Shown here one piece after another: positions 1 to 37,496 of a stretch of DNA of 37,496 nucleotides. The stretch lies in assembly GCA_029548485.1 (NCBI GenBank), contig JAKPNH010000009.1, forward strand, positions 1 to 37,496, in the 5' to 3' direction. Numbering within the stretch: the stretch's first letter is position 1; each line of letters begins with the position of its first letter. Position numbers and translations under genes: made by a program. The notes below the pieces were generated by a model. That model saw only the letters and a program-made list of their open reading frames with translations. It was not told the origin of the DNA and did no database searches. This DNA comes from a bacterium (GTDB lineage Bacteria; Patescibacteriota; Minisyncoccia; UBA6257; Colwellbacteraceae).

Positions 1-1770
1 GCCGACAAATGCACCAACATAGCTTCTTCCAACCAATGTCTCGTCAACGAACAAAATAAGGGTCTCTGGTCAGGTTCCTGCGAAGGAGGCTCCGGAAACT
101 TCTACAAATGCTGCTGCAACAACCAAACCAACAGTCCGGTATCTTCGGTTCCGTATTACGGGGAGACGAACGACAATTACCCTCCTCCCGAAGGAGTCTG
201 TCCAATAGGAAGCCGCAGAGAATGGAGGAACGGAGCCGAGATCAACCCCAACGAATGCGCCAATATCTGTAATCCACCTCCTCCGCCTGATCCTACCGCT
301 CCTCTTTTTTGTGATTTATCGCAAAACTGTAAATACGGAACTCTCGAAGAACTTGGTGTTTCTCCGGTTCTTGCCACCACTTTCGAACAAGGCGGAAGTT
401 TGAGATCCGGATTGACAAAGTCGGAATGCAATTATCTTTGCGACGACGTGTATGTCTGTAAAGATTCGGTTCCGGTTTCGGTCAAGGGTAAATACACGGA
501 CCCCGATGACTGCGTCTCCGGAGAAGGAGTGTATTGTTTCAAAAGCGGAGACCGCATCTACGAACAATGCCTTTCCGAGGGAGTCTCTCCGGACCAATTC
601 GCCTATTATTATTGCTCCAGCCCTTCGTATGATTGCAACAAAACTTTCCAGACTTTTTCCGATCTGGAATCCTGCGAAAACACCGTACGCGGGAAATGCT
701 ATCGCATGAGCGATAGCTGCGAAGCCGAATGTCCTCCGGAGGGGCTTAGCCAATATCATTGGTGCAATCCCATGGGCGGATGCTCGAGCGGGAATTATCT
801 GTCGGAAGAAGAATGCGAACAAGGCGGCGAAGGAAGGGTTTGTTATTCGGATTTCGGATCTTGTTTTGCCGCTTGTGGGTCTTCAAGTTCCGATATAATT
901 TCCTGCGATTTTCCGGATACGGGCCCTGGCAACGACATCTCGGTTGACCTCGAAGCCGATCCGCAATGCGTTCCCGTAAGATCTGCGAATTACCAATCAA
1001 ATCTTTCTTGGAAAATCGATGTTGGTAACAGTTGCGGCGAGGGCGAAGAACCCACCAACAACAATTTCTCCTGTACAGCCTGCAACATGCCTACTCCGAC
1101 TGCTTTGACCGGGAGTACCACGGTTTCTCCGACGAGAACCACCGAATACGGTATTTCCTGCACCAGAGCTTCTTACAGGTGCTGTTGGGAAGAGAATGAG
1201 GACTACAGCTGCAATTGCGTCGGAGAAGGAGAAGAAAGGATTTGCCAAACCTGCACCCGTGAAATCACCGTCTGCGACGACGGGCACGGTGCTTCCACGG
1301 GAACGGCCAAAACAACGATAAGAGTGGTTCCAACACCCGTTATCCAAAGCTTCACCGCCAATCCGGTGGATATCCTTTATATCGCGGAAGACAAGGTGGG
1401 CGAATCCGGATACAATAAGCCCTCGACTCTTAGCTGGATTTCTTTGGCGGAACAGTTCAGCTTTCCGATAACGATTTCCTGCGCCATAACCAGAGACGAC
1501 GGAGGCTTGGAGTTTGTCAGTCAGAGTCAAAACGATTCCCGGCCGGTTTCTCCTTCGAGAACCACCGTTTATACGCTTCAATGCCGGAACAGCGATAGCG
1601 AAGAACCGGAAACTTGCTATGCGGACTCGGAGGCGGAAAACGCGACCGTCAGGGTATTCGGGGCGGGTATAGAAGAACTGGGGCCGCAGCCTGAACCGCA
1701 GACTTATCTTGAGGGGTTCGGCAAAAAGATCGGTCAGATCATCGACGGGTTTTGGAATCTTTCCGAGTAG
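1..1770 (+). CDS. Cys-rich secreted protein with Ig-like repeats (5' partial)
   Basis: The reading frame is open from the first base, so this is the last 589 residues of a longer protein whose start and any signal peptide lie outside the window. The first two thirds are very rich in cysteine (short Cys clusters spaced by acidic and Ser-rich segments), as expected of an exported, disulfide-stabilised surface protein. Two repeats near residues 320-380 and 435-550 share the pattern Pro-x-Ile-x-Ser-Phe, 'LSW', a Cys pair and 'VSPSRTTVYTLQC' or 'VSPTRTTEYGISC'. This resembles the Ig-like repeat common in CPR surface proteins. The C-terminus is hydrophilic with no anchor visible. The family fit is from pattern recognition; the function (adhesion, pilus or wall contact) is unknown. 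A terminator follows immediately. Confidence 0.75.
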   Translation, partial: ADKCTNIASSNQCLVNEQNKGLWSGSCEGGSGNFYKCCCNNQTNSPVSSVPYYGETNDNYPPPEGVCPIGSRREWRNGAEINPNECANICNPPPPPDPTAPLFCDLSQNCKYGTLEELGVSPVLATTFEQGGSLRSGLTKSECNYLCDDVYVCKDSVPVSVKGKYTDPDDCVSGEGVYCFKSGDRIYEQCLSEGVSPDQFAYYYCSSPSYDCNKTFQTFSDLESCENTVRGKCYRMSDSCEAECPPEGLSQYHWCNPMGGCSSGNYLSEEECEQGGEGRVCYSDFGSCFAACGSSSSDIISCDFPDTGPGNDISVDLEADPQCVPVRSANYQSNLSWKIDVGNSCGEGEEPTNNNFSCTACNMPTPTALTGSTTVSPTRTTEYGISCTRASYRCCWEENEDYSCNCVGEGEERICQTCTREITVCDDGHGASTGTAKTTIRVVPTPVIQSFTANPVDILYIAEDKVGESGYNKPSTLSWISLAEQFSFPITISCAITRDDGGLEFVSQSQNDSRPVSPSRTTVYTLQCRNSDSEEPETCYADSEAENATVRVFGAGIEELGPQPEPQTYLEGFGKKIGQIIDGFWNLSE

Positions 1771-1781
1771 GGGAAACGCTC

Positions 1782-1807
1782 AAATCCTGCGAAAAGCGGG
1801 ATTTTTG
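1782..1807 (+). terminator. Rho-independent terminator after the Cys-rich gene
   Basis: A 9-bp stem (1782-1790 with 1796-1804, one G-T pair) closes a GAAAA loop and runs into a short T tract. It separates the surface-protein gene from tpiA, whose -10 element begins two bases downstream. Confidence 0.75.
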
Positions 1808-1808
1808 T

Positions 1809-1814
1809 TATACT
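1809..1814 (+). promoter_or_regulatory. -10 element of tpiA, predicted leaderless start
   Basis: TATACT ends 7 nt before the tpiA ATG at 1822. With transcription normally starting about 6-8 nt after the -10, the mRNA would begin at or next to the start codon. No Shine-Dalgarno sequence is present. Confidence 0.6.
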
Positions 1815-1821
1815 TAACATT

Positions 1822-2571
1822 ATGAAAAAACTGATTGTCGCGAATTGGAAGATGAATCCGGAGACGATTGCGGATGCCAGGTCTTTGCTTAGCCGGTCTC
1901 TCGCGGCAGCGTCTAAAAACAAATCGATTGATTTTTTGGCAGCCGTGCCGGCGCCTTTTCTGGCCGATGCGGTGTTCAAAAAACGAGCCAAATATCTGGC
2001 TGGGCAGAACGTTTCTTGGGGGCAAAACGGGGCTTTGACCGGAGAGTTTTCCGCTAAAATGCTTTATTCCTTGGGAGTGAAATACGCGATCGTGGGCCAT
2101 TCCGAGCGCCGGGAATATTTTTTCGAGAACGAAGAGATCATCGCCAAGAAGATCCGCAGCTGTTTCGAAGCCGGAATAAGGCCCATTCTTTGCCTCGGCG
2201 AATCGACAGCCATCAGGCGGAAGGGCTTGGATCTCGTCAAAATATATCTCAAAGACCAACTGCGGCAGATCATCGCCGGAATAGAGCACAGCTTTATACC
2301 CAAGATCATTTTTGTCTATGAACCGGTTTGGGCCGTCGGAGCGGAAGAGCCCGACGACCCGGAAAGCAGCGCCGAACTCATAAGCCATATGAAATCGACG
2401 CTCAATGAATTCTTCGGAGTCCCGAAATCAAAAGTGCTCTACGGAGGATCGGTCGACAGCTCGAATATCCGCGAGATTTTGGCCAAAAAGCCGGTTGACG
2501 GGGCTCTCGTCGGCCGGGCGAGCATCGACCCCGCGGAATTAACAAAACTCGTCAAAAATGCTAAAATATAA
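1822..2571 (+). CDS. tpiA: Triose-phosphate isomerase
   Basis: Cytosolic TIM-barrel enzyme interconverting dihydroxyacetone phosphate and glyceraldehyde 3-phosphate in glycolysis. At 249 residues it has the usual family length. The catalytic set is intact: Asn8/Lys10 in 'NWKMN', His93 in 'GHSERREYF' and Glu167 in 'YEPVWAVG'; 'LYGGSV' near the C-terminus binds phosphate. The loop after Glu167 reads 'AEEPDDPESS' rather than the common 'TGKTA'. The ATG at 1822 gives the canonical N-terminus and sits 7 nt after a -10 box. The SIMPL gene follows after 2 nt and pgk lies 1 kb further, so two glycolytic genes are close but under separate promoters. Confidence 0.97.
   Translation: MKKLIVANWKMNPETIADARSLLSRSLAAASKNKSIDFLAAVPAPFLADAVFKKRAKYLAGQNVSWGQNGALTGEFSAKMLYSLGVKYAIVGHSERREYFFENEEIIAKKIRSCFEAGIRPILCLGESTAIRRKGLDLVKIYLKDQLRQIIAGIEHSFIPKIIFVYEPVWAVGAEEPDDPESSAELISHMKSTLNEFFGVPKSKVLYGGSVDSSNIREILAKKPVDGALVGRASIDPAELTKLVKNAKI
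2562..2567 (+). promoter_or_regulatory. Possible internal -10 for the SIMPL gene
   Basis: TAAAAT inside the last codons of tpiA ends 6 nt before the SIMPL ATG at 2574, the same spacing as at tpiA and pgk. It could be chance in an A-rich end of a gene, since the SIMPL gene can also be read through from tpiA. Confidence 0.35.
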
Positions 2572-2573
2572 AC

Positions 2574-3350
2574 ATGGATACAAAAACAGCAGATAAAGAC
2601 AAATTTCATTATAAGAATTACAAGGTCAAGATGATCTTGAGCTTGTCTCTGGTGATTCTGGTTTTCGCCGGGGTTTTTGCCTTGACCGAATGGGGCAAAA
2701 GCCTGACGCCGGCGAGAACGATCACCGTGAGCGCGGACAGCAAAGTGGCCATCGCGCCCGATCTCGCGGAAATCTCCTTCTCGGTCATCACCGAAGGAAC
2801 GAATCCGACCTTGATCCAAACTCAGAATACGACCAAGATGAACGCCGCCATTCAGTACGTCAAGGAAAAGGGGATCGAAGCCAAGGACATCAAGACGTCC
2901 AATTACAATCTCCAACCGAAATACGAATACGACCGCATCACGAGAACGACCTATATCAGCGGCTACACCTTGACCCAGACGGCCATCGTCAAGATCCGCG
3001 ATCTTTCCAGAATCGCGGAAATCGTCGCCGGTCTTCCCGGATTGGGCGTGAACGAGATCAGCTCGGTCAGGTTCAGCATCGAGGATCCGGACAAATTCTT
3101 GGCCGATACGAGGAAAGAAGCCTTTGAAAAAGCCTTCGATAAAGCCAAAGCCATGGCTTCGATGAACCGCGTTTCCCTGGGCAAAGTGGTGGGCTTTAGC
3201 GAAAGCACCGGCAGTTATGTCCGTTACGATTACGCCTTGGAAAAAGCGCCGCTTGCGAGTATGGGAGGAGCCGCGGCGCCGACGCCGACCATCGAACCCG
3301 GATCAGAAGAAATCACCGTTTATGTCACCGTCAGATATGAGATTAAGTAA
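2574..3350 (+). CDS. SIMPL domain (DUF541) membrane-anchored protein
   Basis: 258 residues. A cytoplasmic head (about 1-18) is followed by one transmembrane segment (about 20-40, 'ILSLSLVILVFAGVFAL') and a large extracytoplasmic domain. The domain opens with 'RTITVSADSKVAIAPDLAEISFSV' split over a strand pair, then 'KDIKTSNYNLQPKYEYD' and 'GYTLTQTAIVKIRD', which are the hallmarks of the SIMPL/DUF541 family (E. coli YggE-like). The biochemical role of the family is poorly defined. The C-terminus ends in 'ITVYVTVRYEIK'. It is 2 nt downstream of tpiA and overlaps a 30-codon membrane ORF at its 3' end. Confidence 0.9.
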   Translation: MDTKTADKDKFHYKNYKVKMILSLSLVILVFAGVFALTEWGKSLTPARTITVSADSKVAIAPDLAEISFSVITEGTNPTLIQTQNTTKMNAAIQYVKEKGIEAKDIKTSNYNLQPKYEYDRITRTTYISGYTLTQTAIVKIRDLSRIAEIVAGLPGLGVNEISSVRFSIEDPDKFLADTRKEAFEKAFDKAKAMASMNRVSLGKVVGFSESTGSYVRYDYALEKAPLASMGGAAAPTPTIEPGSEEITVYVTVRYEIK

Positions 3351-3429
3351 GAGAAACAAACAAATCTTCAACAAAATAGTCATCGTCTTCATCGTTATCG
3401 CCTTTCTAATTCCGCTTGCTTTCAGGTGA
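3337..3429 (+). CDS. Tiny single-pass membrane protein (30 aa)
   Basis: A 30-codon ORF begins inside the SIMPL gene (14-nt overlap, different frame) and encodes a basic head 'MRLSKRNKQIFNK' and one hydrophobic helix 'IVIVFIVIAFLIPLAF' ending in Arg. The positive-inside pattern, the translational overlap and the clean TM helix argue for a real gene. No homologue name can be given. Together with the 45- and 47-codon ORFs at 29267 and 22168 it belongs to a set of very small membrane or helix proteins in this window. Confidence 0.6.
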   Translation: MRLSKRNKQIFNKIVIVFIVIAFLIPLAFR

Positions 3430-3434
3430 AGCTA

Positions 3435-3463
3435 TTGACATTCGAGAAAAAAGAGAGTATCAT
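3435..3463 (+). promoter_or_regulatory. Strong promoter of the orphan small RNA
   Basis: A perfect -35 TTGACA (3435-3440), a 17-bp spacer and -10 TATCAT (3458-3463). It is among the best sigma-70-type matches in the window, yet no ORF starts before the terminator about 55 bp downstream. Confidence 0.75.
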
Positions 3464-3468
3464 CTGGT

Positions 3469-3548
3469 TAGCGAGTGCATAGGCTTTATGCCGGTGCGCC
3501 CGAAAGACTATTTGGATCCCGCCTTTTATTATTGAGGCGGGATTTTTT
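3469..3548 (+). ncRNA. Orphan small RNA, about 80 nt (candidate)
   Basis: Transcription from the 3435-3463 promoter would give about 80 nt ending in a textbook terminator. The body holds a hairpin GCATA/TATGC with loop GGCTT (about 3476-3490), extended below an internal loop by GCG/CGC. It has no convincing ORF. It does not carry the GGAA-tetraloop signature of SRP RNA, a tRNA fold, or a riboswitch core that I recognise. pgk has its own -10 box after the terminator, so this is probably a stand-alone sRNA and not a pgk leader, although an attenuated leader remains possible. Confidence 0.55.
3516..3548 (+). terminator. Terminator of the orphan small RNA
   Basis: An 8-bp GC-rich stem ATCCCGCC/GGCGGGAT (3516-3523 with 3536-3543) encloses a 12-nt AT-rich loop and is followed by six T's. 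Confidence 0.85.
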
Positions 3549-3579
3549 GTCCGATTTCGTCGCCATGAGGCTTTTGGAT

Positions 3580-3585
3580 TATAAT
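3580..3585 (+). promoter_or_regulatory. -10 element of pgk, predicted leaderless start
   Basis: A perfect TATAAT ends 6 nt before the pgk ATG at 3592. No good -35 lies 17 bp upstream and there is no Shine-Dalgarno sequence, so pgk mRNA probably starts at the ATG. Confidence 0.65.
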
Positions 3586-3591
3586 TAATCC

Positions 3592-4665
3592 ATGATCGCG
3601 ATTTTGCGGATCAATCTCGATATCGAACCGGACGAATTCAAACATTCTTTGCGTTTGCGGCTGGCCGTGGAAGAAATGAAAAAGCTTCTCCGGCGCTACG
3701 AAAAAATCGTTGTTTTGAGCCACCGCGGCCGTCCCGCGAAGCCGGATAAAAGACTCAGCTTGAAACTATCGAAGGAATTTTTGGAATCCGGGATTCGAAA
3801 AAAGATCGTCTTTTTCGAAGATTTCGATTTCGAGAAAATCGCCCGTAAGATAAACTCGTCTCCCGAACGGGTTTTCATGCTCGAGAACCTGCGTTTCCTG
3901 AAAGGCGAAACCGAGAACGACCCGAAGCTCGCCAAAATCCTGGCATCTTTGGGAGATGTTTTTATTAACGACGATTTCGCTTCGAGCCATCGGAAAAACG
4001 CCTCGATTTACGGCATTGTCGGTTTCGCCAAGAAATCCGTTTTGGGCGGAATCGTGAAATCCGAAATAAAACACCTTGAAGCGATCCGCGAAAACCCCGG
4101 AAAACCTTTGGTTTTGATCGTGGGCGGCGCCAAAATATCGGACAAGCTCGGAATTATCGAAAAATTCATCGGAGAAGCCGAATACGCGCTTACCGGAGGC
4201 GGGGTGGCCAATACTTTTCTCAAAGCCGCCGGGATTCCGGTCAAAAAATCGCTCGTCGAAAACAACATGGTTTCCAAAGCCCGGAAGTTCCTGAAATCCG
4301 GAAAAATCGTCATTCCCGCGGATTACCGCGAACGCGGCGGCGAGATACTCGATATCGGCCCGAAAACGGAAAAAATCTACCGGGACATTATTTTGAAAGC
4401 GCGAACCATTGTCTGGGCCGGACCGCTCGGATATGTCGAAGATCCCAAGTTCGCCAGGGGTTCGATCGCGGTTCTGAGAGCGATCGTCAAAACCAAGGGC
4501 CGGGCGGTGATCGGCGGAGGAGACACCACGGCTCTGGCGCTGAAGCACGGTTTCCGGAAGAAAAACGGCTTTCTTTCGACCGGCGGCGGAGCCATGCTCG
4601 AATATCTGGCCGGAAAAAGGCTTCCGGGAATAGAAATCATCGATCGGAAACAAAAACAACCATGA
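3592..4665 (+). CDS. pgk: Phosphoglycerate kinase, short form
   Basis: Makes ATP from 1,3-bisphosphoglycerate in lower glycolysis. 357 residues, about 40 shorter than the usual 390-400, mostly through trimmed loops. Recognisable motifs: 'SHRGRP', 'ENLRF', 'INDDFASSHR', 'VGGAKISDKLG', 'WAGPLG', 'GGGDTTAL' and 'STGGGAMLEYLAGK'. One oddity: the N-terminal substrate motif, normally Arg-x-Asp-x-Asn, reads Arg6-Ile-Asn8-Leu-Asp10, so Asp and Asn are exchanged. The ATG fits the -10 spacing and gives the first beta strand. It overlaps the DHH gene by 4 nt (ATGA), so the two are probably co-translated with the downstream RNase H. Confidence 0.95.
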   Translation: MIAILRINLDIEPDEFKHSLRLRLAVEEMKKLLRRYEKIVVLSHRGRPAKPDKRLSLKLSKEFLESGIRKKIVFFEDFDFEKIARKINSSPERVFMLENLRFLKGETENDPKLAKILASLGDVFINDDFASSHRKNASIYGIVGFAKKSVLGGIVKSEIKHLEAIRENPGKPLVLIVGGAKISDKLGIIEKFIGEAEYALTGGGVANTFLKAAGIPVKKSLVENNMVSKARKFLKSGKIVIPADYRERGGEILDIGPKTEKIYRDIILKARTIVWAGPLGYVEDPKFARGSIAVLRAIVKTKGRAVIGGGDTTALALKHGFRKKNGFLSTGGGAMLEYLAGKRLPGIEIIDRKQKQP

Positions 4666-5495
4666 ACAAAAAAATCGTAGTCTTATATCACAAAGGTTGC
4701 AGCGACGGGTTCGGCGCCGCCTGGGTTTTGTGGAAAAAATTCAAGGACCGGGCGGTCTATTGGCCCATGGAATACCAAGTTCCTCCGCCGGCCATCCTGA
4801 AATCCGCTTCGGAGGTTTACATGGTGGATTTCGGTTTTCCCGCGGAAACCATGAAAACCCTGGCTTCGAAATACAAGATCACGGCCATCGATCACCATCA
4901 AAGCCAAAAACAGGCGATCAAATTCGCCGAGGAGTGGGTTTTCGACATCAAGCATTCGGCCGCGGTGCTTGCCTGGAGTTACCTGAATCCGAAAAAGCCG
5001 ACGCCGGAGCTTTTGAAAAGGATCGAAGATATCGATCTTTGGAAATTCAAGATAAAAGACACCAAAGAAGCCATGGCCTGGCTTGAATCGCACGAACAGG
5101 ATTTCAAGCTTTGGGACAAATTGATGTGGGATTTCGAAAACCCGAAAAAGCGCTCGGTTTTCCTGAAGGAAGGAGCGGCCATACTCCGCTACCAGGGACA
5201 GAAAATCAAAGAATTGAGCGATTCGGCCGTGCCGGCGGTTTTTGAAGGCAGGAAAGCCATGGTCGTCAATTCTCCGGTTTTGGCTTCGGAGATCGGCAAC
5301 CGGCTGGCCTCGAAAGAAGGCCGGGTGGCCATTATCTGGTCGAATAAAAACAAAAAAGTTTTCGTTTCCCTGCGGTCGGTCGGGCAGACCGACGTTTCCG
5401 AACTCGCCAAGCGCTACGGCGGAGGAGGGCACAAACACGCCGCCGGATTCGGATTCAAGGCCGCGAACAATCAATTTCCATGGAAAACAGACTAA
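4662..5495 (+). CDS. DHH/DHHA1 family phosphoesterase
   Basis: 277 residues. The DHH domain has 'HKGCSDGFGAA' (His10, Asp15), 'VDF' (Asp56) and 'DHH' at 77-79, which together bind two Mn ions. The C-terminal DHHA1 part has 'RYGGGGHKHAAGF'. The family includes nano-RNases, cyclic-dinucleotide phosphodiesterases and exopolyphosphatases; the sequence alone does not say which substrate is used here. It sits between pgk (4-nt overlap) and RNase HI (16-nt overlap), so a role in nucleic-acid turnover, for instance degrading short oligoribonucleotides, is a reasonable inference. Confidence 0.88.
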   Translation: MNKKIVVLYHKGCSDGFGAAWVLWKKFKDRAVYWPMEYQVPPPAILKSASEVYMVDFGFPAETMKTLASKYKITAIDHHQSQKQAIKFAEEWVFDIKHSAAVLAWSYLNPKKPTPELLKRIEDIDLWKFKIKDTKEAMAWLESHEQDFKLWDKLMWDFENPKKRSVFLKEGAAILRYQGQKIKELSDSAVPAVFEGRKAMVVNSPVLASEIGNRLASKEGRVAIIWSNKNKKVFVSLRSVGQTDVSELAKRYGGGGHKHAAGFGFKAANNQFPWKTD

Positions 5496-5884
5496 TCATT
5501 AATTGCGACGGAGGGAGCCGGGGAAACCCGGGGCCGGCCGCCATCGGCGCGGTCGTCGGGTTAAAAGAGTACGCCGAGAAAATCGGACGGACAACCAATA
5601 ACGTGGCCGAATGGACCAGCCTTGTTTTTTCCATGAAAAAAGCCAAGCAGATTCTCGGCAAAGCCAAAGCCAAACAGACCGTTCTCGAGATACGGATGGA
5701 CAGCGAATTGGTGATCAAACAAGTGAACGGCGAATATAAAATACTGAATCCCGATCTCCAGTCTTTGTTCATCGACGTCTGGAACTTGAAACAGGATTTC
5801 CAAAAAGCGGAATTCCGTCATGTTCCGAGAGAAGAGAATAAACGGGCCGATTACCTGGTGAATTTGGCTTTGGACAGCAAATAA
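5480..5884 (+). CDS. Ribonuclease HI family protein
   Basis: 134 residues, a single RNase H fold that cleaves RNA in RNA-DNA hybrids. Metal-binding acidic residues are visible in order: Asp in 'CDGGSRGNPG', Glu in 'NNVAEW', Asp in 'RMDSELV' and Asp in 'ENKRADYLVN', with the His of 'FRHVPREEN' in the expected place. The short basic-loop-free form resembles the YpdQ/archaeal-type RNase HI more than E. coli RnhA. It starts inside the DHH gene, implying translational coupling. RNase P RNA follows from its own promoter. Confidence 0.9.
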   Translation: MENRLIINCDGGSRGNPGPAAIGAVVGLKEYAEKIGRTTNNVAEWTSLVFSMKKAKQILGKAKAKQTVLEIRMDSELVIKQVNGEYKILNPDLQSLFIDVWNLKQDFQKAEFRHVPREENKRADYLVNLALDSK

Positions 5885-5899
5885 TACAGGCGCCTCTAG

Positions 5900-5928
5900 T
5901 TGACCGAAAGCCCGATTTGTGCTATATT
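5900..5928 (+). promoter_or_regulatory. Promoter of RNase P RNA
   Basis: TTGACC (5900-5905), a 17-bp spacer and TATATT (5923-5928). The predicted transcription start, about 5935, coincides with the first base of the P1 stem. Confidence 0.8.
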
Positions 5929-5934
5929 ACGATC

Positions 5935-6272
5935 GGTAATTCAGACGATTACTCTGTTTTAACAGACGGAGAGGAAAGTCCGGACTCTTTCCGCCGATGA
6001 GGCGGGAACACACCAGTTAAAAGCTGGCTGCCGAAAGGCAAGAGGTGCGAGCAGTGACGTCCCGAGCCGAAAGGCGAGGGAAGACCCGATCCCAAGCTCG
6101 ATGGTCTAATTCCGTTATAGGGATAAAAAGACGGAAGTGAAACGGCTAAATCCTTGTGGAGTGCAAGACCGCGCCCCCCGAGTCAATTCGAGGGGAGAGT
6201 CGCTTGAGCCCGAGAGCGATCGAGGGCCTAGATAAATGATCGTCCAAACAGAATCCGGCTTATGGATTGCCA
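5935..6272 (+). ncRNA. rnpB: RNase P RNA, bacterial type A
   Basis: The catalytic RNA that removes 5' leaders from pre-tRNAs. Conserved regions are clear: 'GAGGAAAGTCCGGACTC' (5971-5987; the 5' half of P4), 'GTGGAGTGCAAGACC' (about 6157-6171), 'CCTAGATAAATGATCGTC' (about 6227-6244) and 'ACAGAATCCGGCTTAT' (6248-6263; the 3' half of P4). The ends pair: 5935-5941 with 6265-6271, including G-T pairs, forming P1. Length is about 338 nt. It is bounded by a strong promoter and a 13-bp terminator hairpin, so it is an independent transcription unit. Ends are placed from P1 and could be off by a few bases. Confidence 0.96.
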
Positions 6273-6303
6273 AGACCCGCCTTGTAAACAAGGCGGGTCT
6301 TTT
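6272..6303 (+). terminator. Terminator of rnpB
   Basis: A perfect 13-bp stem (6272-6284 with 6289-6301) with a TAAA loop and trailing T's, directly after P1. It is the longest perfect terminator stem in the window. Confidence 0.92.
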
Positions 6304-6370
6304 ATGCCTAAAATGACAAGCTTGCCAAAGCAAAGGACATTCCCATTCGATAATAGAAAGGAGGGACATC

Positions 6371-7552
6371 TTGAGTATTGTCGAATTCGACGAAGAGCGG
6401 GCGGAGATAATATTCGATCTGCTGACGTATTTTTGGCGAATGGCGCGGCCGTTCATCAAACTTCCGCAAGATCGGATGATCCTCCCGACAAACGCCAGTC
6501 CTAGGGAAATCGCCAATTATCTCTACTTTTTGGCGATCGTCCAAAGGGGCGGAGTCATCAGTGACACCCCTTCGGACAGGATCCACGAGCTTTACGCCAA
6601 AAGACCGGATATTTTCGATCCGGTCGAAGTCGTGAAGCTGACTCGGGAAGAAATCCGGGCGATTCTCAATTCCGAGGACGATCCCAAACGGCCACTGGCT
6701 TACAAAATCGACGAATTCAGCGAAGCCTGGTTGAAAAACGCCGAGCTTCTTGTCGCCGAATTCGGAGCCAACGCCCTAAATCTCGTCGATGCGCCGGATT
6801 TTCTGTCAGCTTACGATCGAGTCAGAGGCCGACTTTACGGAATAAGGATGAAGATTTTTTCCTTGTTCGTAATCTGGCTTCAGGAGCGGGAATTGCTTTC
6901 GAGATTCCAAACGGTTCCGCCGCCGATCGATTTCCACGCTTTGAGGCTTTTGATGTCGACCGGCGTGGTCAAGACCGCCGGCCTCGAAGATTCGATTCCG
7001 GAACGGATCCGTTTGACCAAAGCCGCTGAAGAATATCCAATGTTGATCGACACACTTGTCGGCCGGCCGGGGATCAGGGTGAACGAACGCCTGACCGACG
7101 CCGTAGCCATCGGGTGCATGAAGCTTATCGAGGAATTCGGGTACACCCACCTCGACATCAATCCTGGAATGTGGACTTTTTCCAGGAACATGTGCTCCAA
7201 GGCCAAACAGAACGCCGTTTCCCGCCGCCACTCGCTCTTGCTCGATCCGGAAGTTTTGCGAACCGAGCCCGGGCTTTGGGGAAAAGCCAAAGATCCTTGC
7301 GAGGTCTGTATCATGGCCGAACATTGCGACCGAGTTTTCCCGTCGGAGCCGTATTACCGATTGGGTCTGCTTGTGCCGATTGTTCGGCTAAACCGTTCCG
7401 AGGGCTTGAGGCTTATTTATTACCCCAGAGAAGATTTAAGCGTCCGTTTCCGATCTCTTGTGAGATTTCTCACGCGGAACGGCAACGGAAAACACGCTGC
7501 CTCGAAAAAAGAAGCTCTGACGGAGCAATATTCTCTATTCATCGATCCTTGA
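6371..7552 (+). CDS. Possible HhH-GPD-like protein with a C-terminal Cys cluster
   Basis: 393 residues, mainly helical, cytosolic. I do not recognise it with certainty. The segment 'PPPIDFHALRLLMSTGV' (about 178-194) looks like the 'PVDVHVxRxxxRTG' stretch of helix-hairpin-helix DNA glycosylase-like proteins. Near the end is Cys310-x2-Cys313-x5-Cys319 ('CEVCIMAEHC'), the spacing of the last three Fe-S cysteines in endonuclease III; a fourth ligand could be the Cys of 'NMCSKAKQ' about 35 residues earlier. A repair or base-excision role is therefore possible but unproven. The start is TTG, chosen because 'AAAGGAGGGA' lies just upstream and frames the whole ORF. The gene is monocistronic with its own terminator. 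Confidence 0.5.
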   Translation: MSIVEFDEERAEIIFDLLTYFWRMARPFIKLPQDRMILPTNASPREIANYLYFLAIVQRGGVISDTPSDRIHELYAKRPDIFDPVEVVKLTREEIRAILNSEDDPKRPLAYKIDEFSEAWLKNAELLVAEFGANALNLVDAPDFLSAYDRVRGRLYGIRMKIFSLFVIWLQERELLSRFQTVPPPIDFHALRLLMSTGVVKTAGLEDSIPERIRLTKAAEEYPMLIDTLVGRPGIRVNERLTDAVAIGCMKLIEEFGYTHLDINPGMWTFSRNMCSKAKQNAVSRRHSLLLDPEVLRTEPGLWGKAKDPCEVCIMAEHCDRVFPSEPYYRLGLLVPIVRLNRSEGLRLIYYPREDLSVRFRSLVRFLTRNGNGKHAASKKEALTEQYSLFIDP

Positions 7553-7554
7553 AG

Positions 7555-7581
7555 GCCGTTCTCGCGAAAGAACGGCTTTTT
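7555..7581 (+). terminator. Terminator after the 6371-7552 gene
   Basis: Stem GCCGTTCT/AGAACGGC (7555-7562 with 7569-7576), loop CGCGAA, then five T's. It starts three bases after the stop codon. Confidence 0.88.
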
Positions 7582-7594
7582 GTTGCAAGAAATC

Positions 7595-7876
7595 TTACCT
7601 GCCTTTGTGTTCGTTTTCGTGCTTGCGCCAAGCTTTGGCGACCGCGGCTTCGGTTTTATCCAGATGCATCAGAACGGCGTCGCGGATGGCGGCCGCGTGC
7701 ACCCTTTCTTTGTCGCTCAAGAAATCCATAACCTCGCTCAAGGTTTCATCAACCACTTCTTTCAATTTTTCGCCCATCAACCCGGCCTCCTCGGCCGCCG
7801 CCTTGATGGCTTTTTTTAATTTGTCCTTGTCGAACTTTTCGGTCCCGCCGTGCCTTTTAACAACTTCTTTAGTCAT
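7595..7876 (-). CDS. Stand-alone ATP-cone domain protein
   Basis: 93 residues. 'VVKRHGGTEKFDKDKLKKAI' at the N-terminus followed by helices with 'VVDETLSEVMDFL' and 'AAAIRDAVLMHLDK' matches the ATP-cone, the (d)ATP-sensing module found at the N-terminus of ribonucleotide reductases and in NrdR. Here it is the whole protein, with no zinc ribbon and no catalytic domain. It may be a nucleotide-responsive regulator, but its partner is not in the window. It is convergent with the 6371-7552 gene. Upstream of the ATG an A/T-rich AATATT lies 6 nt away, consistent with a leaderless start. Confidence 0.75.
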   Translation of the reverse strand: MTKEVVKRHGGTEKFDKDKLKKAIKAAAEEAGLMGEKLKEVVDETLSEVMDFLSDKERVHAAAIRDAVLMHLDKTEAAVAKAWRKHENEHKGR

Positions 7877-7963
7877 TGTTGAAATATTTTTACGACCTTT
7901 GGCAACGGGAAAATTGCTTATATTTTATGCTGATTCAGTATAGCATAATTATTCGACGGGACA

Positions 7964-7992
7964 TTGAAAAAATAGGCGAAAAATGAGAAAAT
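7964..7992 (+). promoter_or_regulatory. Probable promoter of tRNA-Gln(UUG)
   Basis: TTGAAA (7964-7969), a 17-bp spacer and GAAAAT (7987-7992), placing transcription start at about 7999, just before the mature tRNA 5' end at 8001. The -10 is only a 4/6 match. Confidence 0.45.
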
Positions 7993-8000
7993 GGATTTAT

Positions 8001-8071
8001 TGCCGGATCGTCTAACGGTAGGACAGCGGCCTTTGAAGCCGTGAATCTTGGTTCGATTCCAGGTCCGGCAG
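8001..8071 (+). tRNA. tRNA-Gln, anticodon UUG
   Basis: Cloverleaf: acceptor TGCCGGA/TCCGGCA, D-stem GTCT/GGAC, anticodon stem GCGGC/GCCGT with loop CTTTGAA (anticodon TTG, reads CAA), T-arm with GGTTCGATTCC, discriminator G. CCA is not encoded. The U1-A72 pair is typical of tRNA-Gln. An AT-rich nuclease gene begins 32 nt downstream. Confidence 0.95.
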
Positions 8072-8103
8072 CTGATAAAATAAATAACTAAATAAGGAAG
8101 TTA

Positions 8104-8682
8104 GTGAATCAAAAGATATTTGAAATAACTCCGAAAATGATAAAATCTTTACTCCAGGTATTCTGGCTGCTGATTTCTAAGCTTTGGTATATCTGGGCCA
8201 TCGCGTTGATACTTGGTTTGTCTCCAATATTTCTCGACAAGCTCGTTAAAAGCCATCGGATAAAAAGAGCTCGCAAAACTGGAGAAAAATGGTTTTCCGA
8301 TAAAGAATTTCTTCAACAATTAAGAAAAATGGATCCTAGAGATTTTGAAGAATATGTTGCTGAATTATTCCGTGAGCTTGGATACAATGCTAAAGCCGTA
8401 GGGCGTTCTCATGACGAAGGGGTAGATGTCATCGCGGAAAAAGACGGAACCACTCATTATATTCAATGCAAAAGATATAATAGAAAAGTTACACTAGAGG
8501 AGATTCGCGATTTTTACGGTACCCTTGCGGATAAAATCGCGAAAGGCGCTAATTATTTCGTTACCACTGATAGTTTTACTCTTGGAGCAGAAAAGTTTGC
8601 CGAGGATAAGCCTATTGAGCTTATAGATGGGTATAAGCTTGTTAAATACCACAAAATGGCTAATGGAAATAATTATAAGTGA
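8104..8682 (+). CDS. Membrane-anchored Mrr-type restriction endonuclease
   Basis: 192 residues. The N-terminus has one or two hydrophobic segments (about 15-45) followed by a basic stretch, then an Mrr_cat (PD-(D/E)XK) domain from about residue 80. The catalytic core is visible: Glu in 'FEEYVAELF', Asp in 'DEGVDVIAE' and the 'QCKRY' Gln-x-Lys signature. Enzymes of this group cut modified or foreign DNA, and TM-fused versions are common in many bacteria; the exact role here is unknown. The start is GTG with a modest GGAAG upstream. The gene is clearly more AT-rich than its neighbours and sits directly after a tRNA-Gln gene, so horizontal acquisition is likely. Confidence 0.8.
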   Translation: MNQKIFEITPKMIKSLLQVFWLLISKLWYIWAIALILGLSPIFLDKLVKSHRIKRARKTGEKWFSDKEFLQQLRKMDPRDFEEYVAELFRELGYNAKAVGRSHDEGVDVIAEKDGTTHYIQCKRYNRKVTLEEIRDFYGTLADKIAKGANYFVTTDSFTLGAEKFAEDKPIELIDGYKLVKYHKMANGNNYK

Positions 8683-8755
8683 TTTGTATAGGCTAGAAAT
8701 ATATAAAATGGTATAATTATTTTATTATAAACTTAATTAAATTAATTCATATATT

Positions 8756-9100
8756 ATGAAGACTTTCATAAATTGGGTTATATCAGCTGTCGCCATTATA
8801 ATAGCGGCCTACGTTTTGCCCGGAGTGAACGTCGACGGCTTTTTGGCCGCGCTCGTTCTCGCGGTCGTGCTCGGAGCGATCAACGCTTTTATTAAGCCGA
8901 TAATCCTTTTCCTTACCTTTCCGATCAATATCGTAACCCTCGGATTGTTTACGTTGGTTATAAACGCCGGACTCGTCATACTCGCTTCATACATTGTTCC
9001 GGGGTTCAGCGTTGCCAGTTTCTGGTGGGCGATGCTGTTTAGTATTGTTCTGTCTTTTGTTACGACTGTTTTTTCGTCTTTTGGCTCAAACGATAAGTAA
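8756..9100 (+). CDS. Phage holin family 4 / YvlD-type membrane protein
   Basis: 114 residues with four hydrophobic segments. 'AAYVLPGVNVDGFLAALVLA', 'LGAINAFIKPIILFLTFPIN' and 'GLFTLVINAGLVILASYIVPG' are the hallmark motifs of the Phage_holin_4_2 (YvlD) family of small integral membrane proteins. Despite the name these are ordinary bacterial membrane proteins of uncertain role, often linked to envelope stress. It is preceded by a very AT-rich 70-bp stretch holding TATAAT (8711-8716) and followed by its own terminator, so it is monocistronic. Confidence 0.88.
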   Translation: MKTFINWVISAVAIIIAAYVLPGVNVDGFLAALVLAVVLGAINAFIKPIILFLTFPINIVTLGLFTLVINAGLVILASYIVPGFSVASFWWAMLFSIVLSFVTTVFSSFGSNDK

Positions 9101-9118
9101 TTAATACAGGGTAGGATT

Positions 9119-9151
9119 CATAAAGCACGCCAGTTGGCGCGCTTTATGTTT
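9119..9151 (+). terminator. Terminator after the holin-4-like gene
   Basis: Stem CATAAAGC-A-CGCC with GGCG-C-GCTTTATG (9119-9131 with 9136-9148, one A/C mismatch), AGTT loop, then TTT. Confidence 0.75.
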
Positions 9152-9249
9152 GTCATTTCTATGGCTCAATGGTGTTTTCTATTTTCTTGATTTTTTCTCT
9201 TTAAAATGTTATTTTATATTATAGCTCTTTCAGAAAGGGAGGCCTTCCA

Positions 9250-9795
9250 ATGGGTTTTCCGGTAAGTATCGAAGAGTTGCGAGTTGGCCTTGATACTAGG
9301 CGAGCCGCGATTAGGGGAATCGACGAAGAGCTCAAGCGCCTGAAAGAACAACGTGAAACGAACGAGCTTATGGCCGATGTTCTGGAGGGTTTGATGGAAT
9401 CGTGGAAGCATCCTGATCCGGGGAAGTATAAAGATGCGTATTTTTTCCTTAGCTCCGACCTCAAGAAACGTGTCGTCGTCAGGCAGTTCCTGGCTCCAGG
9501 CACGAAAATCTACCAGAACGCAGAAGAATGGCGATCTTATGATTGGAGTAGACCATCGAGGCACGGCAGTTTCTACTTTGACGGCGTGCCTTTTTATTAC
9601 CCGATCATAGACGTCAACGACGCCGGGAAAATCGAGTGTCCGACGTGCGGACAGCCTCAGCTCGTCGTTGAGCACTATGTTCAGACTTACGACAGTCCGG
9701 AAGGCGACGTATGGCTCAAACGACAGCTCATCGTCTGTCTCGATTGTGATAAGATCACAATCCATGAAAAGGCCGTGTCGGACAGCCGCTTCTAA
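9250..9795 (+). CDS. Unknown zinc-ribbon protein
   Basis: 181 residues, not recognised. Residues about 5-50 are a charged helix with coiled-coil character ('RRAAIRGIDEELKRLKEQRE'). The middle contains aromatic-rich strands, and the last third has 'CPTCGQPQ' and, about 45 residues later, 'CLDCDK', a two-knuckle zinc ribbon. The ATG has a strong GGGAGG 7 nt upstream, unlike most genes in the window. The gene stands alone, with a terminator on each side. A nucleic-acid- or protein-binding role is possible from the zinc ribbon only. Confidence 0.6.
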   Translation: MGFPVSIEELRVGLDTRRAAIRGIDEELKRLKEQRETNELMADVLEGLMESWKHPDPGKYKDAYFFLSSDLKKRVVVRQFLAPGTKIYQNAEEWRSYDWSRPSRHGSFYFDGVPFYYPIIDVNDAGKIECPTCGQPQLVVEHYVQTYDSPEGDVWLKRQLIVCLDCDKITIHEKAVSDSRF

Positions 9796-9819
9796 CTCGA
9801 ATAAAAGGCGGGAGACTAT

Positions 9820-9843
9820 AAAGCGTGTCATGCGACACGCTTT
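9820..9843 (+). terminator. Terminator between the zinc-ribbon gene and dnaX
   Basis: Perfect 10-bp stem AAAGCGTGTC/GACACGCTTT (9820-9829 with 9834-9843), ATGC loop, followed by CTCTTTTT on the plus strand. The plus-strand gene is the better client; the minus-strand side lacks an immediate T run. Confidence 0.85.
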
Positions 9844-9849
9844 CTCTTT

Positions 9850-10953
9850 TTATTTCAAATTCTCGATGATCGCCATTTCCAAGGGAACGATGGCGAAAGG
9901 CGAATAACGCATTTCGCTGTAGGCGCGGATCAGGGATTTCAGCATGGCGGTCAGTTTTTCCGGATCGGCTTCTTTGGATTGCCTGACCAAAGTCTGGAGT
10001 TCGTCGGGCGTGAGTTCGGACTCGAAAACGTTTTTCATGTCTGGGTTGAAATGAAGCACCAAGACTCGGCGGAGATAATGGATCAGATCATGGTTCAATT
10101 CCACCAGATTGTATCCGGCCTCGTTTATGTCGGATAAGGTCTTCAGAGATTTTTCCAAATCCTTTTTGATCAGTTCTTCGGCCAGATCGGCGGTTTTCGT
10201 AAAACCGACTTTTCCGAGCAGGCTTTCGACCGATTCCAAATCGGCTGCTTCTCCGAGTGAAATTATCTGATCGAGTAAAGACTCCGCGTCCCTGAAGCTT
10301 CCTTCGGCGGCCACGGCCACGAGCTCCAGGGCGTCGTCGCTGATTTTCAGTTTTTCTTCCTTGACGATCGTCTGGAGTTTTCCGAGAATCGTTTTCACGG
10401 ACAACCTCCGGAAATTGAAACGCTGGGTCCGGGAAATTATCGTCGCCGGAAGCTTTTCGTATTCGGTCGTCGCCAAAATGAATATGGCGTGCTCCGGCGG
10501 CTCTTCCAGGGTTTTAAGAAGCGCGTTGAAAGCCTCCTTCGTCAATTGATGGACTTCGTCGATGATGAAAACTTTTCGGCGGTAGGAAGCCGGGGAAAGC
10601 TTGATCCCTTCTTTCAGGTTCCGGATTTCTTCGATGCCGCGGTTCGAGGCGGCGTCGATTTCGATAACGTCCAAAGCCCGGCCTTCGTCGATTTCGAGGC
10701 ACGGCCGGCAATGGTTGCACGGCTCGCCCGATTCCCGGAATTTCGGGTCGTTCATTCTGGTTTCGCAATTGGCGATCTTCGCCAGGATCCTTGCGGCCGT
10801 GGTTTTGCCGGATCCGCGGGGTCCGTAAAAAAGATAGGCGTGGCTCAGCTTGTCCTGTTTGGCGGCGTTTTTCAGGACCTCGGTCGTCGATTCCTGGCCC
10901 AAAACGTCGGTCAGGGTTTTCGGCCGGTATTTGCGGTAGATGGCGAGAGACAT
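9850..10953 (-). CDS. dnaX: DNA polymerase III gamma subunit (clamp loader), gamma-only form
   Basis: 367 residues, the AAA+ motor that loads the sliding clamp. Visible motifs: Walker A 'GPRGSGKTT' (about 45-53), a zinc module with Cys at 'NCETR' and 'CNHCRPC', Walker B 'IIDEVHQL', sensor 1 'ILATTEYEKLP' and the SRC-type 'SRTQRF'. The protein ends just after domain III, so the tau-specific domains that bind DnaB and polymerase alpha are missing. The ATG follows TATAAT by 6 nt on the minus strand. It is monocistronic and divergent from the DUF4015 gene. Confidence 0.95.
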   Translation of the reverse strand: MSLAIYRKYRPKTLTDVLGQESTTEVLKNAAKQDKLSHAYLFYGPRGSGKTTAARILAKIANCETRMNDPKFRESGEPCNHCRPCLEIDEGRALDVIEIDAASNRGIEEIRNLKEGIKLSPASYRRKVFIIDEVHQLTKEAFNALLKTLEEPPEHAIFILATTEYEKLPATIISRTQRFNFRRLSVKTILGKLQTIVKEEKLKISDDALELVAVAAEGSFRDAESLLDQIISLGEAADLESVESLLGKVGFTKTADLAEELIKKDLEKSLKTLSDINEAGYNLVELNHDLIHYLRRVLVLHFNPDMKNVFESELTPDELQTLVRQSKEADPEKLTAMLKSLIRAYSEMRYSPFAIVPLEMAIIENLK

Positions 10954-10959
10954 GCTTTT

Positions 10960-10965
10960 ATTATA
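10960..10965 (-). promoter_or_regulatory. -10 element of dnaX, predicted leaderless start
   Basis: TATAAT on the minus strand, 6 nt before the dnaX ATG. The -35 position is T-rich but unconvincing, and there is no Shine-Dalgarno sequence. Confidence 0.65.
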
Positions 10966-11009
10966 GGCGAAAATGGATTAGAATAAAAACGCTTTAAAGC
11001 CGGAGTTTG

Positions 11010-12230
11010 ATGAGGAAAATCCTATTCATAATCTTTTTGGGGACCTTGGCCGCTGGGGCTTTTTTGTTTTTGAACACGACTTACACTTTCAAAGTCGGCG
11101 CCGGGGCGGTAAGCGAACCGGAAAAGCCGGCTGGAGTTTCGGGGATCATCGGCAAGCTGATAACGATCGGCGAAGAACAGCAAGCGACCATCGAGTCGAA
11201 AAACGACATCGAAAACCAAAAGCCCCTTTCGGAAAAACCAACGGCTGTCAAAGCGATTTATTCGACCGCCTGGTCAGCCGGTTCGGCCAAGAAAATCGAT
11301 TATTTCATCGACCTCATCAAGACCACGGAACTGAACGCCATTGTCATCGACATCAAGGATTATTCCGGTTACGTCGCTTACGACATCAACGATCCTTTCG
11401 TCAACAAGTACAAGGCCAAAGACATCAAGATCTCCAAAATCAACTCCCTAATCAAGAAACTCCACGATCAGGGGATTTACGTCATCGCCCGCATTGCCGT
11501 GTTCCAAGACCCGATTTTGGCCAAGAACAGGCCTGATTTGGCGGTTCAAAGCAAATCGACCGGGCTTACCTGGCTCGACCGTAAAAATCTGGCCTGGACA
11601 GACCCGGCTTCGCAAGAAGTCTGGGATTACAATTTGGCGATCGCCAAAGACGCGGCCAGTCGGGGGTTCGACGAAATCAATTTCGATTACATCCGTTTTC
11701 CTTCGGACGGCGACATAGCCGACATGGTTTTTCCGGTCTACGACACGACGAGCCCGAAGCACCTCACCATGAGAAAATTCTTCCAGTACGTGAGGAACAA
11801 TCTTCCGGAGACGCCTATTTCGGCCGATCTTTTCGGATTGGCGGGGATCGTGAACGATGACCTCGGCATCGGCCAAGTGCTCGAAGACGCCTTGCCTTAT
11901 TTCGACGCCGTTTCGCCCATGGCTTATCCGTCGCACTACGCCGTGAATTTCATGGGATTCAAGAATCCGGCCGAATATCCTTACGAAGTGGTGAGGAACA
12001 CCATGGCTACGGCCATGGCGAGACTCCACAAGCTCGGGGAACAAGGCATGGAGAACAAACCCAAGCTCCGGCTCTGGCTGCAGGACTTCAACATGGGTGC
12101 GACCTATGACGCCGCCATGGTGAGGAAAGAAATCCAAGCGGTCGAGGAAATAGACGCGACAAGCGGCTGGATGCTTTGGAATCCGAGTAACGTCTACACC
12201 AAAGGCGCTTTGATCCCGGAGAAAAGCTAA
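11010..12230 (+). CDS. DUF4015 putative glycoside hydrolase, membrane-anchored
   Basis: 406 residues. The N-terminal helix 'ILFIIFLGTLAAGAFLFL' anchors or exports the protein; a linker to about residue 75 leads to a TIM-barrel-like domain. 'VIDIKDYSGYVAYD', 'GFDEINFDYIRFPSDG', 'ADLFG' and 'VSPMAYPSHY' are the signature strands of the DUF4015 glycosyl-hydrolase-like family, in which the acidic residues of 'FDEINFDYIRF' are probable catalytic or substrate contacts. The substrate is unknown; a cell-surface polysaccharide is plausible. A TTG lies one codon before the ATG at 11010; I prefer the ATG because GGAG sits 4 nt upstream. The 12234 gene follows after 3 nt. Confidence 0.82.
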   Translation: MRKILFIIFLGTLAAGAFLFLNTTYTFKVGAGAVSEPEKPAGVSGIIGKLITIGEEQQATIESKNDIENQKPLSEKPTAVKAIYSTAWSAGSAKKIDYFIDLIKTTELNAIVIDIKDYSGYVAYDINDPFVNKYKAKDIKISKINSLIKKLHDQGIYVIARIAVFQDPILAKNRPDLAVQSKSTGLTWLDRKNLAWTDPASQEVWDYNLAIAKDAASRGFDEINFDYIRFPSDGDIADMVFPVYDTTSPKHLTMRKFFQYVRNNLPETPISADLFGLAGIVNDDLGIGQVLEDALPYFDAVSPMAYPSHYAVNFMGFKNPAEYPYEVVRNTMATAMARLHKLGEQGMENKPKLRLWLQDFNMGATYDAAMVRKEIQAVEEIDATSGWMLWNPSNVYTKGALIPEKS

Positions 12231-12233
12231 GAC

Positions 12234-12557
12234 ATGCTCGGCCGGAAAAAACTAGTTTGGACCAGCCACGCGAACGCAAAGATGCGTTTTTACGGCCTTT
12301 CGGAGTACCGCGTCAAGCGCGTCATCAACTACCCGCAAAGGATCGAGAAAGGGATCGCCGCGAATACCGCGGCCGTGATGCAATCCTCCGGAAGCAAAAA
12401 GCATCCTTACGAGATCTGGACGATGATCAAAGACGAATCCCGCTCCGGAGAAAAGATCAGGAAAGTCATTTCCGCCTGGAAATATCCGGGAACGACCAAG
12501 CCCGGAGAGCCGCTTCCCAAAGAAATCCTGGCCGAGATAGAAGAAGCCGGGTTCTGA
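12234..12557 (+). CDS. DUF4258-like small protein
   Basis: 107 residues, cytosolic. The start 'VWTSHANAKMRFYGLSEYRVKRVIN' has the His-Ala-x-x-Arg-Met pattern followed by a helix that I associate with DUF4258-like proteins, a fold related to RelE/BrnT-type toxins. No antitoxin-like partner is adjacent. The rest contains strands ('YEIWTMIKD', 'KVISAWKYPG') and a Pro-rich turn before a C-terminal helix. It is 3 nt downstream of the DUF4015 gene, so it is co-transcribed with it. A ribonuclease or toxin role is not supported beyond fold resemblance. Confidence 0.55.
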   Translation: MLGRKKLVWTSHANAKMRFYGLSEYRVKRVINYPQRIEKGIAANTAAVMQSSGSKKHPYEIWTMIKDESRSGEKIRKVISAWKYPGTTKPGEPLPKEILAEIEEAGF

Positions 12558-12562
12558 TCTCA

Positions 12563-12591
12563 AGTTGGTAAGGCGGGTTTTCGGGGTTATA
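12563..12591 (+). promoter_or_regulatory. Promoter of the scpA operon
   Basis: TTGGTA (12563-12568), a 17-bp spacer, TATAAT (12586-12591), then 9 nt to the scpA ATG at 12601. The predicted transcript has almost no leader. This drives the segregation and envelope block. Confidence 0.7.
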
Positions 12592-12600
12592 ATTCATAAA

Positions 12601-13296
12601 ATGCCTTTCGAAATCAGCATTGAAAGGTTCTCCGGTCCGTTACAGAAGCTTCTGGAACTCATCGAAGAACGCAAACTCGAAATCACCGAGTTGAGCCTCG
12701 CGGAGATCACCGGAGAATTTTTGGATTACGTCCAAAAAATGGGCGAAGCCGAACCGAAAACTTTGGCCGATTTCGTTTCCGTGGCCGCCAAGCTTTTGCT
12801 CATCAAATCGAAAAGCCTGATTCCGAACCTGGAATTGACAACCGAAGAAGAGGAAAGCATCGCCGATCTCGAGTCGCGGCTCAAGCTCTACAAGGAATTG
12901 AAATCCGCGGAAAAAAACGCAGCCGTTCTTTGGAAGTCGGAAAAAAGATCGTTCTCGCGGGATTTCGCCGCCGGTTCGAGAACGATCGTTTTCTATCCGC
13001 CGGCCAATTTCTCCAAAGAACTCGTAGCCAAAGCTTTTGGCGGGCTTTATAATATATTCGCGGCCGGAAAGAAAGAATACGTCGAGCACAAGATAATCAA
13101 TTTCGAAGAATACGTGGCGAGCCTCATCGGCCGCATCAAAGGAGCCACTCTCGGATTCAAGGAGCTTAGCAAAGACAAAGAGCGCCAGGAAATCGTCATT
13201 CTTTTCCTGGCCTTGCTGCATTTGCTGAAAGACAACGCCATCAAAATCGAGCAATCCGGACAATTCGAAGAAATAATCATCTCCCCGCATGCCTGA
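12601..13296 (+). CDS. scpA: Segregation and condensation protein A
   Basis: 231 residues, the kleisin that bridges the two SMC heads in the bacterial condensin. The N-terminus 'MPFEISIERFSGPLQKLLELIEERKLEITELSLAEIT' (read in pieces) is diagnostic of ScpA, followed by 'DFVSVAAKLLLIKSKSLIP' and a C-terminal winged helix ('QEIVILFLALLHLLKDNAI'). An in-frame start 36 nt upstream exists but lies across the promoter; the ATG at 12601 matches the family start. scpB begins inside its last codons (8-nt overlap), the normal scpAB arrangement. SMC itself is not in the window. Confidence 0.95.
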   Translation: MPFEISIERFSGPLQKLLELIEERKLEITELSLAEITGEFLDYVQKMGEAEPKTLADFVSVAAKLLLIKSKSLIPNLELTTEEEESIADLESRLKLYKELKSAEKNAAVLWKSEKRSFSRDFAAGSRTIVFYPPANFSKELVAKAFGGLYNIFAAGKKEYVEHKIINFEEYVASLIGRIKGATLGFKELSKDKERQEIVILFLALLHLLKDNAIKIEQSGQFEEIIISPHA

Positions 13297-13858
13297 AATC
13301 GAAAAACAATTGGAAGCGAAAATCGAAGCCGTCCTTTTCATCTACGGAGAGCCGGTGAAAATAACGAATCTCGTGAAAATGATCGAAGCCAGAGAACCGG
13401 AGGCAAGGAAGGCGATTGATCGCTTGAAATCCCGCCTCGATTCCGAAGAATCCGGATTGACGCTCGTCGAATCCGACGACAAAATACAACTTGTCACCAA
13501 ACCGGCTTTCGGGAAAATAATCGAAGAAATCGTCAAAGCCGAAATCAAGGAAGATCTGACTCCGGCGGCCCAGGAAACTTTATCCATCGTCGCTTACCTC
13601 GGTCCGATTTCGCGGCCGGAGATCGATTACATCCGGGGAGTCAATTCGAGCTTTATCCTGCGGAGCCTGATGGTGCGCGGACTCATCGAACGGAGTCCGA
13701 GCGCGAAAAGGCTTTCTTCTTTCGATTACAGATTGTCTTTCGACGCCTTGAAGCAGCTTGGCATTTCCAAAGAATCGGAGTTGCCGGAATACGAACGCTA
13801 TCGGGAAATCAGCAAAATCTTCAATGAAAAAGAAAACGGAAACGAACCCGGGAATTAA
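13289..13858 (+). CDS. scpB: Segregation and condensation protein B
   Basis: 189 residues, two winged-helix domains that bind ScpA in the SMC complex. Clear family motifs: 'KIEAVLFIYGEPVKI' at the N-terminus, 'LSIVAYLGPISRPEIDYIRGV' in the second domain and 'RGLIERSPSAKR'. The length is normal for the family. It overlaps scpA by 8 nt and the carboxypeptidase gene by 35 nt, so the three are translationally linked. Confidence 0.95.
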   Translation: MPEIEKQLEAKIEAVLFIYGEPVKITNLVKMIEAREPEARKAIDRLKSRLDSEESGLTLVESDDKIQLVTKPAFGKIIEEIVKAEIKEDLTPAAQETLSIVAYLGPISRPEIDYIRGVNSSFILRSLMVRGLIERSPSAKRLSSFDYRLSFDALKQLGISKESELPEYERYREISKIFNEKENGNEPGN

Positions 13859-14741
13859 GCCGCCCATTTTCATCCTCTTCGCCGCAGCCCTGTTGCTTAC
13901 CCTCATGAACCAGCGGCTTTTGTCGGGAAAAGCGGTTTTCACGGACAACAAGGACCTTTCGGGGCAGGCGATCGGGTACGCCGAAATTCAAGACCGGGCC
14001 GAACTTCCGCAAGCGCTCGTCTTGAACGAAAAACTGAACGCGGTGGCGGCCGAAGTCGTCGACCTCCAAACCAAAAAGAACCTCTTGGATTACAACGGGG
14101 GCCAGAATTGGCCGGCGGCCTCTTTGACCAAATTGATGTCGGCCGTCATTGTCGAAGAGTTCCTTGATCCCGGAGAAACGATCGACGTCCCTCGAACCGG
14201 GCCGGAAGACGAAGTTATTTTCCCCGGAGAAGCGTACAGCGTCGGAGACCTCGAAAAAATCATGCTCATGTCCTCGTCGAACAAGGCGGCTTACGCTTTC
14301 GAGAAACATTTCCCGGAAGGCCGATTTTTGGAGATGATGAACGAGAAAGCCAGAGACATCGGTATGGCGGACACCAATTTCACCGACGCTTCGGGGCTTT
14401 CCGAATCGAGCCGAACGTCTGGTGACGACCTCGTGAAGCTAGTACAATATATCTGGGAAAATCATCGCCGCGTTTTCTCGATCAACCGCGATCCCAAAGG
14501 AACGATCACCGAAATCAAAAGCGGGCAGATTAAAGAGATTTCGGCCACGCACCAGTTCGCCGGACGGCCGGATTTCCTGGGCGGCAAAACCGGATTCACG
14601 GCTTCGGCCCAAGGCAACTTGATTTCCATATTTTCCGTCGAAAACCACCCGGTCTTGATCCTCGTCCTCGGCACCGAGAGCCGGTTCGAGGAAAGCGAAA
14701 AAATATTAAAATTCATCACCGATGCTTCCAGAAGTAATTAG
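13824..14741 (+). CDS. D-alanyl-D-alanine carboxypeptidase (S11 family)
   Basis: 305 residues. One N-terminal TM helix ('PPIFILFAAALLLTLM') exports and anchors the enzyme; the peptidase domain carries all three penicillin-binding motifs: Ser100-x-x-Lys103 ('ASLTKLM'), Ser151-Ser-Asn153 ('SSNKAAY') and Lys255-Thr-Gly ('GGKTGFT'). It trims the terminal D-Ala of peptidoglycan stem peptides and so sets cross-linking. It lacks the C-terminal beta domain of PBP5, making it a minimal form. The start was placed at 'MKKKTETNPGI', giving a basic cytoplasmic head before the helix, inside scpB. It overlaps mraY by 20 nt. Confidence 0.9.
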   Translation: MKKKTETNPGIKPPIFILFAAALLLTLMNQRLLSGKAVFTDNKDLSGQAIGYAEIQDRAELPQALVLNEKLNAVAAEVVDLQTKKNLLDYNGGQNWPAASLTKLMSAVIVEEFLDPGETIDVPRTGPEDEVIFPGEAYSVGDLEKIMLMSSSNKAAYAFEKHFPEGRFLEMMNEKARDIGMADTNFTDASGLSESSRTSGDDLVKLVQYIWENHRRVFSINRDPKGTITEIKSGQIKEISATHQFAGRPDFLGGKTGFTASAQGNLISIFSVENHPVLILVLGTESRFEESEKILKFITDASRSN

Positions 14742-15804
14742 GATACAGGCGGTCCGCGTTTTGGGCGTCACCATCATCGCCTTCGTGACCGCCATCTTGC
14801 TTACGCCGCCGCTTTTCAAATTTTTAAAGAAGTTCGGCATCAAAAAACAGATCCGTTCGGCCGAATCGGCTCCGATCTTCGCCAGGCTTCACGCCAAAAA
14901 AGAGGGGACGCCGACCATGGGCGGTATCTTGATTTGGGCTTCGGTGCTCGGTTTGGCCGTTATCTTCGCTCTTCTCAACCATTTCTTCGACGGGTTCTTC
15001 GCTTATTTGAATTTCGTGAACCGCGCCGAAACCTATCTGCCGCTCGCTGCCATGTTCATCGCCGCCGGACTCGGATTTATCGACGACCTTTTGGGCGCGC
15101 TCCGCATCGGTCCGAACAACGGAGGAATGACGACCAAGCATAAATTTTTAATGTATTGCCTGGTGGCGGCCATCGGCGCCTGGTGGTTCTACGCGAAACT
15201 CGGCTGCCTCGACAACGTGGAAAACGCCTGTATCCTCTGCATTCCTTTTTTCGGGAATTTCGACGTCGGACTTTGGTACATACCGATATTCATGCTGGTC
15301 GTCGTGGCAAGCGCTTTTTCGGCCGATCTGACCGACGGCCTCGACGGGCTTCTCGGCGGAGTCTCCTTGTTCATTTTCGGGGGATTGATGGTGGTCGCTT
15401 TTCTCATCCGCCGCTACAACCTGGCGGTGATGATCGGCGCCGTCATCGGTTCGCTCCTCGCTTTCCTTTGGAATAACATCAATCCGGCGAAATTCTTCAT
15501 GGGAGACACCGGCTCCATGGCCTTGGGCATCACCATGGGAGTGATCGCCATGCAGACCGATTCGGCCTTGTTTTTGCCGATCATCGCCCTGCCTTTGGTC
15601 CTTGAAACGCTTTCGGTGATCATCCAGACGATCAGCAAGAGATTCTTCCATCGGAAAATATTCCTTTCCACGCCGATCCACCACCATTTCGAAGCCGTAG
15701 GCATGCCCGAGGCGCAAATTACCATGCGTTTCTGGATCATCGGATTCATCGGCGTCGGCCTCGGGGTGATCCTCTTCGTATTCTATCTTTTCGGGCTAAT
15801 CTGA
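14722..15804 (+). CDS. mraY: Phospho-N-acetylmuramoyl-pentapeptide transferase
   Basis: 360 residues, about ten TM helices. It moves phospho-MurNAc-pentapeptide from UDP to undecaprenyl phosphate, forming lipid I on the cytoplasmic face. Motifs: 'KKEGTPTMGGILI', 'FIDDLLG' (Mg-binding Asp pair), 'DLTDGLDGLLGG', 'NPAKFFMGDTGSMALG' and the cytoplasmic 'IHHHFE'. The length and motif order are typical. It starts within the carboxypeptidase gene and is upstream of ftsW and murG, with an amidohydrolase-like gene placed between. Confidence 0.97.
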   Translation: MLPEVIRIQAVRVLGVTIIAFVTAILLTPPLFKFLKKFGIKKQIRSAESAPIFARLHAKKEGTPTMGGILIWASVLGLAVIFALLNHFFDGFFAYLNFVNRAETYLPLAAMFIAAGLGFIDDLLGALRIGPNNGGMTTKHKFLMYCLVAAIGAWWFYAKLGCLDNVENACILCIPFFGNFDVGLWYIPIFMLVVVASAFSADLTDGLDGLLGGVSLFIFGGLMVVAFLIRRYNLAVMIGAVIGSLLAFLWNNINPAKFFMGDTGSMALGITMGVIAMQTDSALFLPIIALPLVLETLSVIIQTISKRFFHRKIFLSTPIHHHFEAVGMPEAQITMRFWIIGFIGVGLGVILFVFYLFGLI

Positions 15805-15813
15805 CGGATGCGT

Positions 15814-15819
15814 TATAAT
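15814..15819 (+). promoter_or_regulatory. -10 element of the amidohydrolase-like gene, predicted leaderless
   Basis: TATAAT ends 6 nt before the ATG at 15826; no clear -35 and no Shine-Dalgarno sequence. It would give ftsW, murG and gltX a second promoter inside the envelope block. Confidence 0.65.
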
Positions 15820-15825
15820 TAAATC

Positions 15826-17334
15826 ATGAGCATCCTCATCAAAGGCGCGAACATCCTCGACGGCAACGGCAATCCGCCGCGAAAGGCGGACATTCTCGTT
15901 TTGAAAGACAAGATTTCGGCTATCGGAGACTTCCGCGGGTTGAGGCCCGCGGAAACGGTAATCGACGGCCTGGGGTCTTATGTCGCACCCGGATTCATAG
16001 ACGTCGACACGGATTCCGACCACTATCTCACGCTTTTTTCGAACCCCGGCCAGCAAGACTTCCTAAAACAAGGGGTGACCACCATTTTCGGAGGCATGTG
16101 TGGCTATTCGCTCGCTCCGCTCGTCTACGGTTCCATGGAATCGGTGCGTGAATGGTCCGAAAGCGAGCGCCTGAACGTCGATTGGCGGACGACCGGGGAA
16201 TTTCTGTCTAGCTTGAAGCGCATGGATCTCGGCGTCAATTTCGGAACGCTTTCGGGGCATCTCACTATGCGCCAAGATATCACGAAGAAACCGCGGGCCT
16301 TGAGCGAAAAAGAAACGAAGATCATCGGAACACTCCTCAAACAAAGCCTCGAAGGCGGGTCTTTCGGTCTGTCGTCGAGTCTCGGGTATGCTCCGGGAAA
16401 AGACATCGAAAACGAAGAGATCATCGAACTATTGAAAATCGTCAAAGCCGGGAACGGAGTCTATTCGACCCATCTCCGGGATTACGGGGAAGACCTTTTG
16501 AAGTCCGTCGAAGAGAGCGTGGCCGCGGCCGTTCAAAGCGGAGTCTCGACCATCATCAATCATTTCGAACCTTATTTCGCCTCCGCCAAAAAATACGAAA
16601 AGGCACTGAAGATGATCGGAGAAAACATCGCCGCCGCCGACATCTATTTCGACATCTTTCCCTTTAACACCTCGGTAGTTCTTTTGAGCGATCTTCTTCC
16701 GAAGCGCCTTTTTTCCGAAAACGCGGACGAGGCCTTGGCCAAATTGGAAAAGCCCGGATACGTCAAGCAAATCCAAAGTTTCTGGGACAAATCCGGAATC
16801 GATCCGAGTACGATGATCGTCGCCGGAGCTCCCAAAAACGACTACGTCGTCGGAAAAACCGTTTTGGATTTCGCCGAAAACAGGGGATTGGATCTTCGCG
16901 AGGGGGTCTTCGAGCTGATGCGGCTCACCCGGATGCGCGGATCGGTGAGCGTCAAGAACATCGACGAAAACCTGATCGAAAAAGGACTGCTCCACAGCCA
17001 ATCGTTAATCGCTTCGAACTCGACGAGCTTCGATCCTTCGGAAAAATTCGTCCATGAGCGCTCAAAGAGCACCTTCACCAAATATCTGGAGATCGCGACC
17101 AGAACCCTTTCGATCGAAGACGCTGTCAAAAAAATCACTTCGGTGCCGTCGAGAATCTTCAATCTGAAAAACAGGGGAACGATCAAAGAGGGAAACATCG
17201 CCGATTTGGTTTTGATCCGCGACAATAAAATCAAGGACGTCGTCGTTTCCGGAAAAGTCGCCCTCCGGAGCGGAGAAATAGAAAATTCCGCTTCCGGTCA
17301 AGTCATAAAACACGATGCTAAGAAAAAACGCTGA
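15826..17334 (+). CDS. N-acyl-D-amino-acid deacylase-like amidohydrolase, altered metal site
   Basis: 502 residues with the D-aminoacylase layout: a small beta domain, then a TIM barrel from 'VAPGFID'. Family landmarks are present: 'MCGYSLAPL' (Cys92), 'SGHLTMR', 'SFGLSSSLGYAPG', 'HLRDYGED' (His216), 'INHFEP' (His246) and the C-terminal 'IKEGNIADLVLI'. But the first metal motif, normally His-x-His after 'GFID', reads Asp61-Thr-Asp63, and the late 'SDG' aspartate is Asn398 ('ASNSTSF'). Activity is therefore doubtful or changed. Enzymes of this family free D-amino acids from N-acyl forms, which fits the murein-gene setting. It has its own promoter and overlaps ftsW by 20 nt. Confidence 0.82.
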   Translation: MSILIKGANILDGNGNPPRKADILVLKDKISAIGDFRGLRPAETVIDGLGSYVAPGFIDVDTDSDHYLTLFSNPGQQDFLKQGVTTIFGGMCGYSLAPLVYGSMESVREWSESERLNVDWRTTGEFLSSLKRMDLGVNFGTLSGHLTMRQDITKKPRALSEKETKIIGTLLKQSLEGGSFGLSSSLGYAPGKDIENEEIIELLKIVKAGNGVYSTHLRDYGEDLLKSVEESVAAAVQSGVSTIINHFEPYFASAKKYEKALKMIGENIAAADIYFDIFPFNTSVVLLSDLLPKRLFSENADEALAKLEKPGYVKQIQSFWDKSGIDPSTMIVAGAPKNDYVVGKTVLDFAENRGLDLREGVFELMRLTRMRGSVSVKNIDENLIEKGLLHSQSLIASNSTSFDPSEKFVHERSKSTFTKYLEIATRTLSIEDAVKKITSVPSRIFNLKNRGTIKEGNIADLVLIRDNKIKDVVVSGKVALRSGEIENSASGQVIKHDAKKKR

Positions 17335-18406
17335 CACCATCATCCTCGGAATCGCCATTCTGCTGATCGTCATCGGCTTTGCCGTGCTCGGGAGCGCTTC
17401 TTCGCCCTGGGGCAAGAAGCAATTCCACGATCCGAATTATTTCGTCGAACGCCAGCTTCTTTTTTGCCTGACCACGGGGCTTTTCGGGTTTTTGGCCGGC
17501 ATGTTCACCCCTCCGAAATTCATCAGGAAAATATCTCTCGCCGCTTTGATTTTGAACATCTGCCTTCTCGTCCTCGTATTCACGCCTTTCGGAGTGCAGG
17601 ACAAGACTTCTTCGAGGTGGCTCGAGATCAAAGGCGTTTCCATCCAGCCGTCGGAGCTGCTCAAGATCACTTTCATCATCTATATCTCTTCCTGGCTCGC
17701 GTCGGCGAAACGCGACCGAAAAACAGACGTCTGGGAGGGGTTTTTGCCTTTTCTTCTCATTTCCGGGCTGGTCGGGTTCTTGCTCGTCATTCAGCCGGCG
17801 ACGAGCATCGTCCTTATTTTGATGGCGGCCACTTTGATCGTTTATTTCGTGAGCGGCGCCAAGCTCTCTTTTATCGCAGCCATCACCATGCTCGCTCTTA
17901 TCGCCTTCGGGCTTCTGATCGCCTTCACGCCTTACCGGCTCGCGCGCTTCGTCACTTTTTTCAACAAAGACGCCGATCCCCTCGGAGCCTCGTTCCAGGT
18001 GAATCAGGCGATGATCGCCATCGGCTCGGGTCGGATCTTCGGAGTCGGCTACGGCAATTCGACCTCTAAGATCATCGGCTTGCCCGAACCGATCAGCGAT
18101 TCCATTTTCGCCATCGCCGCCGAAGAATTCGGATTCGTCGGCGTTATTTTCTTCATTCTGCTTTTCTTCGTCCTGACGCTCGCCGGATTTTTCGGGAGCC
18201 TGGAGACCAAAACCAAGTTCGGGAAATTCGCCATGATCGGCTTTTCTTCGATCATCGGCATCCAGGCTTTCGTCAACATGGCCGCCATTTCGGGAATGAT
18301 CCCTTTGACCGGGACCCCGCTTCCGTTTATAAGTTATGGGGGGACGAGCCTTACGGTTTTCATGACCATGCTCGGATTGATGGTTAATTTTTATAGAAAT
18401 GCGTAA
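17315..18406 (+). CDS. ftsW: FtsW/RodA/SpoVE family SEDS glycosyltransferase
   Basis: 363 residues, about ten TM helices. SEDS proteins polymerise glycan strands from lipid II together with a class B PBP. Motifs: 'SSRWLEIKGVSIQPSELLKI', 'IQPATSIVLI' (the Asp of the usual 'QPDLGT' is Ala here, 'QPATS'), 'GVGYGNSTSKIIGLPEPISDSIFAI' (in pieces) and 'FISYGGTSL'. Its position just before murG favours FtsW over RodA, but this cannot be proven here. It overlaps the preceding gene by 20 nt and murG by 8 nt. Confidence 0.9.
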   Translation: MLRKNADTIILGIAILLIVIGFAVLGSASSPWGKKQFHDPNYFVERQLLFCLTTGLFGFLAGMFTPPKFIRKISLAALILNICLLVLVFTPFGVQDKTSSRWLEIKGVSIQPSELLKITFIIYISSWLASAKRDRKTDVWEGFLPFLLISGLVGFLLVIQPATSIVLILMAATLIVYFVSGAKLSFIAAITMLALIAFGLLIAFTPYRLARFVTFFNKDADPLGASFQVNQAMIAIGSGRIFGVGYGNSTSKIIGLPEPISDSIFAIAAEEFGFVGVIFFILLFFVLTLAGFFGSLETKTKFGKFAMIGFSSIIGIQAFVNMAAISGMIPLTGTPLPFISYGGTSLTVFMTMLGLMVNFYRNA

Positions 18407-19550
18407 ATTGAGAATCGCCTTTGCCGGAGGAGGAACCGGCGGACACATTTATCCGCTCGTGGCCGTGGCCACGGAAACGCAGATCCTCGCCGCGAACAAG
18501 CACCTGGAAATCGAGATGCGCTATTTCGGGTCTCCGAAACAATACCGGACGATCCTTGAGGAAAACGGCGTTTCCGTAAACTCGATCATGGAAAGCAAGA
18601 TCAGGCGGTATTTCGACTTAAGGAACCTGATCGACATCCCGAAATTCGGGCTGAGCCTGCTCCAGGCGATTTGGAAGCTTTATTGGTTCATGCCGGACGT
18701 CCTTTTCTCGAAAGGCGGACCCGGAGCCATGGCCGTCATCCTCGCCGCCGCTTTTTACAGAATCCCGATCTTCATCCACGAATCAGACAGCCGGCCGAGC
18801 CTGACCACTCTTTCTTCGACGAGATTCGCAGAAAAAATATTCGTCGCCTTCAAGGAATCGATCCCGTATTTTTCTCCGGCCGATTCCGAGAAAATCGTTT
18901 TTTCCGGCAATCCCTTGAGAAGGCAGCTTTTTATGAATCTGATGTCGCCGGACTCGACGCAGATCTTCCTCGGATTCGACAAGAACCTGCCGCTTGTAGT
19001 CGTCATGGGCGGATCGCAGGGCTCGACGAGGATCAACGACTTCGTTCTTTTGTCTTTGCCGCAGCTTGTCAAAAAATACCAGGTGCTCCACCAGACGGGC
19101 GAGGGGAATTATAACGACTACGAAACCGAAGTGGCGCCGATCTTGGGAAGCCTCTCCTACGAAGAACAGCAGCGCTACCGGTTCACTCCGTTTTTCAAGT
19201 CCGAAATGAAAGACGTCATGACCGCCGCCGACCTCATCGTTTCGAGGTCGGGCAGCGCCCTTTTCGAGATAGCCACTTTCGGCAAGCCGTCTTTGCTCAT
19301 TCCTCTTCCAGAAGCGGCCGCTGACCATCAAACGGAAAACGCCAAAGTCTACGCCTCGGCCGGCGCCTGCGACGTCATGGAAGAAAAGGATTTTTCGGTC
19401 GAAACGTTCGTCTCCAAAATCGAAAATATCCTAGAAAATCCGGGTCTCCGCGAGAAAATGGCGGCCCAGGCCAGGGCTTTCGGAAAACGGGACGCGGCTT
19501 TGATTATCGGCCAGGAAATAGTAAGATTAGCGGGCAATGATCAGGGTTAG
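18399..19550 (+). CDS. murG: UDP-GlcNAc:lipid I N-acetylglucosaminyltransferase
   Basis: 383 residues, GT28 family, a peripheral protein on the inner membrane face that turns lipid I into lipid II. The N-terminal loop 'GGGTGGHIYPLVAVA', the second-domain 'VMGGSQGSTRIND' and the UDP-GlcNAc site 'SRSGSALFEIATFGKPSLLIPLPEAAADHQTENA' (in pieces) are all intact. Two insertions relative to E. coli MurG make it slightly longer. It overlaps ftsW by 8 nt and gltX by 14 nt, so the block is probably read as one message. Confidence 0.96.
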   Translation: MRKLRIAFAGGGTGGHIYPLVAVATETQILAANKHLEIEMRYFGSPKQYRTILEENGVSVNSIMESKIRRYFDLRNLIDIPKFGLSLLQAIWKLYWFMPDVLFSKGGPGAMAVILAAAFYRIPIFIHESDSRPSLTTLSSTRFAEKIFVAFKESIPYFSPADSEKIVFSGNPLRRQLFMNLMSPDSTQIFLGFDKNLPLVVVMGGSQGSTRINDFVLLSLPQLVKKYQVLHQTGEGNYNDYETEVAPILGSLSYEEQQRYRFTPFFKSEMKDVMTAADLIVSRSGSALFEIATFGKPSLLIPLPEAAADHQTENAKVYASAGACDVMEEKDFSVETFVSKIENILENPGLREKMAAQARAFGKRDAALIIGQEIVRLAGNDQG

Positions 19551-20928
19551 GATGGCCCCGAGCCCAACGGGGTATTTCCACATCGGCAGCGTCCGAACCA
19601 CCCTTTACAACTGGCTTTTCGCCAAAAAAAACAAAGGTGTTTTTGTCTTGCGCATAGAAGACACCGACAAGGAAAGGAATCGTAAGGAATTCGAGGAGGA
19701 TATCCTGAAAAATCTCGATATTCTCGATTTGAAACCGGACGAAATGTACCGGCAATCCGAACGGACTGATTTTTACACCAATCACCTGAAAAAACTGATC
19801 GAGGAAGACAAGGCTTATTATTGCTTTTGTACCAAAGAGGAATTGGAAAAGGAGAGAAAGGTGATGGAAGAAAAAGGCATGGCGCCGAAATACGGTGGCA
19901 AATGCGCTTCGATCGACAAGAAGGAAGCGGAAAAGAGAGTGGAGTCCGGAGAAGCTTACGTCATCCGGCTGCGGGTTCCGGAAGGAAAGATCGCTTTCAA
20001 GGACATGATCAGGGGAGAGGTGGAATTCGACGCCGGCTTGATGGGAGACGTGATCATCGCGAGGAATTTAGAAGAACCGCTCTACAATTTCAGCGTCGTC
20101 ATCGACGACATCCTCATGAAGATTTCCCACGTCATCAGGGGAGAGGAGCATTTGCCGAACACGCCGAAGCAATTGGTCATCTATAACGCCTTGAACGCCA
20201 ACCCTCCGCTTTTCGCCCATTTGCCGCTTCTTTTGAACAAAGACCGGAGCAAGATGTCTAAGCGCTACGGCGACGTGGCGGTCAAGGATTATCTCGAACG
20301 CGGCTATCTGCCGGAGGCTTTAATAAACTTCGTCGCCCTGCTCGGATGGCATCCGCAGGGAAACCAGGAAATCTTTTCCCGCGAAGAGCTGATAAACGAA
20401 TTCGACATCGAGAGGGTGCAGAAAGCCGGAGCCGTGTTCGACATCGAGAAATTGAACTGGATCAACCGTCAGTATATTGTCAATCTTCCGGAACAGGCCC
20501 TGACCGAGAAGATCAAGGAGCACATTCCGGAAGAATGGAAAATAAATCCGGCCATGGTCCGGGCGATCAAGCCGCGCTTGGACAAAATCGGAGACGCCAA
20601 AGAGCTTTTGGTGGTTTATTTCGAATTGCCCGAATACGAAAAAGAGCTTCTTTTCTGGAAAGGAGAAGACCGGAATACCAAAAGCATTCTTGAGAAATTG
20701 GCTGCGGGAATCAACGATATCGAAGACGGTAAATTCGATTTGGAAAACGTAACCGAGAAGATAACGGCTCTGGTGCCGGACGACAAAAAGGGGGATTATC
20801 TTTGGCCGCTTCGCGTCAGCCTTTCCGGCTCCAAAACCAGCCCCACGCCGTTCGAGCTTCTGGCCGGACTCGGGAAAGAGGAATCTTTGAGAAGAATCAG
20901 GATCGCCATCGGAAAATTGAACGAATAA
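19537..20928 (+). CDS. gltX: Glutamyl-tRNA synthetase
   Basis: 463 residues, class I synthetase. The HIGH motif appears as 'HIGS' in 'PSPTGYFHIGSVRTTLYN', the zinc-type insert has 'CFCTKEEL' and 'GGKC', and the second signature is 'SKMSKRYG'. No GlnRS is seen, and two tRNA-Gln genes are present, so this enzyme may be non-discriminating, with Glu-tRNA-Gln amidated by GatCAB elsewhere. That is an inference from what is usual in bacteria lacking GlnRS. Residues about 300-463 form the anticodon-binding helices. It overlaps murG by 14 nt; the M23 gene starts 7 nt later. Confidence 0.96.
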   Translation: MIRVRMAPSPTGYFHIGSVRTTLYNWLFAKKNKGVFVLRIEDTDKERNRKEFEEDILKNLDILDLKPDEMYRQSERTDFYTNHLKKLIEEDKAYYCFCTKEELEKERKVMEEKGMAPKYGGKCASIDKKEAEKRVESGEAYVIRLRVPEGKIAFKDMIRGEVEFDAGLMGDVIIARNLEEPLYNFSVVIDDILMKISHVIRGEEHLPNTPKQLVIYNALNANPPLFAHLPLLLNKDRSKMSKRYGDVAVKDYLERGYLPEALINFVALLGWHPQGNQEIFSREELINEFDIERVQKAGAVFDIEKLNWINRQYIVNLPEQALTEKIKEHIPEEWKINPAMVRAIKPRLDKIGDAKELLVVYFELPEYEKELLFWKGEDRNTKSILEKLAAGINDIEDGKFDLENVTEKITALVPDDKKGDYLWPLRVSLSGSKTSPTPFELLAGLGKEESLRRIRIAIGKLNE

Positions 20929-20935
20929 TCGACTC

Positions 20936-22168
20936 ATGAAACATTTCAAGACAATTCTCGCGTTATTCGTATTGATTTCTTGCTTCGGTTATTCCGTAAA
21001 CGCCAAAACGTCTTCCGAGCTCCAAACGGAGATCGATTCCAAGACCAAAGAGCTTCAAGACGTCCAGAAAGAAATCAGCGACGCTCAGGCCCAAATGGCC
21101 GTTATTTCCAAGCAAAGTCAAAGCTTGGACAAGGAGTTGAAAACCACGGAAAACACCTTGAACCAGCTGAATCTAAGCATCAAATCGAGCACCTTGAATA
21201 TCCAGAAGCTCAATTTGGAAATCGAAGGCTTGAACAGCCGGATCGGCGGAATCGGCGTCGATATCGAAGCCAAGAAAAAGGCGATCGGACTCATTCTCGC
21301 CGAGATCCAAAAAAACGACAACGAAGGAGTCTTACAGACTTTCTTGAAATCCATGAGCCTCGCTGACAGCCTGCTCGAGATGCAAAGCCTGACGAATCTG
21401 CAGGAGAATCTTTCGGTGGAAATCTCCTCTTTGGACAAACTGTCGACCGATCTCGAAAACAACGTCAGGCAAACGGCCGAGAAAAAGCGTTCCATCCAGG
21501 CGGAAAACGTGAACTTGGTCAATAAGAAGGCCATCATCGAAGACGAAAAGAAATACCAAAAAGAACTCCTCGCCCAATCGAAAAACCAGGAGAAAATATA
21601 CCAGGAGAACCTCGACAAACTCATGGAGAAACGCGATGAGATCCTGTCCGAAAGGGAAAAGATCGAACAAGAACTCAAAGCCAAGCTGGATCCGTCGGCC
21701 GTACCCGCTTCGCAGTCCGGCGTTCTGGCCAAACCTTGTCTCGGGCCGATCGTCCAGCAATACGGACGCACCGCTTTCGCCTTGAAGGCTTATTCGAACC
21801 AATTCCACAACGGACTCGATTTCGATTTGAACGTCGGCGATCCGATATTCTCGGCCGAAGACGGAAAAGTGGTCGCCGTCGGAAACTTGGACCTTTACTG
21901 CCCCAAGCAATCATACGGCCGCTTCATCGTCATCACCCACAACAACAACCTGACCACGCTTTACGGACACTTGTCTCGCATTATCGTCAATTCCGGTGAT
22001 ATAGTGGAAAGAGGGCAGCTTATCGGGTACGCTGGGAATACCGGGTATTCGACCGGACCGCATTTGCATTTTACCGTGTACGCTTCGAGCAGCTTCTACA
22101 TGGGGTCGAGCAAATCTTGCGGCGTTTCTCCTTACGGCGCCAATCTCAACCCGAACGATTATCTTTGA
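20936..22168 (+). CDS. Secreted M23 (LytM-type) endopeptidase with coiled coil
   Basis: 410 residues, EnvC-like plan. The signal peptide 'FKTILALFVLISCFGYSVNA' is followed by a long coiled coil (about 28-245, rich in Lys/Glu/Gln heptads) and a C-terminal LytM domain. Zinc ligands are visible in 'HNGLDFD' (His, Asp) and 'HLHF', with 'YGHLSRI' and 'GYAGNTGYSTGPHLHF' as family landmarks, so the hydrolase looks active. It probably cuts peptide cross-links during division, possibly under FtsEX control as for EnvC and PcsB; FtsEX is not in the window. The stop overlaps the start of a 47-residue ORF (TGATG). Confidence 0.92.
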   Translation: MKHFKTILALFVLISCFGYSVNAKTSSELQTEIDSKTKELQDVQKEISDAQAQMAVISKQSQSLDKELKTTENTLNQLNLSIKSSTLNIQKLNLEIEGLNSRIGGIGVDIEAKKKAIGLILAEIQKNDNEGVLQTFLKSMSLADSLLEMQSLTNLQENLSVEISSLDKLSTDLENNVRQTAEKKRSIQAENVNLVNKKAIIEDEKKYQKELLAQSKNQEKIYQENLDKLMEKRDEILSEREKIEQELKAKLDPSAVPASQSGVLAKPCLGPIVQQYGRTAFALKAYSNQFHNGLDFDLNVGDPIFSAEDGKVVAVGNLDLYCPKQSYGRFIVITHNNNLTTLYGHLSRIIVNSGDIVERGQLIGYAGNTGYSTGPHLHFTVYASSSFYMGSSKSCGVSPYGANLNPNDYL

Positions 22169-22311
22169 TGGAATACTTCGAACAAGTCTGGAATCTCATA
22201 AAGTCCGCCGGGCCGCTATTCGTCTCGCTCGCGCAAGTGATCGGCAAGGTGCTGGTGCTCACTTTGGATTTTATAACCAAGATCATCCGCGACGGATTGA
22301 GCCGGCTTTAA
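22168..22311 (+). CDS. Small amphipathic/membrane protein (47 aa)
   Basis: The ATG overlaps the M23 stop codon by one base, a classic coupled start. The product 'MEYFEQVWNLIKSAGPLF' continues as 'VSLAQVIGKVLVLTLDFI' and a short basic tail 'TKIIRDGLSRL', one long hydrophobic or amphipathic helix with no charged residue in its core. I associate similar short ORFs with CPR peptidase operons but cannot name a family. It may help localise the M23 hydrolase at the membrane. A terminator follows 42 nt later. Confidence 0.65.
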   Translation: MEYFEQVWNLIKSAGPLFVSLAQVIGKVLVLTLDFITKIIRDGLSRL

Positions 22312-22353
22312 GCTGGATCTGCGTCTCGGCGGGAATTTTGTTGTTTATCGGCG

Positions 22354-22374
22354 CGGCTCGAAAGAGCCGTTTTT
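22354..22374 (+). terminator. Terminator of the scpA-to-M23 block
   Basis: Stem CGGCTC/GAGCCG (22354-22359 with 22364-22369), GAAA tetraloop, then five T's. It closes the long envelope operon. Confidence 0.85.
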
Positions 22375-22406
22375 GTTTGCCGACGATATCCCTTGCAGCA
22401 ATAGTG

Positions 22407-22412
22407 TATAAT
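22407..22412 (+). promoter_or_regulatory. -10 element of the membrane glycosyltransferase gene
   Basis: TATAAT 11 nt before the ATG at 22424, which leaves a leader of only about 4 nt. No matching -35 is seen. Confidence 0.5.
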
Positions 22413-22423
22413 TTATTTATCCA

Positions 22424-24088
22424 ATGATATTCAATAACGGAGCTCTTGTTTTTTACGCTGCCGCTATTTTTATTGCCGCTTTCGCGTCGCTCTCTTCTCT
22501 TATTCCCGACAAACTAGGAAAGCGGATCAGAATCGATTCCTGGTGGAAAAAAGCGGGAATCTTGTTTGCGATATTCTTGCTCTTGCTCTTTTTTTCCAAT
22601 ATCTTGGGGCAGAAAACCGGATTTTATCCGATTGACGAGGAGTGGGAAGAGGTTTATTTCGCGAAACAATTGATTAGCCCCGCCGGAGACGACATCATCG
22701 GCCATATGCGCCACGGGTTCTTCTTTCCGGCGGCGCTCACCTTCGGAAACGTTGTTTTCGGAAGAATAAACGGTCCGGCGGCCATGAACGCTTTTTTCCT
22801 CATATCGGCCGTTGCCCTTACGGGAATACTCGGCGCCAAATTATCCGGTAAAACATGGCCGGGCATCGTCGCTTCGCTGCTTTTGGTTTTAAATCCGGCC
22901 TGGCTTTACGGCACGGCGATATTTTCCGGATACCCGTCCATCATGTCTTTCAGCCTTGCCGGATTCGCACTATTCTCGGTTTTGTCCGTAAAAAAGAAAA
23001 AGCTTATCGATTATCTCGGAATGATCGCTTTCGCCGGAATGGCCTTCGCGGCCAAAATAGAATACGGCGTTCTCTTTGCCGTCGTCGGGGTCGCGATTTT
23101 AATGGGATTCGAAAGAAAAGAATGGAAAAAGTCCTTGTTGGTCGCGACCATGGCTTTGATTTTCGCTCTTATTCCGGCGGCAAGCATCGCAAACACGAAA
23201 GAAGGCGATCAGTTTTGCGGCTCCGAAGCTCAAGTCGGGCTGGTGAGCGAAAAAATAGAGAAAGCGATTGACTCTTCGATCGTCGTGCCTTTCGAGCGGA
23301 TGGTGAAAGCGATAGGAGGTTGGAGATTCTCAATTGCTTACACTCTGGACGATATTCCGCGGGTCATCGATTATTGGACGCGAAAAGAGCTTCTTCCGCT
23401 TTCTCTGATCGCTGTTTTGGGAATAGTTTTCGGCATCTTTAAGAAAGATAAAGGGATCCTTATCGCTACTTTCGCTTTCTTAGCGACAATGCTTGTTTAC
23501 ATGACTGACTGCGCCAATTACGTGCAACGTTTTGCCATTCCCAATATCACGATTGCCGCGGCGATCGCGGGAACAGCCATCCGCAACATTCCCGCGGAAA
23601 TCATGATTAAAAGAAAAAGGAATAAAAGAACAAAAGCGAATGAATTCGATCTCGGGAGCGTGGCCGCGATTATCGTCGGAATAACGCTTCTTTTCTATAT
23701 TCCGGAATTTATCGGCCAACTAAGATATCCGAGATTTGGGAAAATAACATCGCAAGATATGTCGCGGATTTTATCCGATATTCCGGATACGGCAAATATT
23801 GTGATGATAAGTCAACATAACGAAATGATGCAGCTCATGTCACTTGAAAACAGGAATATCAAGTTTGTTTCTTTGAACGATACGTTCGATAGAATCGATA
23901 AGTCCGACGGATCAAGCATCTGTTCTCCGGAAATGAATCTCTGCGGAGAGAACTCGTATTTCATATACACCGAAACCTGCGATATCTTCGAACAAACCAA
24001 GAAAATTTGCGATACCGTCAGCGGTTTCGGCGAAAAAATATTTTCTTTCGATACAATAGGAGTCTCTGTATACAGGTTTAAAGATTAA
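22424..24088 (+). CDS. Multi-pass membrane glycosyltransferase (GT39/ArnT-like fold)
   Basis: 554 residues with about 11-12 TM helices and a C-terminal soluble domain (about 455-554). Early in the chain, after the first helices, 'YPIDEEWEEVYFAKQLI' supplies an acidic pair in the first external loop, the place of the catalytic acids in PMT/ArnT-type GT-C enzymes. 'GHMRHGFFFPAALTFGNVVFG' matches the next conserved section. Such enzymes move sugars from polyprenyl phosphate onto lipids or proteins outside the membrane. The immediate neighbours (radical SAM, then a DPM1-like GT2) fit a glycan pathway. The family call is structural analogy; the substrate is unknown. Confidence 0.65.
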   Translation: MIFNNGALVFYAAAIFIAAFASLSSLIPDKLGKRIRIDSWWKKAGILFAIFLLLLFFSNILGQKTGFYPIDEEWEEVYFAKQLISPAGDDIIGHMRHGFFFPAALTFGNVVFGRINGPAAMNAFFLISAVALTGILGAKLSGKTWPGIVASLLLVLNPAWLYGTAIFSGYPSIMSFSLAGFALFSVLSVKKKKLIDYLGMIAFAGMAFAAKIEYGVLFAVVGVAILMGFERKEWKKSLLVATMALIFALIPAASIANTKEGDQFCGSEAQVGLVSEKIEKAIDSSIVVPFERMVKAIGGWRFSIAYTLDDIPRVIDYWTRKELLPLSLIAVLGIVFGIFKKDKGILIATFAFLATMLVYMTDCANYVQRFAIPNITIAAAIAGTAIRNIPAEIMIKRKRNKRTKANEFDLGSVAAIIVGITLLFYIPEFIGQLRYPRFGKITSQDMSRILSDIPDTANIVMISQHNEMMQLMSLENRNIKFVSLNDTFDRIDKSDGSSICSPEMNLCGENSYFIYTETCDIFEQTKKICDTVSGFGEKIFSFDTIGVSVYRFKD

Positions 24089-24089
24089 A

Positions 24090-25532
24090 ATGAAAATTTG
24101 GGTTATCAATCCGCCGTTTAAAGAGAAAACGACGAGGGAAGGAAGATGCGCGCAAAAAAAGAGTATATGGTCTTCTCTGTGGCCTCTAATGAGCCTGGCT
24201 TATATCGCCGCGGTTCTCCGTAAAGACGGGCACGAAGTCAGAGCTTTCGATTGCGTCGCTTCGGAAATCGACAAGGATGCTTTTTTCCGCAAAGCCGAAT
24301 CAAACGGAGCGCCGCGACTGGCCGTTATCAATACCTCGACACCGACCATAGAAAGCGATCTGGAGTTTGTGAGAGATTTAAAGAAAGAATTCCCGCAGAC
24401 GACCACGGTAGTTTTCGGAACCCATCCTTCGGTCTTAACAAACGAATGCCTTGATTCAGGCGCGGATATCGCCGTGATAGGGGAGCCGGAAAACTCGATA
24501 AGGATCATCAGCCGTTCGATGGAGAACGGATCGGAGGAAGGCCTTGATCAAGCGAACTTCGCGAGAAAAAATCCGGACGGCAGCATCTCAGTTTTTTCTG
24601 GAAACGCGTTTTCCGATCATCTCGACGAAATGCCTTTTCCGGCTTGGGATCTTTTTGATCTTTCTAAGTACTTGATGCCCGGGAAAGATTTGGCGCCGAA
24701 GAAGTTCCTGACGGTGACGCCTTCCCGCGGCTGTCCTCACAGCTGTTCTTTCTGCAACGCCGGGTCTTATTACGGAAAAAAGCCGAGGTTCCGCGATCCC
24801 GATTATGTAGTCGACGAAATCGAAAGGAATATCCGCGAGTTCGGAATAAAGGACTTTTTGATCTGGACCGAATCTTTCACCATGGATCCGGAATTCGCGG
24901 AAAAAATATGCGACGAAATCATAAAAAGGGGATTGAAGACGAATTGGGTTTGCAACAGCCGAACCGACGCCGCTTCTTTTCCTCTTTTTAAAAAAATGAA
25001 AGAAGCCGGCTGCTGGATGATCAGCTTCGGCGTGGAGTCCGGAGATCAAAGCATACTCGATGGAGCTCATAAGGGCGCTTCGGTCGCCGACGCGGAAGAA
25101 GCGATCAGCCTCGCCAAAAAAGCGGGTTTATTGACCGTCAGCCACGTGATTGTCGGCTTGCCCGGGGAAACGAAAGAATCGGTCGAAAGAACTTGGGGAC
25201 TGTTGAGCCGCGCCAAACCGGATTTCGCGCAATTCTACTGCGCCGTCCCTTTTCCCGGATCGAAGCTTTATGAAGATGCTATCCGGAACAATTGGATAAA
25301 GCAGGGGGGTGCATTTGCCGATTTCGAGCAGATGCGATCGGTGATGGATCTGCCGACCATGAAGGCGGAAGAAACAATGAAGCTGAAAAATCGGTTATAC
25401 TTAAGATATTATTTGAATATCCCGCGAGCGTTCCAACTGATAAGGCGGGCAAGCGTGAAGGGGATAATTTCCGCCGGGAAAAGTGTGGCCGTGCTTATTT
25501 TTTCCGAAATCAAAGGACAATTCAAACCATGA
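24090..25532 (+). CDS. B12-binding radical SAM protein
   Basis: 480 residues. The N-terminal Rossmann domain ('MKIWVINPPF', 'SLAYIAAVLRKDGHEVRAFD', 'VVFGTHPSVLTNECLDSGADIAVIGEPE' in pieces) is the cobalamin-binding type. The radical SAM core follows, with 'CPHSCSFCN' (Cx3Cx2C, about 215-223) for the 4Fe-4S cluster and 'FGVESGD' for SAM contacts. The BchE/P-methylase-like layout suggests methylation or another radical step on a lipid, sugar or peptide. It lies 1 nt after the membrane glycosyltransferase gene and shares an ATGA overlap with a GT2 gene, so the three make one pathway unit. The precise reaction cannot be read from the sequence. Confidence 0.88.
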   Translation: MKIWVINPPFKEKTTREGRCAQKKSIWSSLWPLMSLAYIAAVLRKDGHEVRAFDCVASEIDKDAFFRKAESNGAPRLAVINTSTPTIESDLEFVRDLKKEFPQTTTVVFGTHPSVLTNECLDSGADIAVIGEPENSIRIISRSMENGSEEGLDQANFARKNPDGSISVFSGNAFSDHLDEMPFPAWDLFDLSKYLMPGKDLAPKKFLTVTPSRGCPHSCSFCNAGSYYGKKPRFRDPDYVVDEIERNIREFGIKDFLIWTESFTMDPEFAEKICDEIIKRGLKTNWVCNSRTDAASFPLFKKMKEAGCWMISFGVESGDQSILDGAHKGASVADAEEAISLAKKAGLLTVSHVIVGLPGETKESVERTWGLLSRAKPDFAQFYCAVPFPGSKLYEDAIRNNWIKQGGAFADFEQMRSVMDLPTMKAEETMKLKNRLYLRYYLNIPRAFQLIRRASVKGIISAGKSVAVLIFSEIKGQFKP

Positions 25533-26215
25533 TCACCGTCATCATACCCGTATTTAACGAAAAAGAGACTATCGAGAACTGTTTGCGGACAGTCACGGCG
25601 GCGCCCTACGAGAAACAAATCATCGTCGTAGACGACGCCTCGATCGATGGCACCTCGGAAGAACTCGACCGTCTGAAGCGAGAATTCGGATTCACGCTCA
25701 TTATCCACGATAAAAATAAAGGAAAGGGAGCGGCCATTAAGAGCGCTCAATCGGCCGTGGCCGGAGAAGCGGTCATTATCCAAGACGGCGACCTCGAATA
25801 CGATCCGAACGATTACCCCGCGGTTTTGGAGCCGATCTTGAAAGGAGAAGAGAAAATCGTTTACGGATCGCGCAACCTGAAAGACAATGCACGGTCTTCG
25901 CTAGCGTTCTATCTCGGCGGAAAACTGGTTACGGCGGTTGGGAATATAATTTACGGTACGAGACTCACCGACATAAACACTTGTTATAAGGGTTTCGAAG
26001 CGGAATTATTCAAATCAATCCCTCTCGACGAGCCGAGATTCGAATTCTGCGAAGAAATTACGGCCAAAGCGTCGATCAAAGGAGCGCGCATCCTCGAAGT
26101 GCCGATCAATTATCGGCCGAGAACAATGGAACAAGGGAAAAAGATCAGGCCGATCGACGGATTACGGGCGATCATAGCGCTTATAAAATACAGATTCTGG
26201 ACTCCGGATGAATAA
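25529..26215 (+). CDS. GT2 glycosyltransferase, polyprenyl-phosphate sugar synthase type
   Basis: 228 residues. 'MITVIIPVFNEKETIENCL', 'VVDDASIDGT', 'NKGKGAAIKSA', the metal-binding 'DGDLEYDPNDY' and 'VYGSRNL' are standard for the DPM1/polyprenyl-phosphate mannosyltransferase group. There is no C-terminal TM domain, so it is a soluble catalytic subunit. It would make a polyprenyl-phosphate sugar that a GT-C enzyme such as the 22424 product could use. The true start is the ATGA overlap with the radical SAM gene; a longer in-frame extension runs through that gene and is rejected. Confidence 0.9.
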   Translation: MITVIIPVFNEKETIENCLRTVTAAPYEKQIIVVDDASIDGTSEELDRLKREFGFTLIIHDKNKGKGAAIKSAQSAVAGEAVIIQDGDLEYDPNDYPAVLEPILKGEEKIVYGSRNLKDNARSSLAFYLGGKLVTAVGNIIYGTRLTDINTCYKGFEAELFKSIPLDEPRFEFCEEITAKASIKGARILEVPINYRPRTMEQGKKIRPIDGLRAIIALIKYRFWTPDE

Positions 26216-26243
26216 ATAATCCCCGGGAATTTTATAAACATGC

Positions 26244-26249
26244 TATAAT
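26244..26249 (+). promoter_or_regulatory. Extended -10 promoter before the 26284 gene
   Basis: TGCTATAAT (26241-26249) is an extended -10. The transcript would begin near 26256 and meet a six-codon ORF (ATGATGAATCGTTCAAATTAA is 7 codons with the stop) before the gene ATG at 26284. Confidence 0.5.
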
Positions 26250-26283
26250 AATAAAAATATGATGAATCGTTCAAATTAAAAAA

Positions 26284-26811
26284 ATGAAAACAAAAAAAGT
26301 TTATACGTTCGTCATCATTTCGGCCATGGTTATAGTGGTGATCGCGGTAGTATTCGTCTATAACCTAAAAAACGAACAAGGGTTATTTTTTCAGCCGGAA
26401 AGCCAGAACCAAATGGGGCCAAACGAAACTAACGAAGAAGACAACCTTCCTCCGAAGAACTCCGTCGAATTCCAAGGCAAAACTTTGATGGCCGATATAA
26501 ACTTCCCGATCGGTGTCATCGACGGGATAATCGAAGACGCTTCCGATATTTCCGGACAGACGCTTGTGCTTAGAGTCGACGTTTTCAAGATATATCCCGA
26601 GACACCTCTCAATTCCAAACTTGTAAAAATATCCTTCGAAGACGCGGAGATATTCTTTGCGGACAGCGGACGAAACGCGACGCCCGACAATATGAATAAC
26701 ATCAAAACCGGCATGGCCATAAGCGTCGGCCTGGCCGACGGAGAAACCAATCGGGATATTTTATTCAAAGACGAATTCAAAGCGATTAAAATCACCTTCT
26801 TCACCAAATAA
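26284..26811 (+). CDS. Unknown membrane-anchored extracytoplasmic protein
   Basis: 175 residues, not recognised. A basic start 'MKTKKVYTF' and one TM helix ('VIISAMVIVVIAVVFVYNL') are followed by an Asn/Glu/Gln-rich linker (about 33-60) and a compact domain of about 110 residues. The domain alternates strands ('GVIDGIIEDASDISGQTLVLRV', 'LVKISFEDAEIFFADSG') in a way that suggests an OB- or beta-barrel-like fold. No cysteines or catalytic signature are seen. It has its own promoter and a terminator and is therefore monocistronic. Confidence 0.6.
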   Translation: MKTKKVYTFVIISAMVIVVIAVVFVYNLKNEQGLFFQPESQNQMGPNETNEEDNLPPKNSVEFQGKTLMADINFPIGVIDGIIEDASDISGQTLVLRVDVFKIYPETPLNSKLVKISFEDAEIFFADSGRNATPDNMNNIKTGMAISVGLADGETNRDILFKDEFKAIKITFFTK

Positions 26812-26839
26812 GAGGGGATGGGGTTTTCTGGAGGCTTTC

Positions 26840-26865
26840 AAGCTCCCGGAACACCGGGAGCTTTT
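26840..26865 (+). terminator. Terminator after the 26284 gene
   Basis: Perfect 10-bp stem AAGCTCCCGG/CCGGGAGCTT (26840-26849 with 26854-26863), AACA loop, then TT. Confidence 0.85.
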
Positions 26866-26876
26866 GATAGAACAAA

Positions 26877-26905
26877 TTGCTTAGCTTGCGGGACGATTGT
26901 ATACT
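26877..26905 (+). promoter_or_regulatory. Promoter of the structured RNA candidate
   Basis: TTGCTT (26877-26882), an exact 17-bp spacer and TATACT (26900-26905). The predicted start is at 26911-26913, a few bases before the outer stem. Confidence 0.65.
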
Positions 26906-26909
26906 AATG

Positions 26910-27085
26910 GATAAGTCGGTTTTAAAATCACATAAAGATTTTCCGGTCGGCTGCTGCTACGGGGAAGTGCGGGTCAGACTTATGGTTTGAGGTCTATGAT
27001 ATGTCGCATAATATACCTTTTACGACATAACTCATTCTGAAAACACCCGGTCGGCTTCTCCCCCTAATGTTCGTCTTTAAAACCA
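26910..27085 (+). ncRNA. Structured RNA candidate, about 175 nt, 6S-like rod
   Basis: The 290 bases between the terminator and murC hold no credible gene but fold into one long rod. The ends pair perfectly: GGTTTTAAA (26918-26926) with TTTAAAACC (27076-27084). Inside come GGGG with CCCC (26961-26964 with about 27061-27064), CGGGT with ACCCG (26970-26974 with 27045-27049), CAGA with TCTG (26975-26978 with 27036-27039) and a terminal hairpin TATGTCG/CGACATA (27000-27006 with 27023-27029). A large asymmetric bubble lies between the outer stem and the middle stems. Length and topology recall 6S RNA, but no conserved 6S sequence was recognised, so the family is open. tmRNA, SRP RNA and tRNA are excluded by missing signatures. 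There is a good promoter and no clear terminator. Confidence 0.5.
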
Positions 27086-27157
27086 CCCTTTGATTTATAC
27101 AACCAATATCCTTTATTCCAGTCGCTAACCCTGCCTCATAACCTCTTCCAAGCTTTC

Positions 27158-28507
27158 GTGCCTAAAACCTCAAAATTCAAAAAAACCGATTCCTACAAAG
27201 CTGTCCACTTCGTGGGCATCGGCGGCATCGGCATGAGCAGCCTCGCCTCCTGGTTTTTGGCCCAAAATTGGGCTGTAAGCGGCTCGGATATCCAAGATAG
27301 CCAAATACTCAAGAATTTGGCCAAAAAAGGCGCCAAGGTCAAAATTGGCCATAAATCTTCGAATATTCCGGTAAACGCTAGCCTTTTAATCCATTCGGCG
27401 GCTATTTTGAATCAAAACCCGGAAATAAAGGAAGCCAAGGCGAGAAACATGGAAATTTTGACTTACGCTCAAGCTTTGGGCCGGGTCGTTAACGATTACA
27501 AGACAATCGCTATCGCCGGAGCCCACGGCAAGAGCACGACCACGGCCATGGTCGCCAAGATCCTCATCGAAGCCGGATTTGATCCGACTCTGATCTTGGG
27601 AAGCAAAATCGACGGTTCGAATTTCAGGTTCGGCAAGAGCGATTACCTTATAGTCGAAGCCGACGAATACGACGGCTCGTTTTGGAACTACCATCCCTGG
27701 GCGGCTCTCGTCACCAACATCGATCTCGAACATTTGGATTTTTACAAAGACCTCGGAGCCATCAAAAAATCCTTCATCAAATTCTTGAATCAAGTCGACA
27801 AAGACGGATTCATCGTCTTGAACAAAGACAACGAAAACCTGGTTTCCATTTTACCGTCGCTCAAGAATACCCACGTCGCCTGGTATTCGCTTAAAGACAA
27901 GCGTCGTAAAACAATAAAGGATCTTTTAAAGGTTCCGGGGAAACACAACCTCTCGAACGCCTTGGGAGCAACGACCTTGGCTTTGAATCTCGGCATCGAC
28001 GAAAAAACGATTTTCAAGGCGCTTTCCGAATTCAAAGGCATCTGGCGCCGGCTCGAATACCGCGGCGAAACCAAATCAGGATTTAAGGTATTCGACGATT
28101 ACGCCCACCATCCGACCGAAATCAAAGCTTCGCTCCAGGCGCTCAAGGAAAAGTTTCCCGATTCCAATCTGGTCTGCGTTTTCCAGCCGCACCAGGCAAA
28201 ACGCCTGGAAGCGCTTTTCAAGGATTTCGCCAAAGCTTTCAATCAGGCGGACCATTTGATCCTTCTCGACGTCTACCAGGTCGTGGGTCGGGAAGAAACA
28301 TCGCAAAATGTTACTTCGGAAGATCTGGCCATGGCGGTCGCGAACAACAACAAGATCAAGGATACGAGCTATCTCCCCGATTCTCCCGAAAGAGCCGATA
28401 TCCTCAAAATCACCCTCGAAGAAATCAAGGAAGCCAAGAAAGACAACGTGGTCGTGATGATGGGCGCCGGGGATATTTTTACTTTGACGGACAAACTATT
28501 AAAATAA
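27158..28507 (+). CDS. murC: UDP-N-acetylmuramate--L-alanine ligase
   Basis: 449 residues, the first Mur ligase, adding L-Ala to UDP-MurNAc in the cytoplasm. Motifs: 'VHFVGIGGIGMSSLA' (UDP binding), the P-loop 'GAHGKSTTTAMVAKIL', 'EADEYDGSFW', 'VTNIDLEHLDFY', 'PGKHNLSNALGA' and 'FDDYAHHPTEIKA'. It is complete and of normal length. The start is GTG at 27158; no earlier ATG fits. It is away from the mraY-murG block, on its own transcript with the nuclease gene 4 nt downstream. murB, murD, murE and murF are not in the window. Confidence 0.96.
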   Translation: MPKTSKFKKTDSYKAVHFVGIGGIGMSSLASWFLAQNWAVSGSDIQDSQILKNLAKKGAKVKIGHKSSNIPVNASLLIHSAAILNQNPEIKEAKARNMEILTYAQALGRVVNDYKTIAIAGAHGKSTTTAMVAKILIEAGFDPTLILGSKIDGSNFRFGKSDYLIVEADEYDGSFWNYHPWAALVTNIDLEHLDFYKDLGAIKKSFIKFLNQVDKDGFIVLNKDNENLVSILPSLKNTHVAWYSLKDKRRKTIKDLLKVPGKHNLSNALGATTLALNLGIDEKTIFKALSEFKGIWRRLEYRGETKSGFKVFDDYAHHPTEIKASLQALKEKFPDSNLVCVFQPHQAKRLEALFKDFAKAFNQADHLILLDVYQVVGREETSQNVTSEDLAMAVANNNKIKDTSYLPDSPERADILKITLEEIKEAKKDNVVVMMGAGDIFTLTDKLLK

Positions 28508-28511
28508 CCGA

Positions 28512-29270
28512 ATGTACTACTCGAACATCGACCAGTTCAAGGAAGCCAACGGCTACGGACTCGAAGACGTCTGGTATCCCCGAGTGACGAGCATCGTGAA
28601 CATCAAAGCCAAACCAGCGCTTTATCGGTATTACGCCGAGCTCGCCAATTTCAACGAAGGCGAAGCCATCAAGAAGCAATCGGCCGACGAAGGCACCCTG
28701 GTCCACGAAGCCATCGAAGACATCCTCCTGGGGCATTCCCCTTCTTCGGATCCGCGGGTAAAGCCCGCGGTCGACGCTTTTCTGAAATTCAACGAAGCCC
28801 GCCGCATCGTGGCTAACCCCGACTGGGTCGAACACAAGGTCATCAACCGCGATGACCGTTACGCCGGAACCGTCGACGCCTTGGCGACGATCGACGGAAA
28901 ATTCGGAGTTCTCGACATCAAAACTTCCCAGGCCATTTACCGCGACTACAATCTCCAAACCTCGGCCTATCTCGTTCCACTCCAAAAGGAAATGCGCGAT
29001 CTTTCGACGAGGTGGATTTTGAGGATCGATCAGAATCAGAAATGTTTGAAGTGCGGTGCCACGCGTCGCGTCAAAGGCGGCCGGGAAAAAATAAAAGGCC
29101 TGAACGGCCGGAATCCGGCTTTGTGCGAGCACGAATGGTCCGAAATACGAGGAGAGGTTGAACTTCAAGAATTCCCCTATTTTATCGACGATTATCAGGC
29201 ATTCCTCGGGGCTAAAAAACTCTGGGAATGGGAAAACGAATACTGGCTGAAACAAATCGGTTACCTCTAA
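28512..29270 (+). CDS. PD-(D/E)XK nuclease domain protein
   Basis: 252 residues. 'EGTLVHEAIEDIL' gives the early His/Glu helix, and 'GTVDALATIDGKFGVLDIKTS' (in pieces; Asp, then Asp-Ile-Lys) with 'YNLQTSAYL' forms the RecB/Cas4-like nuclease core. A late 'CLKCG' with 'CEHEW' may bind zinc or form part of a metal site. Proteins like this act in DNA repair or recombination; no helicase partner or cas gene is near, so a CRISPR role is not supported. It is translated directly after murC. Its stop overlaps by 4 nt with a small convergent ORF. Confidence 0.8.
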   Translation: MYYSNIDQFKEANGYGLEDVWYPRVTSIVNIKAKPALYRYYAELANFNEGEAIKKQSADEGTLVHEAIEDILLGHSPSSDPRVKPAVDAFLKFNEARRIVANPDWVEHKVINRDDRYAGTVDALATIDGKFGVLDIKTSQAIYRDYNLQTSAYLVPLQKEMRDLSTRWILRIDQNQKCLKCGATRRVKGGREKIKGLNGRNPALCEHEWSEIRGEVELQEFPYFIDDYQAFLGAKKLWEWENEYWLKQIGYL

Positions 29271-29404
29271 TTTGCCATTTGTATGACGATCGGATTCCGG
29301 CAAAAACTCTGTCCCGAAAAATACCCTAACCCGAAAACCAAACTCAAGATCAAAACCCCGACCAGAGCGAGGAAAATCCTTGTTTTTCCGTTTGACAGGT
29401 CCAT
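29267..29404 (-). CDS. Small single-pass membrane protein (45 aa)
   Basis: A 45-codon ORF fills the gap between the nuclease gene and rpmA on the opposite strand. The product starts 'MDLSNGKTR', then has one TM helix 'IFLALVGVLILSLVFGLGYF' and a short tail with a single Cys ('SGQSFCRNPIVIQMAN'). The helix plus 'GYFSG' resembles the N-terminal anchors of CPR exported proteins, for instance the S41 protease nearby. GATAAT on the minus strand (29414-29419) ends 9 nt before the ATG and overlaps the rpmA -10. No family name can be given. Confidence 0.55.
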   Translation of the reverse strand: MDLSNGKTRIFLALVGVLILSLVFGLGYFSGQSFCRNPIVIQMAN

Positions 29405-29421
29405 AAATCCTATATTATCAT
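29392..29421 (+). promoter_or_regulatory. Promoter of rpmA
   Basis: Perfect TTGACA (29392-29397), an 18-bp spacer and TATCAT (29416-29421), then 9 nt to the ATG. The TTGACA/TATCAT pair is the same as at the orphan sRNA promoter (3435-3463). Confidence 0.75.
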
Positions 29422-29430
29422 TATTCCGTT

Positions 29431-29712
29431 ATGGCTCATACAAAGGCCCTCGGATCCACGAAGTTAGGACGGGATTCCGAGGCTAAAAGATTGGGAATAA
29501 AGAAGAACCACGGACAACCGGTCAAGCCCGGCCAGATTTTGCTCCGCCAAAGGGGAACCCGTTATATTCCGGGAGTGAACGTCTCGAGAGCCAAAGACGA
29601 CACCCTCTATTCCAAAATCGAGGGCGTGGTCCAGTATTCCAAAGGCAAAAAAACCCGTTTCAATTCCAAAGTAAGATACGCTACCTGGGTGAAGGTTCTG
29701 CCGAAATCCTAA
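29431..29712 (+). CDS. rpmA: 50S ribosomal protein bL27
   Basis: 93 residues, a large-subunit protein near the peptidyl transferase centre. The N-terminus 'MAHTKALGSTKLGRDSEAKRLG' (in pieces) and 'ILLRQRGTRYIPGVNV', 'DDTLYSKIEG' are diagnostic. No N-terminal processing extension is present. rplU (L21), its usual partner, is not adjacent. The 3' end overlaps the 3' end of rplI by 32 nt on the opposite strand, and the transcription terminator lies within the rplI coding sequence. Confidence 0.96.
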   Translation: MAHTKALGSTKLGRDSEAKRLGIKKNHGQPVKPGQILLRQRGTRYIPGVNVSRAKDDTLYSKIEGVVQYSKGKKTRFNSKVRYATWVKVLPKS

Positions 29713-30115
29713 CCTTTCCGGAAACGCCTTTATGCAAACTTATCTCGACCTCGAAAAGGCCGAGATTTTTTATCGGCTTCGGAAGCTTCACCTTGACGCC
29801 GACGAGTCCCCTTCTTCGGAGCTCCTGCTCGATGTCTTCGGGTTTGATCGAGGTGTAGATTTCCCCTTTGTCTCCGGTTTTCAGGTAGAATTTGATCGGT
29901 TCGCCGTCGGTCACGGATTTCAATCTGGCGACCAGTTCGTTTTCTTCGGTTGTGATCGCCTGCCTTTCTTTTTCTATTTTCCTAAGCTCCTCGGGGGTGG
30001 CCAAAACCGCCATTTTCTTCGGGAAAAGCATGTTCCGGGCATAGCCGTCGGAAACGTTCTTCACTTCGTGCCTGCGGCCGACATTCTTGATGTCTTCTAG
30101 AAGAATGACTTTCAT
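29681..30115 (-). CDS. rplI: 50S ribosomal protein bL9
   Basis: 144 residues, near full length. The N-terminal domain is 'MKVILLEDIKNVGRRHEVKNVSDGYARNMLFPKKMAV' (in pieces), followed by the connecting helix and a C-terminal domain with 'GEIYTSIKPEDIEQEL', 'KLPKPIKNLG' and 'ISLHKGVSGKVRI'. A TTG two codons upstream can be read as a start, but the ATG at 30115 gives the canonical N-terminus. It follows the S41 protease gene by 9 nt in the thpR-S41-rplI operon and is convergent with rpmA. Its presence argues against CPR groups that lack L9. Confidence 0.95.
   Translation of the reverse strand: MKVILLEDIKNVGRRHEVKNVSDGYARNMLFPKKMAVLATPEELRKIEKERQAITTEENELVARLKSVTDGEPIKFYLKTGDKGEIYTSIKPEDIEQELRRRGLVGVKVKLPKPIKNLGLFEVEISLHKGVSGKVRISAEPSPR
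29742..29771 (+). terminator. Terminator of rpmA, inside the rplI coding sequence
   Basis: Stem ATCTCGACC/GGCCGAGAT (29742-29750 with 29758-29766, one mismatch), loop TCGAAAA, then a T run on the plus strand. On the minus strand the same bases encode the rplI residues 'NLGLFEVEI'. Confidence 0.7.
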
Positions 30116-30124
30116 TTTCAAAAT

Positions 30125-31369
30125 TTAATTTACCGGCGCCGCGATCTCTGATTTTAGAACCTCGATCGCTTTATCGAGCTGCGGATCGCGGTCGTTTTCC
30201 AAGTCTTCGTCGGTGATTTCGACTTCGTAGTCCGGTTCGATGCCGTTGCCGTTCAAGATCAATCCATTGGGTGTCACCCAGCTGGCGATGGTGATTTTTA
30301 GAACCGATCCGTCTTTCAAGTCTTCGATCGTCTGCACCGATCCCTTGCCGAAGGTCTTTTCGCCGACGATCTTGACGCTGCGGTTGTCGCGGAGCGCGCC
30401 CGCTAAGATCTCCGAGGCCGAAGCCGAGCCGCTGTTCACGAGAACGACCGTCGGCATGTCTTGAAGGGCGGCGTTCCCCGAAGCCCGCCATACGTCCATG
30501 TCGCCGTTCGCGAATTTCTCGGAGACGACGGTTTGTCCCGGCTTCAAGAACCAACCGGCGATGTTCACGGCCACGTCAAGGTATCCGCCCGGATTATTCC
30601 TCAAGTCGAGAACGATTCCCTGGGCATCCTGGGGCACGGTTTCGAGGATGGCCCGGTAAAAAGCGATGGGCGCGTTCTGATTGAATCCGTAAAGCTCGAC
30701 GTGGACGATTTTGTCGTCGAGCCAGGACCATTCGAGCGTCGGCACCTCGATTATTTCCCTCGTGATCTCGAAATCCTTGGGTGCGGTGAACCCTTCGCGC
30801 ATTATGGAAAGAATTATTTTCGTGCCCGGATCTCCCCGGATAACCTTCACCGCCTCCATGACGTCCACGTCGGTCAATTCCGTGTCACCAGCCTTCAAGA
30901 CGATGTCTCCAGGCTTGATTCCGGCCCGTTCGGCCGGAGTCCCTTTGAGCGGCGCCACGACCACGACGTAATCTCCCTGATTTTCCAGTTCGGCTCCGAT
31001 GCCGCCGAAATTGCCGTTGACGTCCTCGGTGAATTTCTTGGCGTCTTCCGGATTCATGAAAACGGTGTAAGGATCGCCGAGGCTTTCGAGCATGCCGCTG
31101 ATCGCCCCGTAAACCAGATCCTGGTCCTTGATGTCTTTGGCTTTGACGTATTTGGATTTTATCTTGTCCCAGGCCTGCCAGAAAACCCCGAAATCGGCCG
31201 AAACCTCCTCGTTCGGATTGATGTCGGCCACGCCTTTGATTTCGATGATTTTCGTCTCCTCGAGGCCCTTGCGATAGCCGACGTAAAAAGAGCCGGCGGT
31301 CGAAACCGCAAGCGAAAAAGCGATAACGGCGACGATCAATATTTTCTTTTTCGGCAGCTGATTCATCAT
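30125..31369 (-). CDS. S41 family C-terminal processing peptidase
   Basis: 414 residues. One N-terminal TM helix (about 9-31) places the enzyme outside the membrane. A PDZ domain ('GNFGGIGAELE' to 'RAGIKPGDIVLKAGDTEL', about 118-195) precedes the serine protease core with 'GIVLDLRNNPGGYL', the nucleophile segment 'NSGSASASEI' (312-321) and general-base Lys342 in 'TFGKGSVQ'. It trims or degrades exported proteins, like CtpA/Prc. Two adjacent ATGs can start it. It lies 10 nt after the RNA ligase gene and 9 nt before rplI. Confidence 0.95.
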   Translation of the reverse strand: MMNQLPKKKILIVAVIAFSLAVSTAGSFYVGYRKGLEETKIIEIKGVADINPNEEVSADFGVFWQAWDKIKSKYVKAKDIKDQDLVYGAISGMLESLGDPYTVFMNPEDAKKFTEDVNGNFGGIGAELENQGDYVVVVAPLKGTPAERAGIKPGDIVLKAGDTELTDVDVMEAVKVIRGDPGTKIILSIMREGFTAPKDFEITREIIEVPTLEWSWLDDKIVHVELYGFNQNAPIAFYRAILETVPQDAQGIVLDLRNNPGGYLDVAVNIAGWFLKPGQTVVSEKFANGDMDVWRASGNAALQDMPTVVLVNSGSASASEILAGALRDNRSVKIVGEKTFGKGSVQTIEDLKDGSVLKITIASWVTPNGLILNGNGIEPDYEVEITDEDLENDRDPQLDKAIEVLKSEIAAPVN

Positions 31370-31379
31370 CAGGATTCTA

Positions 31380-31943
31380 CTATTTTACTCCTCCAAAGTC
31401 TATTTCTGAAATCAAGCCGTAAACCGATCCTTTGCTAGACAATATCGACTCCATGAGATCCAGGGATTTGGCCCGGAAAACAAGGTCGATCTTGTTTTCG
31501 AGGGCCGGCAGCCGATCGAAATTCACGGGTTGAAATCTCGCCAAGGTGATATGCGGGGAAAATCCTTTATTTTCTAAATTTAGGCCGCGCTTTTCTAGAT
31601 TTTGGTCGAAAGACTTTTTGACGTTCTCGAGGTCTTTTGATTCGACTTCAAGCCAGATCATTCTCGCTTCTTTTCCGTGAATCGGCCCGAAGATCATTTT
31701 CCGGAGTTTTATTTCCGGTTCGGCAAAAGCAGACGCGGTTTCTTCGATCGCCTCCTTGATAAGCCCGATCTCCGCCTCGCTCCTGTTCCCGAAAAATCCC
31801 ATGGTGATATGCCAGTTTTCCCGGTCCAAAATCCTCGGGGTGATAATCCCCCTCCATGAAGGTTCGGCTTCGAACAAAACCGCTTCGATTTCCGCTCTTA
31901 TTTCCGAAGGAAGATTGATAGCCGCGAAGACTCTTTTATCCAT
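31380..31943 (-). CDS. thpR: RNA 2',3'-cyclic phosphodiesterase (2H, LigT/ThpR)
   Basis: 187 residues with the two-histidine signature: 'WHITMGF' in the N-terminal half and 'PHITLARF' in the C-terminal half. 'RVFAAINLP' at the N-terminus is typical of ThpR. It opens 2',3'-cyclic phosphates on RNA ends. A longer in-frame extension upstream runs through the divergent gene; the start at 31943 ('MDKRVF') is preferred as it matches the family and lies 7 nt after a -10 box. It heads the thpR-S41-rplI operon. Confidence 0.9.
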   Translation of the reverse strand: MDKRVFAAINLPSEIRAEIEAVLFEAEPSWRGIITPRILDRENWHITMGFFGNRSEAEIGLIKEAIEETASAFAEPEIKLRKMIFGPIHGKEARMIWLEVESKDLENVKKSFDQNLEKRGLNLENKGFSPHITLARFQPVNFDRLPALENKIDLVFRAKSLDLMESILSSKGSVYGLISEIDFGGVK

Positions 31944-31950
31944 CAGGAGT

Positions 31951-31960
31951 ATTATATAAT
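31951..31960. promoter_or_regulatory. Palindromic bidirectional -10 element
   Basis: ATTATATAAT is its own reverse complement. The plus-strand TATAAT (31955-31960) ends 7 nt before the ATG at 31968; the minus-strand TATAAT (31956-31951) ends 7 nt before the thpR ATG at 31943. One 10-bp element thus appears to drive two divergent leaderless genes. Confidence 0.65.
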
Positions 31961-31967
31961 GGAATCG

Positions 31968-32276
31968 ATGAAACCTGTCCGGAAAGCGGAAAAAAAGCGG
32001 GATTTCGCGGATTATTTCCGAAAAATGAAGGAAAGGGCCAAGGAATCCCGGGTTTACACCCGGCATCAGCTCACCGGGCTCGAGATTGCCGAGCTTCTTG
32101 ACGATAGAGCCCACAAATCCTTATATATCAAATTGGCGAAGGATTTTAACGAAGACCGGCTTTTGAGCCTCGCCAAATCGATCGCCGAGAAAAAGGACAT
32201 CAAGAACAAAGGGGCCTATTTCATGGCCATCTGGCAAAAAGAAAAAGACGATGAAGATAGTCACCGTAAAAGATAA
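31968..32276 (+). CDS. Unknown small basic protein upstream of def
   Basis: 102 residues, not recognised. The N-terminal third is highly basic ('KPVRKAEKKRDFADYFRKMKERAKES'), then 'YTRHQLTGLEIAELLDD' and 'KSLYIKLAKDFNEDRLLSLAKSIAEK' form predicted helices, and the end is again charged. This could bind RNA or DNA, or be a CPR-specific family next to def. An ATG three codons earlier (31959) overlaps the -10 element itself, so the ATG at 31968 is the better start. It overlaps def by 26 nt. Confidence 0.6.
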   Translation: MKPVRKAEKKRDFADYFRKMKERAKESRVYTRHQLTGLEIAELLDDRAHKSLYIKLAKDFNEDRLLSLAKSIAEKKDIKNKGAYFMAIWQKEKDDEDSHRKR

Positions 32277-32706
32277 GAAATCCGAAGCCAAGATCCTTCA
32301 CGGAAGGGTGCCGGATTTCGATTTTAAAAAAGCCGACAAGAAAAAGATCTCCGAGGTCGCCAAAAGGATGCGGAAGCTGATGCAGGAGAACAAAGGCGTC
32401 GGGCTTTCGGCAAACCAGATAGGATTGGACTGGCGGATGTTCGTCGCCCAGAACGAAGGCAAATTTTACGTCATTTTCAATCCGGAGATCACGAGCGCCT
32501 CGAAGCAGATGGACGAATGCGAAGAAGGATGTTTGAGCGTTCCCGAAATGGAAAAGAACATCAAGCGGCCTTACCAGGTGACGCTCGTCGGACAAGACAA
32601 AAACGGCAAAAAGCTAAAGATCAAAGCCTGGGGTTTGCTCGCGCGGATCTTCCAGCACGAAACCGATCATCTAAACGGCACATTGATCGCCGATCACAAA
32701 GATTAA
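32251..32706 (+). CDS. def: Peptide deformylase
   Basis: 151 residues, a metallo-enzyme that removes the formyl group from the N-terminal Met of nascent proteins. The three motifs are intact: 'GVGLSANQIG', 'EEGCLSVPE' with the metal-binding Cys, and 'QHETDHLNG' with the two His ligands and the catalytic Glu. Short at the C-terminus but normal for type 1-like forms. It begins inside the preceding unknown gene, and fmt starts at the base after its stop codon, the standard def-fmt pair. Confidence 0.96.
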   Translation: MKIVTVKDKKSEAKILHGRVPDFDFKKADKKKISEVAKRMRKLMQENKGVGLSANQIGLDWRMFVAQNEGKFYVIFNPEITSASKQMDECEEGCLSVPEMEKNIKRPYQVTLVGQDKNGKKLKIKAWGLLARIFQHETDHLNGTLIADHKD

Positions 32707-33564
32707 ATGAACAATTTTGTTTTCTTCGGCACGCCGGAATTCGCCGCCATCATTTTGAAGAACCTGATCAAATCCGGTTTTTTTCCGAAAGCAATAGTGG
32801 CGAATCCCGACAAGCCAGTCGGCCGGAAACGAATTGTCACTTCCCCGCCGACCAAAAAAGTCGTTCTCGATTCCAAAAAAGACATCGAGATTCTGCAACC
32901 AGAAAAAATCACCCCTGAGTTTTTGGAGACGCTGAAGTCTATTCCGGCGGATTTTTACCTTGTCGCCGCCTACGCCAAAATCCTGCCCCAGGGACTTATC
33001 GATATCCCCCACTTGGGCGTTATCGGCGTCCACCCGTCTTTGCTTCCGGAGCTTCGCGGCGCCTCTCCCATCCAAAGTGCGATTCTGGAAAGCAAAACGG
33101 AAACCGGCGTATCGCTTTTTATGATCGACGCCTTGATGGATCACGGCCCGGTTCTTTACCAGGAAAAACTCGCGATCGATCCGGACGATAACAGTGAAAC
33201 TTTAACCAAGAAACTCGCCGAACTTTCTTCAGAAATGCTCGTTAAAATATTGCCGAATTTCGTTGCCGGAAAGATCGTTCCCGAGAGCCAGGATGAAACC
33301 AAAGCAACTTTCACGGAAAAGTTCAAAACAGAAACGGCTTCTATCGAAGAAAAAGACTTGATCTCGGCCAAAGCCGGGGACGCGGAACTCACGAAAAAAC
33401 TCCACGATAAAATCCGGGCTTTTTACCCGGAACCCGGAGCTTGGACATTATCTCACGGAAAACGAATAAAACTTTTAAAGTCGAAAATCGACGAAGCTGG
33501 GAAATTAAAACTGGAAATCATCCAGATCGAAGGAGAAAGGCCCAAAGCAACGGACATTTCCTGA
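32707..33564 (+). CDS. fmt: Methionyl-tRNA formyltransferase, altered catalytic Asn
   Basis: 285 residues, transfers formyl from 10-formyl-THF to Met-tRNAi. 'FVFFGTPEFAA' opens the Rossmann domain; 'VHPSLLPELRGASPIQSAI' with His109 and 'MDHGPVL' with Asp145 form the transfer site; the C-terminal domain ends in 'FYPEPGAWT' and 'KLLKSK'. The expected Asn two residues before His109 (Asn-Val-His in the family; Asn108 in E. coli) is Gly107 ('VIGVHPS'). The enzyme may be slower or use another residue. It is slightly short (about 310 is common). It directly follows def. Confidence 0.92.
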   Translation: MNNFVFFGTPEFAAIILKNLIKSGFFPKAIVANPDKPVGRKRIVTSPPTKKVVLDSKKDIEILQPEKITPEFLETLKSIPADFYLVAAYAKILPQGLIDIPHLGVIGVHPSLLPELRGASPIQSAILESKTETGVSLFMIDALMDHGPVLYQEKLAIDPDDNSETLTKKLAELSSEMLVKILPNFVAGKIVPESQDETKATFTEKFKTETASIEEKDLISAKAGDAELTKKLHDKIRAFYPEPGAWTLSHGKRIKLLKSKIDEAGKLKLEIIQIEGERPKATDIS

Positions 33565-33569
33565 TACCT

Positions 33570-33752
33570 TTATCCGTTTTGGCGTGTCTCTTTGTTTCTT
33601 AATAACGCTTTTAGTTTCAGAAGGTGGGATTTGGAATCGCGGCAGTTGCAATGCTTCGCGTGATCGGTATGCCATTCTATCTTTTCTTCGAGCGAGGCGT
33701 TTTTCGGCATGCGGTGTTTTTCGTGCCAAGCTTTATTGATGGTTCTTGCCAT
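33570..33752 (-). CDS. Small conserved-type basic protein (60 aa)
   Basis: 60 residues: 'MARTINKAWHEKHRMPKNAS' then 'EEKIEWHTDHAKHCNCRDS' and a Lys/Arg-rich end. The His/Cys-rich middle ('WHTDHAKHCNC') could bind a metal. I recall similar 'NKAWHxKHRMPKN' proteins in CPR genomes but know no function. The start is set at 33752 because TAAAAT lies 7 nt upstream; a longer in-frame reading upstream crosses an unrelated gene. It is convergent with fmt, 5 nt between stop codons. Confidence 0.65.
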   Translation of the reverse strand: MARTINKAWHEKHRMPKNASLEEKIEWHTDHAKHCNCRDSKSHLLKLKALLRNKETRQNG

Positions 33753-33759
33753 TTGAAAT

Positions 33760-33765
33760 ATTTTA
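33760..33765 (-). promoter_or_regulatory. -10 element of the 60-aa gene, predicted leaderless
   Basis: TAAAAT on the minus strand, 7 nt before the ATG at 33752, with no Shine-Dalgarno sequence. Confidence 0.45.
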
Positions 33766-33799
33766 ACACATCGGCGACTTCGGATATCGACGGATAAGG

Positions 33800-33825
33800 A
33801 AAGACTCCGCCGAAGCGGAGTCTTT
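33800..33825 (-). terminator. Terminator after the 33830-34417 gene
   Basis: Perfect 11-bp stem AAAGACTCCGC/GCGGAGTCTTT with a TTCG loop (as read on the minus strand), starting 4 bases after the stop. The T tail is short. Confidence 0.75.
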
Positions 33826-33829
33826 AATG

Positions 33830-34417
33830 TTACAAAACAGCAATACCGGAGAAAAGACCGAGGCAGACATTCTTTAGGTAGGTTTCCGCTATCGGGGAGC
33901 CGGAAAGGAAAACGCTGTCGCCCTCGATCCTGAAACTCCACGGTTTCCCGTCGAGTCCGACAAGATTCCTGCAAACACACGCCCCGGAACTGTCTACCGA
34001 GGCGCCGAGCGTGCAATCGGCGCGTTGGTACAGCTTCTCCAAAGACATCTCGTCTGGAATTTTCCGGGACATGGCGGTCATGGTCAAAACAAGGCCCATT
34101 TCCCCGGCTATTTCCCTAATAAGCGGGGTGCAATGCCTAGGCGCGGACACTAAGATCAGATGATCGGCCCACTCCAGTGCTAGCCAGTCAAGTCCGGTAG
34201 AAATCGGGCTGGCGTCGCATTTATTTTCTTGGCACAACATCTCTTGAATATTAGAAATATCGCGCCACTGGAGGTATTTCCGAATCAACGATGAAAACCA
34301 AGATTCCTTATGCGCCGATAGCTTGGCGGCTTTCACCTCCAAGAAACGTCGGAGGAACTCCGACACTAACTTGGGCGGTACAAGAACGCCAGATATCGTA
34401 TAGATTCTGTTCGACAC
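33830..34417 (-). CDS. Unknown Cys-containing protein (195 aa)
   Basis: Not recognised. The sequence is mainly helical in its first half ('LVSEFLRRFLEVKAAKLSAHK'), then has 'LDWLALEWADHLILVSAPRH' and 'IREIAGEMGLVLTM', a Rossmann-like strand-helix pattern. Six to seven cysteines are spread over residues 61-185, with 'GACVCRN' the only close pair. The start is GTG, supported by AGGAGGAG 7 nt upstream. It has its own promoter and terminator. There are no visible TM helices or catalytic motifs. Confidence 0.55.
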   Translation of the reverse strand: MSNRIYTISGVLVPPKLVSEFLRRFLEVKAAKLSAHKESWFSSLIRKYLQWRDISNIQEMLCQENKCDASPISTGLDWLALEWADHLILVSAPRHCTPLIREIAGEMGLVLTMTAMSRKIPDEMSLEKLYQRADCTLGASVDSSGACVCRNLVGLDGKPWSFRIEGDSVFLSGSPIAETYLKNVCLGLFSGIAVL

Positions 34418-34455
34418 TGTTTTTCTCCTCCTCTTTTCTATTCGTTTTCTAAAGA

Positions 34456-34484
34456 ACTATATTATTACACCATATTTTGGACAA
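34456..34484 (-). promoter_or_regulatory. Promoter of the 33830-34417 gene
   Basis: On the minus strand: TTGTCC (34484-34479), a 17-bp spacer and TATAGT (34461-34456), about 38 bp before the GTG start, leaving room for the Shine-Dalgarno sequence. Confidence 0.6.
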
Positions 34485-34489
34485 AATGT

Positions 34490-34518
34490 CAAAAAGGCCT
34501 ATTCCGTAGAATAGGCCT
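34490..34518 (-). terminator. Terminator after the 34531-34893 gene
   Basis: Perfect 10-bp stem AGGCCTATTC/GAATAGGCCT (34495-34504 with 34509-34518), 4-nt loop, followed by five T's on the minus strand. Confidence 0.9.
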
Positions 34519-34530
34519 AACCGAACCTTA

Positions 34531-34893
34531 CTATTCGATGAATTCAGTGTGAATTCCCGCTTCTTTAGCGGCCGACATCAAAGTCCCGTCCGGAACGCCT
34601 TGCATACCCACTACGACGTCAAAACCTTGTCTGCAGGGCGCCAGAATCACCGCCTTGGTTTGAAGCTGATCGTCGAACTCGACTCCGTCAAGCCAAGTAA
34701 CGCTCGGATACGGGCTCCAAGAGCCATCGGGATTCTTGATTTCGATCTTTCTCGCGATGATCACTCGACCCTTATCCGCGTTTCCGTAGCGATGATGGCA
34801 TTCGAGCTCAATCACGTCTTTACTATCAAAACGCACGGTAATGGGGTCTTGCGGACAGCCTCTCATAATGTCCGTTGTTTGGACTTCTTTCAC
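34531..34893 (-). CDS. Unknown small protein (120 aa)
   Basis: Not recognised. A strand-rich protein: 'ITVRFDSKDVIELECHHRYG', 'RVIIARKIEIKNPDGSWSPY', 'VTWLDGVEFDDQLQTKAVIL' alternate polar and apolar residues. The last third ('FDVVVGMQGVPDGTLMSAAKEAG') looks like a small alpha/beta cap. The GTG start has GGAGGGG 7 nt upstream, and it has its own -35/-10 promoter and terminator. It is divergent from tRNA-Gln(CUG). No function is proposed. Confidence 0.55.
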   Translation of the reverse strand: MKEVQTTDIMRGCPQDPITVRFDSKDVIELECHHRYGNADKGRVIIARKIEIKNPDGSWSPYPSVTWLDGVEFDDQLQTKAVILAPCRQGFDVVVGMQGVPDGTLMSAAKEAGIHTEFIE

Positions 34894-34926
34894 TTCGTAT
34901 CCCCTCCAAAAAGAACGAATAATCTA

Positions 34927-34955
34927 CTTATAAAACAGTCCTTATACAAAAGCAA
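34927..34955 (-). promoter_or_regulatory. Promoter of the 34531-34893 gene
   Basis: On the minus strand: TTGCTT (34955-34950), a 17-bp spacer and TATAAG (34932-34927). Confidence 0.6.
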
Positions 34956-34960
34956 ACCTC

Positions 34961-34989
34961 TTTATTTTTATAGGTTTTCGGCCTATAAT
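34961..34989 (+). promoter_or_regulatory. Promoter of tRNA-Gln(CUG)
   Basis: A perfect TATAAT (34984-34989) ends 10 nt before the tRNA, with a weak TTTATT (34961-34966) at the -35 position, 17 bp away. Confidence 0.6.
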
Positions 34990-34999
34990 CTATCCGTAT

Positions 35000-35070
35000 T
35001 GCCGGATCGTCTAATGGTAGGACACATGCCTCTGGAGCATGGTATCTTGGTTCGAATCCAGGTCCGGCAG
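35000..35070 (+). tRNA. tRNA-Gln, anticodon CUG
   Basis: Cloverleaf: acceptor TGCCGGA/TCCGGCA, D-stem GTCT/GGAC, anticodon stem CATGC/GCATG with loop CTCTGGA (anticodon CTG, reads CAG), T-arm GGTTCGAATCC, discriminator G, no encoded CCA. Outside the anticodon arm it is almost identical to tRNA-Gln(UUG) at 8001. It marks the change from the GC-richer chromosome to an AT-rich segment. Confidence 0.95.
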
Positions 35071-35121
35071 CAGACAATATTTAGTATCCGAAGACCTAAT
35101 CGGTTTATATCTAGCTAATGA

Positions 35122-35583
35122 ATGAAAAAAACATCGATTGGAAGGCCATTCGTAAACATAGGAACAGAAAAATCATGTTTGTTTATTAGTCTGTCTAGTC
35201 AACTAATTAATATCCTTAGAAAAAATCCTTTTCTTTATTTTGCCACAGAAGAGAGCTTACTATGCGCAAACCAAGGATATTATGCTGCTGGTATATTAGC
35301 TTTCTCACAGCTATTAAATTGCTTAAACGAAAAAACTCCAAAAGAGAGACATAAAGTAGCCCACGAATTCCTTAAATATAAGCCGAAAAGGGAATACTAC
35401 GAAAAATTATTCAAGCTACTCGAGAACGCATCTGAATCTATCTATCTTAGAGAATTAAAGAAATCTAGAAAATCTGATGATGAATTTAATAGAGAAATAT
35501 TTAATTTATGGAAAGATTACACACAAAACGACCAAAACTTAGCGCCTGATTTAGATTTTGTTGGAGTTGAAATGAGTTCGTAA
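35122..35583 (+). CDS. HEPN-like helical protein (possible RNase/toxin-type)
   Basis: 153 residues, AT-rich gene. The core 'ESLLCANQGYYAAGILAFSQLLN' resembles the first HEPN helix pair, and 'RHKVAH' (near residue 76-81) fits the HEPN catalytic signature Arg-x4-Haem-free His (Rx4-6H) with a polar residue after Arg. HEPN proteins are often RNases in toxin-antitoxin or defence systems. The N-terminal 30 residues look poor in this frame, while a second ATG at 35118 opens a protein-like 23-codon ORF in another frame ('MNEKNIDWKAIRKHRNRKI'), so a frameshift near 35180 is possible. Its stop is 1 nt from the stop of a convergent ORF. Confidence 0.5.
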   Translation: MKKTSIGRPFVNIGTEKSCLFISLSSQLINILRKNPFLYFATEESLLCANQGYYAAGILAFSQLLNCLNEKTPKERHKVAHEFLKYKPKREYYEKLFKLLENASESIYLRELKKSRKSDDEFNREIFNLWKDYTQNDQNLAPDLDFVGVEMSS

Positions 35584-35584
35584 G

Positions 35585-35743
35585 TCAATCCAAGCTTGAG
35601 GGTTTAACTCCCTTTGAGAAAGTTCCCGTGTCATTAGGTGTTGGTAAAACAATAGGCTCATTATTTATCGTAGTTGCCTCCGGTAACGGTGACTGAGTCA
35701 ACGTCGGTGGTTGAGTAGGTTGATTACTATTTTCCTTAGACAT
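35585..35743 (-). CDS. Small Pro/Thr-rich protein (52 aa)
   Basis: A 52-residue ORF starts inside the last codons of the membrane-protein gene (8-nt overlap ATGTCTAA), so it is probably translationally coupled to it. The sequence 'NSNQPTQPPTLTQSPLPEA' and what follows is disordered and lacks TM or catalytic features. It may be a partner or regulator of the membrane protein. No homologue is known to me. Confidence 0.5.
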   Translation of the reverse strand: MSKENSNQPTQPPTLTQSPLPEATTINNEPIVLPTPNDTGTFSKGVKPSSLD

Positions 35744-36209
35744 AAAAATTAGGTAATTTAGACAAGACTAGTAATATCGACCCAAATGCTAATAAGTAAA
35801 TAGCCAACTTATAAAGAATAGCCTTTTTCTGAAGTTTCTTATAATTTTTATCAGCAGCTGACTCATTATCACTAATTAATTGTAATAATAGTTCCTTTTC
35901 TTCTTTATTTAAATATTCCTGATTAGATGATATTTTAATAGACGCGAAGGAATAATTACTGGGCCAGTTAACTATAATTAGTAATATCGTTGATACTATA
36001 AAAAAGGCAACCCCAATAATACCTTCTATTAATTTAATCCCCGTTAACTGTGGCGAGATAATGGTTAAATACCCAATAATAATAGTTGTAGTAAAGCCTA
36101 CGAGAGTTCCTGACTTTTGGTCAATAACGTCGTCAGCGTCTCTTATAATATCAAATCTATGACGCGCGCTATCTAACAAGACTGAAAACTTATTACTCTC
36201 TGATTCCAT
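35736..36209 (-). CDS. Three-TM membrane protein, SLATT/PycTM-like layout
   Basis: 157 residues. A cytoplasmic helix ('FSVLLDSARHRFDIIRDADDVIDQK') leads into TM1 ('TLVGFTTTIIIGYLTII') and TM2 ('LIEGIIGVAFFIVSTILLII'); a charged helix (about 95-125) separates TM3 ('LAIYLLAFGSILLVLS'). An 'aD-x-K' helix just before TM1 is reminiscent of SLATT and PycTM effector modules of bacterial defence systems, but the match is by eye only. It is AT-rich, lies 24 nt after the recombinase gene on the same strand, and has TATACT 4 nt before its ATG. Confidence 0.5.
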   Translation of the reverse strand: MESESNKFSVLLDSARHRFDIIRDADDVIDQKSGTLVGFTTTIIIGYLTIISPQLTGIKLIEGIIGVAFFIVSTILLIIVNWPSNYSFASIKISSNQEYLNKEEKELLLQLISDNESAADKNYKKLQKKAILYKLAIYLLAFGSILLVLSKLPNFYV

Positions 36210-36233
36210 ACTTAGTATAAAATTACAACCATT

Positions 36234-37496
36234 TTAATCACTTAGCAATTCCACATTTTTATTTGTGATTATAATTTTGTTTTTTAATAATCCCAGTAAT
36301 TCCCGTTTTTCCTCGTTACTTCTCTCTCGCAGAACATACTTTGCATACGTTCTAATATCAGCTTGTTTCTCTATACATAGTTCCTCCGCTACTCCTAAAA
36401 CATTTTTCCGAAATCGATTATACCGTCTTACCTCCTCTTCAAATTTATGCCGCATTCCAATTTCATTTACATCGATTTTATCAATAATCTGAATTAACTG
36501 ATTTGTCAGTTCTTCCTCTCGGATATACGGATTCTTACACTGTTTCGTCTTGTTATCCGTACATCCGTAATAAACATACCTAGCCGTAGTTCCGTTTTTG
36601 AGTTGTTTGAACTTTTCCTCGGCGGTAATACCAGAACCACACAGCCCACAAACCATCAGTTTCGTAAATGCGAATTCCTTACTCTCACGCTTTATCTGAT
36701 CTCGCTTCATCTGATTTTGTGCTGCGATAAATAACTCTCGCGAAATTATTGGATCATGCTTCCCCGGATACAAAGTTCCGCTTCCCTTTGGGTATTCAAG
36801 CATTCCGTAATAAAAGTGATTTTGAAGAATTAAGTAAATATTAGAAAGCGAAAGGTGACGCTCGTTAATCGTTTGGAATTTTAAATCTAACTTAAGCCAA
36901 TGAAACAGCCGCCGCCCACTCCAATTTTCATAAACATACTTCTCAAATATTTGCTTGATTACCGGAGCTCTTTTTGTATCTAAAAGAACATGGCATTTTC
37001 GATCTACTCGCTTTTCATTTAGATAGCCGGTTGGCGCTTGCCCGGGCCAAAGCCCCATTTCTATTCTTGTCCGAAGGCCGCGTTTAACATTTAGACTCTT
37101 GTTATCGTTCTCTAACTTTGCTTGCGAGCAAAGAATCATGAGGAGAAATTTTTCGTTTGGGTTATTAGTAAACCTCTGTCCGTATGTTCTGATTTCAAGT
37201 AGAAGTTTCTGATCCATTAAGTCTACTAGCGATCCTAAATCTCCCGCATTCCTACTTAGTCTATCCGGTGCCCAAGTAAGAATGCCTGTATACCGACTAC
37301 CTCGTATATCAGCCAAAATCTCATTAAAGACTGGTCTCTGGCCAGAATCCTTAGCCGAGTGCGCCTCCCGGCGAATATCTATAATTTGCAACCGATCTCG
37401 CTCCGCTATCTGAAGCATCTCTTTTATCTGGGAGTCTATAGAGAGAGCTTGTTTTTCGTCTGATTCGGTCGATTTTCGGGCATATAGACAATATCT
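36234..37496 (-). CDS. Large serine recombinase (5' partial)
   Basis: The frame is open to the window end; 420 residues are visible and the start codon lies beyond 37496. The resolvase domain has the nucleophile Ser in 'YARKSTESDEKQ' (residue 9 of the visible part) and Arg residues in 'WAPDRLSRN'. Then come the recombinase domain ('RGLRTRIEMGLWPGQAPTGYLN', in pieces), a zinc ribbon ('CGLCGSGI' and 'YYGCTDN'/'CKNP') and a C-terminal coiled coil (about 340-420). These are phage- or element-type integrases that recombine attP and attB. A shorter internal ATG at 37418 would delete the catalytic serine. The gene is AT-rich. The attachment sites are not in view. Confidence 0.92.
   Translation of the reverse strand, partial: RYCLYARKSTESDEKQALSIDSQIKEMLQIAERDRLQIIDIRREAHSAKDSGQRPVFNEILADIRGSRYTGILTWAPDRLSRNAGDLGSLVDLMDQKLLLEIRTYGQRFTNNPNEKFLLMILCSQAKLENDNKSLNVKRGLRTRIEMGLWPGQAPTGYLNEKRVDRKCHVLLDTKRAPVIKQIFEKYVYENWSGRRLFHWLKLDLKFQTINERHLSLSNIYLILQNHFYYGMLEYPKGSGTLYPGKHDPIISRELFIAAQNQMKRDQIKRESKEFAFTKLMVCGLCGSGITAEEKFKQLKNGTTARYVYYGCTDNKTKQCKNPYIREEELTNQLIQIIDKIDVNEIGMRHKFEEEVRRYNRFRKNVLGVAEELCIEKQADIRTYAKYVLRERSNEEKRELLGLLKNKIIITNKNVELLSD

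Follow-up and report, generated by a model that had tools for sequence, protein, structure and literature searches.

Bidirectional promoters with symmetric -10 elements were reportedly described by Warman et al. in 2021. They are an established feature of E. coli and of other prokaryotes, and their two start sites most often lie 18 bp apart, distances of 10 and 23 bp being common as well (PMC12825309, PMC10268837). Leaderless "TA-led" bacterial genes form another described class, defined by a TANNNT -10 box that lies roughly 12 nt ahead of the start codon and by the lack of a Shine-Dalgarno (SD) motif (Zheng et al. 2011, PMC3160421). Overlapping divergent promoters are also found in plasmid and restriction-modification systems, where they are reported to be compact and to need dedicated regulators (PMC4207663, PMC4824078); PMC4824078 mentions leaderless transcripts too. 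Neither bidirectional promoters nor leaderless genes are new in themselves; the compact, conserved combination of the two proposed here is a new variation on them.

A palindrome of two TATAAT boxes between divergent genes

The site lies in the window (the whole stretch of 37,496 nt that was analysed), which belongs to a genome of 541 kb and 50% GC that we denote G000. The relevant features are as follows:

31951-31960, both strands: palindrome ATTATATAAT, two TATAAT boxes with the central AT in common, outer span L=10
31955-31960, plus strand: putative -10 box TATAAT of the plus-strand operon, 7 nt before ATG 31968
31951-31956, minus strand: putative -10 box TATAAT of the minus-strand operon, 7 nt before ATG 31943
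31968-32276, plus strand: P1, a small protein of unknown family that opens the plus operon; it has 102 aa from ATG 31968, and ATG 31959 is an alternative start
32251-32706, plus strand: def, peptide deformylase, overlapping the 3' end of P1
32707-33564, plus strand: fmt, methionyl-tRNA formyltransferase, directly 3' of def
31380-31943, minus strand: thpR, RNA 2',3'-cyclic phosphodiesterase (TIGR02258), first gene of the minus operon
30125-31369, minus strand: S41 C-terminal processing peptidase, minus operon
29681-30121, minus strand: rplI, ribosomal protein L9, minus operon

The three minus-strand genes are closely spaced, and the three plus-strand genes overlap or abut. When the letters around 31941-31970 (CCATCAGGAGTATTATATAATGGAATCGATGAAACC) are read directly, ATTATATAAT equals its own reverse complement, so that TATAAT appears on both strands. 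On the plus strand the box (31955-31960) is followed by the seven nucleotides GGAATCG and then ATG 31968; on the minus strand the box (31956-31951) is followed by the seven nucleotides ACTCCTG and then ATG 31943. This is exactly the geometry that the initial annotation had claimed, a palindrome reading TATAAT on both strands at 7 nt from each ATG. ATTATATAAT occurs once in the window, where 0.01 copies are expected from dinucleotide shuffling, and twice in the whole genome. Direct reading revealed neither a good -35 hexamer nor a TG extension in either direction. The -35 element is often weak in bacterial promoters, and this site escapes a simple promoter scan, in which a -35 box is mandatory.

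With overlapping symmetric -10 boxes on opposite strands, ATTATATAAT resembles the Warman/Grainger class, in which start sites lie 7-25 bp apart. The spacing predicts a start-site separation of about 23 bp (23-25 bp), calculated with the E. coli distance from -10 box to start, which may not be that of this host; L=10 with a 6-nt discriminator gives 23 bp, a common distance in the class (PMC12825309). Unlike the known bidirectional promoters, ATTATATAAT leads in both directions, from predicted starts, into coding start codons without a leader, and both of its boxes are full consensus. The likeness to TA-led genes is also close: both genes have a TANNNT box whose first T stands 13 nt before the ATG, which we count as agreeing with the approximately 10-12 nt of that class; there is no SD motif before ATG 31943, and the AGGAG ahead of 31959 lacks conservation. 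What sets the locus apart from TA-led genes is that one shared box pair would serve two back-to-back genes, in an order apparently without an anti-SD. The compact divergent layout recalls the plasmid and restriction-modification promoters, the difference being that no dedicated regulator is evident at ATTATATAAT. The site fits the definitions of both a bidirectional promoter and a leaderless start in every feature that can be tested on sequence.

Conservation and recurrence of the arrangement

Loss of the palindrome in close relatives had been named beforehand as an outcome that would refute its being a promoter for two genes. We looked for such loss within the genus and did not see it: ATTATATAAT is letter-identical at the junction in all three genus genomes examined (G000, G021 and G022), with box-to-start spacings of 7/7, 7/7 and 8/8 nt, G022 differing by one base per side. 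At four-fold degenerate sites of the flanking genes, by contrast, G000 and G022 are only about 55% identical (40/73).

P1 gave no Pfam or NCBIfam match in the window, and we found no convincing Pfam family for it. It shares the conserved motifs RAKESRVYSxHQLxGL...HKSLYIKLAK...NKGAYFM with 80 related loci, usually directly upstream of def-fmt, and it adjoins def in nearly all family loci. The relatives bear names such as Ca. Colwellbacteria, Liptonbacteria and Harrisonbacteria, among others (Parcubacteria group of Patescibacteria). Its divergent partner among these GTDB genomes is S41 at 42 of the 80 loci and thpR at 23. At the other thpR/P1 junctions the two boxes are arranged with L=15 (ATNATA-NCA-TACAAT type) in seven cases and L=5 in two, the remainder being wider; beyond the genus, junction boxes stand at L=5, at L=15 or separately. 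The L=15 layout is conserved at loci L095, L120, L124, L129, L133, L135 and L146, where the distance to the start codon is 7 nt for the minus box and 6-7 nt for the plus box. What stays constant across the thpR/P1 junctions is that each start has a -10-like box some 6-7 nt ahead of it. Because many relatives have S41 facing P1 directly, with wide gaps, the palindrome reads as a genus-level trait, and on this comparison it is a genus-level solution at the junction.

The same geometry occurs elsewhere in the genome. The second genomic copy of ATTATATAAT lies between dprA, which starts with GTG (with ATG in G022), and a PilO-like gene, which starts with ATG and whose match is slightly below the Pfam cut-off, with spacings of 8/8 nt in all three genus genomes. 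A third L=10 site, AATATATAAT, lies between tsaD and an SdpI-like gene at 7/6 nt and is identical in all three. No other evident common sequence emerged when the three L=10 sites were compared, and their flanks do not extend the symmetry. Sampling 275 kb of G000 in stretches, we took divergent pairs from motif-plus-open-frame scans. In three of the four distinct close divergent leaderless-like pairs the outer span of the two boxes was exactly 10 bp; no pair came from the reversed motif. The divergent-pair list of an ORF-based gene finder was dropped, its starts being over-extended (thpR was placed at 32114).

In 27 genomes of the family, a one-sided scan found 15 ATTATATAAT sites, ten of which are flanked on both sides by start codons with open frames at 6-8 nt; the two-sided pattern gave 10 sites vs 1 for the reversed control, and 33 vs about 7 for the control across 244 genomes of the order. 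Counted as motif matches only, TATAATA (L=5) gave 42 vs 8 for the control, and ATTATAAT (L=8) gave 7 sites vs 0. The L=5 sites of the family fit the 18-bp class, the most common among bidirectional promoters. Examples of two-sided TATAATA sites, such as CATTAATCTCTATAATAAGGAAGGTG, stand at G000:C10:38878-38901 and G021:C11:96428-96451, and identical or similar sites are present in G002, G003, G004, G008, G009, G010 and G023. In contig G012:C1 (L166-L180), 64 kb of the 300 kb examined reads as N (masked).

Start codons and the 16S rRNA tail

The plus-strand gene has a further in-frame ATG at 31959, which the initial annotation missed; this codon shares letters with the -10 box (TATAATGG), and an AGGAG stands 9 nt before it. 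The default mechanical call is the longer ORF from this codon; the relatives favour 31968. At the corresponding position G021 has GAGAG in place of AGGAG, and G022 has no ATG (TATAATAGAA), the box running on as TATAATAGAATTCGATG, whereas ATG 31968 is retained in all three genus genomes. Since G022 lacks the ATG and G021 lacks the AGGAG, ATG 31968 is likely the start of P1.

In G000 a -10 box 6-8 nt ahead of the start codon is enriched genome-wide. In 24 cases a gene start lies 5-9 nt beyond an exact TATAAT, while no other 5-nt bin holds more than 7 and the reversed motif yields 4. For a -10-like box at 81 P1 loci, the commonest distance is 6-7 nt (39 vs 15 with the reversed motif), and no SD-like motif precedes the chosen start at any of the 81. 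The -10 signal is weak in several members of the order. SD motifs before starts in G000 are no commoner than in controls (7.0% vs 3.9% and 6.1%), likely because the 16S rRNA lacks the anti-SD: its tail after helix 45 reads GAATCAATTAAATTAC, not GGATCACCTCCTTT (G000:C8:5963-6019; L198 2963-3019).

This absence, read from the rRNA gene, supports leaderless translation. It extends to the 144 genomes of the order that contain the search motif, all of whose 16S-like tails lack CCTCC with the sole exception of a second contig in G084; in a sample of 145 genomes from across the phylum, CCTCC is present in most tails. The order appears to have lost the anti-SD. The exceptional tail (G084:C18:13194-13250) carries a canonical anti-SD in a genome otherwise without one, and that contig is probably contamination. 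A comparison of SD use between genomes with and without the anti-SD was weakly informative, some relatives that have it being low in SD motifs as well. A limited literature search found no paper pairing the anti-Shine-Dalgarno with Patescibacteria, although the loss may be reported all the same; the one paper it gave that contains both Shine-Dalgarno and Parcubacteria does not treat anti-SD loss.

Readings of the palindrome and their meaning

We consider it highly probable that ATTATATAAT is a bidirectional sigma-70-type core promoter for two leaderless or nearly leaderless operons. RNA polymerase would bind it in either orientation, by way of one of the two overlapping consensus -10 boxes, and RNA would start about 6-8 nt past each box, either at ATG 31968 or ATG 31943 itself or no more than 1-2 nt away from it. 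The plus mRNA would carry P1-def-fmt and the minus mRNA thpR-S41-rplI. Both would be leaderless or nearly so and translated without SD contact, which the 16S rRNA of this lineage would be unable to make anyway. From the arrangement of boxes and start codons we infer the two-way transcription, the start positions, the leaderless translation and the binding in one orientation at a time.

Might only one direction fire, the second TATAAT being a by-product of an AT-rich spacer and the other operon being read from elsewhere? Many -10-like sites are silent, and two-way firing at ATTATATAAT is deduced from its letters; yet both half-sites are kept in three genomes with both ATGs at 7-8 nt, and three unrelated gene pairs of G000 and 10 sites in the family share this geometry, so that we regard one-way firing as unlikely. 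A different objection concerns the plus gene, which could begin at ATG 31959 under an SD motif (CAGGAG, 31944-31949) and be transcribed from a promoter inside thpR, in which case the overlapping TATAAT would not be its promoter. The AGGAG 9 nt ahead of that codon in the window speaks for this, but the GAGAG of G021, the missing ATG in G022 (TATAATAGAA) and the retention of ATG 31968 speak against it, as do SD motifs that are not enriched before G000 starts and a 16S rRNA without CCTCC; we find it quite unlikely.

A perfect palindrome between divergent genes also sits where operators commonly do, and it could be bound by a dimeric regulator rather than form a promoter core. What is conserved, however, is TATAAT together with its distance to the start codon; the symmetry does not reach the flanks, the three L=10 sites have no other evident sequence in common, and relatives have -10 boxes arranged with L=5 or L=15 in place of the palindrome, all of which makes an operator very improbable. 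Chance is the simplest account, an AT-rich gap happening to read TATAAT twice, and such strings are favoured in the AT-rich gaps of low-GC relatives; the control gave roughly 7 sites across the order. Against this, the genome is 50% GC, 0.01 copies are expected per window, and both genomic copies are conserved and lie symmetrically between divergent start codons, leaving coincidence with hardly any probability.

The two-way core promoter with leaderless starts therefore remains our preferred reading. The compact bidirectional promoter and near-leaderless mRNAs proposed in the initial annotation are well supported by sequence through conservation, recurrence, the -10/start spacing and the missing anti-SD. 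Its further idea, that the promoter ties the two operons together, is a separate matter: at basal activity the two directions did not compete at any of the five bidirectional promoters tested in E. coli (PMC12825309), and regulatory tying is for that reason not to be assumed.

We give even chances to a broader picture, in which the order has dropped SD translation and packs divergent operons round shared symmetric -10 boxes (L=5, 10 or 15), so that here a core of about 10 bp would start two operons without leaders, one of them holding the formyl-methionine pair def-fmt. The site is a case of promoter compression, since all that is needed for starting two operons appears to fit into the 24 bp that separate the two start codons. 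Together with the order-wide loss of the anti-SD, it draws attention to uncultured lineages where leaderless initiation may be a main route, and in which bacterial ribosome initiation without SD contact becomes testable by comparison.
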